DNA of 59,316 bases from Bacteroidetes bacterium GWA2_40_15. GTDB taxonomy: Bacteria > Bacteroidota > Bacteroidia > Bacteroidales > VadinHA17. Below the pieces are notes generated by a model. It did no database searches and was not told the DNA's origin. It worked only from the letters and a program-made list of their open reading frames with translations. The stretch lies in assembly GCA_001768195.1 (NCBI GenBank), contig MENI01000040.1, forward strand, positions 1 to 59,316, read 5' to 3'. The first letter of the stretch is position 1; every line of letters begins with the position of its first letter. The position numbers were made by a program, and so were the translations under genes. Below are positions 1 through 59,316 of the stretch, one piece after another.

Positions 1-591
1 GGAATATTTTCCCTCCTTCATATAATTAAATATCTCCGGTTCAACTATATGCATACTTGAAAATGCAATCACCGATAAATCTTCGGAAGAAGCTACACCT
101 GCAAGTATTTCCTCTCCTGTTTCAATATTCTTCCAACCTCTCAGCCGGTCTTCCCTGTCAATCATAATATATCTTTTACCCGGACGATTCCTGACAGCAA
201 GTGTTGCCAGTCCCTTTTTCTGAACATGCAGCCTGTAGAGTGCTGACAGATCGAGATCGGAGATTATATCAACATTATAAAGAAGAAAAGGATTTTTGTC
301 AAAAAACCATTTTGCTTTATACAGACCTCCTCCATTCTCGAGTAGCTTTTCTCTTTCATCGGATATTGATATTCTGAATCCCATTCTGTTCAGCCTGTTG
401 ACTTCCTCTTCCACCATATCTGCAAAATGGTGAACATTAATAACAATATCATCAAAGCCATGGTAGGAGCATCTTTCGACTGCACGTTGAAGTACCGTTT
501 TCCCATTAACATCAACAAGCGCCTTTGGAATTGTCTCTGTCAGCTTGCCAAGTCGTTTGCCCATTCCGGCAGCGAAGATCATTGCTTTCAT
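1..591 (-). CDS. murU: MurU-like sugar-1-phosphate nucleotidyltransferase, 3' end beyond window
   Basis: This is the first 197 codons of a nucleotidyltransferase; the rest lies outside the window. I translated it from the ATG at 591. It opens with MKAMIFAAGMGKRLGKLTE, the nucleotide-binding GxGxRL-type loop of the NTP_transferase fold, followed by the PKALVDVNGK motif that is usual in MurU, GlmU and related uridylyltransferases. Later blocks ENGGGLYKAKW and NVDIISDLD match the sugar-binding and metal-binding parts of the fold. It lies directly downstream of an AmgK-like kinase on the same strand, as murU follows amgK in Pseudomonas, where the pair turns MurNAc (and GlcNAc) into UDP-MurNAc. 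The reaction would be cytoplasmic: sugar-1-phosphate plus UTP to UDP-sugar. The family call is firm. The MurNAc substrate is inferred from the neighbour; another hexose-1-phosphate is possible. Confidence 0.75.
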   Translation of the reverse strand, partial: MKAMIFAAGMGKRLGKLTETIPKALVDVNGKTVLQRAVERCSYHGFDDIVINVHHFADMVEEEVNRLNRMGFRISISDEREKLLENGGGLYKAKWFFDKNPFLLYNVDIISDLDLSALYRLHVQKKGLATLAVRNRPGKRYIMIDREDRLRGWKNIETGEEILAGVASSEDLSVIAFSSMHIVEPEIFNYMKEGKYS

Positions 592-600
592 AGTCTAATT

Positions 601-640
601 GTCTTGCGGACTTGCGGTCTTGCGGTCTTGCGGTCTTGTA
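601..640. repeat. short tandem repeat (8-bp unit, TCTTGCGG-like)
   Basis: About four imperfect copies of an 8-base unit lie in the short gap between the kinase stop and the nucleotidyltransferase start. The unit copies differ by single bases. It resembles the other short tandem arrays found at gene borders in this window. Confidence 0.7.
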
Positions 641-645
641 GTCTA

Positions 646-1674
646 TTATTTGGTATCTATTCCTCTTTCCAGTTCTCTATATACTTCAGTACCCGGAATA
701 CCCTTTACAGCCAGGAATAATTCCGGCAGTTCAATCGGCAGGCTTCGCGAATCAATAATCTGGTTAAGAAGCTCAACAGCAGGTACTATACTGCCTGTAA
801 AAGTGGGCTTTTTCTCGTATAACCCCCTGAAACCGAATGCTCCGAGAGCCTGCATAAGCCTTATCATGCTGAAACCGGCATAATAACCTCTGAATTCTTC
901 ATTTTTCTCGCCTGAAACAGCACAGAAATTTTTCACATGATAATCAAGTAACCGCTTTCGAACCACGTCCGGGATATGAGCCTTGGCATCATAGAGCAAT
1001 GAAGCTACGTCATATTGCGGTGCTCCTTTCCTACCTCCCTGATAATCAATAAACCACGGTACCCCATCAACAACCATAACATTTGCCGACTGGAAATCGC
1101 GATACAGGAAATAGTCCTGACCAGTTTCAAGGAGAAAATCTGCCATAGTATTAAAATCATTTTCAAGTCTCCTTTCATTGAATGGAGCAGCTAAAAGCTT
1201 TAACAGCATGTACTTGAAATAATTCATATCCCACATCATCGACTGCCGGTCAAAACTTCTGTGAGGATAGCAGAGATCCAGATTCAACCCATTTATACCA
1301 TCCATCTGAAAACTTATGAGCCTGTCGAGAACTTTTCTATAAAGAGCTTCCGCTTCAGATGTAAAGCCATATTCCTGCAGCCAGGTATATAAATTTGTAT
1401 CTCCCAGGTCGCGAAGGAAATAAACATACTGTTCCGGAATGCTTCCATAAACCTCAGGCACAGGGAGCCCTTTTGACAGGAAGTGACTCGTAAATCCTAT
1501 AAATGCATCATTTTCTTCGGCATTGGCATTATAAGCCCCGATTATACTTTTATTACCATCATTTATCCGGAAATATTTTCTGTCAGATCCTGACTGAGGC
1601 AGTGCGGTGATCTGAATCTCCTTTACCCCGAAATATTTCTTATAACCTAAAGCTACTATATCAATTACATTCAT
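646..1674 (-). CDS. amgK: AmgK-like anomeric MurNAc/GlcNAc kinase (APH fold)
   Basis: A 342-residue aminoglycoside-phosphotransferase-fold kinase, close to the usual AmgK length of about 340. AmgK-like landmarks are LPQSGSDRKYFR near residue 25, LPVPEVYG, FLRDLGDTNLY near residue 110, and the catalytic loop YRDFQSANVMV near residue 195 with the metal-binding segment FIDYQGGRKGAPQYDVASL about 15 residues later. The catalytic loop begins Tyr-Arg-Asp instead of the more common His-Arg-Asp; the Asp and Asn needed for phosphotransfer are present. AmgK phosphorylates the anomeric hydroxyl of MurNAc or GlcNAc to give the 1-phosphate that MurU uses. The gene sits between a NagX-like membrane protein upstream and the MurU-like gene downstream, all on one strand, so a wall-sugar salvage operon is likely. 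The substrate is inferred, not shown. Confidence 0.75.
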   Translation of the reverse strand: MNVIDIVALGYKKYFGVKEIQITALPQSGSDRKYFRINDGNKSIIGAYNANAEENDAFIGFTSHFLSKGLPVPEVYGSIPEQYVYFLRDLGDTNLYTWLQEYGFTSEAEALYRKVLDRLISFQMDGINGLNLDLCYPHRSFDRQSMMWDMNYFKYMLLKLLAAPFNERRLENDFNTMADFLLETGQDYFLYRDFQSANVMVVDGVPWFIDYQGGRKGAPQYDVASLLYDAKAHIPDVVRKRLLDYHVKNFCAVSGEKNEEFRGYYAGFSMIRLMQALGAFGFRGLYEKKPTFTGSIVPAVELLNQIIDSRSLPIELPELFLAVKGIPGTEVYRELERGIDTK

Positions 1675-1688
1675 AGATTTACTTTTAT

Positions 1689-1758
1689 CTTTTGTCTTTT
1701 GTCTTTTGTCTTTTGTCTTTTGTCTTTTGTCTTTTGTCTTTTGTCTTTTGTCTTTTGT
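1689..1758. repeat. heptanucleotide array, 10 copies of CTTTTGT
   Basis: Ten perfect head-to-tail copies of the 7-mer CTTTTGT, with one degenerate copy (CTTTTAT) just before them, fill nearly the whole gap between the NagX-like stop and the kinase start. The same 7-mer, in the opposite sense, forms an array at 20591-20674. On the coding strand of the kinase the unit reads ACAAAAG, and the array ends about 15 bases upstream of its ATG. Confidence 0.95.
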
Positions 1759-1762
1759 CTTA

Positions 1763-2872
1763 CTATAATTTAATAAAGATCTTCTTCCTGTAAAGGATCA
1801 GAACAACAGCCCATACAATAAGTACCTGTGTGATTGCAAATAATAAACTGCCATTCATATTTCCGGCTACAGTAACAAATATCTTCTGATATATCCACTG
1901 ATAAAGGGTTACCTGGTCAGTTCCTGAAGTCAGTTTAATGTTAAGCATAGTCCTGGACCAGATACCTGCCAGGGTGTATGCAAATATCGCATTTGTACCA
2001 AACACCAGGCAGAAAGCGCCCCATTTCTGAAACCTGATAACATCAGCCAGGAGATAGATAAGAGCTAATAAAACCATTGCCAGGCCGGCTGTAAACAGAA
2101 CATAAGAACTTGTCCACAGAGGCTTGTTTATCGGGAAAAATATACCCCACAGGTAACCAAGACCGGCAGAAGCGGCTCCTAATAACAGGAGTTTAACAAC
2201 TGTTCTTCCTCCTTCCGGATTTTTACTGATCATTTCACCCGTGAAATAGCCGATAATTACAGTTGCCACAGCAGGAACAGTACTTAAAAGGCCTTCCGGT
2301 TCAAAAGGTAATCCATAGCCCCTGTACATGTGGTTGGTACCCAGCACCGCAATATCAATCTCAGATACAATATTTGATTCAAGACTGTAAGGAACTGCTC
2401 CTCCGAAAAACGCCAGTAATCCCCAGTATCCCAACAGTATTACTGCAGTTATTATCCATAAGAAATCACGTCGTACCGTAAGGCATATTATAGCTCCTAT
2501 CCCGTATGCAAGCGCAATCCTCTGAAGTACGCCAAGTATCCTTAGAGTTGAATAGTCCCTGACAAACCGTGGAAAGACAGCAAGGAACAATCCGACAGCA
2601 AAAATAAGGAGCATACGTCTCAGTATTCTTATAAAGGAGCCACTGTTAAATTCATTGCCATATTTTTTGAGGGAGTAGAATGTTGATACACCTACAATGA
2701 AGAGAAAAAAGGGAAAAACAAGATCAGTAGGTGTACATCCGTGCCATTTTGCATGTCGCAGGGGAGCATATACATATTCCCAGCTCCCCGGCGTATTTAC
2801 GATGATCATAAATGCAATTGTCAGGCCTCTGAAGATATCAAGAGATACTAATCTTCCGGTAGTTTTTGCCAT
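1763..2872 (-). CDS. NagX-like DUF5009 / acyltransferase-family membrane protein
   Basis: About 369 residues with roughly ten hydrophobic segments. The N-terminus RLVSLDIFRGLTIAFMIIVN and the motif HAKWHGCTPTDLVFPFFLF are hallmarks of the COG4299 family that includes human heparan-alpha-glucosaminide N-acetyltransferase and the bacterial NagX proteins. In Bacteroidota such genes commonly accompany N-acetylhexosamine or muropeptide salvage genes, where they have been proposed as inner-membrane transporters or transacetylases. Here the gene precedes AmgK- and MurU-like genes on the same strand, which supports a role in amino-sugar uptake or modification. I chose the ATG at 2872; an in-frame GTG six bases earlier would add only two residues. 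The exact activity cannot be read from the sequence. Confidence 0.75.
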   Translation of the reverse strand: MAKTTGRLVSLDIFRGLTIAFMIIVNTPGSWEYVYAPLRHAKWHGCTPTDLVFPFFLFIVGVSTFYSLKKYGNEFNSGSFIRILRRMLLIFAVGLFLAVFPRFVRDYSTLRILGVLQRIALAYGIGAIICLTVRRDFLWIITAVILLGYWGLLAFFGGAVPYSLESNIVSEIDIAVLGTNHMYRGYGLPFEPEGLLSTVPAVATVIIGYFTGEMISKNPEGGRTVVKLLLLGAASAGLGYLWGIFFPINKPLWTSSYVLFTAGLAMVLLALIYLLADVIRFQKWGAFCLVFGTNAIFAYTLAGIWSRTMLNIKLTSGTDQVTLYQWIYQKIFVTVAGNMNGSLLFAITQVLIVWAVVLILYRKKIFIKL

Positions 2873-2965
2873 AAACACACTCTGTTAACTATGGGTAAAA
2901 ATAACAATTTAACCTAAATCATCTTACCAGCCTGTCTGCTTCGGATATGATCAGTTTGAAATGTC

Positions 2966-4702
2966 TTAAAGTCTGCCATCACGCAAATACTTTTTTGACA
3001 TCCTGTCCTGAGGATATTTAGCTGCGAAGCCTGACCAGTACTCTGCTATAGTCATTTTGATCTCCTTTCTCAGTATCCACAATCCTATCAGGTTAGGTAC
3101 AGTCATTAAGGCAATAGTTATATAAGAGAGTGACCAGATTATTGTTGTGTCTGTAAAAGAGGCAATAAAAAATGCCGTTACAAAGATCAGTCTGTAGTAG
3201 ATTATATATTTAGGACCTATAAGGTAAGTCAGAGCCCTGTCGCCATAATAGGACCAGGATATTGCAGTGGAAAATGCAAAGAGCAGCAACCCGATTGATA
3301 CAATATATTTTCCCCAGTTACCCAGAATACTACGGGTAAAAGCTTCAGTTGTCAGCTGTGCGCTGTGAATAAGCGATTTACCTGATACTGTTATTGATGA
3401 GGATGCAGGTTGCCACTTTCCATTCACAACATTTATCTTTCCTGTATAGGAGTTCTTGCCATCAAAGAATGTAAAGTCTTCAGCCACAGACCGGGAGCAG
3501 ATTAAAGATATGGGATTAAGCATTTTGCCATCAGCTATTTCAAGACTCCCGTTAAAAAGTGGTATTGACTTATTATTTCTGATAATATCCACAAGTATTT
3601 GGTTCTCGGATGGTTTGTTCTCATCGTACTTCTGACCCAGAAATATCATGTCAGCACCCTGAAACTGGTTATTGACTTTTTCTGTCCAGGCACCTGAAGA
3701 GAGTATTACGAGTCCTGTGAGTGTACATATTATTATTGTATCAATAAAAGGTTCGAGAATGGCCACCATTCCTTCTGAAACAGGTTCCGGTGCTCTTGCA
3801 GCTGAATGGGCAATTGGAGCCGAACCCTGGCCCGATTCATTGGAAAAGAGTCCTCTGTTCACTCCCCTGTTGATTGCGAAAGCAATGGAAGCACCCATAA
3901 AGCCTCCTGTTGCTGCTGTGCCGGTAAAAACTGTTGAAAAAAGAGATATCACCGATGGAATAATATTCTGATAATTGGTACCTATAACAAAGATGGCTCC
4001 TATAAAGTAAAATATTGCCATTCCCGGTACGAGTTTCTCGGTTACACGGGCAATTCTTTTTATTCCGCCAATAATTATTAATCCGAGAAGGACAGAAAGT
4101 ATTGCTCCTGTAATAATATGCTTTATTCCGAAAGTTGCAAAAACTGAATTTGAGATACTGTTTATCTGGGGTAAACTGCCTGTACCAAATGAGGAGAGCA
4201 CTGTAGCTGCAGCAAAGAACGCCCCGATAACAGCCCCGGTCTTAATCACTTTTCCGCTTTTGGTTGTTATGTTCAGTCTTTTTTTCATGTAATACATCGG
4301 ACCTCCTGAAATGGTTCCGTCTGGCAGCAGGTCCCTGTACTTGTGAGATATGGCAACTTCGACCATTTTGGTGCACATTCCGATAGCTGCAGTTACAAGC
4401 ATCCAGAAAAGAGCAGCCGGTCCTCCAAGATGAATTGCCAGAGCCACACCTGCAATATTACCCGTTCCGACAGTACCTGAAAGAGCTGTTGAGAGTGCCT
4501 GAAAATGAGAAGTATCTCCCACATCAAGATGGTGATCGAATTTTCCTTTAACCACATCGAGTGCATGCCTGAAATATCTGAACTGCGGAAATCTAAGGTA
4601 TATCGTGAAAAAAACACCGGTTCCAAGCAGAAGGATCACAAACCATGGATGACCTCCGATATAGCCATCGAGCATTATTAGAAATTCATTGATCTTTTGC
4701 AT
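2966..4702 (-). CDS. alanine/glycine:cation symporter family protein (AGCS)
   Basis: A membrane transporter of the AGCS family, which imports alanine or glycine with sodium or protons. Diagnostic segments are LSGTVGTGNIAGVALAIH near residue 90, FSNESGQGSAPIAHSAAR near residue 300, and FSTAISWSYYGDRA close to the C-terminus. It is about 578 residues long, against about 450-490 for typical members. The excess is a hydrophilic insertion of about 110 residues after ILSSGAWTEKVNNQF, before the last membrane segments, predicted to face outside the cytoplasm. I chose the ATG at 4702 because the 14 residues before it are not family-like. It is transcribed away from the GH3 gene, with about 220 bases between the two starts. 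Confidence 0.9.
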   Translation of the reverse strand: MQKINEFLIMLDGYIGGHPWFVILLLGTGVFFTIYLRFPQFRYFRHALDVVKGKFDHHLDVGDTSHFQALSTALSGTVGTGNIAGVALAIHLGGPAALFWMLVTAAIGMCTKMVEVAISHKYRDLLPDGTISGGPMYYMKKRLNITTKSGKVIKTGAVIGAFFAAATVLSSFGTGSLPQINSISNSVFATFGIKHIITGAILSVLLGLIIIGGIKRIARVTEKLVPGMAIFYFIGAIFVIGTNYQNIIPSVISLFSTVFTGTAATGGFMGASIAFAINRGVNRGLFSNESGQGSAPIAHSAARAPEPVSEGMVAILEPFIDTIIICTLTGLVILSSGAWTEKVNNQFQGADMIFLGQKYDENKPSENQILVDIIRNNKSIPLFNGSLEIADGKMLNPISLICSRSVAEDFTFFDGKNSYTGKINVVNGKWQPASSSITVSGKSLIHSAQLTTEAFTRSILGNWGKYIVSIGLLLFAFSTAISWSYYGDRALTYLIGPKYIIYYRLIFVTAFFIASFTDTTIIWSLSYITIALMTVPNLIGLWILRKEIKMTIAEYWSGFAAKYPQDRMSKKYLRDGRL

Positions 4703-4883
4703 AAATGGATTTTTAATAATAATAAATTTCAGGTGTATCGGCAAATGTAATAATTTCCAAATAAGATGAAAGCAATTTCATTCAGGACAAGACTGAAAAT
4801 TTCCTTATTAATGTTTATTAACAAATGTATGGAATAAGCATCTATGAATGTTTTTTTTGAACTTTTTAGGAAGAAATATTTAT

Positions 4884-4891
4884 TACATTTG
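4884..4891 (+). promoter_or_regulatory. probable Bacteroidota -7 promoter box (TACATTTG)
   Basis: TACATTTG fits the Bacteroidota -7 consensus TAnnTTTG and lies 36 bases before the GH3/beta-lactamase start. A TTTG at 4856-4859 could be the -33 element, although the 24-base spacer is a little long. Confidence 0.5.
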
Positions 4892-4926
4892 GCAGCGGAA
4901 TTGATTCACTTTTAATTAAATCTGTT

Positions 4927-7884
4927 ATGGCTTCAAGGAATTACCCGGTTTTAATTGCAGTATTATTAACTTTATTTGTATCGTCATCGGAACTTAGGTC
5001 ACAATCAACAGATCCTCCCTTCCTGAAGTATTTAAATCACCCATGGGTTGATTCAGTATTAAGCAGGCTGACGATTGACCAGCAAATAGCACAAACGATA
5101 TGGATTGCAGCCTGGTCGAACAGGGATATATCGCATGAAGTTGAGGTTAGTGACATAATAAGGAAATACGGGGTAGGTGGTATTATTTTTTTCCAGGGGA
5201 CAGCTGCCAAACAGGCGGAACTGACCAATTACTATCAGAGTATCAGCAAAGTGCCTCTGCTGATTTCCATGGATGCTGAATGGGGAGTTGGAATGAGGCT
5301 GAACGATGTTGAAAAGTATCCTTACCAGATGACCCTCGGGGCAATCAGGAATGATTCGCTGATATACCAGTTTGGAAGTGCCGTCGCCTCGCAGTTCAAA
5401 AGGTTAGGCATGCAGATTAATCTTGCTCCGGTGGCTGACATTAACATCAATCCCCGCAATCCGGTTATAAATTACCGCTCATTCGGCGAACAGAGGGAAA
5501 AGGTCGCAGCAAAGGCCATCAGCTACATGAATGGAATGCAGGACAATGGTATTCTTGCATCTGCCAAACATTTCCCCGGGCATGGTGATACGGATGTGGA
5601 TTCTCATGAAGATCTTCCAAAGATTTCGCATACAAGATCAAGACTCGACAGCATTGAGATCTATCCGTTTAAAAGGCTGATAAATGAAGGTACCGGAAGC
5701 ATTATGACTGCACATCTCAATCTCCCGTCACTCGATACAAGCTCAGGTCTTCCGTCTACACTTTCTTCCGTAATCATTAAAGACCTCCTGGTTAAACAGC
5801 TTGGATTTAAGGGACTTATCATTACCGACGCCATGAACATGAAGGGTGTCACAAAATATTTCAAGCCGGGTGAAGCAGATGCAAAAGCCCTTCAGGCAGG
5901 GAATGACGTGATCGAATTTGTACCGGATGTTGAGGCTGCCATAAACGAGACAAAAAATTATATCAGATTAAATAAGATCACACCTGACGAAATATCACTT
6001 AAGTGCAGGAAGATCCTTGCTATTAAATACTGGTCAGGACTCTCGGAATATGGCACAGTTAAAGCTGAGAATATTGATGAAGAATTATCACCGGCATCAT
6101 CACGTGCACTAATAAGGAATCTTTACGCCAGTGCGCTTACAGTACTGACCAATAACCAGAATATTATACCTCTGAAAAATCTTGAGAATTTAAAAATAGC
6201 CACTCTGGCAATTAACAGGACATCGGTATCTACATTCCAGGTACAGGCAGGTAAATACACCAGGTCGGACCATTTTATTATTAATCCCTCAGATAGTACA
6301 GCAACTTCCGGTCTTTTGAAAAAACTTGCAGGTTATGATATTGTCCTGGCCGGAGTATTTGGTCTTGACCAGAGACCGAACAGAGACTTCGGCATCACCC
6401 CTGAGCTGATATCATTTCTTAACAAACTGATTGAAAGCAAAAAAAGTGTAATCACCTGGTTTGGAAATCCCTACGGGATAGGTAAAATAGATGCCCTGGA
6501 AAAAGCTGATGGCCTTATACTGGCCTATCAGGAAAACAGAGATGCTGAAGAACTTTCAGCACAACTTATTTTCGGAGGAATAGGTGCAAAAGGGGCTCTT
6601 CCGGTTACCATCAATGAGAAATGGAAATCTGATTTTGGATTAATAACACCCGGTAATCTCAGACTCCAATACGGATTACCTGAGAATGCCGGTATCTCTT
6701 CAGAAATTCTTGAACACAGGATCGACTCCATTGCAAATGCCGGTCTGGATGCAAAAGCATTCCCCGGTTGTGTGGTAATGGTGGCAAGAAAGGGAATAGT
6801 GGTATTTCACAAAGCATATGGCTATCAGGATTATGACGGCAGGACCCTGGTAAAGGAGGATGACCTTTTTGACCTGGCATCGGTATCAAAAATATCAACC
6901 TCATTGCCAGCTTTTATGCTTCTGGATTCCGAGGAAAAGTTTTCACCTGATCAGACACTTGGCAATTATCTTCCATATTTTAAAAGATCGGATAAAGGTG
7001 ATCTTTTAATGAGGGACATCTTTACACATCAGTCAGGATTGACTCCATTCATCCCTTTTTACAGATACACTACAAGGGAGGACGGAAGTTACAAAAGAGC
7101 CACTTGCAGTAATACTTACAGTAAAAAGTATCCTGTAACGGTTGCCAATAGTGTATTTCTTCACAAAAATTATAAGAAGAAGATGTGGAGAAAAATAAAG
7201 AGGAGCAAACTTGGTGAAAAAAAATATACATATTCTGATCTTACATTCATTATTACCCCGGGAATAATCGAAAATATAACCGGACAGAAATGGAATGAAT
7301 ATGTTACATCAAACATATATAAAAAGATCGGAGCATCCGATCTGACTTTCAACCCCTACAATAAGTACCCGATAAACAGAATAATACCTACGGAGTATGA
7401 TTCACTCTTTCGTAAACAGCAGCTAAGAGGGACTGTTCATGATGAGATGGCAGGAATGCTCGGCGGCATTTCGGGTCATGCCGGATTATTTGCCACTTCA
7501 AACGATCTGATGAAACTTATGGAGTTATACAGAAGAATGGGAAATTATGGCGGAGAACAGCTTATTTCCAAAAGTGTTCTGGAAGAATATACCAGGGTCC
7601 AGTTTCCTGATAACAATAACCGCAGGGGACTGGGATTTGACAAGCCCATGCTGAATAATTCACAGCTTTCCCCTGACCGATCCTATCCTTCACCGGGAGC
7701 TTCTCCGGCAAGCTTTGGTCACTCAGGATATACCGGAACCTTCGTATGGGTCGATCCTGAAAAGGAAGTGTCTTATGTATTCTTCTCCAACAGGGTCTAT
7801 CCTACCAGGAACAATAATCTCATTTCGGATCTGAGCATCAGAGGATCCATCTTACAGGCTATTTACGATTCAATAACAGAATAG
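4927..7884 (+). CDS. secreted GH3 (NagZ-type) and serine beta-lactamase-like fusion protein
   Basis: A 985-residue two-domain exported protein. A signal peptide covers about residues 1-26. Residues about 40-370 form a GH3 beta-N-acetylhexosaminidase with the NagZ signature KHFPGHGDT followed by DSH (residues about 214-227, the Asp-His acid/base dyad) and the nucleophile Asp in ITDAMNMKG near 300. After a GH3 C-terminal-like region, residues about 600-985 form a beta-lactamase/serine-hydrolase fold with SVSK near 653 (SxxK), YSD near 769 and HSG near 931. The fusion is common in Bacteroidota and is thought to act on muropeptides in the periplasm, removing GlcNAc and cleaving a peptide or ester bond. 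It faces away from the NagX-AmgK-MurU genes a few kb upstream, which fits wall recycling. It has its own promoter-like box. Confidence 0.9.
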   Translation: MASRNYPVLIAVLLTLFVSSSELRSQSTDPPFLKYLNHPWVDSVLSRLTIDQQIAQTIWIAAWSNRDISHEVEVSDIIRKYGVGGIIFFQGTAAKQAELTNYYQSISKVPLLISMDAEWGVGMRLNDVEKYPYQMTLGAIRNDSLIYQFGSAVASQFKRLGMQINLAPVADININPRNPVINYRSFGEQREKVAAKAISYMNGMQDNGILASAKHFPGHGDTDVDSHEDLPKISHTRSRLDSIEIYPFKRLINEGTGSIMTAHLNLPSLDTSSGLPSTLSSVIIKDLLVKQLGFKGLIITDAMNMKGVTKYFKPGEADAKALQAGNDVIEFVPDVEAAINETKNYIRLNKITPDEISLKCRKILAIKYWSGLSEYGTVKAENIDEELSPASSRALIRNLYASALTVLTNNQNIIPLKNLENLKIATLAINRTSVSTFQVQAGKYTRSDHFIINPSDSTATSGLLKKLAGYDIVLAGVFGLDQRPNRDFGITPELISFLNKLIESKKSVITWFGNPYGIGKIDALEKADGLILAYQENRDAEELSAQLIFGGIGAKGALPVTINEKWKSDFGLITPGNLRLQYGLPENAGISSEILEHRIDSIANAGLDAKAFPGCVVMVARKGIVVFHKAYGYQDYDGRTLVKEDDLFDLASVSKISTSLPAFMLLDSEEKFSPDQTLGNYLPYFKRSDKGDLLMRDIFTHQSGLTPFIPFYRYTTREDGSYKRATCSNTYSKKYPVTVANSVFLHKNYKKKMWRKIKRSKLGEKKYTYSDLTFIITPGIIENITGQKWNEYVTSNIYKKIGASDLTFNPYNKYPINRIIPTEYDSLFRKQQLRGTVHDEMAGMLGGISGHAGLFATSNDLMKLMELYRRMGNYGGEQLISKSVLEEYTRVQFPDNNNRRGLGFDKPMLNNSQLSPDRSYPSPGASPASFGHSGYTGTFVWVDPEKEVSYVFFSNRVYPTRNNNLISDLSIRGSILQAIYDSITE

Positions 7885-7932
7885 TTGGCCCTTCGGCAGG
7901 CTCAGGGCTGGCAGTTGGCAGTTGGCAAAAAT

Positions 7933-7966
7933 AAAAAACCAGACTGAGAAAGCAGTCTGGTTTTTT
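7933..7966. terminator. bidirectional intrinsic terminator between GH3 gene and tRNA-Leu
   Basis: A 7-bp stem (CCAGACT with AGTCTGG) and an 8-base loop are flanked by six A on the left and six T on the right, so it can end transcription in either direction. It lies one base past the 3' end of the minus-strand tRNA-Leu(GAG) and about 50 bases after the GH3 stop. Confidence 0.85.
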
Positions 7967-7967
7967 G

Positions 7968-8051
7968 TGCCCAGAACAAGACTCGAACTTGCACACCCTT
8001 GCGAGCACCAGCCCCTCAAGCTGGCGTGTCTACCAATTTCACCATCTGGGC
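7968..8051 (-). tRNA. tRNA-Leu (anticodon GAG)
   Basis: An 84-base class II tRNA on the minus strand. The acceptor stem GCCCAGA pairs with TCTGGGC, with A as discriminator. The anticodon stem CCAGC/GCTGG encloses TTGAGGG, giving anticodon GAG for CTC/CTT leucine codons. The T loop is TTCGAGT, and there is a long variable arm. CCA is not encoded. A terminator follows immediately. Confidence 0.95.
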
Positions 8052-8055
8052 GGAA

Positions 8056-8190
8056 AGGCGGCTCAAAGGCTCAAAGGCGCAAGGGCGCAAAGGCTCTATT
8101 GCCTGATACCTTAAAATAATTGTAATATATTAAAGAACTTTTTGCTTTCACGCCGTTATGCCCTTGGGCCGTTACGCCGTTACACCGTTT
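8056..8190. repeat. low-complexity spacer between the two tRNA-Leu genes
   Basis: The spacer begins with imperfect repeats of GGCTCAAA and GGCGCAAGG (8056-8095) and ends with GTTACGCCGTT-like repeats (8150-8190). The same CGCCGTT wording recurs at 20735-20768 before trmD. I see no gene here. Confidence 0.6.
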
Positions 8191-8194
8191 TTTG

Positions 8195-8278
8195 TGCCCA
8201 GAACAGGACTCGAACCTGCACATCATTACTGACACTAGTCCCTGAAACTAGCGCGTCTACCAATTTCGCCATCTGGGC
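8195..8278 (-). tRNA. tRNA-Leu (anticodon CAG)
   Basis: An 84-base class II tRNA on the minus strand with the same acceptor stem as its neighbour (GCCCAGA/TCTGGGC). The anticodon stem CTAGT/ACTAG encloses TTCAGGG, giving anticodon CAG for CTG codons. The T loop TTCGAGT is identical. The D arm is nearly identical to that of the GAG gene, and the variable arm differs. The two genes probably arose by duplication. CCA is not encoded. Confidence 0.95.
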
Positions 8279-8392
8279 TAATCCGGGATACAAATCCTGT
8301 TCACGGCGGGTGCAAAAATAAAGAAAAAATTGAATATAACAGATTGTTCAGAAAAAAAATGCTGACGATTGATTCCATATTAATTAAAAGTA

Positions 8393-8400
8393 TACTTTTG
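8393..8400 (+). promoter_or_regulatory. probable -7 promoter box for lysC (TACTTTTG)
   Basis: TACTTTTG fits TAnnTTTG and lies 34 bases before the lysC start. An ATTG near 8368-8371 stands about 21 bases upstream, near where a -33 element would be. Confidence 0.45.
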
Positions 8401-8434
8401 ATCCCTTGATTTAACAATAGGAAATGTCAGATAT

Positions 8435-9748
8435 ATGAAAATAATGAAATTCGGAGGAACATCAGTCGGTAATCCCGCCAGGATGAGAGCTCTGATACCT
8501 TTAATCAATGATGACGAAAAAAAGATAGTTGTCCTGTCTGCAATGTCAGGAACAACAAACAGCCTTGTTGAAATAGCTGATCTGCTTTATGCAGACAAGA
8601 GCAATGAAGCATCCCTTAAAAATGATCAGCTTATGGCTAAATATCATAAGGTGGTTGACGAGCTATATTCTACGGAAAAATTCAGGAAATCAGGTCATGA
8701 ACTCATTGATTCACATTTTGAATATATCAGGAGTTTTACTCTCAAAGCATTCACCAGACTTCAGGAAAAAGCCATCCTGGCTCAGGGAGAACTGTTATCG
8801 ACTTCATTGTTTCATATGCTCTTGCAGGAAATGAATATCAGGGCGGGATTGTTACCTGCTTTATCATACATGCGAATAGATAAGGACGGAGAGCCGGATT
8901 CATATTATATTGAAGAGAACCTGAAAAGGGAACTAAGAAAATGTCCGAAGGATAATATTATTATTACTCAGGGATTCATATGCAGAAATGCACAAGGAGA
9001 AACAGATAACCTGAAAAGAGGGGGCAGCGACTTCACTGCATCGATTATTGGTGCTGCCCTGAATGCATCTGAGATCCAGATCTGGACCGATATAAACGGA
9101 TTTCATAATAACGACCCGAGGTTTGTTGAAAATACTAAAGTCATACGTGAATTGTCATTTGACGAAGCAGCCGAGCTGGCATATTTCGGGGCCAAGATAC
9201 TGCATCCTTCAAGCGTAAATCCGGCCCGTGAAAAGAATATACCTGTAAGGCTTAAGAATACCATGGATCCGGAGGATGCCGGTACCCTTATTACAGCTGA
9301 ATGCAAGTTTGAGGATTATAAAGCTGTAGCTGCAAAGGATGGTATATCGGTGTTAAGGATTCATTCCGACAGGATGTTGATGGCGTATGGATTTCTCAGG
9401 AAGGTATTTGAAATATTCGAAGCGCATAAAACACCAATCGATATGATCACAACTTCGGAGGTATCTGTATCTATTACTATAGACAACTCTCAGTTTATCA
9501 ATGAAATAATCAAAGAATTAAGCGAACTGGGAACGGTTGAGCTCGAACAAAACCAGTCAATTATCTGCATAGTTGGTGATTTCCGCACAGAAAGGACTGG
9601 ATCTGCACCTGAGATATTTGAAGCACTCAATACCATCCCGCTTAAAATGATCTCATACGGAGGAAGCCCCTACAGCCTCTCACTTCTAATAGATACTTCA
9701 AATAAGATCGATGCCCTCAGACAACTGAGTAAACACCTTTTCTCCTGA
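8435..9748 (+). CDS. lysC: aspartate kinase, monofunctional
   Basis: A 437-residue aspartokinase, the first step from aspartate to lysine, threonine, methionine and diaminopimelate. The N-terminal nucleotide-binding motif KFGGTSVGNPARM starts at residue 5. RGGSDFTASIIGAALNA near residue 195 is the substrate-binding segment, and FGAKILHPSSVNPA lies near 255. The last 150 residues contain two ACT-type regulatory segments, so feedback control by an amino acid is likely. There is no homoserine dehydrogenase domain. The stop codon abuts the stop codon of the convergent symporter gene with no base between them. dapB of the same pathway lies at 17.6 kb but is not linked to it. Confidence 0.92.
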   Translation: MKIMKFGGTSVGNPARMRALIPLINDDEKKIVVLSAMSGTTNSLVEIADLLYADKSNEASLKNDQLMAKYHKVVDELYSTEKFRKSGHELIDSHFEYIRSFTLKAFTRLQEKAILAQGELLSTSLFHMLLQEMNIRAGLLPALSYMRIDKDGEPDSYYIEENLKRELRKCPKDNIIITQGFICRNAQGETDNLKRGGSDFTASIIGAALNASEIQIWTDINGFHNNDPRFVENTKVIRELSFDEAAELAYFGAKILHPSSVNPAREKNIPVRLKNTMDPEDAGTLITAECKFEDYKAVAAKDGISVLRIHSDRMLMAYGFLRKVFEIFEAHKTPIDMITTSEVSVSITIDNSQFINEIIKELSELGTVELEQNQSIICIVGDFRTERTGSAPEIFEALNTIPLKMISYGGSPYSLSLLIDTSNKIDALRQLSKHLFS

Positions 9749-11113
9749 TTAAAACCTGATAATACCAAGACTGTACAGGAATACCATTGCTATTGCCAGA
9801 GGAGCCACAAACCTGACAATGAACATATAAACCGGGAAATAACCTGCTTTAAGTCTGCCTTCATTTGTAAGTTCCGCTTTAGTCAACTGAGGGCTGAAAA
9901 ACCATCCGATAAAAATTACAATGAATAAACCTCCAAGTGGAAGCATGACATTTGAGGTAAGAAACTCAAGCAATCCGAAAATATTTTTCCCGAAAATAAG
10001 AAAACTTCTAAGGCTTCCCATTGAAAGTACTGTAACAATTCCAAGAACTGAGACCATTAATGTAGCAGCAATTGTTGCCTTTTTTCTTGTCATACTGAGC
10101 TCCTCAACAAGGTAAGCTACAATTACTTCAAGAACTGATATAGTGGACGTCAGTGCCGCTACAGAGAGAAGCAAAAAGAAAAGCAGCTGAAATATTTCAC
10201 CAAAAGGCATTTTCTGAAATACACCAGGTAATACAATAAACACCAAACCGGTACCTGATGCAGGTGATCCTCCAAGGGCAAAAACAGCCGGAAAGATAGC
10301 TACTCCGGCAATAACAGCTACCAATGTATCGGCAATACCGACTGATAAGGCAGAGAAGCCCAGGTCTTCACTCTTGCTGATATAGGAACCATAAGTTATA
10401 AGGGTTCCCATACCTATGCTCAGTGAAAAGAATGCCTGACCAAGAGCCTCAAGAATCACCTTTGGGGTTATCTTGCTGAAATCGGGAGAAAAAAGAAAAC
10501 TCAGTCCCTCTCCTGCTCCATCAAGAGTAACCGATCTGATACATAAGGCAATAAGGAGTAAAAACAAAACAGGCATAAGCATTTTGGTATATCTTTCTAT
10601 ACCTTTTTTGACTCCTGACAAAATGATAAATGCCGTAAATCCCATAAAAACAATGAACCAGATAACAGGCCGGAATGAACCCATGAGGAAATCATCGAAC
10701 ATCATTGTAAGTTCAGAATCACTTTTACCTGCAAGGCTTCCGGTAAGTGTCTGATAGAAATATTCAAGAGTCCACCCTGAAACAGTCGTATAGAAAGCAA
10801 GTATCATAAATGCTGCTGCAACACCCATTAGACCAATCAGATACCATGGTTTACCGGGAGCCAGCTTTCTGAATGAACCATAGGGATTTTTCTGACCTGC
10901 CCGGCCGATTATAAACTCAGATGTCATAACAGGTATGCCAATTGCTAATACAAAAAGCAGGTAAATAATAAGGAATGCACCACCTCCATTTTCACCTGCT
11001 ACATATGGAAACCGCCATATATTTCCCAGGCCAATTGCAGATCCGGCTACTGCAGCAATAACTGCAAACCTGCTTGAAAAATGATCTCTTCCTTTATTAT
11101 TTGGTTCGTTCAT
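9749..11113 (-). CDS. neurotransmitter:sodium symporter family transporter (NSS/SNF)
   Basis: A 454-residue integral membrane protein with about 11-12 membrane segments. The first segment GSAIGLGNIWRFPYVAGENG (residues about 20-40) is the NSS signature that lines the sodium and amino-acid site in LeuT. GQAFFSLSIGMGTLITYGSY near residue 235 is the matching segment 6 region, where the helix is unwound around the substrate. Bacterial members import amino acids with sodium. The substrate cannot be assigned. It is the second amino-acid symporter in this stretch, after the AGCS gene. Confidence 0.92.
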   Translation of the reverse strand: MNEPNNKGRDHFSSRFAVIAAVAGSAIGLGNIWRFPYVAGENGGGAFLIIYLLFVLAIGIPVMTSEFIIGRAGQKNPYGSFRKLAPGKPWYLIGLMGVAAAFMILAFYTTVSGWTLEYFYQTLTGSLAGKSDSELTMMFDDFLMGSFRPVIWFIVFMGFTAFIILSGVKKGIERYTKMLMPVLFLLLIALCIRSVTLDGAGEGLSFLFSPDFSKITPKVILEALGQAFFSLSIGMGTLITYGSYISKSEDLGFSALSVGIADTLVAVIAGVAIFPAVFALGGSPASGTGLVFIVLPGVFQKMPFGEIFQLLFFLLLSVAALTSTISVLEVIVAYLVEELSMTRKKATIAATLMVSVLGIVTVLSMGSLRSFLIFGKNIFGLLEFLTSNVMLPLGGLFIVIFIGWFFSPQLTKAELTNEGRLKAGYFPVYMFIVRFVAPLAIAMVFLYSLGIIRF

Positions 11114-11223
11114 GAGTAACTGGTAATAAAATTTCTTTTTTTATCGGTTGTAAGTATAGTAAAAAAAAATGTTTCGAAACTATTATTAATGTACTTTTAA
11201 GTCCTGATATAAATTCAAACAGT

Positions 11224-11916
11224 ATGCGCAGGTCTATATTCATTCTGGCTTCTCTGATAATAATTTCCTGTTCTCCTTTAAGGCAATATCAATACCTGCC
11301 TGAAGTAAAGGCATGGGAGACTGAGATTCAAAAATTTGAACAACTTGACAATAAGGAGAGATATCCGGCAGAGTCGGTTATGTTCGCCGGAAGCTCAAGC
11401 ATAAGATTATGGTCAGCCCTAAAAGAGGATATGGCTCCTTATCCTGTCATCCAGAGAGGTTATGGCGGAGCCAAATTAAGTGATTTTGCAGTATATGCTG
11501 ACCGGATATTTGATCCGCATAAATGTAGTGCAATTGCAATATTTATAGCCAACGACATAGTCGGATCAGAAAAGGATAAAAGCCCTGAGGAGGTATTGAC
11601 CCTTTATAAAAGTGTAATTAAAACCATCAGAAAAAACCAACCGGAAACCCCGGTCTTCTGGATTGCTATTACACCAACATCATCGCGTTGGAAAGTATGG
11701 CCTGAAATTCAGAAAGCCAATAACCTTATTAAGGAGTACTGTGACAATAGCAAGAACCTCTATTTCATCAAAACTGATCTCGCATTTCTGGACGAGGATG
11801 GGAAGCCAATAAATGAATTCTTCCGCGATGATCTTCTTCACCTTAATGCTGATGGCTACGCAGTATGGAAGAAAATTATAAAAGATGAGTTAGACCGGGT
11901 ATTAAAACATAATTGA
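11224..11916 (+). CDS. SGNH/GDSL hydrolase lipoprotein
   Basis: A 230-residue exported hydrolase. The N-terminus MRRSIFILASLIIISCSPL is a lipoprotein signal with cleavage before Cys16. Block I is MFAGSSSIRLW near residue 55, with the nucleophile Ser in GSSS. Block II is the Gly-containing RGYGGAKLSDF, block III is IFIANDIVG (Asn in AND), and block V is DDLLHLNADGY near residue 210, with catalytic Asp and His. Such enzymes remove acyl or acetyl groups from sugars or lipids; the substrate is unknown. It is monocistronic, and two palindromic repeats follow it. Confidence 0.85.
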   Translation: MRRSIFILASLIIISCSPLRQYQYLPEVKAWETEIQKFEQLDNKERYPAESVMFAGSSSIRLWSALKEDMAPYPVIQRGYGGAKLSDFAVYADRIFDPHKCSAIAIFIANDIVGSEKDKSPEEVLTLYKSVIKTIRKNQPETPVFWIAITPTSSRWKVWPEIQKANNLIKEYCDNSKNLYFIKTDLAFLDEDGKPINEFFRDDLLHLNADGYAVWKKIIKDELDRVLKHN

Positions 11917-11942
11917 TTATTTTCCAGAATACCATTTAAACT

Positions 11943-11970
11943 GTAGGGACACGCCATGGCGTGTCCCTAC
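11943..11970. repeat. perfect 28-bp palindrome, copy 1
   Basis: The half-site GTAGGGACACGCC is followed by AT and its exact complement, so all 28 bases are self-complementary. It shares its frame (GTAGGG, GCCATGGC, CCCTAC) with copies at 11991 and 16148, while the arms differ in a compensated way. With copy 2 it sits between an SGNH hydrolase and a convergent PKD lipoprotein gene. Confidence 0.95.
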
Positions 11971-11990
11971 GATATTATCATTAGTATAAT

Positions 11991-12018
11991 GTAGGGCCAT
12001 GCCATGGCATGGCCCTAC
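11991..12018. repeat. perfect 28-bp palindrome, copy 2
   Basis: The half-site is GTAGGGCCATGCC with a perfect complementary arm, 20 bases after copy 1. Every difference from copy 1 is matched on the other arm. Confidence 0.95.
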
Positions 12019-12026
12019 ATAAAAAT

Positions 12027-12776
12027 TTATTTCTTCTTCACGCTTTTATTCAGCAGATAATCATAATCCTTCGGACCCTTATATGTTCCGGGGTATGATT
12101 TGCCGGCAATCTTCCTTTCAAGCTTTTTGATCACCATTGGCCGGGCTCCTCTTGCAGTGCCTTTTCCATGATCAGCAACGTCGACCCATGCAACAAACCA
12201 CTGAATTTTATCAGGAACAATCGGCTGAGTCATAATAAATGCCACATCCTCCTCTTTCAACAGATAGTTATCATGGTTCTCTGCCCATACATCAACAAAA
12301 TGAACAATAGGATCGAGATCGGAAAATACAACTATCCCGTCTCCGTCAGTAAAACCCTCTATAATCTTATTCTTCTGATTATTCCAGTCATCCAGTGATT
12401 TGTAGAGTATCACACTGGCATCTTCTACAGGATCCTCCTCCCAGTATTCCAGCACTTCAACGACAAGCAGGCTGGGTTCAACGACATTAATTGTAAGAAG
12501 TGCTTTATCGGCCACTCCCTTTTTATTAAAAGATGTCAGTGTAACATCGTAGTTTCCGGTTAAACTATATCTATATACCGGATGTTTTTCAGTTGACATG
12601 TAGCCATCTCCGAAATCCCACTCAAATGTCTCAGCATTCTGAGAAGTATTGTGAAAAAAAATCTCCTGTCCAATCTTGGGTTTGTCCAGTTCAATGAAGA
12701 AACCGGCCTCGGGATCTTTGGTACATGAGAACAGAACTACAGGAAGAAGAAGTACGAGATACAATATCTTTTTCAT
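12027..12776 (-). CDS. PKD-domain lipoprotein
   Basis: About 249 residues. The N-terminus MKKILYLVLLLPVVLFSCTK is a lipoprotein signal; I chose the ATG at 12776 for this reason, since the 20 residues before it are not signal-like. Residues about 25-100 form a PKD beta-sandwich with the WDFGDGYMSTEKHPVYRY motif. The remainder has beta-rich sequence without recognisable catalytic residues and a basic C-terminus. PKD domains act in protein or carbohydrate contacts on the cell surface. The gene is alone and converges on the SGNH gene. The role is unknown. Confidence 0.8.
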   Translation of the reverse strand: MKKILYLVLLLPVVLFSCTKDPEAGFFIELDKPKIGQEIFFHNTSQNAETFEWDFGDGYMSTEKHPVYRYSLTGNYDVTLTSFNKKGVADKALLTINVVEPSLLVVEVLEYWEEDPVEDASVILYKSLDDWNNQKNKIIEGFTDGDGIVVFSDLDPIVHFVDVWAENHDNYLLKEEDVAFIMTQPIVPDKIQWFVAWVDVADHGKGTARGARPMVIKKLERKIAGKSYPGTYKGPKDYDYLLNKSVKKK

Positions 12777-12901
12777 ATAAGTGGAATTAGTAATTTCAAA
12801 AAGAATGTCAAATTGTGTGCCATTTTTACATAACACACTCTATCTGCTTATGGTTCATTTTTGCATGTCCGGATAGCTCCTGCAAATATAAAAATTATCA
12901 T

Positions 12902-12909
12902 TATCTTTG
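12902..12909 (+). promoter_or_regulatory. probable -7 promoter box for thrS-infC-rpmI-rplT (TATCTTTG)
   Basis: TATCTTTG is an exact TAnnTTTG match 28 bases before the thrS ATG, which would give a short leader. No clear -33 TTTG lies at the usual distance. Confidence 0.5.
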
Positions 12910-12936
12910 CACTCCAATTTAAAGTATTAAATCAGA

Positions 12937-14877
12937 ATGATAAAGATAACGTTTCCCGATGGTTCAGCAAGGGAATATGACAATGGGATTAACAGTATGG
13001 AGATAGCTGAACAGATAAGTCCAAGGCTCGCCAAAGAGATTTATTCTGCAACTGTCAACGGAGAGTTATGGGACCTGATGCGGCCTATAAACACCGATTC
13101 CACATTAATGCTTCACAAATGGGATGATGAAGAAGGGAAACATGCCTTCTGGCACTCATCGGCACACCTTATGGCTGAGGCACTTGAATCGTTATACCCC
13201 GGAATAAAATTCGGAATAGGACCTGCTATTGAGAACGGATTTTATTATGATGTTGATCCGGGTGATGGTAAAGTCATTACCGAGGCCGACCTTGTTACTG
13301 TTGAAACCCGGATGAAGGAACTGGCAGCCAGGAATCTTACATACAACAGGAGAGATATAAGTAAAAAGGAAGCAATTGATCTTTTTACAAAGAAAGGTGA
13401 TGAGTATAAAACTGAGCTGATAAGTGAACTTGAAGATGGCACTATTACTCTATATACCCAGGGCAATTTCACTGACCTTTGCAGAGGTCCGCATCTTCCT
13501 TCAACAGAGCCTTTGAAAGCAATTAAACTTCTGAGTGTTGCAGGTGCATACTGGCGCGGCAACGAGAACAGGAAAATGCTCACCAGGATCTATGGGATCA
13601 CATTCCCCAGGCAAAAACTGCTTGACGATTACCTTGTTTTCCTTGAGGAGGCAAAAAGAAGGGACCACAGACGTATTGGCAAAGAGCTTGAACTTTTTAC
13701 ATTTTCACCAAAGGTTGGAATGGGACTTCCTTTATGGCTCCCCAAAGGATCGGACATAAGGCAGAACCTTATCACCTTCCTTACAGGAGTACTCAGAAAA
13801 AGAGGATATAAGATTGTTACAACTCCTCACATCGGAAATGTCAATCTATACAAGACATCCGGTCACTTTGAGAAGTATGGAGCTGATTCATTTCAGGCAA
13901 TATCCACACCCCAGGAGGGAGAACAGTTCATGCTTAAACCGATGAATTGTCCGCACCACTGTGAGATCTACAATGCTACACCCCATTCCTACAAGGATCT
14001 GCCGCTGAGAATGGCAGAATTTGGCACTGTTTACAGATATGAACAAAGCGGTGAGCTTCATGGCCTTACAAGAGTAAGAAGTTTTACACAGGATGATGCA
14101 CATCACTTTTGCAGGCACGATCAGCTCAGAGATGAGTTTAAGAGTATTATTGATCTGATACTTTATGTGTTCCGCATACTCAATTTCAACGACTTCACAG
14201 CCCAGGTGTCGCTGCGCGATCCGGAAAACAAGGAGAAATACATAGGTTCCGACGAGAACTGGGAGAAAGCCGAGCGTGATATAATTGAAGCTGCAGCAGA
14301 AATGAATCTGCAGACAAAAGTTGTTACAGGTGAAGCTGCTTTCTATGGTCCGAAACTCGATTTCATGGTAAAAGACGCAATCGGAAGGAAATGGCAGCTC
14401 GGGACTATACAGGTTGACTATAATCTCCCGGAGAGGTTTGACCTTACATACAATGGCAGCGATAACCAGAAGCACAGACCGGTTATGATTCACCGGACAA
14501 TCTTCGGATCGATGGAAAGATTTGTAGCAGTACTTATTGAAAATACTGCGGGAAAATTCCCTCTCTGGCTTGCCCCCGAAAAAGCAGTAATACTTCCCAT
14601 AAGTGAAAAATTCAATGATTATGCAGGAAAAGTTTTGGAAATTCTAAATAATTCCGATATTTGCACTCTTATTGACGAAAGAAGCGAAAAAATAGGTAAG
14701 AAGATCAGGGATAATGAATTAAAGAGGATTCCCTACCTTCTTGTGATAGGTGAAAAAGAAGCAGAAAACGGAACAATAGCTGTCCGTAAGCAGGGTGAAG
14801 GTGATAAAGGAAGCATGAAAATTGATGAATTTATCAGTTTTATACATGAAGAAATAAAAAAAGAGATAGCCATTTAA
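12937..14877 (+). CDS. thrS: threonyl-tRNA synthetase
   Basis: A 646-residue class II synthetase of normal length. Domains in order are TGS (residues 1-60, beginning [13 protein letters not shown]), the editing domain with [11 protein letters not shown] (near 75) and [11 protein letters not shown] (near 190), the catalytic core with [14 protein letters not shown] (near 335) and [20 protein letters not shown] (near 370), the motif 3 region [15 protein letters not shown], and a C-terminal anticodon-binding domain. The HxxxH and Cys residues expected for editing and zinc binding are present. It heads the conserved thrS-infC-rpmI-rplT cluster, and the infC ribosome site starts 23 bases after its stop. 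Confidence 0.97.
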
Positions 14878-14900
14878 GGCAACTAGTATTAACAAAAGAT

Positions 14901-14906
14901 AGGAGG
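14901..14906 (+). promoter_or_regulatory. strong Shine-Dalgarno AGGAGG before infC
   Basis: AGGAGG lies eight bases before the ATA at 14915. Bacteroidota genes seldom carry such a site, and the neighbouring genes have none, so it helps to fix the infC start. Confidence 0.8.
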
Positions 14907-14914
14907 AACAAACT

Positions 14915-15463
14915 ATAGCTTTACCAATAAGGCGAAGCCCGGCGAGGATTACTCAACCGGCTCACAAAATCAATCAAAGGATCACTGCAAAAGTGGTCAG
15001 AGTAGTTGGAGAGGAAATAGAAGCACAGGTTATGAGCATTCAGGATGCTCTTCGACTTGCAGATAATCTCGAACTCGATCTTGTGGAAATTTCTCCGAAT
15101 GCAGAACCTCCGGTATGCAAAATTGTTGACTATCAGAAATTTCTGTATCAGCAAAAGAAAAAGCAGAAAGAGATTAAAGCAAAAACATCCAAAGTTGTGG
15201 TAAAAGAGATCAGGTTCGGACCCAATACTGATGATCACGACTATAATTTCAAGCTCAAACATGCGATGAGGTTCCTTGAGGATGGAGCCAAAGTCAGAGC
15301 ATACGTGTTCTTTAAAGGCCGGTCCATTTTATTCAAGGAACAGGGGGAAGTTCTGTTACTTCGATTTGCCAACGACCTTGAAGAATATGGCAAACCTGAC
15401 CAGTTACCCAAGCTTGAGGGAAAACGAATGATTGTATCCTTTTCACCAAAGAAGAAAAAGTAG
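14915..15463 (+). CDS. infC: translation initiation factor IF-3, ATA start
   Basis: IF-3 of 182 residues, which binds the 30S subunit and checks the start codon and initiator tRNA. The conserved segment [17 protein letters not shown] aligns with the N-terminus of E. coli IF-3, so the protein must begin upstream of the GTG at 14993. That upstream frame is closed by TAG at 14900 and contains no ATG, GTG or TTG. The ATA at 14915, eight bases after AGGAGG, is the best candidate. Further landmarks are [18 protein letters not shown] in the N-domain, a lysine-rich linker, and the C-domain from [16 protein letters not shown] to [12 protein letters not shown] non-standard start fits the known self-control of infC through IF-3 discrimination. 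Confidence 0.93.
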
Positions 15464-15489
15464 TTTTTTAATATATTTTGATATAAACA

Positions 15490-15687
15490 ATGCCAAAGAT
15501 GAAAACAAATCCCGGTGCAAAGAAGAGATTTTCTCTCACCGGTACAGGAAAGATCAAGCGAAAACATGCTTTCAAAAGCCACATCCTGACAAAAAAATCC
15601 ACAAAACGTAAGAGAAATCTTACTTATGACGGACAGGTTCACAAAACAGACCTTAAAAACGTTAAGCTGTTGCTTGCAATGAAATAA
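15490..15687 (+). CDS. rpmI: 50S ribosomal protein L35
   Basis: A 65-residue, very basic protein beginning [20 protein letters not shown], which is the L35 N-terminal pattern ([20 protein letters not shown]). It lies 26 bases after infC and before rplT, the order conserved in most bacteria. It sits in the large ribosomal subunit. Confidence 0.97.
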
Positions 15688-15746
15688 TTGTTTAACACCT
15701 TGATTTTTAATTAAAACCAGTATTAACAGATTGTTCAGCTTTAAGA

Positions 15747-15762
15747 TCCCGATGGTTCGGGA
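15747..15762 (+). promoter_or_regulatory. small hairpin in the rpmI-rplT spacer
   Basis: TCCCGA, a 4-base loop TGGT and TCGGGA form a 6-bp stem 25 bases before the rplT start. L20 represses its own mRNA in several bacteria by binding a leader structure. Whether this hairpin does so here is a guess. Confidence 0.35.
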
Positions 15763-15787
15763 CGCTGACATTCAAAAACGATGAGTT

Positions 15788-16132
15788 ATGCCAAGATCAG
15801 TAAATGCAGTCGCATCAAGAGCCAGAAGAAAAAAGGTTCTTAGCCAGACAAGAGGAAATTTCGGTTCCAGAAAAAATGTAATAACAGTTGCCAAGAATAC
15901 CCTCGATAAAGGGTTAGGGTATGCATACCGCGACAGGAAGAAGAAGAAAGGCCAGTTCAGGTCATTATGGATCCAGAGGATAAATGCAGGAGTCCGCCAG
16001 TTTGATATGAGTTACTCGGAATTTATCGGAAAACTTGATAAGAAGGGAATAACACTGAACAGGAAGACACTTGCTGACCTGGCAATGAACCACCCTGATG
16101 CTTTCAAGGCAATTGTTGAGAAAGTAAAATAG
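15788..16132 (+). CDS. rplT: 50S ribosomal protein L20
   Basis: A 114-residue basic protein. The N-terminus [20 protein letters not shown] and the segment [20 protein letters not shown] (residues about 47-66) are the usual L20 patterns, and the C-terminal globular part ends [14 protein letters not shown]. It is required for early 50S assembly. It closes the thrS operon and is followed after 15 bases by a palindrome with a T run. Confidence 0.97.
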
Positions 16133-16147
16133 TTTAGAATTATGCCG

Positions 16148-16180
16148 GTAGGGACATGCCATGGCATGTCCCTACTTTTT
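16148..16180. terminator. perfect 28-bp palindrome (copy 3) with T run
   Basis: The half-site GTAGGGACATGCC and its exact complement occupy 16148-16175, followed by a run of T, the form of an intrinsic terminator for the rplT operon. It belongs to the same family as 11943 and 11991, with compensated arm changes. The convergent lepB gene ends two bases further on. Confidence 0.85.
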
Positions 16181-16181
16181 T

Positions 16182-17570
16182 CTACCTTACCTTCATAAAC
16201 ATTCTGTTCCACCTGATCCTCCGTATACCCTCGGCTTCCTTGTCAATCGACAGCCAGATAAACTTTGGTTTTCCGACAATGTGATCTTCCGGAACAAATC
16301 CCCAGTATCGTGAGTCTGCCGAATTATGCCGGTTATCTCCCATCATCCAGTAATACCCCATTTTGAAGGTGTAGCTGCTTGCAGGGGATCCGTTAATATA
16401 TATTATGCCTCCGTCAACACGAAGATCATTTTCCTCATATACATCAATGATCCTTTCATAGATGCACAGGTTCGAAGTATCAAGCTGAACTACCGAACCT
16501 TTTGCAGGGAGCCACAACGGACCATAATTGTCTTCATTCCACCTGTAGGCTGAATTATGAGGAAAAATATGCGGGGCATATTCTCCGCTCCTTGCCATCA
16601 CAGGAGATACTTCTGATACATTGGTGAACTTTGATATAGTTTCAGCATTTGCACTTGTAAGAGGAAGAAGATAAGCAGCTCCTGAAATCATTGATTGATC
16701 TGCCTTTGAGATAGATAGTCTCTCAAAAGCTTTAGGATTTATTGTAGTTCCGTTCGTTCTGACCACATATGTAGTTTGCAGTGTGGAATTATCTTCAACC
16801 TGAATCCCGTTAATGTAAACAACTCCTGATATGATAGTTACTGTATCGCCCGGTATACCAATGCATCTTTTCACATAATTATCCCTTCTGTCAACAGGCC
16901 TGTATACAATTTCATGCTGATCCAGAATTTCTTTTCTTGCCTGCCTGATGTAATAACTATCATTTTTTGGCAATGATCCTGAATAGCTATCCCTGCTTTT
17001 AAGGTCACGCGCTGTCCTCCTTACAATCTCATAATAGCTCGTGACCTGCTCATCAACAACAACTGTATCGCCGGCAGGAAAGTTGAAAACTATGGGATCA
17101 TTGTTCCTGACCTCACCCCCGCCTGCAAGTCGCTTATATGGCCAGATAACCAGATTTGACCATGATTTGCTATTGGTCAGAGGCAGGGTATGCTGTGTAA
17201 AAGGAAATGCTATAGGTGTATTTGGCATCCTTGGTCCATAGGCAAGCTTGCTTACAAATAAATGGTCACCTACCAGAAGAGATTTCTCCATCGATGGAGT
17301 TGGAATACGATAGTTCTGAAAGAGAAAAATATTGATAAGGGTCACAGCAATTACTGCAAAGATCAGGGCATCAAGCCATTCAATAAATGCGTTGTTCTTG
17401 CCATGACGCTTTTTCCAGAATGTCCAGTTCACTTTTTCTGTTACATACATGTCAAATATTACGCCTAATCCCAGCAACAGCCAGTAATTTCCAATCCATA
17501 TCACCACGAGGATATAAATCAGGGCAGCAATACCAAAACGGATATACTTTCTTGAAAAGATCTCAGTCAT
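16182..17570 (-). CDS. lepB: signal peptidase I
   Basis: A 462-residue type I leader peptidase anchored by N-terminal membrane segments (residues about 10-50 and 75-95). It has the catalytic Ser in RIPTPSMEKSLLVGDHL (near residue 100), the catalytic Lys region in DNYVKRCIGIPGDTV (near 230), and the C-terminal box MMGDNRHNSADSRYWGFVP (near 410). Bacteroidota members are longer than the E. coli enzyme (324), and this one is typical. I chose the ATG at 17570, giving MTEIFSRKY; an upstream ATG would add nine residues. It follows dapB by 42 bases on the same strand, a pairing that is common in the phylum. Confidence 0.95.
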   Translation of the reverse strand: MTEIFSRKYIRFGIAALIYILVVIWIGNYWLLLGLGVIFDMYVTEKVNWTFWKKRHGKNNAFIEWLDALIFAVIAVTLINIFLFQNYRIPTPSMEKSLLVGDHLFVSKLAYGPRMPNTPIAFPFTQHTLPLTNSKSWSNLVIWPYKRLAGGGEVRNNDPIVFNFPAGDTVVVDEQVTSYYEIVRRTARDLKSRDSYSGSLPKNDSYYIRQARKEILDQHEIVYRPVDRRDNYVKRCIGIPGDTVTIISGVVYINGIQVEDNSTLQTTYVVRTNGTTINPKAFERLSISKADQSMISGAAYLLPLTSANAETISKFTNVSEVSPVMARSGEYAPHIFPHNSAYRWNEDNYGPLWLPAKGSVVQLDTSNLCIYERIIDVYEENDLRVDGGIIYINGSPASSYTFKMGYYWMMGDNRHNSADSRYWGFVPEDHIVGKPKFIWLSIDKEAEGIRRIRWNRMFMKVR

Positions 17571-17612
17571 TATAAAAGTTTTTTTAAGAATCAGCAAAAG
17601 TAAATATAATTA

Positions 17613-18329
17613 TCAGAATCCCATTACATCATTCATGGTGAATACTCCGACACGTGAAGAAATATATTCTGCAGCAACCACAGCACCAAGAGCAAGGCCC
17701 TTCCTGTTCCTGGTTTCATGCCTCAGGCTTATGGAATCAATTTCCGAATCCCATGTTACAGTATGTGTGCCCGGAACATCCCCCTCCCGGATAGAAACAA
17801 CCGGGACAGAACCCTCTTCTGCTTCTCCTCCTTTATGCCATGCAGAATACCCTGCATGTTCTCGAGTAATCCCGGTGGCAAGAGTAATTGCTGTTCCGCT
17901 TGGAGCATCCAGTTTCTTGGTATGATGTATCTCTTCGATTGAAACTTTGTAATCCTCATATTTCTGTATAAGTCCTGCTAATTCTGAATTAAGCCTGAAG
18001 AGGAGGTTTACCCCGATACTGAAGTTTGTGGAGTGGATAAATGAGGTACCATTTTTTTTACAGATATCAGCTGCTGTATCATAGTTTTCGAGCCATCCGG
18101 TTGTCCCTGAAACTACCGGAACCCTGCATTTCAGACATTCAGAGATATTATTTAATGCAGATGAAGGCAACGAAAACTCTATTGCCACATCAATTCCATT
18201 GAGATTTTTTTTATTAAGATCAGATGTATTGCTGATATCTATTATCAGTTTTACAAAATGACCCCTCTTAAGGGCAATTTTCTCGATCTCATGGCCCATA
18301 CGGCCATATCCAATAAGGGCTATATTCAT
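17613..18329 (-). CDS. dapB: 4-hydroxy-tetrahydrodipicolinate reductase
   Basis: A 238-residue reductase of the diaminopimelate/lysine pathway. The nucleotide-binding loop is IGYGRMGHEIE at the N-terminus, the active-site segment EIHHTKKLDAPSGTA lies near residue 132, and SGTTGWLE lies near 75. The length is normal. The downstream neighbour lepB is on the same strand, so they are probably co-transcribed. Diaminopimelate made by this enzyme goes into peptidoglycan, which also links it in function to the wall-recycling genes at the left of the window. Confidence 0.95.
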   Translation of the reverse strand: MNIALIGYGRMGHEIEKIALKRGHFVKLIIDISNTSDLNKKNLNGIDVAIEFSLPSSALNNISECLKCRVPVVSGTTGWLENYDTAADICKKNGTSFIHSTNFSIGVNLLFRLNSELAGLIQKYEDYKVSIEEIHHTKKLDAPSGTAITLATGITREHAGYSAWHKGGEAEEGSVPVVSIREGDVPGTHTVTWDSEIDSISLRHETRNRKGLALGAVVAAEYISSRVGVFTMNDVMGF

Positions 18330-18642
18330 CTTTTAAAAGTTTTTGCGAATTTACCGGTTTCAACTATGAGGACATAATTATAGTGAATAAAATTTCTGTA
18401 TGGATACTTGAATCTTAATTGATTTTCAAATAACGATACAATTTCTAAATTAGTATCCTTCCCTATCATCCATAGTCGTCAACCTAAAATTGGTATTGTA
18501 AAAACAAAGACATGAATAAGTTTGAACGATCATCATTTCGATAAACACACCTGACAAGTCCACGTTATTATTGGAATCAAATTTCAGTAATCCTTCGATC
18601 ATATATTTTATTGCTATATTTCCCCTGTGTAAATTTTAATCT
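18330..18642. other. 313-bp gene-free spacer between divergent dapB and amidohydrolase
   Basis: The spacer is AT-rich with no open frame of note. It contains a TAAGTTTG box at 18517-18524 and the motif CATAGTCGTCAACCTAA at 18471-18487, which recurs with changes at 51376 and 58946. Confidence 0.6.
18517..18524 (+). promoter_or_regulatory. possible -7 promoter box (TAAGTTTG)
   Basis: This is an exact TAnnTTTG match, with a TTG about 18 bases upstream (18496-18498). It would leave a leader of about 110 bases before the amidohydrolase start, so its use is uncertain. Confidence 0.35.
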
Positions 18643-20334
18643 ATGAAAAACATAATCATCTCATTATCAATAGCAGTTATGATATTATCAGGTTCGTGCA
18701 ATACCAGGGAGACCGCTGATCTTGTTATAATTAACGGGAAAGTATATACTGTGGATGATAATAATCCCTCTGCTGAAGCAATTGCTGTAAAAGGCGAAAA
18801 AATTATCCGTGTAGGTACTACAAAGGAGATCTCGGCAATGGTTGAGAATGGGAAAACTAAAGTCATTGATGCAGAAGGAAGAGTGGTAATTCCGGGGTTT
18901 AATGATGCACATGTACACTTCGGACCGCTTGATCCTGACTATATTGAATTAAGGTATACAACTGACCCCGGTATTTTCACTGAAAAAGTGAAGGCTCAGG
19001 TTGAAAAATCAAAGCCCGGACAGCTGATCAGAGGCGGTCACTGGGAACATGAGATGTTTACAGACCGTCAATGGCCGTCAAAAGAGCTTATCGACAAGGT
19101 ATCTCCGGATAATCCCGTTATCTTAACCAGAGCCGACGGACATTCAATCCTGGTGAACTCATATATTCTTAAGGCATCCGGAATAACAGGCAAAACAAAA
19201 GCTCCTTTCGGAGGAGAAATTCAGAATGATCCGGTAACGGGTGAACCCACAGGAATAATTAAAGAGAACGCGATGGACCTGATTAAGACCGGTGAAGTTA
19301 TTCCGGAAATCACTGAAAAAGATAAGGAAGGAAAGATATGGAAGGGATATCTTCTTGCATTGAAGGAAGCCCGTGAATTTGGTGTTACCAGCATACAAAT
19401 ACCCGGATGGGGCGATTTTGATGCATACAGGAAGCTTCATTCAGAAGGCAATCTGACGAGCAGGATAGACATAGGTGAACCACTTACAGGCGATCCGGAA
19501 AAGCTTAACAGATACATGGAAATTGCCAGGGAGTTCCCTGCTGACAGTAACTGGATCCGTTTCGGTTATCTGAAGGCATTCATTGATGGCACAATAGGTT
19601 CAGGAACTGCACTGATGTTTGAACCATTTACTGATAATCCGGCTACTTCAGGATTAGCCATGATGCCTTATGAAGAATTTGAGAAGATGGTTGTTGAAGC
19701 GGATAAAGCAGGATTTCAGATTGGCGTTCATTCCATAGGTGATAAAGGTAACAACTGGACTCTGAATGCGTTTGAAAAAGCTCAGCGGATAAACGGAATC
19801 CGCGATAGCCGGCACCGTAATGAACATGCCCAGACACTTGCACCATCAGATATTCCGAGATTTGTAAAATTGGGAGTAATCGCCTCAATGCAGCCAACAC
19901 ATTGTATTTCTGACAAGAAATTTGTCATAAAGCGCATCGGCGAAGAGAGAGCCAGGGGCGCTTATGCCTGGAAAAGTCTTGCTGATGCAGGCGCCAAAAT
20001 AGCCTTTGGAACCGATTACCAGGTTGAACCGCTTAACCCTATGGAAGGATTATATGCCTCAGTAACAAGGAAAGAGAGACTGGGAGAAGAGGGAGAAGGT
20101 TGGTACCCTGAAGAGAAGATAACAATGGCGGATGCCATAAGATATTACACATTGGGGGCAGCCTATGCACAGTTCATGGAGAACAGAAAAGGAATGATAA
20201 AAACAGGATATCTTGCTGATATAGTAATCATAGATAAAGACCTGTTCAATATTCCGGAAAATGAGATTATGAGAACTAAAGTTGATTATACAATTACGGG
20301 AGGTAAGGTTGTCTACTCTTCAGGAAAGAGATAA
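18643..20334 (+). CDS. amidohydrolase family lipoprotein (YtcJ/COG1574 type)
   Basis: A 563-residue metal-dependent amidohydrolase. A lipoprotein signal MKNIIISLSIAVMILSGSC ends at Cys19. The first metal motif is FNDAHVHFGP near residue 88. Later landmarks are IDGTIGSGTALMFEPF near 315, GVHSIGDKGNNWTLNAFE near 360, RNEHAQTLAPSDIPRF near 390, and the final metal Asp in AFGTDYQVEPLNPMEG near 455. COG1574 enzymes hydrolyse cyclic or formamide-type C-N bonds; the substrate is unknown. The lipid anchor places it in the periplasm or outer membrane. Its 3' end overlaps the convergent YkgJ-like gene by 22 bases. Confidence 0.88.
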   Translation: MKNIIISLSIAVMILSGSCNTRETADLVIINGKVYTVDDNNPSAEAIAVKGEKIIRVGTTKEISAMVENGKTKVIDAEGRVVIPGFNDAHVHFGPLDPDYIELRYTTDPGIFTEKVKAQVEKSKPGQLIRGGHWEHEMFTDRQWPSKELIDKVSPDNPVILTRADGHSILVNSYILKASGITGKTKAPFGGEIQNDPVTGEPTGIIKENAMDLIKTGEVIPEITEKDKEGKIWKGYLLALKEAREFGVTSIQIPGWGDFDAYRKLHSEGNLTSRIDIGEPLTGDPEKLNRYMEIAREFPADSNWIRFGYLKAFIDGTIGSGTALMFEPFTDNPATSGLAMMPYEEFEKMVVEADKAGFQIGVHSIGDKGNNWTLNAFEKAQRINGIRDSRHRNEHAQTLAPSDIPRFVKLGVIASMQPTHCISDKKFVIKRIGEERARGAYAWKSLADAGAKIAFGTDYQVEPLNPMEGLYASVTRKERLGEEGEGWYPEEKITMADAIRYYTLGAAYAQFMENRKGMIKTGYLADIVIIDKDLFNIPENEIMRTKVDYTITGGKVVYSSGKR

Positions 20335-20582
20335 TTACTTTTACCTTCCAGTGAATATAGTATTTCGAGGGCCTCATCTCTGTTCCTGCCGCAGAATTCA
20401 GGCTCAGCCTGGTAATCAGAGCATACCTTTGGCCGCGAAGGATCGCCAAACAGAGCACATTTGTAATCATCAAGCAGATGAATGCATCTGACTCCTGAAG
20501 GCTTTCCATCAGGCATCCCCGGAATAGGTGATGATATCGATATTGCTATACAGCAGGCTCCGCAACCGGGACGACAATCCAT
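20313..20582 (-). CDS. YkgJ-family cysteine-cluster protein
   Basis: An 89-residue protein with eight cysteines. MDCRPGCGACCIA at the start holds the CxxxCxxCC cluster, and further cysteines lie in GVRCIHL, DYKCALF, RPKVCSDY and EFCGR. This is the pattern of the YkgJ / Fe-S cluster-binding domain proteins (CxxCxxCC family) thought to bind iron-sulfur or zinc. I chose the ATG at 20582. A longer frame upstream reads only through the heptanucleotide array and codes for low-complexity repeats. Its 3' end overlaps the amidohydrolase by 22 bases on the opposite strand. The function is unknown. Confidence 0.8.
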   Translation of the reverse strand: MDCRPGCGACCIAISISSPIPGMPDGKPSGVRCIHLLDDYKCALFGDPSRPKVCSDYQAEPEFCGRNRDEALEILYSLEGKSNYLFPEE

Positions 20583-20590
20583 AGTTATAA

Positions 20591-20674
20591 GACAAAAGAC
20601 AAAAGACAAAAGACAAAAGACAAAAGACAAAAGACAAAAGACAAAAGACAAAAGACAAAAGATAAAAGACAAAG
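20591..20674. repeat. heptanucleotide array, 10 perfect GACAAAA copies plus 2 imperfect
   Basis: Ten perfect copies of GACAAAA run from 20591 to 20660, followed by GATAAAA and GACAAAG. The array starts eight bases upstream of the YkgJ-like ATG, where the core promoter or leader would be. It is the same unit as the array at 1689-1758. Confidence 0.95.
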
Positions 20675-20802
20675 GTAGTAAGATAAAAGGCAAATGGCAA
20701 TAGGCAGTTGGCAATTGCCGTGCTATTTCACCGTTACGCCGTTGCGCCCTTGCGCCGTTGCGCCATTGCACCTTTCTTACTACATTTACAAAAACTTATT
20801 CG

Positions 20803-21483
20803 ATGAGAATTGACATAATAACAGTTCTGCCTGAGTTGCTGGAAAGTCCATTAAATTATTCAATTGTAAAGAGAGCCAGGGAAAAGGGGCTGGTCGAAAT
20901 CAACATTATCAATCTTCGCGATTTTACTGCGGATAAGTACAAAACAGTGGATGATTATGCATTCGGAGGCGGTGCAGGTATGGTAATGATGATTGAACCA
21001 GTTTATAAGGCAATTGAGAAGCTTAAAAGTGAAAGGCATTATGATGAAATCATTTACACCTCACCTGATGGCGAAAGGTTTACACAGAAAATGGCTAACA
21101 TCCTATCATTAAAAAACAACATAATTATTCTGGCCGGCCATTATAAAGGAGTAGACCAGCGAATCCGCGAACATCTGATAACCAGGGAGGTATCAATTGG
21201 TGATTATGTCCTTTCAGGAGGCGAAATTCCAGCTGCCGCCATTACTGATTCAATTGTCAGACTGATTCCGGGAGCTATTTCCGATGAGCAATCAGCACTC
21301 TCCGACTCATTCCAGGATGATCTGCTCGCTCCTCCCGTATATACACGTCCAGCCGATTTCAATGGCTGGAAAGTACCGGATATTCTGTTATCAGGGCATG
21401 CCGCTGAAATAGACAAATGGAGGCACGAACAATCGTTGGAAAGAACACGCAAACTCAGACCAGACCTGTCAGATGATGAATAA
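20803..21483 (+). CDS. trmD: tRNA (guanine37-N1)-methyltransferase
   Basis: A 226-residue SPOUT methyltransferase that adds the m1G37 next to the anticodon and prevents frameshifting. It starts [20 protein letters not shown]. The knot region contains [15 protein letters not shown] (near 60), [16 protein letters not shown] (near 110) and [14 protein letters not shown] (near 130), which forms the SAM pocket. I chose the ATG at 20803, since the upstream 15 codons are repeat-derived. It is not in the usual rpsP-rimM-trmD-rplS setting. Its last 11 bases overlap the next gene's start. Confidence 0.95.
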
Positions 21484-22681
21484 GCTAAGAATCTTACTGA
21501 GACAGACATTTTTTATCGCTCTCTCATTGTTGATCTTCTCATGTACTAACCAGGGAAAAGATGATCTGTTGAAGCAGGGATTCATTAATCCTCCTGATTC
21601 GGCCAGACCTGGGGTTTACTGGTATTTTATGGATGGCAACCTGAACCGCGAAGGTATGACAGCTGACCTGGAATCGATGAAAAAAGCGGGTATCGGATAT
21701 GTATTGTTCCTTGAAGTTAATGTCGGGGTCCCCCGGGGGAAAATTGATTTCCTGAGTGAAGAGTGGCAGGAGCTTTATAAACATGCTGTAAGAGAGGCTG
21801 AAAGGTCAGGCATCAGGGTCATACTCGGATCAGGTCCTGGCTGGGCAGGAAGCGGAGGCCCATGGGTTACTCCGGCACAATCTATGACTCACCTTGTGGC
21901 AAGCGAAACAACTGTGACAGGCCCGGCTAAATTCAATGGAAAGCTGCCGGTTCCTGAAAACAAAAAACCATTCTTCGGAGAAGGCAGCCTAACTCCCAAC
22001 CTGAAAAAGATCAGAGATGAATGGTATGAGAATGTTGCTGTCCTGGCTTTTCCCGAAAACGGAAGCATTGAAAAAATAGAAGGTACCGACGAAAAAGCTC
22101 TCTATTACCGGGCGCCATATACTTCACAGCCAGGTGTTCTTCCATATATTAAGACTTACGCAAACTACAATGAATCAAAAGGTTCGGCCATCGATCCTGG
22201 TTCAGTGATACGTATAATGGGCCGTCTTCATAAAGATGGGACCCTGGAATGGGAAGTACCGCCGGGGAAATGGACCATAATGAGATTTGTAAGAAGAAAT
22301 AATGGTGCTGTTACAAGACCTGCACCGGAACCAGGCCTCGGATTCGAAGCAGATAAATTTGATACTGCTTCCTTTGATGCACATTATGACGCTTACATCG
22401 GGAAACTCATACGAAAAGTTCAGCCACAGAAAGACAAATCCGCAGGCGGCTGGACAATGATCCATATCGACAGCTGGGAAATGGGAGCCCAGAACTGGAG
22501 TCCTGATTTCAGGGAAGAATTCAAAAAAAGAAGAGGGTATGATCTTCTCCCCTTTCTCCCTGTTTATACAGGCAGGATTGTCGGCAGCCGGGAGATCAGT
22601 GAAAGATTTCTATGGGATCTTCGCCAGACCTCAAATGAGCTAATTATAGAGAATCATTCAGTCTGCCCGATAATACCATGA
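21473..22681 (+). pseudogene. N-terminal fragment of a GH106-like glycoside hydrolase
   Basis: A 402-residue frame with a lipoprotein signal (LLIFSCTNQG), then GVYWYFMDGNLNREGMTADL, YVLFLEVNVGVPRGK and GSGPGWAGSGGPWVTPAQSM. These match the N-terminal barrel of GH106 (alpha-L-rhamnosidase-like) proteins, which normally have about 1000 residues. The family match continues to FLWDLRQTSNELIIENH near residue 396 and then stops. Six residues later a TGA ends the frame. The next 124-codon frame is a GH106 C-terminal domain in another phase. I infer an internal deletion of perhaps 500 residues. To my recollection the catalytic glutamates lie beyond residue 400 in the family, so this fragment should be inactive. 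The start overlaps trmD by 11 bases. Confidence 0.7.
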
Positions 22682-23052
22682 TTGAAAAAGACAAGCGGTA
22701 TTATCTCGATTTGGGTAAAGTTTGTAACATGGCCAGAGTTAAAGTAAATGGAATAGATAAAGGGGTTCTGTGGACCGCTCCGTGGCAGATCGATATAACG
22801 GAATTAATAAGGGAAGAAGAAAACACTATCGAAATTGAAGTTGCCAACCTTTGGATAAACAGGCTTATAGGTGATGAAAATGAACCGTGGGACGGTGTTG
22901 CTGACGGGAAATGGCCCGAATGGCTAATTAATGGAACTGAGAGACCAACGAGACGTTATACATTCACCACGCACAGATTCTATAAAAAGGATGATCGGCT
23001 TTATGAGTCAGGTCTTTTGGGGCCTGTGATGATAAAGACTTTGAAAAAATAA
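22678..23052 (+). pseudogene. C-terminal fragment of the same GH106-like gene
   Basis: A 124-codon frame whose ATG overlaps the previous stop as ATGA. It has no signal peptide and no catalytic core. YYLDLGKVCNMARVKVNG, KGVLWTAPWQIDITELI and TIEIEVANLWINRLIG form the beta-sandwich sugar-binding domain that ends GH106 and many GH2-like enzymes, and it ends with ESGLLGPVMIKTLKK, the usual last strand. The reading frame is open upstream of the ATG to about 22651, reading into the deletion junction, so the ATG is probably accidental. The next gene is rocD after 61 bases. Confidence 0.7.
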
Positions 23053-23113
23053 AAATCTTTCGTAAGATTGTATTCACAATTATCTGTTTATTAACTACTT
23101 AACAATCAACAAC

Positions 23114-24322
23114 ATGAACACTCAGGATTATATCAAACGGGAAGATAAATACGGGGCTCACAACTACCATCCGCTCCCCGTAGTGCTCGAGAGAGGTGAA
23201 GGTCCGTTTGTATGGGATGTGGAAGGAAAGCGGTATTTTGATTTTCTATCAGCATATTCGGCAGTAAACCAGGGGCATTGCCATCACAGGATAATTAAAG
23301 CTCTGACAGACCAGGTATCGATACTTACACTTACCTCCAGGGCATTTTATAATTCTGTGCTGGGCGAATATGAAGAATATGTTACAAAATATTTCAAATA
23401 CGATAAGGTACTTCCCATGAATTCAGGGGCCGAAGCTGATGAGACAGCCCTGAAGCTATGCCGTAAATGGGCCTATAAGAAAAAAGGTATCAGGGAAAAC
23501 CATGCAAAAATAATTGCATGTGAGGGCAACTTTCATGGAAGGACAATCAGCATAATATCCATGTCGACTGATCCTGATGCCACGAATGACTATGGACCTT
23601 TTACCCCTGGATTCATAATCATACCTTACAATGATCTTAATGCGCTTGAGAATGCGTTGAAAGATCCGGATGTTGCAGGTTTCCTGGTAGAACCGATACA
23701 GGGTGAAGCCGGAGTATTTGTACCGGATGAAGGCTATCTGAAAAAGGCATATGCTCTGTGCAAAGAAAAAAATGTTCTATTTATAGCAGATGAAGTTCAG
23801 ACAGGAATCGGTCGCACAGGAAAGCTTCTTGCCTGTGACCATGAAGGTGTCCGTCCTGACATTCTGATCCTTGGAAAAGCATTATCAGGAGGTGTTCTAC
23901 CTGTTTCGGCAGTGCTTGCCGATGACGAAATAATGCTTACAATCAAGCCGGGGGAACATGGATCAACCTTCGGGGGAAATCCGCTTGCATGTAAAGTAGC
24001 CATTGCAGCGCTTGACGTAATCAAAGATGAAAAACTTGCTGAAAATGCCGAACGGCTCGGTGAGATATTCCGCTCTGAATTCAGAAATATTAAATCAGAC
24101 ATGATTGACCTTGTCAGGGGAAAAGGACTTCTGAATGCAGTTGTTATAAAACCAAGAAATGGAAAAGAGGCCTGGGATGTATGCCTTGCAATGAAAGAAA
24201 AAGGTGTTATAGCCAAACCGACACACGGTCATATTATCCGTTTTGCTCCTCCTCTTGTAATTACTGAAGCACAATTAATGGAGGCAATAGGATTAATTAA
24301 AGAGGCATTTAAACTTTTTTAA
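23114..24322 (+). CDS. rocD: ornithine aminotransferase
   Basis: A 402-residue class III PLP aminotransferase that converts ornithine and 2-oxoglutarate to glutamate semialdehyde and glutamate. The start [20 protein letters not shown] is specific for ornithine aminotransferases. [19 protein letters not shown] (near 105) and [15 protein letters not shown] (near 225) form the cofactor pocket. The PLP lysine is in [15 protein letters not shown] near residue 255. The length is normal. It is followed after five bases by an M28 peptidase gene, and the pair may be co-transcribed. Confidence 0.93.
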
Positions 24323-24327
24323 TAACT

Positions 24328-26190
24328 ATGAAAAATTACCGGACGTATGATTTCCTGAAACCAGGCATGCCTATGGTTAAAAAAATTCTTATGATCATAA
24401 GAAACACAATATATCTGCTAAGAAGCATATCTGGTATAATATTAATGGCTTTACTTTTAAGCTCATGTGCAGCTACAAAAAACGCTGAAGTCACTGAAGA
24501 GGAACTACAGGAACATATTGAATATCTTGCATCTGACAATTTGCAGGGAAGGCTAACCGGAACAGAGGGTGACAGCCTTGCAGCGGAATATATAAAAAAT
24601 GAGCTGGCATTATATGGATTTCAGCCGCTGGAAGGTGATGGTTTTCAGAGATTCAGGGTAACTAAAAGGATTCTCCCGGGAGAGAATAATAAGCTGACAT
24701 TCGGAGGTAAAAATTACTTAAGTGAAAAAGATTTTATTCCTATGGGATTCAGCTCCGACGGAGAACTTACAGCAGAGGTGATTTTTGCAGGTTATGGATT
24801 CAATATAAGTACAGACAGTATCAGATGGAATGATTATTCAGGTCTGGATGTAAAGGGCAAGTGGGTTATGATATTAAGGGCTGATCCGGAGGTTGCAAAC
24901 ACCAGGAGCCTCTACATACCCTTCAGCGGTGACAGGGATAAGGCATTGCTGGCAAAGGATATGGGAGCCGCCGGTGTATTGCTGGTCGCAGGTCCTGCAT
25001 CAGATGATCAGGATATTTTTGAATCACTGAACAAAAATGACTTTTCTGTAGGGATCCCGGTCTTAAGGATTAAAAGGAATGTTGCAGACGAAATTCTTTC
25101 AAAGTCAATGGCAAAAATATCTGCTCTTGAGAAAAAGCTGAATGACAGCAGGAAACCATTCAGACTTTCAACCGGAGTAACTCTCACCGGATATGCTGAA
25201 ATTGTAAGGGAAGAAGCCATCACAAGGAATGTTGCAATGATACTTCCCGGATCAGATGCACGGTTAAAGGATGAATATATAATTATCGGTGCCCATTTTG
25301 ATCACCTTGGTACCGGGGGGCCGGGTTCTTCGAGCAGGGCTGTTGATACCACAGGAGTTCATTATGGGGCTGATGATAATGCTTCGGGAGTAGCAATGAT
25401 GCTTGAGCTGGCGGAGAAATTCTCAAATACCAAAGGCAGCCATAATCGAAGTATAATCTGCATTGGTTTTACCGGAGAGGAGATGGGACTGCTTGGATCA
25501 AAATATTATGCTGAGAATCCGCTTGTTGATCTCAAAAAAGTGAATGCAATGATCAACCTTGATATGGTAGGAAGGCTTCGTGAAACCAATGTACTGCAGA
25601 TAAGTGGAGTAGGCACTGCCGAAGGTTTTAAAGACATTGTCTATTCTGTAAGCGATACATCTGTTATCAAACTGGCTTTGTCAGAAGAAGGTTACGGACC
25701 CTCTGACCATTCTTCCTTCTATGGCAAGAATATCCCAGTTTTGTTTTATTCTACCGGAGCTCACCTCGATTACCATACTCCTCACGATGTAGCTGACAGC
25801 ATTAATTATAACGGAATGATCAGCGTATCTTCACTTGTATACAGCCTTGGTTCAAGGCTGGCATCCGATACAGAAAGGCTGAAATTCAATGAATCAGGGC
25901 CCAGGATTGAAGAAGGAAGGCCTGCGAGAAGAAAAGGAGTTACACTGGGCATCATGCCCGATTTTGCAGGTAATATTAAAAACGGTCTCAGAGCCGATTT
26001 TGTAACTCCCGGAAAACCTGCTGCGATTGGAGGCATGAAGAAAGGAGATATAATAACTGCAATTAACGGAATGCCGGTTAATAATATCCAGGATTACATG
26101 TTCAGGATGGGACAGCTTAAGAATGGGGAGACGATTAGCGTGGAAGTGTTGAGAGACGGGAAGATAGAAGTGTTGTTGATTCAACTTTAG
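24328..26190 (+). CDS. M28 family aminopeptidase lipoprotein with PA and PDZ domains
   Basis: A 620-residue exported zinc peptidase. The lipobox LLLSSC ends at about Cys49; this signal is long from the first ATG, so a start at the Met16 codon (24373) is possible. Residues about 130-270 form a PA domain. The metal-binding core is GAHFDHLGTGG near 325, GADDNASGVAMMLELAE near 350, GFTGEEMGLLGSKYY near 385, NLDMVGRL near 412, and SDHSSFYGKNIPVLF near 460. Residues about 530-620 form a PDZ domain (GGMKKGDIITAINGMPV). M28 enzymes cut N-terminal residues from peptides outside the cytoplasm. Confidence 0.9.
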   Translation: MKNYRTYDFLKPGMPMVKKILMIIRNTIYLLRSISGIILMALLLSSCAATKNAEVTEEELQEHIEYLASDNLQGRLTGTEGDSLAAEYIKNELALYGFQPLEGDGFQRFRVTKRILPGENNKLTFGGKNYLSEKDFIPMGFSSDGELTAEVIFAGYGFNISTDSIRWNDYSGLDVKGKWVMILRADPEVANTRSLYIPFSGDRDKALLAKDMGAAGVLLVAGPASDDQDIFESLNKNDFSVGIPVLRIKRNVADEILSKSMAKISALEKKLNDSRKPFRLSTGVTLTGYAEIVREEAITRNVAMILPGSDARLKDEYIIIGAHFDHLGTGGPGSSSRAVDTTGVHYGADDNASGVAMMLELAEKFSNTKGSHNRSIICIGFTGEEMGLLGSKYYAENPLVDLKKVNAMINLDMVGRLRETNVLQISGVGTAEGFKDIVYSVSDTSVIKLALSEEGYGPSDHSSFYGKNIPVLFYSTGAHLDYHTPHDVADSINYNGMISVSSLVYSLGSRLASDTERLKFNESGPRIEEGRPARRKGVTLGIMPDFAGNIKNGLRADFVTPGKPAAIGGMKKGDIITAINGMPVNNIQDYMFRMGQLKNGETISVEVLRDGKIEVLLIQL

Positions 26191-26191
26191 G

Positions 26192-26272
26192 CGCAGGGCA
26201 CAGGGCGCAGGGCACGGTGGCACAACTGGCTTTCTGGCTCCCCTCCCGGGAGGGGTTGGGGGTGGGTTGATC
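26192..26272. repeat. GCACAGG-type tandem repeat plus GGAGGGG/GGGTGGG hairpin element
   Basis: A few GGGCGCA/GGGCACA units follow the peptidase stop. From 26238 an element consists of CCCCTCCC, GGGAGGGG and then TTGGGGGTGGGTTGAT. Related copies lie at 34879, 37853, 37898 and 46352. It looks like a short, mobile, structured repeat. Confidence 0.75.
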
Positions 26273-26337
26273 AGAAACAAAACTATTGAACTCGTCAACA
26301 GAAATAATTAAAATATTGATTAATATTTACAAATAAT

Positions 26338-27162
26338 ATGAAAAAGACAATACTCTGGATTTTGACTATAGTAATTACACTCGGGGCTGCATATTATCAA
26401 CGTAAAACAGGTCCGACGCATCCTAAGCAGATAATCGTTAATCTTAATGATACGATTTATAAGCTGAAACTTGTAAGAAGTATTGCTCTTGATGAGAGAT
26501 CAGAAATCAGAATGAATATAAATGATCCCTCAATCAATGCAAGATTGCATTTCAAGAGATTAAATGTTGAAGAAGATTATCAAACTGAAGAATTCTCAAA
26601 TGATGAAAAAGGGCTCTTCGCTCCTGTTCCCCAGCAACCGGCTGCAGGAAAGCTGGAGTACTATATTGAAATATCCGACTCCAAAGGTACTCAGGTACTA
26701 TTTAAAGAGTCGCCGATTGTAATAAGGTTTAAGGGAGGAGTTCCAGGTTTTATACTTGTCCCGCATATACTTTTTATGTTTGTTGCTATGTTATTTTCAA
26801 CACTTGCCGGGCTCATGGCTCTGACAGGTATTCCACTTTATAAAAAGTATGCAATATGGACATTGATACTCTTTACTGCCGGAGGGATGATACTTGGACC
26901 TGTAGTACAATATTATGCTTTTGGAGATTTATGGACCGGAGTTCCGTTCGGATGGGACTTAACTGATAACAAAACACTTATTTCATTTTTGTTCTGGATT
27001 CTGGCTGTATTCATGAACCGGAAGACAGATAAACCGATATATACTATTATAGCTGCAGTTGTCCTTCTTATGATATATTCAATACCTCACAGCCTGTTCG
27101 GTTCACAGCTTGATTATGAGAGCGGACAGGTTACACAGGGGATGATCCTAAATTTATTCTGA
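26338..27162 (+). CDS. hypothetical membrane protein
   Basis: A 274-residue protein I do not recognise. It has an N-terminal hydrophobic segment (residues 4-20) and then a hydrophilic domain of about 120 residues, rich in beta structure (VNLNDTIYKLKLVRSI, KLEYYIEISDSKG), that should face the periplasm. Four or five membrane segments follow from residue 138 (FILVPHILFMFVAMLFSTLA) to 265. It has no enzyme motif. It stands alone, 119 bases before the ECF sigma gene. A role in sensing or in the envelope is possible, but I cannot support a function. Confidence 0.75.
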   Translation: MKKTILWILTIVITLGAAYYQRKTGPTHPKQIIVNLNDTIYKLKLVRSIALDERSEIRMNINDPSINARLHFKRLNVEEDYQTEEFSNDEKGLFAPVPQQPAAGKLEYYIEISDSKGTQVLFKESPIVIRFKGGVPGFILVPHILFMFVAMLFSTLAGLMALTGIPLYKKYAIWTLILFTAGGMILGPVVQYYAFGDLWTGVPFGWDLTDNKTLISFLFWILAVFMNRKTDKPIYTIIAAVVLLMIYSIPHSLFGSQLDYESGQVTQGMILNLF

Positions 27163-27185
27163 TTTTTTTCAAATTTTTTTTGTAT

Positions 27186-27251
27186 TGGGTGCAGCATTGT
27201 AGTTTTTACCACGTCTATTGATTGAAAAATTGATAGAAAGTGGGTGCAGCA
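27186..27251 (+). promoter_or_regulatory. paired TGGGTGCAGCA direct repeats upstream of the ECF sigma gene
   Basis: The 11-mer TGGGTGCAGCA occurs at 27186-27196 and again at 27241-27251, 55 bases apart, in the leader of the sigma gene. Such a pair could be a recognition site for the sigma factor or a leader RNA element. This is inference. Confidence 0.4.
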
Positions 27252-27281
27252 ACACAGATAAAAACAAGTCTTTATGTAAAG

Positions 27282-27842
27282 ATGGCAAATGTAGAAGCCG
27301 CATTCAGGAACATTCACCAGGATTTAATTGACGGGTGTAAAACCGGAGACCAGAAAGCTCAGTTTCAGATTTACAAGTTATACTACAAAGCCATGTATAA
27401 TACAAGTCTGAGGATTGTAAGCGATACAATGGAAGCCGAAGATATAATGCAGGAATCATTCCTTTCGGCCTTTGAAAAGATTGACACTTATTCCGGAACT
27501 GTAAGTTTCGGAGCATGGTTGAAAAAGATAGTTGTCAACAGGTCACTGGATGCACTGAGCAGACGAAAGGCGATCTTTGAAGATATTGAGTCACATATTG
27601 GTATAAGGGATGAATCAGGTGATGATAAGGCCCGCAATGAAGAGATTGATGTGAAGGTTGAAGAGGTCAAGGAAGCAATAGAAAGACTTCCCGATGGTTA
27701 CAGGATCATACTTTCTCTCTATCTGCTTGAGGGTTATGATCATGATGAGATTGCCGAAATTCTTTCAATAAACAGCAGCACATCAAGGTCACAGCTATCG
27801 AGGGCAAAACAGAAACTCATATGTGAATTGAAAAGCAAATGA
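27282..27842 (+). CDS. ECF-type RNA polymerase sigma factor
   Basis: A 186-residue group IV sigma factor. Region 2 runs from FQIYKLYYKAMYNTSLRIV to MEAEDIMQESFLSAFEKID (residues about 30-70), with YSGTVSFGAWLKKIVVNRSL next. Region 4 is LPDGYRIILSLYLLEGYDHD followed by EIAEILSINSSTSRSQLSRA (residues about 130-170), the helix-turn-helix that reads the -35 element. I chose the ATG at 27282; an in-frame GTG at 27240 lies inside a direct repeat. It is followed by a one-span membrane protein and a DUF4097 protein, a common Bacteroidota layout in which the membrane protein may hold the sigma factor inactive. Confidence 0.9.
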   Translation: MANVEAAFRNIHQDLIDGCKTGDQKAQFQIYKLYYKAMYNTSLRIVSDTMEAEDIMQESFLSAFEKIDTYSGTVSFGAWLKKIVVNRSLDALSRRKAIFEDIESHIGIRDESGDDKARNEEIDVKVEEVKEAIERLPDGYRIILSLYLLEGYDHDEIAEILSINSSTSRSQLSRAKQKLICELKSK

Positions 27843-27855
27843 AAAATTATCGGGG

Positions 27856-28419
27856 ATGAAGACTATAGATGACATAATGAGAGGGACCAGGGATATCTGG
27901 GATGACAGAGAACCTGAGGCAGGGCACTTTGAAAGATTCAGCGTCAAGCTTGAACTGAGAAGGCAGGCCAGAACAGTAAAGAGAAGCATCGTTCCTTACC
28001 TCCTGAGGGCAGCGGTAGTTACATTGCTTGTAACTCTGTCTTCACTCTGGACATGGGATCACTTCATACGTCCGGAAAACAGCAGGATGAGACTTGGAGA
28101 GGTTTCACCTCAATACAGGGAGGTAGAGAATTATTACATACACCAGGTGAGCCTGTTGCAGGATGAAATAGTAAATACTGAAATTCAGAGTAACCCCGAG
28201 CAAAAGCAGATACTCATCAGCGAACTGAAAAGTATGGACTCCGTGTATGTATCACTGCAGAAAGAACTTAAAGCCAATCCTGATGATGAACGAATAATCA
28301 GCGCTATGATAGAGCACTACCAGACAAAACTGGAAGTCATGACATATATAGTAGACCAACTCCAAACAATAAGGAATAATAACACTAGTAATGAAGATCA
28401 TGAAAAAGTTTCACTATAA
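27856..28419 (+). CDS. single-span membrane protein, putative anti-sigma partner
   Basis: A 187-residue protein. The first 45 residues are polar (MKTIDDIMRGTRDIWDDREP), then comes one membrane span (about residues 50-68, LLRAAVVTLLVTLSSLWTW), then about 115 residues of helical, charged sequence (QYREVENYYIHQVSLLQDEI, YQTKLEVMTYIVDQLQ). A cytoplasmic N-part, one span and an outer helical part, located 13 bases after an ECF sigma gene, fit an anti-sigma factor. I see no zinc-binding HxxxCxxC motif, so it is not the classical zinc type. It overlaps the next gene by 29 bases. Confidence 0.7.
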   Translation: MKTIDDIMRGTRDIWDDREPEAGHFERFSVKLELRRQARTVKRSIVPYLLRAAVVTLLVTLSSLWTWDHFIRPENSRMRLGEVSPQYREVENYYIHQVSLLQDEIVNTEIQSNPEQKQILISELKSMDSVYVSLQKELKANPDDERIISAMIEHYQTKLEVMTYIVDQLQTIRNNNTSNEDHEKVSL

Positions 28420-29479
28420 ATCAGGAGCACTCCTTCTAATAACTCTCCTCACTGCTTCAGTTACTTTATCAGCAGAAGAGGTAACAAAAGAGTTTCACAA
28501 GGAGTATACACCAGGGCCTGGAACAACCCTGGAAATAAGCAACAGGTATGGCGATGTAGCAATAGCAAGCTGGGATAAGAACCAGATAGTGATTGATGTA
28601 AAGGTAACCGTTGAATTGCCAAGCAGGGAGAGGGCAGAGAAGCTCATAAGCTATATTGATGTACAATTCACTGAAAATGAAAACCTTATTATGGCAAGAA
28701 CTGTTATCGATGATAAATTCAGCTTCTCCGGATGGGGAGGAGATTCAAAAAAATTCAGGATCGATTACAATATTAAAATGCCGGCAGGTACAACACTGAC
28801 CCTTTCAAACAGATATGGCAATACAAAAATCAATGAGCTTAGCGGTCTGGTCAATCTTGATATTAAATATGGCAACCTGACAGCAGGGAAGCTTACCAGG
28901 GGCAATGAAAAACCATGGAACAGCCTGAAGCTGGCATACGGAAAAGGTACTATTGATGAAACAGGATGGATGACCGTTAATATACGATATACAGGGAACC
29001 TTGAGATCAAAAAGAGTACTGCCCTGCTTCTCGACAGCAAATATTCCAAACTTTCGCTGGGAGAAACAAGCTCAGTCGTGGGAGAGAGCAAGTATGATAA
29101 TATCAGAATCGGATCGATCAAAAATCTTGATCTTGACAACGGATATTCAGATGTCAACATAGGCTCATTGGCCACAAAACTCAGATATGAAGGCAGTTAT
29201 GGATCATTCTCCATTGAGAGTATTCCTGCAGAATTCGAATCGATCGACGTTGCAACACGCTATATGGGTGTGAAACTTGGAATTGCAGATAATGCCAGCT
29301 ATGAACTTAATGGTCATGTAAGATACGGAGGATTGAAATACAACGAAGACAACTTTAAATTCAACAGAAGGATAATTGAAAATAACTCTACTGAAATAGC
29401 AGGTGTGGTTGGGAAAGAAGAATCTCCATCAGCTAAGGTCAGAGTTGTTGCATCGTATGGTACGGTAAGGCTGTATTAA
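28391..29479 (+). CDS. DUF4097-family exported beta-repeat protein
   Basis: A 362-residue protein with a signal peptide (cleavage near LSAEE, residue about 29). The body is built of short repeats of the type LEISNRYGDVAI, LTLSNRYGNTKI, LDIKYGNLTAG, LDNGYSDVNIG and VATRYMGVKLG. This is the beta-helix-like pattern of DUF4097 / putative auto-transporter adhesin-head proteins. A start at the Met4 codon (28400) is equally possible. The function is unknown in general; here it is encoded last in a sigma/anti-sigma operon, so it may be the envelope effector or a regulatory target. Confidence 0.82.
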   Translation: MKIMKKFHYKSGALLLITLLTASVTLSAEEVTKEFHKEYTPGPGTTLEISNRYGDVAIASWDKNQIVIDVKVTVELPSRERAEKLISYIDVQFTENENLIMARTVIDDKFSFSGWGGDSKKFRIDYNIKMPAGTTLTLSNRYGNTKINELSGLVNLDIKYGNLTAGKLTRGNEKPWNSLKLAYGKGTIDETGWMTVNIRYTGNLEIKKSTALLLDSKYSKLSLGETSSVVGESKYDNIRIGSIKNLDLDNGYSDVNIGSLATKLRYEGSYGSFSIESIPAEFESIDVATRYMGVKLGIADNASYELNGHVRYGGLKYNEDNFKFNRRIIENNSTEIAGVVGKEESPSAKVRVVASYGTVRLY

Positions 29480-29480
29480 A

Positions 29481-29618
29481 GGCGCAGGGCACAGGGCGCA
29501 GGGCACAGGGCACAGGGCACAGGGCACAGGGCACAGGGCACAGGGCACAGGGCGCAGGGCACAGGGCGCAAGGGCACAGGGCGCAGGGCACAGGGCACAG
29601 GGCGCAGGGCTCAGGGCA
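29481..29618. repeat. heptanucleotide minisatellite, GGGCACA/GGGCGCA units
   Basis: About 19 head-to-tail units of 7 bases, mixing GGGCACA and GGGCGCA, start straight after the DUF4097 stop codon. A shorter version occurs at 26192-26212. It has no coding sense: frames through it give only low-complexity Cys-Ala-Pro-Leu repeats. Confidence 0.95.
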
Positions 29619-29702
29619 AAAGGCATAAAGAAGAATCAGACTCGAATTTCGTCCCCTTCGCCTACTCACCCACTCTCCTCTTCTCCCACTCTCCCACTCT
29701 TT

Positions 29703-30728
29703 TCATTTACTTGCAGTTTCATCTCTATAAATAAACACCCCCTCCTTCCCATCGGCTGTCGCAAATCCTCTGAACATTCCTTTCGAGTTAAAAGGTATTG
29801 AAACATTACCGGATTTATCAACGCATATAACGCCTCCGCTCCCACCTGCCTTTACAAGCTTATCATTTACAACAAGTTCAGAAGCATCTTTTAAGGAAAG
29901 CCCCTTATATTCCATAAGTGCTGAGATATCGTGTGCTACCGTCCAGCGGATAAAATACTCACCATGTCCGGTGGCGGATACAGCACAGGTAGCATTATTT
30001 GCATAGGTACCTGCACCTATAATCGGCACATCCCCCACCCTGTTGTATCTCTTGTTGGTCATGCCTCCGGTTGATGTACCTGCGGCCAGATTACCATGTT
30101 TATCCAGGGCACAGCATCCAACAGTTCCGTGCTTTTCCTTCATCAGTATCTCCTGAAGCTCATCATATCTCTTTTCAGTATGGAAATAAGATGGTAGCAC
30201 TATTTCAAGTCCCTGCTCCCTGGCAAATTCAGATGCCCCTGCACCGGTGAGCATTACATGACTTGAATTTGTCATAACTGTCCTGGCTGCAGTAATCGGA
30301 TTCCTTATATCAATAACACCGGCAACTGCACCTGCTGCCAGGTTCGAACCATCCATTATAGCAGCATCAAGCTCATTACGGCCTTCATGGGTAAAGACCG
30401 CACCTTTACCTGCATTGAAGAGAGGATTATCCTCCATAATACGAATTGTTTTCTCAATTGCATCAAGGGCAGTGCCACCTTCGGAAAGGATCTTCTTTCC
30501 TGTATTAAGGGCTTCAGCCAGTGCTACCCGGTATTCTTTATCAAGGTCAGGTGTAAGATTCTCTGTCGACATTGCCCCTGCACCGCCATGAATTACAATA
30601 GCCCATTCCTGTTTTTTCGAATCAGAATCAACCTGCTTATTAGCAGCTGTTTGATTACTGTTTTTACAAGAACCGATAAAAAGAAAAAGAATAATTATTA
30701 TGGATATAATCGAAATTCTTAATTTCAT
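29703..30728 (-). CDS. isoaspartyl peptidase / L-asparaginase (Ntn hydrolase), lipoprotein
   Basis: A 341-residue plant-type asparaginase. The lipoprotein signal ends LFLFIGSC at Cys21. The enzyme begins WAIVIHGGAGAMSTE near residue 42. The autocleavage site and N-terminal nucleophile Thr are in KHGTVGCCALDKHGNLAAG near residue 203. RVGDVPIIGAGTYANN near 231 and ATGHGEYFIRW near 252 complete the active site. It removes isoaspartyl residues from peptides or hydrolyses asparagine after self-cleavage. The divergent SSS symporter gene starts 66 bases away, and the two may share a control region. Confidence 0.92.
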   Translation of the reverse strand: MKLRISIISIIIILFLFIGSCKNSNQTAANKQVDSDSKKQEWAIVIHGGAGAMSTENLTPDLDKEYRVALAEALNTGKKILSEGGTALDAIEKTIRIMEDNPLFNAGKGAVFTHEGRNELDAAIMDGSNLAAGAVAGVIDIRNPITAARTVMTNSSHVMLTGAGASEFAREQGLEIVLPSYFHTEKRYDELQEILMKEKHGTVGCCALDKHGNLAAGTSTGGMTNKRYNRVGDVPIIGAGTYANNATCAVSATGHGEYFIRWTVAHDISALMEYKGLSLKDASELVVNDKLVKAGGSGGVICVDKSGNVSIPFNSKGMFRGFATADGKEGVFIYRDETASK

Positions 30729-30794
30729 GGCATATAGAATTATAAATTTTGCTTATCCTTTTTTATCCGCAATATTAGTGATTTTACCTCCAGA

Positions 30795-32264
30795 ATGCAT
30801 ACTATAGACATATTAATATTCATAGCATATCTTTCCGGAATAGTAGTATTTGGGAGTTCATTCTACAGCAGGAACAAAACATCTGTTGCCTTTACTCTTG
30901 GCAATAAAAGTATCCCGTCCTGGGTAATTACAATGTCTATATTTGCCACCTTCGTAAGCAGTATAAGTTACATAGCCCTGCCGGGACAGGCATTCCAATC
31001 CAACTGGAACCCTTTCGTTTTCAGTTTGTCGATCCCATTTGCAGCTTTTATGACCGTAAAGGTTTTTGTACCCCATTACAGGTCAATAAACAGCCCTTCT
31101 GCTTACACATATCTTGAATTGCGTTTCGGTCGATGGGCAAGGATTTATGCGTCAGCAATGTACCTGCTGACACAACTTATGAGAACGGGAACAATATTGT
31201 ACCTTCTGGCACTTACACTAAATATAATTACAGGCTGGAATATGGTGACTGTTATATTATTAACAGGAGTCAGTGTTATGATTTATTCCATGCTGGGAGG
31301 TATTCAGGCGGTTGTATGGACTGACGCCATCCAGGCAATAATTCTGATAGCAGGTGCTCTTGTAAGCGCTTTTGTAATTTTGTTCTCGATGCCTGAAGGA
31401 CCGGGACAATTATTTCAGATTGCCGGTGAAAATCATAAATTCAGCCTCGGAAGCTTCAAAGCCGGGCTGACTGAATCAACATTCTGGGTAGTGCTTATTT
31501 ATGGGTTGTTCATAAACCTGCAGAATTTCGGAATAGATCAGAATTACATTCAGAGGTATATGACTGCTGCTTCCGATAAAGAGGCAAAAAAGTCAGCTAT
31601 GTGGGGCGGATTATTGTACATTCCTGTTTCTATGCTTTTCCTCTTTATAGGTACTGCCCTTTTTAGTTTTTATACTGCCAATCAAGGCATGCTGCCTGAT
31701 AACATTCAGTCCGACAGGGCTTTCCCGTACTTTATAGTTAATAACCTTCCTGTTGGCCTGACCGGTCTTCTTATTGCTTCGATATTCGCTGCCGGAATGA
31801 GTACAATATCCACAAGCATTAACAGCTCGGCGACAATTATCCTTAACGATTACTTTGTTAAGAACCTGAAAGATGAAAACAGAGAACCCGGGTCCATGAA
31901 AGTGTTGTACATTTCCTCTTTCCTCTTCAGTATGATTGCCATAATCGTTGCCCTGGCTATGATAAATGTCCACAGCGCACTTGAGACATGGTGGAAACTT
32001 GCATCAGTTTTCAGCGGAGGAATGCTCGGGATATTCCTCCTGGGGTTATTTTCAAGAAGAGTGAACAATACATCTGCAATTATCGGAGTAATAGCCGGAC
32101 TGTTGGTTATCGGATGGATGAGCCTCTCTCCTTTCATTTTTCCGGGCACCATTCTTGAAAGATTTGCAAATCCTTTTCACAGTTACCTGTCAATAGTCTT
32201 CGGAACAACTTTTATTTTTATTGTAGGATTTCTTGTGGGGATTGTTTCCCGCAGATCGCGCTGA
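30795..32264 (+). CDS. sodium:solute symporter family protein (SSS)
   Basis: A 489-residue transporter with about 13 membrane segments. SYIALPGQAFQSNWNPFVF, YLELRFGRWARIYAS and MIYSMLGGIQAVVWTDAIQA (the family signature, residues about 160-180) identify the SSS family. FAAGMSTISTSINSSATIIL near 335 carries the Ser/Thr residues of the second sodium site. Members import sugars, sialic acid, amino acids or vitamins with sodium; the substrate is not evident. The divergent neighbour is a peptidase-type asparaginase. A long inverted repeat begins inside its last codons. Confidence 0.92.
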   Translation: MHTIDILIFIAYLSGIVVFGSSFYSRNKTSVAFTLGNKSIPSWVITMSIFATFVSSISYIALPGQAFQSNWNPFVFSLSIPFAAFMTVKVFVPHYRSINSPSAYTYLELRFGRWARIYASAMYLLTQLMRTGTILYLLALTLNIITGWNMVTVILLTGVSVMIYSMLGGIQAVVWTDAIQAIILIAGALVSAFVILFSMPEGPGQLFQIAGENHKFSLGSFKAGLTESTFWVVLIYGLFINLQNFGIDQNYIQRYMTAASDKEAKKSAMWGGLLYIPVSMLFLFIGTALFSFYTANQGMLPDNIQSDRAFPYFIVNNLPVGLTGLLIASIFAAGMSTISTSINSSATIILNDYFVKNLKDENREPGSMKVLYISSFLFSMIAIIVALAMINVHSALETWWKLASVFSGGMLGIFLLGLFSRRVNNTSAIIGVIAGLLVIGWMSLSPFIFPGTILERFANPFHSYLSIVFGTTFIFIVGFLVGIVSRRSR

Positions 32265-32322
32265 TTTTCGCAGATTTTAATATTTGTCTGATCTGCGATT
32301 ATCTGCGAAATCTGCGGGAAAC
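32244..32322. terminator. nested inverted repeat between SSS symporter and mutS2
   Basis: An outer 13-bp stem, GTTTCCCGCAGAT with ATCTGCGGGAAAC, encloses an inner pair TTCGCAGAT / ATCTGCGAA. It overlaps the last seven codons of the symporter and stops one base short of the mutS2 stop codon, so it could end transcription of both convergent genes. It has no T run on either side. The repeated TCTGCG motif suggests it may also be a mobile palindrome. Confidence 0.7.
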
Positions 32323-32323
32323 C

Positions 32324-34804
32324 TTATAAATCCATCTCCACGACGGTAATTCCTGACCCTCCGAATTCTACATGCTCATCTCTGAATGTTTTCACAACGC
32401 CACAGGTTGCAAGGTACTCGCGAACCAGCTGACGAAGGATCCCGTTTCCTTTACCATGGAGTATCCTCAAATTCCGGTGCTGTACAATGAGGGCATCATC
32501 GATAAGGTCGCGTACCTGATTTATTGCCTCCTCACCGCGTACACCCCTTAAATCAATCTCCGGCTTGAAATTTATGTTTCGCTGAACCAGTCCCGGATCA
32601 TTTTCCCTGTAAGTCTGTGTCGCTCTGATACTTTTCTTTAATTCTGAACGTGAAATTCTTTCAATCTTATCGAGAGGTACCTGGAATCTGATGCTTCCTG
32701 TCTCAACTTCTGCTTTCTTTCCTTTTATGGAGATTATCTCTCCTGCAGCCATTGTATCTATCATTCTGACGGCATCCCCGGGTTTGAACGGCAGGTTTGG
32801 TTCTATTGCTGATGGAGCTGTTTTCTGTTCCGGCTCCTTATCCCTTTTTATTTTTTTTGCTTTAGAATTTAACAGGGCAATTTTCTGCTCAGTATGAGTT
32901 AAAACTGGTTTTATCTTCTCATCAACGCTAGTCTTAAACTCCTCAAGCTGATGGCGTATCTCCTTTGTCTTTTCCTTCTCAGCCTGAGATTCCTTTATCT
33001 GCCTGATGGTATTCTCTATCATCCGGTTCGACTCATCCAGAAGTTTCCGGGCTTCATCCTTCGCTTTGGCGACAATATCCTTTCTCAGGCTTTTTGCTCC
33101 TGCAAGTTCACTTTCATACTCAGCCATGAGCTCATCAAGGCGCTTTTCATTTTGCCTGATACTCTGCCTCTTCATCTCCCAATACCTCTTGTCCCTTGCA
33201 ATATCCTTGAGATGACGGTCATAATTTATGTTCTTCACCCCTGCTTTTTCGGATGCGGCTGACAGTATCTCTTCCGGTAATCCGATCTTTCTGGCTATCT
33301 CAAAAGCGAAAGAGCTTCCCGGCTTGCCGATGTTAAGCTGGAACAGAGGCTGCATCAGATGATTGTCAAAAGCCATTGCACCATTAACTATTCCATCTGT
33401 AAGTGATGCAAAATGCTTAAGATTTGTATAGTGCGTGGTTATTACCCCATAAACTTGTTTTCTGTTAAGTTCCCCCAGTATTGCCTCCGCAATCGAGCCT
33501 CCCAGCATTGGTTCGGTTCCGGTCCCGAATTCATCAATAAGTACAAGCGTCTTTTCATTCCCGTTTTTAATGAAGAACTTCATGTTTATCAGATGAGAGC
33601 TGTAAGTACTTAAGTCATTATCAATACTTTGCTCGTCTCCAATGTCAATTAGTATGCTCCTGAAAATGCCGGTTTCAGATCCTTCCGCCACCGGGATTGT
33701 TAGTCCGCATTGCAACATATACTGAAGTAATCCCACAGTCTTAAGGCAGACTGATTTACCTCCTGCATTAGGACCTGATATCAGTAAAATTCTCTCCTTT
33801 TCGTCAAGAACCATATCAAGAGGGACCACCTTTCGTCCGGGTGTTTTCTCAAAAGCCAGAAACAGCAATGGGTGAACAGCCCTTTTCCACAAGACCAGAG
33901 GCTTGTCATTGACGCCGGGTTTTATCGATTGAAGCCTGTTTCCCAGAATCGCTTTCGCCCTTAGAAAATCTATTTCGCCAAGAAACAGGTTAGACTCCAG
34001 AAGATCATCAATATAAGGTCTGATATTGTCTGCAAATGCAGTAAGTATCCTTACAATTTCTCTTTTCTCCTCATATTCAAGCTCAACAATATCATTATTC
34101 ATTTCAACTATCTCTTCCGGCTCAATAAACACTGTCTTACCTGAAGCCGACTGATCATGTATCAATCCCTTTATTTTTCTCTTGTCGTATGCGCTCACGG
34201 GAATAACCCCTCTGCCATTCCTTACAGAAACTGAAGTGTCTGTATCAACAAAGCCTTCAGCCTGCGCCTGCTTCAGTATTGCATTTAGTCTCTTCGATAC
34301 CTGGATGCTCTTGCCTATAAGTTCAGCACGTATCTCTTTCAGTCGTGACGATGCATTGTCTCTAATAACGCCTCGTTTGTCTATTATCCTGTCGATTGCC
34401 TCAAGTACATAGGGATAAGTTTTAACCGAACTGCATATCGATCTTAATACAGGATACTTCACTGAATCCTTGTTCCGGAAAAAATTCAGAATCGTTTTAA
34501 CTGTCTCAAGAGATCGTTTAAGGTCAAAAACCTCCTGAACCTCCGGGAAAGTACCTTCGACTCTTATTTTACCAAGGCTGTCAGAGATCCTATAATAATG
34601 CTCGGCAGGAAAAAAATCTTCGAACTGCAGTATCTGCTGAAATTCGTAAGTAGCTGTTAATTCGTGTGATAACTTGTCATAATCATCTATAAACCTGATA
34701 TTTTCTACCTTTTCAAGCCCCATTGGGCTCAGGCATTTCTCACTCAGCAGGCTGCGGATCCTGTCAAAACCAATCTTGCTCTCGAAATTTTCCGGATAAA
34801 TCAT
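32324..34804 (-). CDS. mutS2: endonuclease MutS2
   Basis: An 826-residue MutS2 protein. The clamp region (residues about 150-300) is followed by the ATPase with Walker A ISGPNAGGKSVCLKTV near residue 338, Walker B TLVLIDEFGTGTEP near 415 and the THYTNLKHFA motif. A coiled-coil segment of about 120 residues follows, then a KOW-like stretch and the C-terminal Smr nuclease domain (EIDLRGVRGEEAINQV near 742, ILHGKGNGILRQLVREYL near 785). MutS2 suppresses recombination and rescues collided ribosomes in some bacteria; it is not a mismatch repair protein. The length is normal. Confidence 0.95.
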   Translation of the reverse strand: MIYPENFESKIGFDRIRSLLSEKCLSPMGLEKVENIRFIDDYDKLSHELTATYEFQQILQFEDFFPAEHYYRISDSLGKIRVEGTFPEVQEVFDLKRSLETVKTILNFFRNKDSVKYPVLRSICSSVKTYPYVLEAIDRIIDKRGVIRDNASSRLKEIRAELIGKSIQVSKRLNAILKQAQAEGFVDTDTSVSVRNGRGVIPVSAYDKRKIKGLIHDQSASGKTVFIEPEEIVEMNNDIVELEYEEKREIVRILTAFADNIRPYIDDLLESNLFLGEIDFLRAKAILGNRLQSIKPGVNDKPLVLWKRAVHPLLFLAFEKTPGRKVVPLDMVLDEKERILLISGPNAGGKSVCLKTVGLLQYMLQCGLTIPVAEGSETGIFRSILIDIGDEQSIDNDLSTYSSHLINMKFFIKNGNEKTLVLIDEFGTGTEPMLGGSIAEAILGELNRKQVYGVITTHYTNLKHFASLTDGIVNGAMAFDNHLMQPLFQLNIGKPGSSFAFEIARKIGLPEEILSAASEKAGVKNINYDRHLKDIARDKRYWEMKRQSIRQNEKRLDELMAEYESELAGAKSLRKDIVAKAKDEARKLLDESNRMIENTIRQIKESQAEKEKTKEIRHQLEEFKTSVDEKIKPVLTHTEQKIALLNSKAKKIKRDKEPEQKTAPSAIEPNLPFKPGDAVRMIDTMAAGEIISIKGKKAEVETGSIRFQVPLDKIERISRSELKKSIRATQTYRENDPGLVQRNINFKPEIDLRGVRGEEAINQVRDLIDDALIVQHRNLRILHGKGNGILRQLVREYLATCGVVKTFRDEHVEFGGSGITVVEMDL

Positions 34805-34805
34805 T

Positions 34806-34914
34806 ACTAAGACAAAAGATAAAAGACAAAAGTAATAAAAAAGGCGGAAGGCGTGAGGCAGGAAGGTTTGGGCTTAGAGTTCCCCTCCTGGGAGGGGCAA
34901 GGGGTGGGTTATTA
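34806..34914. repeat. degenerate GACAAAA array plus GGAGGGG/GGGTGGG element
   Basis: 34806-34832 holds three or four degenerate GACAAAA units just upstream of the mutS2 start. From 34879 a copy of the hairpin element follows: CCCCTCCT, GGGAGGGG, then CAAGGGGTGGGTTATT. Confidence 0.75.
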
Positions 34915-34995
34915 TTAAATAGACATCCCACTAACAAAGTTCTTAAAACATTTTTTATTTAGTTCCTACATTGCTATTTTTAAATCGAAATCAAT

Positions 34996-37839
34996 ATGAT
35001 ACCAAATAACCCCGTTATGAAAAGATCCCTTAATTTCTATTACAGCTTCTCTCTTCTTATTTTAATTCTTATACCTGCCCTGTTAACCGGTCAAAATTTG
35101 CAGCCGATTCCCCTTCCTGAGCATCCGCGTCCTGATTTTCAGCGTGAATTATGGCAGAACCTCAATGGGGTCTGGGATTTCAGGTTCGATCCGGGTAATC
35201 AGGGAGAAAAAGAACAATGGTATAACAAAACGGATAAATTCGATAAGAAAATAGTTGTTCCGTTTCCATGGGGTTCGAAATTATCAGGATTAGAAAACGA
35301 AGCTGAGATCGGATGGTACAGCCGCAATATAGAGATACCATCTGAATGGGATGGCAAGAAAGTATTTATAGTGTTTGGTGCAAGTGACTGGATTACAACT
35401 GTATGGCTCGACGGACAACTCCTTGGTACTTTCAAAGGCGGTTATACTCCATTCGAATTTGATCTTACTCCATATATAAAAAAGGGGCAAAAACAACAAC
35501 TGGCTTTAAGAGTTGACGACTCTCCTTTCCCTTTTAAACTTGAAGGCAAGCAGGGCTACGGACAGGCAAAGGGAATCTGGCAGACTGTTTACCTTGATGC
35601 ACGCGGAGGATCTTTTATTAAAACGATACATTTCACTCCTGATATCGACCTGCAGAAAGTAACTGTTAAAGTAACATCCAGTCAGCCTGCGTCGGCAAAT
35701 ACATCAGTCAGAATTTCATTTCTGAACGGGGACCAGACAAAACCTGAAACCATTCAGAAATTTAAAAAGGGAACCTCAGAGATAAGTTTTCAGATTCTCC
35801 TTGATAAGATGCAGTTATGGGATCTGAATAATCCATTCCTATATTATATTGAAGCATCCATCCTTGAAAAAACGGAAGAAAGCGATAAGGTCAGGAGCTA
35901 CTTTGGAATGCGCAAGATCAGCGTAATACCATTGCCAGGGCTGAATCATCCATATATAGCCCTGAACAATAAACCGGTATATCTTCAGATGTGTCTCGAT
36001 CAATCATATCATCCTGACGGGTTTTATACTTTCCCCTCCGATGAATTCATGAAAGAAGAGATACTCCGTTCAAAACGTATAGGGTTAAATACCAACAGGA
36101 TACATATCAAGGTTGAGATTCCCCGAAAACTTTACTGGGCCGATAAGCTGGGGCTGCTAATCATGGCAGATGTACCAAACTTCTGGGGTGAGCCGGGACC
36201 GGAGGCACAACAGGAACACCTGGTTGCCATGAAAGGAATGATCGAGAGGGATTTTAATCATCCATCGATTTTTCAGTGGGTACTATTCAATGAAACATGG
36301 GGACTTTTTACAGAAAAGACAGGGACCAAAAAGGAAAGATTATACCTGCCTGAGACACAGGCATGGGTAGAAAGTTTATATAAACAGGCAAAGCTTCTTG
36401 ACCCGACCAGACTTGTTGAAGACAATTCACCATGCAATTATGACCATGTTGCAACTGATGTAAACACCTGGCACGTATATATCCCCGGTTACGAATGGAA
36501 GAAACACCTCGATGAAGTGTGTGCGAACACCTATCAGGGTTCAAAATGGAATTTCACCGGAGACCGTGCCCAGGGAGATCAGCCATTATTTAACAGCGAA
36601 TGCGGAAACGTCTGGGGATATACCGGAAGTACAGGAGATGTTGACTGGAGCTGGGATTATCACCTTATGATGAATGAGTTTCGCAGCCATCCGAAAATAT
36701 GCGGCTGGCTCTATACCGAGCATCACGATGTAATAAATGAATGGAACGGATACTACAGGTATGACCGGACAGATAAATATACAGGGCTGGACAATATAGT
36801 CCCGGGGATGACAATTAATGACCTTCACAGCGATATCTACATTGCACCTTCGGGTCCGCTTTGCAGAGAAGTCAGGCCACTTGAAACTGTACAGGTGCCG
36901 TTATTTGCTTCATTCATGACGGATGCCGATCATGGCAGTAATCTAATTGTAAAAACAAATTTATATGGATGGGATCAGAAAGGCAATTATAGAAACTACT
37001 CAAATTCATCACAATCAATATCTTACCAGCCATGGTCCGCAAATGATCTGACTCCGATAACTGTAAGAATGCCTTCAACACAGGGACTTGCAATTTTATC
37101 TGTTGTAACAGAGGATGTATCAGGAAGAGTACTTCACAGAAACTTTATTACCTTTTATATCGGAGAAGGTGAATCTAAAAGGCTGGAAACAATTGATGGT
37201 GATGGCCAAAAAATCAATATTGTCAGGTTTTCCCCTGCAGGTTTCAAATCTCAGAGCTGGAGTCAGAAGCAATGGAATGTATTTGACGGATTAAAGGCAA
37301 ATGGCGCAGGATCAGGCTATTTTGAATACGAAATAGAAATCCCGGATGGAGTTTCAACAGAGAATACAGAAGCTGTTTCGCTGGTCGCGGAACTCTCTGC
37401 AAAACAGCTTTTCGGAAAGGACAGGCAAGATGCTACTCTTCCTGAGGGTGATTATATGCTTGGAAAAGGCACCAATGATCCCAGCCGTAATCCAAATTCA
37501 TACCCCATGACTGACACTAAAAAATTTCCGTCAGTTGTGCGAATAATGGTTGAAGGCGTGTCGACGGGGACCTTTGTCCTTAATGACGATCCTGCAGATC
37601 ATAGCGGAGTATTATCGTGGCTTTCACAACCTCAGAACCGCCAGCTGAATGAAGCCGGTTCTTACGGATATCTGATCAGGGCATCTGTTCCCAGAGAACT
37701 TATAAGCAAAGCATCAGATAGAAAACTCACCATCAGGTTCGAGGTTGATGAATCAGTCCCGGGTGGTCTGGCAATTTACGGAGAGAGATTTGGAAGGTAT
37801 CCTGTTGATCCATCTGTCATTTTCGTTATGAAGAAATAG
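34996..37839 (+). CDS. exported GH2 family glycoside hydrolase (beta-galactosidase-like)
   Basis: A 947-residue enzyme with a signal peptide ending near ALLTGQ. An internal Met8 codon (35017) is the more usual signal start. The N-terminal jelly roll begins PRPDFQRELWQNLNGVWDF and contains FGASDWITTVWLDGQLLGTF. The TIM barrel (residues about 310-620) has the acid/base Glu in FQWVLFNETWGLF near residue 432 and the probable nucleophile Glu in LFNSECGNVWGY near 535. A large beta-rich C-terminal part follows. GH2 members cleave terminal beta-galactosides, beta-glucuronides or beta-mannosides; the substrate cannot be told from the sequence. It stands alone. Confidence 0.88.
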   Translation: MIPNNPVMKRSLNFYYSFSLLILILIPALLTGQNLQPIPLPEHPRPDFQRELWQNLNGVWDFRFDPGNQGEKEQWYNKTDKFDKKIVVPFPWGSKLSGLENEAEIGWYSRNIEIPSEWDGKKVFIVFGASDWITTVWLDGQLLGTFKGGYTPFEFDLTPYIKKGQKQQLALRVDDSPFPFKLEGKQGYGQAKGIWQTVYLDARGGSFIKTIHFTPDIDLQKVTVKVTSSQPASANTSVRISFLNGDQTKPETIQKFKKGTSEISFQILLDKMQLWDLNNPFLYYIEASILEKTEESDKVRSYFGMRKISVIPLPGLNHPYIALNNKPVYLQMCLDQSYHPDGFYTFPSDEFMKEEILRSKRIGLNTNRIHIKVEIPRKLYWADKLGLLIMADVPNFWGEPGPEAQQEHLVAMKGMIERDFNHPSIFQWVLFNETWGLFTEKTGTKKERLYLPETQAWVESLYKQAKLLDPTRLVEDNSPCNYDHVATDVNTWHVYIPGYEWKKHLDEVCANTYQGSKWNFTGDRAQGDQPLFNSECGNVWGYTGSTGDVDWSWDYHLMMNEFRSHPKICGWLYTEHHDVINEWNGYYRYDRTDKYTGLDNIVPGMTINDLHSDIYIAPSGPLCREVRPLETVQVPLFASFMTDADHGSNLIVKTNLYGWDQKGNYRNYSNSSQSISYQPWSANDLTPITVRMPSTQGLAILSVVTEDVSGRVLHRNFITFYIGEGESKRLETIDGDGQKINIVRFSPAGFKSQSWSQKQWNVFDGLKANGAGSGYFEYEIEIPDGVSTENTEAVSLVAELSAKQLFGKDRQDATLPEGDYMLGKGTNDPSRNPNSYPMTDTKKFPSVVRIMVEGVSTGTFVLNDDPADHSGVLSWLSQPQNRQLNEAGSYGYLIRASVPRELISKASDRKLTIRFEVDESVPGGLAIYGERFGRYPVDPSVIFVMKK

Positions 37840-37852
37840 ATTCGGATACTTA

Positions 37853-37930
37853 TTTTCCCCTTCTTAGAGGGTCAAGGGGTGGGTTATGTTTATAAGAAAC
37901 CCACCCCCAACCCCTCCAGGGAGGGGAGCT
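37853..37930. repeat. head-to-head pair of GGAGGGG/GGGTGGG elements
   Basis: One copy in plus sense (37853-37888) and one in minus sense (37898-37930) face each other across about nine bases. GGGGTGGGTTA on the left and AACCCACCCC on the right can pair to form a long hairpin after the GH2 gene. Confidence 0.75.
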
Positions 37931-38027
37931 AACAGGATGAAGGTTTCTATCATGACGATATTAATAATCTTATTGGGTAATTATTGTTAATTCATAATTT
38001 AATAGCAAGCATAGTAAATAATTTAAA

Positions 38028-38035
38028 TACATTTG
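38028..38035 (+). promoter_or_regulatory. probable -7 promoter box (TACATTTG)
   Basis: TACATTTG matches TAnnTTTG and lies 31 bases before the M28 peptidase ATG at 38066. It falls inside an upstream extension of the reading frame, which supports the later start. Confidence 0.5.
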
Positions 38036-38065
38036 AAACTTAAGTTGAATCACAAAAACTATTTT

Positions 38066-39628
38066 ATGAAAATCAGAAATATAACAACAGCGTTATTCGT
38101 AATGTTTATGCTGCCGGCATTAATGCTGGCGCAGAGCGAGAATGTCGATCTTGGGATGATATACAAGATCAAACAGGAGGGATTGAAATATAGTCAGATT
38201 GAAGAACTTGCCTTTGGACTAACTGATCTGACAGGTTCCAGATTAACGGGTTCAACAGGTCAGAGCCGTGGCAATGAATGGGCAAAAAAGAAAATGGAAG
38301 AGCTTGGATTTCAGAATGTAAGGATTGAAGCAGCAACCGAATTTTCTAAGCCGGGATGGGACAATCTTAAGACATACGCTGCAATGACAGCACCCTATTA
38401 TGCAAATTTTGCCTGTAATCCTGTAGCATGGACCGGAAGCACTAACGGGGCTGTTAAGGGAGAGGTGATACTGCTCGATGTAAAAGAAGAGGGTGATCTT
38501 GAAAAATATAAAGGAAAAGTATCCGGGAAAATAGTGCTGATGCCTTCTACTGCAACTTATGAAGCAAGTTTTGAGCCGCTGGCAAGCCGACTGACAGATG
38601 AAGAACTGACTCAAATGTCAAAAACTTCAGCTGGCAGACCAGGAAGAAGACCCACCGGTGATTTTGCCCAGTTTATGGCACAAAGAGCATTACGTAATAA
38701 AATTTCAGAATTTCTTGGCAATGAAGGCGCTGCTGTTGCACTGAACAGTGCAGGTACTTTCAACGTACCGAGGTCAAATAGTGTTAGTTATAAAACCGGA
38801 GACAAGGAACCTGTTGCACAGCTTAACCTTGCGATCGAGGCTCATGGAAGGATGGAGAGGTTGCTTCGTCATAAAATCCCTGTGGAAATGGAAATAGAAA
38901 TTACCAACAGGTTCTTCGATAGTCCTACAGTTTACAATGTAATCGGTGAAATACCCGGAACTGACAAAGTGCTCAAAAATGAATTTGTCCTTATTGGAGC
39001 TCATATTGATTCATGGCATGGAGGTACCGGCGCTGCCGACAATGCATCAGGATGCATAGTAATGATGGAGGCTCTCAGGATACTTAAAGCTATAGATGCT
39101 GCACCAAAAAGAACTATCCGTGTAGTTCTGTGGGGAGGCGAAGAAGAGGGATTCCTCGGATCGAGAGGTTATGCTGACAGGTATCTTGTTGATCCAAAAA
39201 CCAAAGAACATAAACCTGATTTTGATAAATTTGCCGGTTATTTCAATATGGACAACGGATCAGGTAAATATCGTGGTATTTACCTGCAGGAAAATGATCT
39301 GATGAGACCTGTATTTGAGGAATGGCTTGCACCATTTGAAGATATGGGAGCCAAAACCATTTCCCCGAATAATACAGGAGGAACAGACCACCTGACGTTC
39401 AATAATATTGGCTTACCAGGATTTCAGTTCATACAGGATGAAATCGAGTACGGACGCGGATATCATACTGTTATGGATACCTACGAGAGGCTTGTAATGG
39501 CTGATCTTAAGCATAATGCTGTTATAACTGCTGCATTTGCTTATAATGCTGCAATGCGTCCTGTAAAAATTCCTGCCAAGCCAGTAATGAAACCAAGGCC
39601 TGAATCTGAACAAAGACCTAGTTTCTGA
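38066..39628 (+). CDS. M28 family exported peptidase (carboxypeptidase Q-like)
   Basis: About 520 residues with a clean signal peptide MKIRNITTALFVMFMLPALM followed by LAQ, which is why I chose the ATG at 38066 over one 11 codons upstream. A PA-like insert spans residues about 100-240. The zinc-site motifs are LIGAHIDSWHGGTGAADNAS near 310, VLWGGEEEGFLGSRGY near 355, YFNMDNGSGK near 400, and a C-terminal GYHTVMDTYERL near 475. It releases amino acids or dipeptides in the periplasm or outside. It is the second M28 gene in the window and differs from the first in lacking a PDZ domain. Confidence 0.9.
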   Translation: MKIRNITTALFVMFMLPALMLAQSENVDLGMIYKIKQEGLKYSQIEELAFGLTDLTGSRLTGSTGQSRGNEWAKKKMEELGFQNVRIEAATEFSKPGWDNLKTYAAMTAPYYANFACNPVAWTGSTNGAVKGEVILLDVKEEGDLEKYKGKVSGKIVLMPSTATYEASFEPLASRLTDEELTQMSKTSAGRPGRRPTGDFAQFMAQRALRNKISEFLGNEGAAVALNSAGTFNVPRSNSVSYKTGDKEPVAQLNLAIEAHGRMERLLRHKIPVEMEIEITNRFFDSPTVYNVIGEIPGTDKVLKNEFVLIGAHIDSWHGGTGAADNASGCIVMMEALRILKAIDAAPKRTIRVVLWGGEEEGFLGSRGYADRYLVDPKTKEHKPDFDKFAGYFNMDNGSGKYRGIYLQENDLMRPVFEEWLAPFEDMGAKTISPNNTGGTDHLTFNNIGLPGFQFIQDEIEYGRGYHTVMDTYERLVMADLKHNAVITAAFAYNAAMRPVKIPAKPVMKPRPESEQRPSF

Positions 39629-39647
39629 TATAAACTACAATATTGTA

Positions 39648-40106
39648 TTAACATCCCCCGATCTCACTGCTGGCATTCCCGCCCAGTAAAGGACGATCAT
39701 GAAGTCCTATTGTCAAAACTGTATCGCGGACTTTAATAGTACCGGCATACTGCCATCCCCATGCATCAACTGTACCCAGGTCTGCAAATAACTCTTTTCC
39801 ATCAAATGTCAATCTGAATCGTCCCGGAGCATCCCATTCACCCGGGGCCCAGTTCATTGTCCTTGCCCAGACATGGTATTTACCAGGGGCAGGTATATTA
39901 ACCTCATTTACTGCATCTTCTACAGGCTTTCCAAGTCCGTGAGCAAGCAGATATGGCGATCCCATCTGAAAGACAAACTGGGGATCAACAACCCATCCCC
40001 CCTTTTTACCAAAACTTTCAGCCTCAATAAACACTTCGTGCTTTTCCACCTTGCATGACCAAATACCTGCAAGTATAAGCATCAGGATCAGACAGGTTCT
40101 TTTCAT
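39648..40106 (-). pseudogene. deleted remnant of an FAD-dependent oxidoreductase lipoprotein
   Basis: A 152-codon frame with lipoprotein signal MKRTCLILMLILAGIWSC. Residues 25-135 (VFIEAESFGKKGGWVVDPQF and PYLLAHGLGKPVEDAV) form the beta-sandwich that precedes or accompanies FAD_oxidored (PF12831-type) enzymes in Bacteroidota. The frame then jumps at GLHDRPLLGGNASSEI. RPLLGGNASSEI belongs to the nucleotide-binding part of the FAD domain, which should lie at least 50-100 residues further on and be preceded by a GGG-type loop. Three residues later the frame ends. I infer that an internal deletion fused the two parts and that the remaining several hundred residues are lost. It should lack activity. 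Confidence 0.7.
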
Positions 40107-40121
40107 CTTAAAATATATCTG

Positions 40122-42257
40122 TTATTCTTTGATTCCTGCAAGATCAATAATAAATGTATACTCCAGGGCAGTTACCCTGTACCGTTCAAATCGTCCGGAA
40201 GCACCACCATGACCGGCCGACATATTCACATCCATCACGAGCATATTATTATCAGTCTTCATGTCCCGAAGCTTTGCGACCCATTTTGCCGGTTCCCAGT
40301 ATTGAACCTGCGAATCCCAGAAACCAGTGGTTACCAGAAGGTTGGGATAGTTCACCGGCTTTACCTGATCGTATGGCGAGTAGGATAACATGTAATCATA
40401 GTACTCTTTCTTCCTTGGATCGCCCCATTCATCCCATTCGAATGTTGTGAGAGGGATCGTCTCATCGAGCATTGTTGAAACAACATCAACAAACGGAACT
40501 GCTGCAATAACTCCTTTATAAAGCTCCGGCTTCATGTTGACTATTGCTCCCATAAGGAGTCCTCCTGCGCTTCCTCCCATGGCAAAAAGTTTTCCTGTGC
40601 CGGTATACTTTTGATCGACAAGAAACTGAGCACAATCATTGAAGTCGGTGAATGTGTTTATCTTCTTAAGCAGTTTACCATCCTCATACCAGAAACGGCC
40701 CATTTCACTTCCTCCCCGTACATGAGCCAGGGCAAAAACAAATCCCCTGTCGAGCAGGCTGAGTATTGCCGATCTGAAACCTGCATCGGTTGAAGAGCCA
40801 TACGAGCCATATGCATATAAAAGAAGCGGAGACTTGCCGTCCTGAACAAAGCCTTTCCTGTAGACAATTGAAACCGGTACCATTGTTCCGTCTCCGGCTT
40901 TTGCCCATAATCTTTTTGACTCATAGTTATTCTTGTCGAAACCTCCGAGCACCTCTTCCTCTTTCATGATCTTCTTCTCCTTCGAACTCATGTTGTAGTC
41001 AATAACCGAGTTGGGTGTGGTAAGCGAGGAATATGAAAATCTGAGGATTTCTGTATCAGGTTCTGGATTTATACTAATACCGGCCATATATGTCTCCTCT
41101 CCGAAATCAAGATAATGCTCGCTTTTATCACTATTCCTTATAATTTTAAGGTTAGTCAATCCCTTGATCCTCTCTTCTGCAACCAGATAATTATCAAAAA
41201 GTTCAAAGTTCTCAAATAAGACATCTGACCTGTGTGGTATAATATCGGTCCAGTTGGAATATGCTGTTTTTCCCTCAGGTGTCGTCATCAGTTTGAAGTT
41301 CGGGGAACTGTCAGCATTTGTTCTTATATAAAACATATTGCCAAGATGATCAACATTATATTCATGGTTTACCTTACGGGGTTCGAACAACTTAATGGCA
41401 GCATCGGGTTTAGCAATTTCCAGGTAACGCACCTCTGTGGCAAGAGTCTGGGAAGAGTTTATGAAAATATACCTTTCACTTCTGGATTCCTGAAGATAGA
41501 CACTATAGGTTTCATCCTCCTCGCTATAAACAAGAGTATTTTCATTTGATCCAAGTTTATGCTTAAAGATCTTACCGGCTCTCAGTGTCTCGATATCCCT
41601 GTCTACGTAAAACAAGGTCTTGCCGTCAGCAGCCCATATAGCCTGACCTGTGGTATTTTCAATTTTGTCAGGAAGGTGGGTTCCGGTTTCGAGATTGAGG
41701 AAGTTAATGGTATATCGGCGGCGACTTACGAAATCTGTTCCATAAGCCAGAATCTTATTATCACGGCTCACAGATAGACCTGCTACGGAGCAATACTCTT
41801 TTCCCTCTGCAATCTTATTAACGTCAAGAATTATCTCTTCAGGTGCATCAGGTGAACCTTTCCTGCGGTAATAAACAGGATATTCGTTTCCCTCTGTGAA
41901 TTTATTGTAGTAGTAGTATCCGTTTTTAAGGTAGGGAACGGATGAATCATCCTTTTTTATTCTGCCTACAATCTCATCAAAAACCTTTTTCTGAAGAACG
42001 TCAATGCTTTTCAGAACAGCTTTGGTGTATTCATTTTCATCATTAAGATATTTAATAACCTTCTGAGCCTGTTCATCAGGCGAAGGAGCATTCTTCTGTT
42101 CATCTGAAAGCCTCAACCAGAAGTAATTATCAATTCGTTTGTCAAAAACGTCATGCGGGATCTTCTCTGCGACAGGAAGTTTAACAGCAGGTTGGGTACT
42201 GCAGGCAAAAATCAGTACTGATAGTAAAAAAGTTAAAATAAAGTTGGTTCTTTTCAT
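40122..42257 (-). CDS. S9 family peptidase, oligopeptidase B-like, lipoprotein
   Basis: A 711-residue prolyl-oligopeptidase-family enzyme. The signal ends LLSVLIFACS, so it is probably a lipoprotein. A beta-propeller covers residues about 70-420 and the alpha/beta-hydrolase the rest. HVRGGSEMGRFWYEDGKLL near 515 and DFNDCAQFLVDQKY are typical of oligopeptidase B. The nucleophile Ser is in AMGGSAGGLLMGAI near 565, the Asp in TTGFWDSQVQYWEPAKW near 650, and the His in SAGHGGASGRFERY near 690. It cuts short peptides, after basic residues in well-studied members. The remnant oxidoreductase gene is 15 bases downstream. Confidence 0.9.
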   Translation of the reverse strand: MKRTNFILTFLLSVLIFACSTQPAVKLPVAEKIPHDVFDKRIDNYFWLRLSDEQKNAPSPDEQAQKVIKYLNDENEYTKAVLKSIDVLQKKVFDEIVGRIKKDDSSVPYLKNGYYYYNKFTEGNEYPVYYRRKGSPDAPEEIILDVNKIAEGKEYCSVAGLSVSRDNKILAYGTDFVSRRRYTINFLNLETGTHLPDKIENTTGQAIWAADGKTLFYVDRDIETLRAGKIFKHKLGSNENTLVYSEEDETYSVYLQESRSERYIFINSSQTLATEVRYLEIAKPDAAIKLFEPRKVNHEYNVDHLGNMFYIRTNADSSPNFKLMTTPEGKTAYSNWTDIIPHRSDVLFENFELFDNYLVAEERIKGLTNLKIIRNSDKSEHYLDFGEETYMAGISINPEPDTEILRFSYSSLTTPNSVIDYNMSSKEKKIMKEEEVLGGFDKNNYESKRLWAKAGDGTMVPVSIVYRKGFVQDGKSPLLLYAYGSYGSSTDAGFRSAILSLLDRGFVFALAHVRGGSEMGRFWYEDGKLLKKINTFTDFNDCAQFLVDQKYTGTGKLFAMGGSAGGLLMGAIVNMKPELYKGVIAAVPFVDVVSTMLDETIPLTTFEWDEWGDPRKKEYYDYMLSYSPYDQVKPVNYPNLLVTTGFWDSQVQYWEPAKWVAKLRDMKTDNNMLVMDVNMSAGHGGASGRFERYRVTALEYTFIIDLAGIKE

Positions 42258-42365
42258 GGTAAATTGAGCTAGTATTTGTTTCTTATATTCATTTGGTTTG
42301 ACGGTTCGACGGTGTGGCGGTGCGACGGTTTTTCTGTTATCAGAAGCATATAATGTTGTAATGTT

Positions 42366-44528
42366 TTAACCGGTCGCCGGTTGCCGGTTGCCAGAAGCCT
42401 GTTCCACATCTTTCAATGACAACTGAATCCGTTTCCGGTCAATATCCACCGCAATGATCTTCACCATCACATGCTGATGAAGTTTTACAACTGATGAAGG
42501 ATCAGTTATATAATGTTTGCTCATATTTGAGATGTGCACAAGTCCGTCCTGCTTGATGCCGATATCCACAAAAGCACCGAATTTTGTAACATTCGTTACA
42601 ATTCCAGGCACCACCATACCCGGGATGCAGTCTTCCATCGAACGGATCTCGGCAAACCGGAATTCTTTGATCTTTGATCTGGGGTCACGTCCGGGTTTTG
42701 CCAGTTCATCCATGATATCCTTCAGGGTAGGCAAACCAGTTACAGGAGTAATATAACTTTCCAGTTTTATTTCCTTGCGCTTTTTATCATCAGTCATCAA
42801 ATCCCGGACATCGCATCCAAGCTCCTTTGACATTTTCTCAACCACATGATAGCTTTCAGGATGAACTGCACTGGCATCCAGCGGATTAGAAGCATTCCTG
42901 ATCCTCAGGAAGCCTGCACTCTGCTCAAACGCCTTCTCTCCCATTCTTTTCACCCTAAGAAGATCCCTTCGTGATGAGAAGGGACCATTCTCTGCCCTGT
43001 AATCTACAATATTCTGTGCAAGCTGAGGTCCCAGTCCAGAAACATAGGTAAGCAAATGCTTGCTCGCTGTGTTTACTTCAACTCCCACTGCATTAACACA
43101 ACTCATTACAACGTCATCGAGCGATTTCTGAAGCTTTTGCTGGTCAACATCATGCTGATACTGGCCAACACCTATTGATTTGGGATCGATTTTAACGAGT
43201 TCGGCAAGCGGATCCATAAGCCTTCGTCCTATTGAAACCGCTCCCCTGACAGTGACATCATAGTCAGGAAATTCCTCACGTGCAGTTTTTGAAGCTGAAT
43301 ATATTGAAGCTCCGGCTTCACTGACAACGAATACCTGGATATCATTCTCAAACTTAACCCATTTGATGAAATCTTCTGTCTCCCTGCTTGCAGTTCCGTT
43401 TCCTATTGCTATTGCCTCAATCTTATACGCATTTACAAGAGTAAGTATCTTTTTAACAGACATTGCTGTTTCATTCTGCGGAGGATGCGGATAAATTGTC
43501 TCATTATGTACGAGGTTACCCTGCCTGTCGAGACAGACTACTTTACATCCGGTTCTGAATCCGGGATCAATGGCAAGAACATTTTTCTCACCAAGCGGAG
43601 AAGCCAGGAGAAGCTGGCGGAGATTATCGACAAAAACTGCAATAGCCTCAATATCTGCCTTCTCCTTCGAAATATTTCTGAATTCAGTCTCCATGGATGA
43701 AGAGAGGAGCCTCTTCCAGCTGTCTTTTACTGCTCCGGCTACCAAATCCGATGAAGCATTCCTTCCCTTAATAAAAATTGAATTAAGAGCCTCGATTGCA
43801 TTCTCTTCAATTGGTTCTATCGAAATCCTGAGGAAACCTTCTTCCTCCCCCCTTCTCATGGCGAGAAGCCTGTGTGAAGGGCACTTTTTAAGATGTTCTG
43901 ACCAGTCATAATAGTCACTGTATTTTATCCCTTCTGTCTCTTTGCCTTTAACAACTTTCGAGTATATAACCGCCTCCTTTTCAAACAGATGCCTCATCTG
44001 CCTGCGGGCTTTTTCATCTTCACTCACCCATTCAGCTATTATATCGGAAGCGCCGGCGAGTGCTTCCTCTGCTGAAGCCACGTCATCATTAATAAATGTT
44101 TCTGCTTTCCCTGAAGGATCATTTTCCTTCTGTTCCATTATAAGTTGTGCAAGAGGTTCGAGCCCTTTTTCCCTGGCAATGGTTGCACGGGTACGCCGCT
44201 TTGGACGATATGGAAGGTAGATATCCTCAAGTTCCGACATTGTCAGAGCGGCATCAATCTTCTGCCTTAGTTCAGGAGTCATTTTTTCCTGCTCCTCAAT
44301 AGATTTGATTATTGCTTCCCTGCGGGCATCGAGCTCTTTTAACCTGTCATATTCATCTTTTATGTGCATAAGCTGAACCTCATCGAGGCTGCCTGTCATC
44401 TCTTTCCTGTACCTGCTTATGAAGGGGATTGTTGCCCCCCCGTCCATAAGACGGATAGTGTTCTCGACCTGCCAGTCGTGGAGGGACAGTTTTTTGGCTA
44501 TCAACGAAATATGTTTATCGGTACTCAT
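42366..44528 (-). CDS. tex: Tex family S1 RNA-binding transcription accessory protein
   Basis: About 720 residues. Domains in order are an N-terminal helical region with GGATIPFISRYRKEMTGSLD near residue 30, a YqgF/RuvC-like domain (VLAIDPGFRTGCKVVCLDRQ near 325), helix-hairpin-helix motifs (YVSGLGPQLAQNIVDYRAE near 500), and a C-terminal S1 domain (GIVTNVTKFGAFVDIGIKQD near 645). Tex binds nucleic acids and affects transcription and translation. I chose the ATG at 44528, since the preceding five codons are not family-like. The last ten residues (ASGNRQPATG) are encoded by a short array of the 7-mer CGGTTGC, so the gene now ends within a repeat. Confidence 0.93.
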   Translation of the reverse strand: MSTDKHISLIAKKLSLHDWQVENTIRLMDGGATIPFISRYRKEMTGSLDEVQLMHIKDEYDRLKELDARREAIIKSIEEQEKMTPELRQKIDAALTMSELEDIYLPYRPKRRTRATIAREKGLEPLAQLIMEQKENDPSGKAETFINDDVASAEEALAGASDIIAEWVSEDEKARRQMRHLFEKEAVIYSKVVKGKETEGIKYSDYYDWSEHLKKCPSHRLLAMRRGEEEGFLRISIEPIEENAIEALNSIFIKGRNASSDLVAGAVKDSWKRLLSSSMETEFRNISKEKADIEAIAVFVDNLRQLLLASPLGEKNVLAIDPGFRTGCKVVCLDRQGNLVHNETIYPHPPQNETAMSVKKILTLVNAYKIEAIAIGNGTASRETEDFIKWVKFENDIQVFVVSEAGASIYSASKTAREEFPDYDVTVRGAVSIGRRLMDPLAELVKIDPKSIGVGQYQHDVDQQKLQKSLDDVVMSCVNAVGVEVNTASKHLLTYVSGLGPQLAQNIVDYRAENGPFSSRRDLLRVKRMGEKAFEQSAGFLRIRNASNPLDASAVHPESYHVVEKMSKELGCDVRDLMTDDKKRKEIKLESYITPVTGLPTLKDIMDELAKPGRDPRSKIKEFRFAEIRSMEDCIPGMVVPGIVTNVTKFGAFVDIGIKQDGLVHISNMSKHYITDPSSVVKLHQHVMVKIIAVDIDRKRIQLSLKDVEQASGNRQPATG

Positions 44529-44659
44529 AATCCAATTGTTCAAAGTTTAAAGTTCCAGGTTCAATTCCCCCTTTGAAGAGCCTGTCCCGCCTAAGCAGTA
44601 GGTAAGGGGCATCTCTACCAAATCAAGTGAAGTTTTGAGGAAGGGAATAATGAGAGAAA

Positions 44660-44745
44660 TTTCCCCTCCTTTTGAAGGAGGGGTGGCCGCAGCACAATGA
44701 TAGTAAGTGTATTGCACATTCAGTTTGCGGCCGGGGTGGTTGATT
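44660..44745 (+). repeat. 86-bp structured repeat, subtype B (unit 1, left end)
   Basis: Hairpin 1 is CCCCTCCTT, a TTG loop and AAGGAGGGG. Hairpin 2 is closed by GGCCGCA and TGCGGCC around about 34 bases. The copy ends GGGGTGGTTGATT. It faces the subtype A copy at 44953 across 207 bases. Confidence 0.9.
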
Positions 44746-44748
44746 TGT

Positions 44749-44871
44749 CTATCCGATCGTTTCACTGCTATTATTGAAAATTCTTCTAATCTCATTTTTA
44801 AGTTTTTCAGGTTCTTGGAATACAAATATTTCTTCAACCCTTAATATCATGAATCCAAAGCTCACCTGTAA
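44749..44871 (-). pseudogene. C-terminal remnant of a DUF559 endonuclease-like gene
   Basis: A frame of 40 codons without a start encodes QVSFGFMILRVEEIFVFQEP then EKLKNEIRRIFNNSSE. This follows the C-terminal pattern of DUF559 proteins (LG-F-V-LRF-N-EVF---E-VL-EI), which are small nucleases related in fold to Vsr. It reads from the subtype A repeat towards the subtype B repeat and ends three bases from the B copy. Stop codons in the upstream part show it is broken. Confidence 0.5.
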
Positions 44872-44952
44872 TTATTTTTGTCCTCAGCTTCCTGCAGTTT
44901 ATTTCTGTCTGAAAATGGTGCACTGTCAAGTAAATTAAGTTAAAGTATATTA

Positions 44953-45038
44953 AATCAACCACCCCGGCCGGGAAATAAAATTTGTAAAGACCAGATAATC
45001 AGCAATCCCGGCCACCCCTCCTTCAAAAGGAGGGGAAA
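44953..45038 (-). repeat. 86-bp structured repeat, subtype A (unit 1, right end)
   Basis: This is the same outline as the other copies but in minus sense: AATCAACCACCCC at its left and GGGGAAA at its right. The inner stem is GGCCGGGA with TCCCGGCC. It pairs with the B copy at 44660. Confidence 0.9.
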
Positions 45039-45128
45039 CTTTTACTACTTCCTCCATTTAAAAACACTTTGGTTGATGGCTATTGGGTTAGGGGTGGGTT
45101 GGATCATTATAGTATTTCCGTTTTCAAA

Positions 45129-46310
45129 TTACTCAACATAAATAACCAGTCCCTTCAGGTATTCGCTTTCCGGATGATAAATATTCACCGGGTGATCAGG
45201 TGGCTGGCTCATCTGGTATAGTATTCTCACATTCCGTCCGGTATTGGCTGCAGCAGCAAATACTGACTTTTTGAAATTTTCCTTTGTCACAACCTGCGAG
45301 CATGAAAATGTAAATATAATACCTCCCGGTTTAATCTGTTCAATAGCTTTCATATTTAGCCTCTTATACCCCTGGAGTGCATTGGCCAGAACATTATTAT
45401 GTTTTGCAAATGCGGGAGGATCAAGAATGATCAGGTCATATTTGTTTTTGATATCATTCAGATAATCAAAGGCATCTACCTGAAATGATTCATGCCTGTT
45501 ATCATCTCCGAAATTCAGCCTGATATTTTCATTGGCAAGTTCAATTGCCGGAAATGAGCTGTCAACTGTATGCACCGCTGATGCGTTTCTCATGGCATAA
45601 ACCGAAAAACCTCCTGTATATCCGAACATATTAAGTACTGATCTTCCTTCTGTAAATTTTCCAAGAAGCTTCCTGTTGTCTCTCTGATCTATGAAAAATC
45701 CGGTCTTCTGACCTGTTGTCCAGTCAATCTTAAATCTGTAGCCATTTTCTGTCACCACAGCAGGAGCTGATGTTCCGTAAAGATATTCATTAACAGCCTC
45801 AACACCTGACATATGAGGAAGAGTTCCCTCACTTTTATTGTAAACAGCAACGATCTGATCTTTAAGGATTTCAACAAGCAATTCAGCAATGTCCTTTCTG
45901 ATCCTGTAAAATCCCACAGAATGCATCTGGATTACTGCAACCCCATTGTAAAAATCTACAATAAGGCCCGGGAGTCCGTCTCCTTCGCCGTGTATAAGCC
46001 TGTATACGTTTAAGTCAGGATTACCGGTTATTCCAATCGATTTTCTGTAGCTGACAGCCTTGCAGATTCTCTTCCTGAAAAAAGAGATATCCGGATTCAC
46101 CTGTTCAAAAGAGAGTATTCTTACTGCTATTGAACCTGGTTGATAATGTCCGACTGCCAGAAAATTATCCTTGTTGTCAAAAACATCCACCAGGTCGCCT
46201 TCAGCCGGGTTCCCGTACATCTTCTTTATGGCTCCCGAAAATAACCAGGGATGATACCTCTTAACTGATTGTTCTTTACCTGACTTAAGTACTATTTTTA
46301 CCCTGTCCAC
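45129..46310 (-). CDS. rlmI: class I SAM-dependent rRNA methyltransferase, RlmI-like
   Basis: A 393-residue protein. The N-terminal PUA domain (residues 1-80) contains RYHPWLFSGAIKKMYGNP. The methyltransferase follows with SAM-binding NMFGYTGGFSVYAMRNAS near residue 225, VDAFDYLNDI near 280, and the catalytic-type motif LIILDPPAFAKHNN near 295, with FTFSCSQVVTKENF holding a Cys near 340. RlmI makes m5C1962 in 23S rRNA in E. coli. The gene follows the exonuclease and DUF5063 genes on the same strand, a neighbourhood common in Bacteroidota. Confidence 0.9.
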   Translation of the reverse strand: MDRVKIVLKSGKEQSVKRYHPWLFSGAIKKMYGNPAEGDLVDVFDNKDNFLAVGHYQPGSIAVRILSFEQVNPDISFFRKRICKAVSYRKSIGITGNPDLNVYRLIHGEGDGLPGLIVDFYNGVAVIQMHSVGFYRIRKDIAELLVEILKDQIVAVYNKSEGTLPHMSGVEAVNEYLYGTSAPAVVTENGYRFKIDWTTGQKTGFFIDQRDNRKLLGKFTEGRSVLNMFGYTGGFSVYAMRNASAVHTVDSSFPAIELANENIRLNFGDDNRHESFQVDAFDYLNDIKNKYDLIILDPPAFAKHNNVLANALQGYKRLNMKAIEQIKPGGIIFTFSCSQVVTKENFKKSVFAAAANTGRNVRILYQMSQPPDHPVNIYHPESEYLKGLVIYVE

Positions 46311-46337
46311 TTTCTTAATAAGTTAACTTTCCAGAAA

Positions 46338-47009
46338 CTACTTCTTTTCCACCTCTAAATCCCCCAAGGGGGACTTACCACTCCTCTTAAGCCCCCCCCG
46401 GGGGGTTTGGGGGTCTTTGAAATGTGAACCGTTTGTAAGCTTCCTGAATATCTGATGACATACCCAAGCGTCGGTTGCCGCATAAATCTGCTGAGCCTCA
46501 GTTAACTGGTCTGATTCCCAGTCAGTTACCTGCTGTCTTTTAGAGATTCTGAAACCGAGAACTATCGCTGTCATTTTTTTTAATCCCGCACTCTCAATGC
46601 CATATTCCTTCACAAAATTCTGCAGTTCTATAAATCCATCAGGTGAAAACTTCTTAACTCCTTTCAGAAAGCGTATATCGTCGTGTATGGCAACACCTGC
46701 TTTCGTTACTGAAGGATCGGACAACAATCTGATAAGCTCTTCCGGCAGCCCTATTTTATTAATCCTGATAAGAACAGCCAGATCGTCTGTTGAAAGCTGG
46801 ATAAGAGAAACTTTATTACGTTTTCCCCTGGTGAAATTTGGCTTTGTCTCAGTGTCGAAACCAAGAAGATCAGCTTTATATAATCTGGGAAGAACAGAAT
46901 GAAAGGTTTCAATATCATCTACGAGCACTATTTCACCCCTGAACCAGGAAAGCTCATGATCTGCCAGCTCTTCAGAAGTTATATTCGGGTTGTATTTACT
47001 GTTTACCAT
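46338..47009 (-). CDS. 3'-5' exonuclease domain protein (RNase D-like)
   Basis: A 223-residue DEDDy exonuclease. The metal residues are in LLGFDTETKPNF (Exo I, near residue 50), AIHDDIRFL (Exo II, near 107) and YAATDAWVCHQI (Exo III, near 175, with the Tyr of the DEDDy type). It has no HRDC domain, so it is a stand-alone domain acting on RNA or DNA 3' ends. The last 24 or so residues (HFKDPQTPRGGLKRSG and on) are translated from an intergenic repeat element, so the original C-terminus was probably shorter. Its start overlaps the DUF5063 gene by 14 bases, which implies co-translation. Confidence 0.9.
   Translation of the reverse strand: MVNSKYNPNITSEELADHELSWFRGEIVLVDDIETFHSVLPRLYKADLLGFDTETKPNFTRGKRNKVSLIQLSTDDLAVLIRINKIGLPEELIRLLSDPSVTKAGVAIHDDIRFLKGVKKFSPDGFIELQNFVKEYGIESAGLKKMTAIVLGFRISKRQQVTDWESDQLTEAQQIYAATDAWVCHQIFRKLTNGSHFKDPQTPRGGLKRSGKSPLGDLEVEKK
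46352..46417. repeat. GGGGG/CCCCC hairpin element inside the exonuclease 3' end
   Basis: Two hairpins, TCCCCCAAGGGGGA and GCCCCCCCCGGGGGGTTTGG, lie side by side within the coding end of the exonuclease gene. They resemble the GGAGGGG elements elsewhere in the window. Confidence 0.7.
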
Positions 47010-47622
47010 CGTTTCTGAAATCTTTTTGCCTCCTGCTTATAAACCAGTCGGATGTGTTCCTCTCCTCTTCGTTTCTTTCATCTTTATCCTCGATAATGCC
47101 TGTCTCCCCCCCGGAATAAATGAAACTATGTACAGCCCTTAAAGAATTGACAAGTTTCTGTCCCCAGAAGTTCTCAAAATTGAGCCTGCATTCCCATACA
47201 GCATCATTCATCACCTCGCTTGTGCCAGTCTGGTATAAAAGGAGAAAGTTCTTTATATCCTGATAAATATCTGTCAGATTCTCAGATATGGAAGATAGTG
47301 CAGCTCCCTCTGTCTCTTTTGCCTTCTCATCAAAGACCTCCAGGTAATCATCGGCTGTCCCGAATTTATTTCTGAGGTTTTCATGTACTCTGATCCAGTC
47401 ATTCTCTGTAACAAATTTCTCATTGCCATCTTCAAAAACAGGTTCAAGCTGAGGCAGTAACGATGCTTTAAGGTACATAAGCGGCAAAATCCGCTGAAAT
47501 ATTTTCAGCAGTTCATCACCTTTCAGCTCTGAAGCATGCTCTGCATATTTGCAGAACTCATTGGCAACAGCAACAAACTCAATTACATTCCTGGAATATA
47601 CGGGTTCCGGGTTGTTCTCCAT
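46996..47622 (-). CDS. DUF5063 family protein
   Basis: A 208-residue, mainly helical, acidic protein with no signal peptide. VYSRNVIEFVAVANEFCKYA at residues 8-27, FQRILPLMYLKASLLPQL near 50 and DIYQDIKNFLLLYQTG near 120 match the DUF5063 family, which has no known function. I chose the ATG at 47622 over one 12 codons upstream because the family begins there. It overlaps the exonuclease start by 14 bases and lies upstream of the RlmI-like gene. The conserved linkage hints at RNA metabolism, by inference only. Confidence 0.85.
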   Translation of the reverse strand: MENNPEPVYSRNVIEFVAVANEFCKYAEHASELKGDELLKIFQRILPLMYLKASLLPQLEPVFEDGNEKFVTENDWIRVHENLRNKFGTADDYLEVFDEKAKETEGAALSSISENLTDIYQDIKNFLLLYQTGTSEVMNDAVWECRLNFENFWGQKLVNSLRAVHSFIYSGGETGIIEDKDERNEEERNTSDWFISRRQKDFRNDGKQ

Positions 47623-47690
47623 AGTATGAAAAATAAAATAAGGTACAAAATTAGACATTTTTTAATGTGAAATGTAAATAACAATTGTAA

Positions 47691-48221
47691 GAACGATGTC
47701 AGAATTTTTTCAGTAAATTTCTTTTAACTCAATCGCTTAATGAAGAACCAGATGATACAATACCTGTTTCAATTCATAATCACGAATCTGATCATGCTGA
47801 AGAAGCAGTACAAAAACAAGATGCTTCTTTAATACCGTCATTTATCGGAGATGATGATGAAACCCACATGATTGACAACACACAAACACTAATGAATATA
47901 ATTCACTTTCAATCATGTGCGGTTCCATCCGACCTTTAAAATAAATTATATACGGATGAAATACAACATGATGAAGCCTCTGTAAAAGCTCCGGTCGAAA
48001 CCGTTACACCAGCCGATCTTATTCAAACCGGCTTATCATTCATCGGGAAACTTACCCAGACCCTTTCCAGCACTGAAGCTACACAGCAACTTCTCTCATC
48101 CATAGTGCAAAAAGATGTAAAGGATGGGAAAACTTACCTTAAGATCCCGGTTGAGAATGAAAAGGTTATAGAGAATGCGCTTGCACTGTTGTCCGGGATT
48201 TTTAGTCAGAAAAAGATGTGA
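47691..48221 (+). pseudogene. unrecognised gene remnant with one in-frame stop
   Basis: One reading frame runs from 47691 to the TGA at 48221 and is broken only by a TAA at 47937. It has no ATG start. The first part is acidic (SLNEEPDDTIPVSIHNHESD, QKQDASLIPSFIGDDDETH). The second part looks protein-like to its end (LIQTGLSFIGKLTQTLSSTE and DVKDGKTYLKIPVENEKVIE). The codon pattern on both sides of the stop suggests a real former gene, probably the C-terminal part of a larger one. I do not recognise the family. It lies just downstream of the helicase gene on the opposite strand. Confidence 0.55.
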
Positions 48222-48251
48222 TCCCCTGATGAGCAGGAATGGAAAGTTAAC

Positions 48252-51086
48252 TTACCATTCCCATCTTTCTCTCTCCCTCTTTTTCTTTTCCTTTTCTATT
48301 TTTTTACGAACTTCTTCAAATTCCTTTTTTTGTTTCTCCACTGAATGGTTTATAATCTCTTCTTCAGATATATCCTGATTTCCTGAAATACTGCTTACAG
48401 ATATCCATTGTTCGTTGCACAGGATTTGTAACCCGGGATTCAGTACGTAATTACCCCTTTCAACTCTTTTGAATATTTTTTTGTTGTACGGATTTTTGCC
48501 ATCCACCTCGTGTTTTGCAAGCAATGCAAGTAAATATTCACGTTTCTTGCGATATTGCGGGATTACCGATTCTGAAAAGTGTTGAATATTGCCGATAAAG
48601 TCATCTATCTTTATTCCCATGGATTGGTAGTGCCGTTTTTGCCGGAGAATCACCGACTGAACAGCAATAAACAAGTTTATCAGCAGGTACTCGATTTTAT
48701 GGGAGTCTATCTTTATTAAGTATCCGTCTGTCTGTATTTTCATTGAGTCGGAAAGTAAAAGGGGAAAGATTTTACCTAACTTGTTTCTTGCATAGCAGGG
48801 TAGCACAAACGCCTGTTCAAGGGCGATTTGAATGGGTGTTTTACTAAAAGTATTCAATAAGGCTGGATTGGCGCCATTGTCGAGAAGTGTTTTAGTTATA
48901 TTAACGGCTCCTGAAAAGACGGCTGCATGTAAAGGGGTAAAATTATGCACATCGCGGTAATCGATACCATATTTATTAATTAAGGGGATTATCATTTTTA
49001 CATTATCGTCCCTGTAATAATTATAGTATTTCCGGAAGATCGAACCGCGTTCAGCTTCGTAGTACCCGGCCCGCTTGTACATTAAATCAGCAAGCTGTTC
49101 CATAACAAGCGTCTGGTTGTATACAAGTGCAAAATCAAAGAGCCTGTCCTTAGCCTTTTTATTAAAAAGTTCCGGATCCAGCGCATCTTTTTTAATGGAT
49201 TGATAAAGTTCGAAAGTCATCGGCTCCCAGCCGGGTTTCTCGACGATGAGAATATTTTTACGAATGGCATCTGCCTGCTCGTTTTTACCCTGCATTTCAA
49301 GTCGCCGGGCTTCACGTTTCCAGTCATCAGCCGATGATACTTCTTCTTTTATGCTTCGGACATCCGCATCTTCAGAAATACCTGACAACCTGATAAGCTT
49401 GTGCCCCTTTGACTGTTCAACAATATAAATGTTTTTAACGGCACGCGTCACCGCTACATACAACGAGTTGATATAAAACTTGTAAATATCGAATGATTTA
49501 TCGGTTTTATCTTTGCCGCGTGCGTATTCCAGTTCATCAGCCAGTAAATCGTTTTGAGTTACACCATCACATATAATATTGTATTCGGCAGCGTTTTCGG
49601 AGATGAAGTTGTACAGGATAATATTTTCGTATTCAAGCCCTTTTGATTCCTGTACCGAAAACAGCAATGGCGATTGAAACCAGGTTTTTGCCTTTGCCTT
49701 ATCCTCGTTTCTCAATACCAATACGGCGTATTTAACAGAAAGACGCGTTTTCCGACCCAGGTCGGTAATGGCATTACCTTTATTTTCTATGAAAACTATC
49801 TCACCTTTTGTTTCAGAGACTGTATTAACAAGATAATTACTTTCTTTATCAATAGAACCAAAACGCGCATTTTTAATCTTCAGCAAAAGATTAGCTAATC
49901 CGGATATGGTCTGGCTGTTACGGTAATTAACATGTAATATCTTTAATTCATTATTTTTAACATCGCTTTGGTAAAACATACTTTTAAGATGCGACCAGGA
50001 AAAAAAGTTGGGATATACCACTTGGTTTGAATCGCCGCACAGCATGAAATCAGACGGTTTTTTGAGGGATTTGAGAATGATATGCAACTGGATGTTGGTA
50101 AAATCCTGCACTTCATCAACAACAATAAAATCATAACACTGCGTGCAATTATTCAGCCACCGGTGCGAGAGTATGTTTATATCGTAATAATTGTTCTCCT
50201 TGAGCCAATTCAAATATTTTTCAAAAAGGTTATATACCATTTCCCGTTCAGTGGCAAGGAAAATGGATTGTTTTACACCCAATGCCAGGTAGTCTTCACG
50301 GGAAAGGTATTCTTTTGTAATGTCAAGACCGGTGATTACTCCCCTGAATTCTTCGAAGGTCTTATGGGCGTCTTTTAATTTAGTAGATTGTCTATACCCT
50401 GAAAACCATATCTCGAATGTCTTAAAATCCAGTTCTTTTCCTTTGGGTATACGGATGGTTTCAATAAATTCTCTATACGAAAGAAAATCTACTTCCAGAT
50501 TTTCATTTTCGTAGTTATATGAATAAAACAGTTGTGCTGAGTTTTCAGCAAGATGTGGCGAGAGGGTTATATACAATACTTTGCCGGTAAGCGATTTTAT
50601 TTTTTCAAGTGTAAGGACTGTTTTCCCGCTTCCGGCTGAGCCGATAATTATTTGTGGCAGGGATAATGCAAGTATTTCGTCCTGGTCATCATCGAATGAC
50701 AATACTTTATCCAAAAGATAAAAATGGAGGGACCGCCTGTTTACATACATAAGGGGTAAAAAATCACCGGACGGAACCTCCTGATGATTTGTTATCGGAA
50801 TCAGTTTCGATTCGTTAACCTCACTTCCACGTAGAAATCGTGATTTATTGTACTCGTGATTAAAAATAACTTCAAGCGCAAGCAAGCAGGTTTGATTATT
50901 GTAACGGGCAAATTTGAATAACAAACGATTTTCGTAATCAAGTTTAGCCCGGTAATAACCGGTTCCTGCCATTTTTTTTACTTCAGCCGATGTAAAATCA
51001 CCCCTCGAAAGTTGTTCAATTGTCCTGTCAAATTGTTTACGGACTTTACCAGGGTTTATGTCGTTGTAAATAAGGATCTCGAACAT
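48252..51086 (-). CDS. RelE-like / SF1 UvrD-type helicase / ankyrin multidomain protein
   Basis: A 944-residue protein. Residues 1-90 resemble a RelE/ParE-type toxin fold (VKKMAGTGYYRAKLDYENRL, then LLFKFARYNN). The SF1A helicase has Walker A GSAGSGKT at 149-156, motif II VVDEVQDF near 322, motif III LCGDSNQVVYPNF near 350, VQESKGLEYENIILYN near 478 and motif VI YVAVTRAVKNIYIVE near 543. An ankyrin-like pair (FTPLHAAVFSGAVNITKTLL, then NTFSKTPIQIALEQAF) spans about 715-760. A charged coiled coil (905-944) ends the protein. It should be an ATP-driven helicase controlled by its extra domains. It is a single gene beside a dead gene and repeats, so a defence or mobile-element role is possible but not shown. 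Confidence 0.85.
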   Translation of the reverse strand: MFEILIYNDINPGKVRKQFDRTIEQLSRGDFTSAEVKKMAGTGYYRAKLDYENRLLFKFARYNNQTCLLALEVIFNHEYNKSRFLRGSEVNESKLIPITNHQEVPSGDFLPLMYVNRRSLHFYLLDKVLSFDDDQDEILALSLPQIIIGSAGSGKTVLTLEKIKSLTGKVLYITLSPHLAENSAQLFYSYNYENENLEVDFLSYREFIETIRIPKGKELDFKTFEIWFSGYRQSTKLKDAHKTFEEFRGVITGLDITKEYLSREDYLALGVKQSIFLATEREMVYNLFEKYLNWLKENNYYDINILSHRWLNNCTQCYDFIVVDEVQDFTNIQLHIILKSLKKPSDFMLCGDSNQVVYPNFFSWSHLKSMFYQSDVKNNELKILHVNYRNSQTISGLANLLLKIKNARFGSIDKESNYLVNTVSETKGEIVFIENKGNAITDLGRKTRLSVKYAVLVLRNEDKAKAKTWFQSPLLFSVQESKGLEYENIILYNFISENAAEYNIICDGVTQNDLLADELEYARGKDKTDKSFDIYKFYINSLYVAVTRAVKNIYIVEQSKGHKLIRLSGISEDADVRSIKEEVSSADDWKREARRLEMQGKNEQADAIRKNILIVEKPGWEPMTFELYQSIKKDALDPELFNKKAKDRLFDFALVYNQTLVMEQLADLMYKRAGYYEAERGSIFRKYYNYYRDDNVKMIIPLINKYGIDYRDVHNFTPLHAAVFSGAVNITKTLLDNGANPALLNTFSKTPIQIALEQAFVLPCYARNKLGKIFPLLLSDSMKIQTDGYLIKIDSHKIEYLLINLFIAVQSVILRQKRHYQSMGIKIDDFIGNIQHFSESVIPQYRKKREYLLALLAKHEVDGKNPYNKKIFKRVERGNYVLNPGLQILCNEQWISVSSISGNQDISEEEIINHSVEKQKKEFEEVRKKIEKEKKKRERERWEW

Positions 51087-51220
51087 TTTTAATCATAATA
51101 TTCTTTTATGGAAATAACCCGTTAATGAGTTATAAAAAACAAAGTAAAAGTAAACCGTTATGAATATACCAACTGCCGGCGAGCCATGTCTTTATCAACT
51201 ATTTATTAACATACGCTTTA

Positions 51221-51288
51221 TAATTGTTTGTATGTGAAACATGCGCCTGAAAGGACGGCCTCTGTATATTTGATATTATGTTTTTTAT
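51221..51288 (+). repeat. 68-bp direct repeat, left copy
   Basis: This 68-base stretch (beginning TAATTGTTTGTATGTGAAAC) recurs at 51888-51955 with two mismatches. The two copies flank a block with three 86-bp-type repeats and a DUF559 fragment. Confidence 0.95.
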
Positions 51289-51425
51289 GAGTATCGGGAA
51301 TCAAGCATAAAAAACTCATTGATTTTGACTTCGTCGGGTTTTGCAACGGTTCTTCGTTTACACCGACCCCTGGAACATAGCCGTCAAACTGAGAGTAGTA
51401 ATGTAAATACAAAGACTAGAAAAAG

Positions 51426-51511
51426 TTTCCCCTCCTTTTGAAGGAGGGGTGGCCGGGATTGCTGATTATTTGATCTTTACAAGGCTCATTTCCCGGCCGG
51501 GGTGGTTGATT
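51426..51511 (+). repeat. 86-bp structured repeat, subtype A (unit 2, left end)
   Basis: Hairpin 1 is CCCCTCCTT, TTG and AAGGAGGGG. Hairpin 2 is closed by GGCCGGGA and TCCCGGCC. The end is GGGGTGGTTGATT. It faces the subtype B copy at 51670. Confidence 0.92.
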
Positions 51512-51537
51512 TACTGATTCTTGTTACCTTTATTTCT

Positions 51538-51663
51538 ATGCAAAACAAAAACCTCTTCAACAGAAAAGGCCTTAAATCTTTCAGATCATCTCTCAGGAAC
51601 AGGTCCACTTCAGATGAGGCAGCATTATGGGAATTTTTAAAATCAAAAAAAGTATCGATCTGA
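51538..51663 (+). pseudogene. N-terminal remnant of a DUF559 endonuclease-like gene
   Basis: A 41-codon frame begins MQNKNLFNRKGLKSFRSSLR and continues NRSTSDEAALWEFLKSKK. This is the N-terminal pattern of DUF559 proteins (NLF---LK-FR--LR---T--EA-LW--LK-K). It then breaks off: after KKVSI there is a stop, and seven bases on the subtype B repeat starts. Full DUF559 proteins have about 120 residues, so two thirds are missing. It reads from A to B, as in unit 1. Confidence 0.7.
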
Positions 51664-51669
51664 TAAGCA

Positions 51670-51756
51670 AATCAACCACCCCGGCCGCAACCAGTCTTTG
51701 CAATACATTAACTATCAATGTGCTGCGGCCACCCCTCCTTGAAAAAGGAGGGGAAA
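51670..51756 (-). repeat. 87-bp structured repeat, subtype B (unit 2, right end)
   Basis: This is a minus-sense copy with GGCCGCA/TGCGGCC as inner stem and an altered outer loop. It pairs with the A copy at 51426. Confidence 0.9.
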
Positions 51757-51764
51757 CTTCATCC

Positions 51765-51825
51765 AATCAACCACCCCGTCGCAGCCAAAATCAATTTACT
51801 TCCACGTAGCCGGGATGGGGTAAAT
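51765..51825 (-). repeat. degenerate extra copy of the structured repeat
   Basis: It starts AATCAACCACCCCGTCGCAG like the other minus-sense copies, then loses the family pattern and ends in CCGGGATGGGGTAAAT. Confidence 0.5.
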
Positions 51826-51887
51826 AGAATCATTTTCAAGCTGGTTGTAATTTTTTATTCATGATTGCCGATAGTCATATAATGTAA

Positions 51888-51955
51888 TAATTGTTTGTAT
51901 GTGAAACATGCGCCTGAAAGGACGGCCTCTGTCTATTTGATATTATGCTTTTTAT
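51888..51955 (+). repeat. 68-bp direct repeat, right copy
   Basis: It differs from 51221-51288 at two positions and has equal length. The start-to-start distance is 667 bases. Apart from these repeats and the DUF559 fragment I see no gene in 51087-52055. Confidence 0.95.
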
Positions 51956-52055
51956 AGATTTGTCCCCTTGGTAAAACTCTTTTCAATACTCTTTTTTTTG
52001 CATTAAGTAACATATATCCTTATTTTTATTGGCTAATCATTTATATTTTCCTCAT

Positions 52056-54887
52056 ATGCTGTACGGAAACTACAAAGCGCTTCATGATGTTCTGATTAAA
52101 TCAATCGACAAAAAAAGAATATATCACGATCCCCTTTACACTCTTGCTTTTGGCACGGATGCAAGTTTTTACAGGCTTATACCAAAAATGGTGGTCAGGG
52201 CAAAAGATGAGGAAGAGGTATCGCTTATAATTAAAGAAAGCCGCAAACTCAATATTCCGGTAACATTCAGGGCAGCAGGGACGAGCCTCTCTGGTCAGGC
52301 TGTAACAGATTCACTGCTCATAATTGCCGGAAATGACTGGAAGAGGTTCAAAATAGAGGATGAAGGCAAATATGTCAGACTTCAGCCCGGATTGATTGGA
52401 GGACGTGTAAACAAGCTGCTGGCACCCTACGGAAGGAAGATCGGTCCCGATCCCGCATCGATAAATGCAGCCATGATCGGCGGAATCGCAGCCAATAATG
52501 CCAGCGGTATGTGTTGCGGTACTGCAGAAAATTCATATAAGACAGTTGCAGGAATGCGAATAATCATGGCCGACGGGACAATACTTGATACTACTGATCG
52601 GGTCAGCAAAGAGAGTTTTAAAGCATCGCACTTTGCACTTCTGACTGGTATTGAAGGAGTTGCAAAAAGAGCAAAGGACAATAAAACACTGGCTGACCGG
52701 ATCAGAAAGAAGTACAAGATGAAGAATACTACAGGCTACAGCCTCAATGCCCTGGTAGACTTCACCGATCCTTTCGACATTATTGAACACCTGATGATAG
52801 GGTCCGAAGGAACTCTGGGCTTCATTTCGGAAATAACCTTCAGGACTGTTGTGGAACATCCCTGCAGGGCCAGTTCGCTGATAATATTCCCTGATATAAG
52901 AAATGCATGCAATGCTGTATCTCTTTTGAAATTATCTCCCGTGTCTGCTGTTGAGATAATTGACAGAGCCGGTTTAAGGTCAGTTGAGAATGAGAAGGGA
53001 GTTCCCGGGTTACTTAAAACACTGCATGAAAATGCCTGCGCTCTTTTGGTTGAAACAGTTGCGGCACAAAAAGATGAATTATTAGTAAACATCGGGGCAA
53101 CAAAAGATTCTATAAAGACAATCCCTACAGAATTTGGAATTGAATTTACTGATATCCCGGCCGAATATGAGCTTCTGTGGAAAATCCGGAAAGGGCTTTT
53201 TCCTTCAGTCGGAGCGATGAGAAAAACCGGAACGACTGTAATCATTGAAGATGTGGCATTTCCGGTTGAAAGGCTTGCTGAAGCCACACTTGATCTGCAG
53301 GCGATTCTGAAAAAATACAGGTATGATGAAGCAGTTATTTTTGGTCACTCACTTGAAGGGAACCTCCATTTTGTCTTCACCCAGGATTTCAGTTTAAATT
53401 CGGAGGTTGAGCGCTATGCAAACCTTATGGCAGAGGTATCCGACCTGGTTGTAAAGAAATATGACGGATCGCTGAAAGCTGAACATGGCACCGGTCGCAA
53501 TATGGCACCTTTTGTGGAACTGGAATGGGGAAAGGAAGCCTGCCAGCTGATGAAAGAGATAAAGAACCTGTTTGATCCTCAGGGGATACTGAATCCGGGT
53601 GTAATTCTAAATGACGACAAGGATATTCATCTCAGGAATCTTAAACCCATGCCTGCTGCAAGCGAAATAATTGACAAATGCACTGACTGCGGGTTTTGTG
53701 AATCTGCTTGCGTATCAGCCGACATGACCCTTACCCCAAGGCAGAGAATAACAGTACACAGGGAGATAAAATCGCTTCTCGACAGTGGTGAGCAGCCACA
53801 TATTGCTGCTTCACTGATAAAATCCTTTTCTTATGCCGCAAATGAAACCTGTGCAACTGACGGATTATGCGCTGTAAGTTGTCCTGTTAAGATAGATACA
53901 GGGAAGCTTATAAAAAGTCTTCGGACAGAAAAAATCGGAAAGCGGCAAAATCGTGCCATATGGATCGCTGACCGAATGGATATCGTAACTTCAGGAATGC
54001 GGGTGGCATTAAAGCTTGTATCATTTTCCCATTTTGTTCTGGGCACTGCTGTCATGAAGGGAATGGCAGGAGGAATAAGAAAGATTTCAGGAAACACCAT
54101 TCCTGCGTGGAACAGATACATGCCTTCAGGAGCAACTAAAATTAATATAAAAGACTCTTTATCAACCGGTAATAAAAATAAAGTTGTATATTTTCCTTCC
54201 TGTATAAACAGGGCGATGGGTAATTCACCTGAATACCGGAAGGAGAAACAGCTTTCCGATATAATGGTGAAGCTGATCACTAAGGGAGGTTATGAAGTAA
54301 TTTTTCCTGACAACATGGACAAGCTATGTTGCGGGATGGCATTCTCGAGCAAAGGTTATACTGTGGCAGGTGAGAAAAAATCATCGGAGCTTGAGGCAGA
54401 ATTATTAATAGCAAGTCATAACGGAGAGTATCCTGTTCTGTGCGATATGAGCCCATGTCTTTATACCATGAAAGAAAACATGAAATCAGGACTGAAGCTA
54501 TACGAGCCGGTGGAATTCATTCTGAAATTTATAGTTCCAAACCTCTCAATTGTACCTGTTAATGAGACTATTACTGTTTTTCCTGTATGCAGTATGAAAA
54601 AGATGGGGCTTGACGCAAAGCTGGCTGAACTGGCACGATTATGTGCCAGGGAAGTAATTTTGGCAGATGCCAATTGTTGTGGTTTTGCAGGCGACCGCGG
54701 ATTCTCATACCCTGAACTGAATGAACACGGATTACGCGATCTGAAAGTCCAGTTGCCGGAAAGTGTTAAAAACGGGTATTCAACGAGCAGGACCTGTGAG
54801 ATCGGGTTGAGTTTACATACAGGAATCTCACATAAATCAATTGTTTGTCTGGTCGACAAGGTAAGCACCCCGAAGAAAACTGAATAA
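52056..54887 (+). CDS. FAD-linked oxidase with Fe-S and CCG domains (D-lactate dehydrogenase-like)
   Basis: About 943 residues, a GlcD-GlpC-type fusion. The FAD-binding PCMH domain (residues about 35-220) has TFRAAGTSLSGQAVTDSLLI and IGGIAANNASGMCCGTAENS. The FAD-oxidase C domain ends with HGTGRNMAPFVELEWG near 480. A 4Fe-4S module follows (CTDCGFCESACVS near 540 and CATDGLCAVSCPVKI near 600), and the C-terminal cysteine-rich part has DKLCCGMAFSSKGY and ANCCGFAGDRGF. Such proteins oxidise D-lactate or related 2-hydroxy acids and pass electrons to the membrane pool. I chose the ATG at 52056 over a TTG nine codons before it. The dipeptidase gene follows 19 bases later. Confidence 0.9.
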   Translation: MLYGNYKALHDVLIKSIDKKRIYHDPLYTLAFGTDASFYRLIPKMVVRAKDEEEVSLIIKESRKLNIPVTFRAAGTSLSGQAVTDSLLIIAGNDWKRFKIEDEGKYVRLQPGLIGGRVNKLLAPYGRKIGPDPASINAAMIGGIAANNASGMCCGTAENSYKTVAGMRIIMADGTILDTTDRVSKESFKASHFALLTGIEGVAKRAKDNKTLADRIRKKYKMKNTTGYSLNALVDFTDPFDIIEHLMIGSEGTLGFISEITFRTVVEHPCRASSLIIFPDIRNACNAVSLLKLSPVSAVEIIDRAGLRSVENEKGVPGLLKTLHENACALLVETVAAQKDELLVNIGATKDSIKTIPTEFGIEFTDIPAEYELLWKIRKGLFPSVGAMRKTGTTVIIEDVAFPVERLAEATLDLQAILKKYRYDEAVIFGHSLEGNLHFVFTQDFSLNSEVERYANLMAEVSDLVVKKYDGSLKAEHGTGRNMAPFVELEWGKEACQLMKEIKNLFDPQGILNPGVILNDDKDIHLRNLKPMPAASEIIDKCTDCGFCESACVSADMTLTPRQRITVHREIKSLLDSGEQPHIAASLIKSFSYAANETCATDGLCAVSCPVKIDTGKLIKSLRTEKIGKRQNRAIWIADRMDIVTSGMRVALKLVSFSHFVLGTAVMKGMAGGIRKISGNTIPAWNRYMPSGATKINIKDSLSTGNKNKVVYFPSCINRAMGNSPEYRKEKQLSDIMVKLITKGGYEVIFPDNMDKLCCGMAFSSKGYTVAGEKKSSELEAELLIASHNGEYPVLCDMSPCLYTMKENMKSGLKLYEPVEFILKFIVPNLSIVPVNETITVFPVCSMKKMGLDAKLAELARLCAREVILADANCCGFAGDRGFSYPELNEHGLRDLKVQLPESVKNGYSTSRTCEIGLSLHTGISHKSIVCLVDKVSTPKKTE

Positions 54888-54896
54888 AATAAACCC

Positions 54897-54901
54897 GGAG
54901 G
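54897..54901 (+). promoter_or_regulatory. Shine-Dalgarno-like GGAGG before the dipeptidase gene
   Basis: GGAGG lies five bases before the ATG at 54907. It is one of only two clear sites of this kind that I noticed in the window, the other being before infC. Confidence 0.5.
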
Positions 54902-54906
54902 AACAT

Positions 54907-56253
54907 ATGAAAAATAAAAAAATGACACGAGGTAAGTTTCTGGGAACATCCCTGGGACTTTCGGTCCTCTCATCAGTCAAACTGGAAGGTAGTCCCCTTC
55001 TCAGACTGATGGAACAAATAAATGAATCTTTCTACATGACTTCTCAGATGAAGAGAGACTATGAAGTTGCCCTGAGTATCCTTAAACCAACAAAGGCACA
55101 ATTGGAGCATGGATTGGAATTGCACAAAAACTCTCTGGTATGGGAGCCTTATGGTTTTATGCCCAGAGCAGCAATTGACGGAGCTGCAATTGCCGCAGCA
55201 ATTAATGATAATGTATCTGCACTGGAAATACAAGATATGAATGAAGATATGATAATGAGTAGATTTGTTGATAATGAAAGGGAAAGGAAGGAGTTCGAAA
55301 ATGCATGGAAAGCTTCAGGAGTAACATGTGTCGGACAGAATGCCGGAGAAGAAAGTAATTCAATAGATGTTCTTATCAAACGTCTATCCCGTTTTACCTA
55401 TTCAACTGATATGATGAGAGATTTTGTTTCCAAAGCTGTTACTCCGGATGATGTAGTACTGGCAAAGCAAGACAACAGACATGTTCTCTATCTCACCGGA
55501 AACGGTGTGCCTTTACCACATGATTGGGTATCAGTTAATGAAGAATTAAGGTATATAAGAGTCTTCTTCCAACTGGGAATACGAATGATGCATCTTACAT
55601 ATAATCGTCGTAACATGATTGGAGATGGTTGCGGGGAACCTGCCAATGGAGGATTAAGTGATTTCGGGCGTGCAGTGGTGAAAGAGATGAACAGAGTTGG
55701 AGTAATGGTTGATATCTCTCATTCAGGGTGGCAGACAAGCCTTGACGCAACTAAGGTATCTGCAAAGCCTGTAATTGCCAGTCATAGTGTAGCTGCCTCT
55801 ATAAATAAGGTTATTCGTTCGAAATCAGATGAAATTATCCGAGCCCTTGCCGATACAGGCGGGTTTATCGGGATCTGTGTTATTCCAGGCTTCCTTGGTG
55901 GTACCGGTGATATAGCGGCTTTCATGAAACATATTGATTATGTGGCGAAAAAATTTGGTCCTGACTATGTAGCAATTGCAACGGATGTGTCTCATCGATC
56001 CCAATATGTATCTGAGGAAAATAAGAAAATCAAGGAAATGGCTACCAGACCTGCTCCCACAGCAAGAGCGAGCTGGGAAGCCCTTTGGCCACCTGAACCT
56101 TTTGAGGTCAGACCGGAAATGGAACAAAGTACATCATGGACAAATTTTCCCTTATTCACAGTAGGAATGGTTCAGATGGGATATACTGACAATGAGATAC
56201 AAAAGATACTGGGCGGTAATGTTATGCGGGTGGCTAAAGCAGCTCTGGCTTAA
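54907..56253 (+). CDS. membrane dipeptidase (M19, renal dipeptidase family)
   Basis: A 448-residue member of peptidase family M19, which cleaves dipeptides with two metal ions. The N-terminus (MTRGKFLGTSLGLSVLSS) looks like an export signal without a clear twin-arginine motif. Family segments are GIRMMHLTYNRRNMIGDGC near 222, NGGLSDFGRAVVKEMNRVGV near 240, MVDISHSGWQTSLDA near 262, KPVIASHSVAA near 285, and DYVAIATDVSHRSQYV near 355. The first metal motif is weaker than usual (NSLVWEPYGF in place of H-D-HxD near residue 75), which may affect activity. It follows the FAD/Fe-S protein gene closely. Confidence 0.85.
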   Translation: MKNKKMTRGKFLGTSLGLSVLSSVKLEGSPLLRLMEQINESFYMTSQMKRDYEVALSILKPTKAQLEHGLELHKNSLVWEPYGFMPRAAIDGAAIAAAINDNVSALEIQDMNEDMIMSRFVDNERERKEFENAWKASGVTCVGQNAGEESNSIDVLIKRLSRFTYSTDMMRDFVSKAVTPDDVVLAKQDNRHVLYLTGNGVPLPHDWVSVNEELRYIRVFFQLGIRMMHLTYNRRNMIGDGCGEPANGGLSDFGRAVVKEMNRVGVMVDISHSGWQTSLDATKVSAKPVIASHSVAASINKVIRSKSDEIIRALADTGGFIGICVIPGFLGGTGDIAAFMKHIDYVAKKFGPDYVAIATDVSHRSQYVSEENKKIKEMATRPAPTARASWEALWPPEPFEVRPEMEQSTSWTNFPLFTVGMVQMGYTDNEIQKILGGNVMRVAKAALA

Positions 56254-56368
56254 TATTCCTGTTGAGCTTGAATCTGAAATAAATAATATGACTATCGGTA
56301 ATGAATAATAATTGATTAAGATTTAGCAGTGATTAGATTTGCATTCGATAAAAATTTCAATTTTAATG

Positions 56369-56546
56369 CGGGGGATCCTTCGTTATCGCTCAGGATGACA
56401 GGTCATTATGGGGTCATAGAGGGAAAAGAAATGGCGATTCGCAAGCTAAATCTGAATTTTCCAATTTTTTCTGCGAATCGCCATTTCTTTTCCCCACTTC
56501 AACCTAAGACCCTGTCATTCCGAGCGTCAGCGAGGAATCTCCCTGC
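56369..56546. repeat. 178-bp long-armed palindromic element
   Basis: A perfect 23-bp inner stem (56421-56443 with 56472-56494) is enclosed by outer arms (56369-56402 with 56511-56546) of the GGATCCTTCGTTATCGCTCA / GAGCGTCAGCGAGGAATCTC kind, which pair with some mismatches. It fills the gap between the dipeptidase and isomerase genes, and no gene is visible in 56254-56595. Confidence 0.85.
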
Positions 56547-56595
56547 TTTGGTTAAATTATTATTATTGATTACTGATACTCATTAAAAATAAAAT

Positions 56596-57474
56596 ATGAA
56601 AACGAGAACTATTAACCGCCGTAGCTTTATCGGGAAAATGATGGCCGCTACAGGCAGCCTGGCCCTTATCTCAGCGAAAAAATCTTCTTCATGGCAATCA
56701 GGATCGTACACCAGGCCATGGGCTCAGCACGATTACCGGGTCGCCTTTGACAGTATTGCTGAAGCTGGTTTTAATTATGTGGGACTCATGTCCGACAAAT
56801 CCGGACCGATCATATCAATAAAGACTACCCCTGATCGTACAGCCTTAATTACAGAAGAAGCAAAGTCGCGGGGTCTTGGTATTGCATCAGTGCATGGAGG
56901 TAACTTCGATGCCGGAAGATCCGTTGATGAAGGCATAAAGGGACTGATTAGCCTGATAGACAGCTCAGCTATTTGCAACTGCCCTAATCTGCTGCTGCTT
57001 GGTGCAGAGGCCCCTGAACTGGTTGAAAATTACTACAAAGTTATTGCTGAATGTTGCGATTATGCTGCCACCAAAGGAGTTATAATAAGTGTAAAACCTC
57101 ATGGACCGCTTAACAATACAGGCCGTGAGTGCCGTCCTTTAATTGAGAGTATAGGGCATAAGAGTTTTAAGCTATGGTACGATCCGGGTAACATATACTA
57201 CTATTCGGATGGCAGAATTGATCCTGTTAATGATGCCGGTGAAGTTGATGGTCTGGTATGCGGGATGAGTATCAAGGATTTCCTTATGCCAAAAAATGTG
57301 GATGTGACACCAGGAACCGGGATGGTCGATTTCGCGGGTGTAATGGCCCGCCTGAAAAAAGGTGGATTCCGGAAAGGGCCATTAATTGTAGAATGCCTGT
57401 CAAAAGGCGATCTCTCATTTATTAACTCTGAGGCCCTGAAAGCCCGGATATTCCTTGAAAAGCTTATATCTTGA
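56596..57474 (+). CDS. sugar phosphate isomerase/epimerase-like TIM-barrel protein, Tat signal
   Basis: A 292-residue protein of the xylose-isomerase-like (AP endonuclease 2) TIM-barrel family. The N-terminus has a twin-arginine signal NRRSFIGKMMAATGSLALIS, so a folded, possibly metal-bound protein is exported. Barrel landmarks are FDSIAEAGFNYVGLMSDKSG near 50, LGIASVHGGNFDAGR near 95, VIISVKPHG near 165, KLWYDPGNIYYYS near 192 and GPLIVECLSKGD near 260. Metal-site Glu, Asp and His residues are plausible at these strand ends. The substrate is unknown. The ceramidase-like gene follows 23 bases later. Confidence 0.85.
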   Translation: MKTRTINRRSFIGKMMAATGSLALISAKKSSSWQSGSYTRPWAQHDYRVAFDSIAEAGFNYVGLMSDKSGPIISIKTTPDRTALITEEAKSRGLGIASVHGGNFDAGRSVDEGIKGLISLIDSSAICNCPNLLLLGAEAPELVENYYKVIAECCDYAATKGVIISVKPHGPLNNTGRECRPLIESIGHKSFKLWYDPGNIYYYSDGRIDPVNDAGEVDGLVCGMSIKDFLMPKNVDVTPGTGMVDFAGVMARLKKGGFRKGPLIVECLSKGDLSFINSEALKARIFLEKLIS

Positions 57475-57497
57475 TCCCGTTTAAAAACCTTGTTGTA

Positions 57498-58868
57498 ATG
57501 CGAACACCAGAGACAAATTGCCTGACAACCATGTCATTGTTCCTGTTACTATTCCTGTTTTTTCCTGATCATCCGGCATATAGTCAGCCTGACAAATTTC
57601 TGGTCGGATGGGCCTCAGCAGATATCACGCCAGAAAGGCCAGTAGCCCTTGTGGGTCAACTGCATAAAAGAATCTCAGTTTCGGTACAGGATCCTATAAC
57701 AGCTACCGTACTGGCTATTGAATCGTATGAAGAAGATGGATCCAGGGAACAGGCAATTATGGTTTCATGCGACCTGCTTCGTATAAGAGCCCAGACACAA
57801 AAGAAGCTTCAGGAATCGATAGCAGGAAAAATTAATGATTTTGATGCTTCAAAGCTTTTTCTTAATGCCACACATTCTCACACTGCTCCCGGCCTGGTTG
57901 ATAATGAATACGGCGATTTATACGATACAAGTGATGATAAGGGAGTAATGACTCCATCAGAGTACGAAAGATTCTTTATAGAGAGGGTATCTGAAGCAGT
58001 TATCAGGGCCTGGGAAAAAAGACAATCCGGCGCTTTTTCCTGGGGACTTGGCAACGCGTTTCTGAGCCATAACAGGCGAAGCGTCAAGACTGATAGCTCA
58101 GCAAAGATGTACGGTGTTGGTGATGCCGACTTTTTGCATTATGAAAGCATTGACAATCATCAGGTTGAAATGCTTTTTTTCTGGAATAAGAATCATGAAC
58201 TGACAGGCATGGTTATAAATTCAACAGCCACGGCCCAGGTAACGGACGGAACCAATTTCATCTCGGCAGATTTTTATAACGAAGTCAGGGAGAAAATAAA
58301 GAAGAAATACGGGAAAGACATCTTCATGCTGTTTCAGATAGGAGCAGCCGGAGACATGACACCATCTAATCATGAATACATTTACAGGAGAGCTGAGGAT
58401 ACAATGCTCAGAAGAAAGGGAATACAGGCAAGGGAGGAATTGGCTGAAAGGATGGTTAAGGCGGTGGATGAGGTTCTGCCTTTTACCAGGAAAGACATCT
58501 CCGGAAAAGTCATATTCCGCCATACTGTGGCAATGATAGAACTGCCGGTCAGTGTATCTGAAGGAATGCCTTTCTACAGGACTGATGATGTCAATTCTAC
58601 TGAGATCCATATAATAAGGCTCGGTGATATAGCGATTGCCACAAATCCATTTGAGCTCTTCCTCGACTATGGGCTAATGATAAAAGCACGCAGCAAATCA
58701 GTTCTGACATTCATTGTTCAACTGTCATGCCAGCATAGCGGATATCTCCCCACTGAACGTGCCGCGAAAGGCGGAGGATACAGCGCTGATAAATACCTGG
58801 TGGGACCTGAAGGAGGATATAAACTGGTTGAGGAAACAGTTAAGTATATTAATGAATTATGGGAATAG
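57498..58868 (+). CDS. neutral/alkaline ceramidase N-terminal-domain-like exported protein
   Basis: About 456 residues. The signal peptide is MSLFLLLFLFFPDHPAYSQ after a short polar lead. The mature part begins VGWASADITPERPVALVGQL. It has the motif NATHSHTAPGLVDNEYGDLY (near residue 130), which holds zinc-binding His residues in neutral ceramidases, SHNRRS near 195, and FQIGAAGDMTPSNHEY near 285 with the Ser/Asn region. Many bacterial relatives with this domain are not shown to be ceramidases and are encoded with sugar-related genes, as here after the isomerase-like gene. I chose the ATG at 57498; a TTG nine codons before overlaps the previous stop. Confidence 0.85.
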   Translation: MRTPETNCLTTMSLFLLLFLFFPDHPAYSQPDKFLVGWASADITPERPVALVGQLHKRISVSVQDPITATVLAIESYEEDGSREQAIMVSCDLLRIRAQTQKKLQESIAGKINDFDASKLFLNATHSHTAPGLVDNEYGDLYDTSDDKGVMTPSEYERFFIERVSEAVIRAWEKRQSGAFSWGLGNAFLSHNRRSVKTDSSAKMYGVGDADFLHYESIDNHQVEMLFFWNKNHELTGMVINSTATAQVTDGTNFISADFYNEVREKIKKKYGKDIFMLFQIGAAGDMTPSNHEYIYRRAEDTMLRRKGIQAREELAERMVKAVDEVLPFTRKDISGKVIFRHTVAMIELPVSVSEGMPFYRTDDVNSTEIHIIRLGDIAIATNPFELFLDYGLMIKARSKSVLTFIVQLSCQHSGYLPTERAAKGGGYSADKYLVGPEGGYKLVEETVKYINELWE

Positions 58869-58994
58869 GCGACAGGCAGTGGGTAAAAGATAAAAGGTAA
58901 AAGATAAAAGTGAAGTAAGGAAGTTCTCATCGGAGGGGTTAGGGGCATAGCCGTCAACCTAAGAATTGTGCTTTAAAGGAATGTGCTACAAAAG

Positions 58995-59080
58995 TTTCCC
59001 CTCCTTTTGAAGGAGGGGTGGCCGGGAAGATTGATTATCTGATATTTACAAGGTTCATTTCCCGGCCGGGGTGGTTGATT
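58995..59080 (+). repeat. 86-bp structured repeat, subtype A (unit 3, left end)
   Basis: It has the same two hairpins as at 51426: CCCCTCCTT/AAGGAGGGG, then GGCCGGGA/TCCCGGCC, ending GGGGTGGTTGATT. A degenerate AAAAGAT-type heptamer run (58887-58912) and a GGAGGGGTTAGGGGCATAG stretch precede it. Confidence 0.92.
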
Positions 59081-59267
59081 AAATTGATCCTGACAGATAC
59101 ATCTTATGGGTATATTATTAAATACAAAGGTTTGAGGACAAGAATAATATCATTAGACTATGAGTCATAATGTAATAAATTTTGATAACAGCTTTGCGTT
59201 TCATAATTTTCTTTGAAAAAGAGATAAGGAAATTTTAATTATAAAAAATGAATTTACATGACTTAAT
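59081..59267. other. core of repeat unit 3, no gene recognised
   Basis: This is 187 bases of AT-rich sequence between facing A and B repeats. I found no DUF559-like stretch in either sense and no open frame longer than about 30 codons. Confidence 0.5.
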
Positions 59268-59316
59268 AATCAACCACCCCGGCCGCATATTAACTATGCA
59301 ATGTATTAACTATCAT
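59268..59316 (-). repeat. structured repeat, subtype B, cut by window edge (unit 3, right end)
   Basis: It starts AATCAACCACCCCGGCCGCA like the other minus-sense B copies and runs off the window. Confidence 0.85.

Follow-up and report, generated by a model that had tools for sequence, protein, structure and literature searches.

Bacterial genomes commonly contain palindromic repeats for which no mobilising enzyme is known. Among the described systems, REP-RAYT consists of a small nuclease gene located between two inverted palindromic repeats, accompanied by solo and paired copies dispersed elsewhere (PMC2817692), and Y1 subclasses with REPs have been described in Bacteroidetes (PMC6006769). 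Rickettsia palindromic elements (RPEs) are reported as palindromic units of about 150 bp that lie in frame in protein genes (PMC10969869). The homing endonuclease I-Bth0305I reportedly forms dimers on its target, which is nearly 60 bp long (PMC3943268). The DUF559 domain has been mentioned in other settings: a Caulobacter protein containing it has been discussed as an enzyme of Vsr-like repair (PMC12907096), and in Legionella pneumophila DUF559 is described alongside a transposase, within a repeated segment known as a hotspot of recombination (PMC12308824). A literature search, conducted mostly without subscription papers and preprints, gave no link of DUF559 to palindromic repeats, to a mobile element of its own or to a role in mobility.

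The window analysed here is a stretch of 59,316 bp, which represents one contig (C40) of a 4.77-Mb draft genome. It contains three copies of a mobile unit that is about 590 bp long in its complete form, all three being internally deleted and non-autonomous. The repeats termed A and B are the two ends of this unit, and a DUF559 gene is its only gene.

Repeats A and B in the window

A sequence-only reading of the window had described paired A/B repeats at three loci, and these are real (44660-45037, 51427-51756 and 58996-59316, here copies 1, 2 and 3; Table 1). The spacing of 187 bp given for copy 3 was exact, whereas the 207 and 158 bp given for copies 1 and 2 were each too long by 2 bp, the repeats being 205 and 156 bp apart. 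The distinction of subtypes A and B was sound, and a third subtype with a GTCCCGA...TCGGGAC stem is also present. The DUF559 N-terminus noted next to A and the C-terminus-like stretch noted next to B were both confirmed, and the DNA of copy 2 aligns with positions 1-225 and 474-575 of the element at C69.

Table 1 Features of the three deleted copies in the window
Feature	Position	Strand	Remarks
B-type end, left end of deleted copy 1	44660..44746	+	ssDNA fold z -3.9
A-type end, right end of deleted copy 1	44952..45037	-	
DUF559 C-terminal remnant, copy 1	44773..44859	-	62% identity to C4 protein residues 104-132
Enclosing outer element of copy 1, diverged terminal motifs	44610..45084	.	ends by eye, approximate
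A-type end, left end of deleted copy 2	51427..51512	+	two hairpins and GGGGTGGTTGATT inner tail; ssDNA fold z -4.4
B-type end, right end of deleted copy 2	51669..51756	-	
DUF559 N-terminal remnant, copy 2	51502..51654	+	80% identity to C69 protein residues 1-51
Outer terminal motif CATAGCCGTCAACYTAAG, A side only of copy 2	51375..51393	+	3 mismatches
A-type end of copy 3	58996..59080	+	ssDNA fold z -5.6
B-type end of copy 3, truncated by contig end	59268..59316	-	
Core of copy 3, DUF559 3' remnant	59081..59267	.	blastn 2e-8 to full DUF559 core
Outer terminal motif, copy 3	58945..58963	+	exact match

Each A or B repeat starts with (A)AGTTTCCCC and is composed of two hairpins followed by GGGGTGGTTGATT. 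The three repeats that were tested fold better than every shuffle (z -3.9 to -5.6). In hairpin 2, a perfect stem of at least 5 bp was present in 88 of 102 distinct inserts from the loci examined, against a shuffle mean of 0.14, and its pairing is preserved though the letters vary. The inner end GGCCGGGGTGGTTGATT had 122 matches in the genome when up to two mismatches were allowed, against one for the reversed control. With the A and B repeats as queries, 42 and 41 genome matches were obtained, respectively, and a few places were common to both. The A/B pattern was found in 10 of 31 genomes of the genus: 77 times in this genome, 40, 28, 14 and 5 times in four others and once each in five more. 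The five genus genomes without a DUF559 match had no A/B pattern, and the same was true of many genomes that do have DUF559.

Several other repeated features were observed in the window. A direct repeat of 69 bp (97% identity; 51220-51288 and 51887-51955) flanks copy 2 and precedes each of the two divergent genes. Heptamers of the CTTTTGT and AGGGCAC types form tandem arrays at 1668-1775, 20570-20716 and 29458-29640, and a 37-nt stretch with the palindrome CATGCCATGGCATG is present in two inverted copies (11982-12018 and 16148-16184). Two adjacent tRNA-Leu genes (gag, cag) are located on the minus strand at 7967-8278.

The complete unit in the host genome

The sequence-only reading had modelled the window copies as deleted forms of an A-DUF559-B element of about 600 bp, and units of 555-594 bp with this arrangement do exist in the host genome. 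The layout of the unit (about 590 bp) is AAGTTT-(hairpin 1)-T-(hairpin 2)-GGGGTGGTTGATT...DUF559...AATCAACCACCCC-(hairpin 2)-A-(hairpin 1)-AAACTT. Units with an open frame are found at C69, C102 and C121, and at C4 with a variant end; the frame at C102 terminates by running into its own B end, and the units at C104 and C85 are damaged.

Among the 42 facing repeat pairs present in the stretches collected from the genome, 41 combined A with B and one consisted of two B repeats. In 41 of the 42 pairs the core matched a DUF559 core from a different locus, and in none of the 42 did it do so after shuffling; A/B pairs that mostly enclose unrelated sequences had been named beforehand as evidence against the model, and this outcome did not occur. 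Since DUF559 DNA is present in nearly all of these cores and full units exist in the same genome, the copies in the window are internal deletions. One core, at C4:34511, is 1,404 bp long. The direction of reading from A to B, which had been claimed for DUF559, applies to 32 of the 41 matching cores, the other nine being read in the opposite direction.

An inner end of type A, B or C was located on at least one side of 28 of the 32 DUF559 matches in this genome; in full units, the distance from the match to the inner end is about 60 bp on the upstream side and 30-60 bp on the downstream side. Full-length DUF559 genes without A/B flanks had also been named as counter-evidence; this outcome is judged not to have occurred, the four matches without A/B ends having different inverted palindromes on both sides (by eye).

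Evidence for movement

In the related genome G012, two units with 88.7% identity across 588 bp are located in unrelated contexts, and their identity ends exactly at the outer palindromes, AAGTTTCCCC and GGGGAAACTT. To judge from this alignment, the palindrome-bounded unit has evidently moved as a whole in this relative. Pairs of loci with like proteins and like ends were also compared; 62 of 76 pairs were testable, of which 55 lie in unrelated surroundings and seven are orthologous. Like DUF559 proteins with like palindromes thus occur at unrelated sites.

A comparison of empty and filled sites, which had been proposed in the sequence-only reading, was made at copy 1. The flanking genes are 585 bp apart here vs -10 to 238 bp (median 33) in relatives. 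In all 49 of the relatives with both genes listed on one contig, out of 58 searched, the gap is too short for the insert, among the matches listed and with distances estimated from match ends. At the same spot, G015 has a lone CCCACCCCTAACCCC...GGGG repeat, and the outer element of copy 1 splits such a CCCACCCCTAACCCC repeat.

The ratio dN/dS of DUF559 was 0.08-0.37 in the 14 of 20 pairs for which it was computable, so that purifying selection acts on the gene between copies. Broken copies are numerous, and their movement could have had another cause.

Units inside coding genes

All in-frame units come from other genomes, and the copies in the window are not of this type. With Pfam, ten frames were found to combine DUF559 with host domains, namely LeuRS (three), MetH (two), RecG, HsdR, HsdM, an S-subunit-like protein and an M23 peptidase; two further in-frame cases were recognised by eye in LeuRS (L223) and MetH (L238). 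The frames are open across the unit and, in the ten that were scanned, Pfam shows DUF559 and an overlapping sub-cut-off MTES_1575 match between the host domains; a splicing sequence that could host the nuclease was found in none of these ten. In the LeuRS and MetH units that were read, the flanking palindromes are translated in frame on both sides. On comparing the host parts with solved structures, it was found that they nearly meet (chain residues 235 and 237 in LeuRS, 752 and 772 in MetH), the queries holding at least 160 residues at this point. The same insertion site is occupied in three genomes for MetH and in three for LeuRS, which fits homing and also inheritance.

Palindromic flanks of DUF559 genes in other genomes

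Inverted flanks were scored over 300 bp on each side of the gene. Scores above 26 were obtained for 55 of 64 DUF559 genes from this genome and its relatives and for one of the 39 window genes that served as gene-centred controls. The relatives' loci were the better-scoring DUF559 matches, the G020 fragments L184-L187 lying outside the scoring. A same-locus shift control (n = 57, maximum 26) replaced a cross-locus comparison, which is not a null because the loci share repeat families; in the latter, 16 of 65 DUF559 loci were above the 99th percentile (55; maximum 100), one of them (L139) being an artefact of N runs.

In a sample of Bacteroidota, the score exceeded 26 for 11 of 16 standalone DUF559 genes and for 8 of 10 in large frames, with shifted controls reaching up to 23. 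In named genomes, mostly of other phyla, 23 of 33 loci exceeded 26 and 19 exceeded 32, the largest of 62 shifted controls; a second named-genome set, which overlaps with the first (same genomes, some of them Bacteroidota, and three Binatia/Desulfurellaceae loci that are near-identical), gave 25 of 29. Scores of 26 or less were thus found for 9 of 64 genes in the genome and its relatives, 5 of 16 standalone genes of the Bacteroidota sample and 10 of 33 loci from named genomes. The loci left out were 5 of 70 in the cross-locus set (short flanks), 6 of 70 in the 64-gene set, three DUF559 and 5 of 30 GIY-YIG loci in the Bacteroidota sample, 1 of 30 in the set of 29 and 2 of 35 in the set of 33.

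The palindromes differ between DUF559 clades and the layout is unchanged. Protein identity and flank similarity between genomes were correlated (Spearman 0.36; maximum of 500 permutations 0.09), a value partly confounded by shared loci; the comparison of surroundings addresses this point, seven of the 62 like pairs being orthologous. DUF559 genes of Bacteroidota and of other phyla often lie between inverted GC-rich palindromes. The nearest named DUF559 relatives found were Bacteroidales MAGs, which makes a Bacteroidales host likely for the present genome.

GIY-YIG genes (PF01541) were tried as a negative control and were dropped on scoring above 26 in 14 of 25 cases, the window genes taking their place. 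In these small GIY-YIG genes (L252-L281, from genomes of the phylum), about 8 of the 14 high-scoring flanks were of the GTCATTCCGAGCG or CACCCTGAGCTTGTCGAAG type (by eye), and GIY-YIG genes with GTCATTCCGAGCG-type repeats are perhaps a second class of nuclease associated with palindromes. The sole window gene with a score above 26 encodes 947 amino acids (34996-37839) and lies between inverted palindromes of the CCCCTCC...GGAGGGG..GGGGTGGGTT type (34880-34917 and 37883-37929).

The DUF559 protein and the proposed mechanism

The five proteins scanned matched DUF559 (PF04480) with 96.5-110.4 bits against a cut-off of 20.6, and D56, E67, D69 and H73 are invariant across 40 DUF559 proteins. An AlphaFold2 model (pLDDT 87) matches 3hrl and the catalytic domain of the homing endonuclease I-Bth0305I (3r3p; profile E 2.5e-4, Foldseek E 9e-5). 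On the basis of the model, DUF559 is assigned to the PD-(D/E)XK/Vsr-like fold, with I-Bth0305I as the predicted nearest characterised fold.

Host duplications of about 57 bp were observed at three DUF559 loci (L005, L130 and L133), compared with a maximum of 39 in the control (n = 112). At these loci the unit directly follows an FtsX-like permease gene, and the last ~57 bp of the gene are repeated behind the unit; in all, 5 of 70 DUF559 loci are near an FtsX-like permease tail. The link of DUF559 with these duplications is suggestive only, and the closeness of their length to that of the I-Bth0305I target may be a coincidence.

The A-DUF559-B unit is a mobile unit, one of many of its kind, and it probably spreads by DUF559 cutting the DNA and repair copying the unit. 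In such a mechanism, the DUF559 protein would recognise the hairpin ends or target palindromes and would cut DNA, after which repair would copy the unit into the break. Solo and paired ends would be spread in trans, as would deleted copies. If an open-frame unit happened to insert in frame into a loop of a conserved gene that tolerates it, the unit could persist as a translated insertion. Of the mobility claimed in the sequence-only reading, movement of the whole unit is supported by the G012 pair, and DUF559 as the mover of the units is inferred. Many A-B units of this genome lie inside an outer element, which may use another enzyme.

A wider proposal, to which about an even chance is given, is that DUF559 proteins are the mobility enzymes of bacteria-wide selfish elements convergent with RAYT-REP, each clade driving its own GC-rich palindromes. 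These elements would home into the tips of palindromes and into conserved sites of coding sequence; in important genes they would survive as insertions that are translated in frame and not spliced out, and many orphan REP-like repeats would be explained by them. GIY-YIG genes with GTCATTCCGAGCG-type repeats may be a second class.

The outer element and alternative explanations

At many loci the repeat extends outward into an outer element ending in CATAGCCGTCAACYTAAG, which had 108 matches in the genome with up to three mismatches and none in the reversed control. Candidate outer elements span 131-789 bp; in 8 of the 34, one end or both carry 5-6 mismatches, and these candidates may be spurious. 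Direct duplications of 9-10 bp were present in 12 of the 34 and sit in GC-rich repeats, so that the probability of chance occurrence is higher than in random DNA. These duplications often correspond to the tip of a host palindrome, e.g. CCCCAAGGGG or CCTTTGAAGG. The arrangement is interpreted here as a nesting in which repeats have inserted into the tips of other repeats; alternatively, the outer element may be a miniature transposon served by a separate enzyme. The outer CATAGCCGTCAAC-ended element is taken as a second layer carrying the A-B unit, and DUF559 or another enzyme may move this layer.

The combination of terminal inverted repeats with duplications of 9-10 bp is a signature of DDE transposases. 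The outer element shows both, and copies of it at C77 and C89 are without A/B ends or DUF559. All of this would be expected if DUF559 were cargo, i.e. a repair or defence nuclease, and the units were moved in trans by another enzyme such as a DDE transposase acting on the CATAGCCGTCAAC ends. This explanation is considered unlikely, though it deserves to be taken seriously. It does not readily account for the DUF559 genes of other genomes, which share the layout despite quite different palindromes, nor for the tracking of flank similarity by protein similarity or the purifying selection on DUF559 between copies. Moreover, in the MetH and LeuRS units that were read the palindromes lie near host codons, which leaves little room for an outer element.

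If any break could set off homologous recombination between dispersed palindromes, with no need for a dedicated enzyme, this would explain why outer modules have been exchanged and cores flipped. At the locus of copy 1, the estimated gap between the neighbouring genes is zero or less in 18 of the 49 relatives, and no gap was seen in four of the eight that were read as sequence, so that no repeat was present there to recombine with. Together with the occupation of conserved coding sites in LeuRS and MetH, this makes recombination quite improbable as the explanation.

A very improbable alternative is that A and B are REPs of the usual kind, mobilised by a RAYT (Y1/HUH) transposase, and that DUF559 is incidental. 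RAYT-REP has the same layout, a gene between inverted repeats with copies that are solo or paired (PMC2817692), and five Y1 matches are present in the genome; the one at C67 lies within an outer element that also holds a cut hairpin of the A type. However, no A/B inner end (up to two mismatches) was found in the five Y1 loci within 1.5 kb on each side, where the contig allows; other hairpins are close by (by eye), and neither A nor B has a GTAG head. RAYT was accordingly judged unlikely as the mover of A and B, the Y1 gene inside the outer element notwithstanding. The locus at C67 (7895-9253; L108/L314) consists of the outer element with the cut hairpin followed by a segment that contains the Y1 transposase gene and has palindromes of its own, of the form CCCCCGGT..ACCGGGGG.

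Finally, the notion that the palindromes are terminators or structured RNA of a stable Vsr-like DUF559 housekeeping gene duplicated by ordinary recombination, for which the strong hairpins on both sides and the Vsr-like Caulobacter protein (PMC12907096) could be cited, is hardly credible and is contradicted as a full account by the unit ends in G012, which coincide with palindromes at unrelated sites, and by the short neighbour-gene gaps in relatives, and is also at odds with the in-frame units in conserved genes and the DUF559 remnants between repeat ends.

Significance and comparison with known systems

The nesting in an outer element, the occurrence of both core orientations, the presence in other phyla and the units inside coding genes were not foreseen in the sequence-only reading. 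The link between DUF559 and palindromes makes the origin of such repeats directly testable. It would give REP-like elements a second type of enzyme, and it adds a homing-type nuclease unit that is found inside LeuRS and MetH without a splicing domain.

Like MITEs, the units have short, non-autonomous deleted copies with inverted ends, and the short direct duplications of some outer candidates may be a further likeness; unlike in MITEs, the gene of the full copy encodes a nuclease and not a DDE transposase. With RPEs they share the in-frame location of palindromic units in protein genes, whereas RPEs are only about 150 bp long (PMC10969869) and the DUF559 units carry a nuclease gene. The EDxHD homing endonucleases, represented by I-Bth0305I, resemble DUF559 in fold and profile, and a further likeness is that DUF559 units recur across genomes at one site of a conserved gene, as seen for LeuRS and MetH; the DUF559 units differ in having no intron or intein, in possessing their own palindromic ends and in occurring as many non-allelic copies per genome. 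The comparison with REP and RAYT drawn in the earlier reading is apt in architecture, as the small nuclease gene between two inverted palindromic repeats and the dispersed solo and paired copies (PMC2817692) are found in both systems, and in DUF559 units, too, protein similarity goes with repeat similarity. In contrast to REP-RAYT, the enzyme is PD-(D/E)XK/Vsr-like according to the model rather than Y1/HUH, A and B have no GT(A/G)G head, each end is built of two consecutive hairpins, and units are also found in frame in coding genes.
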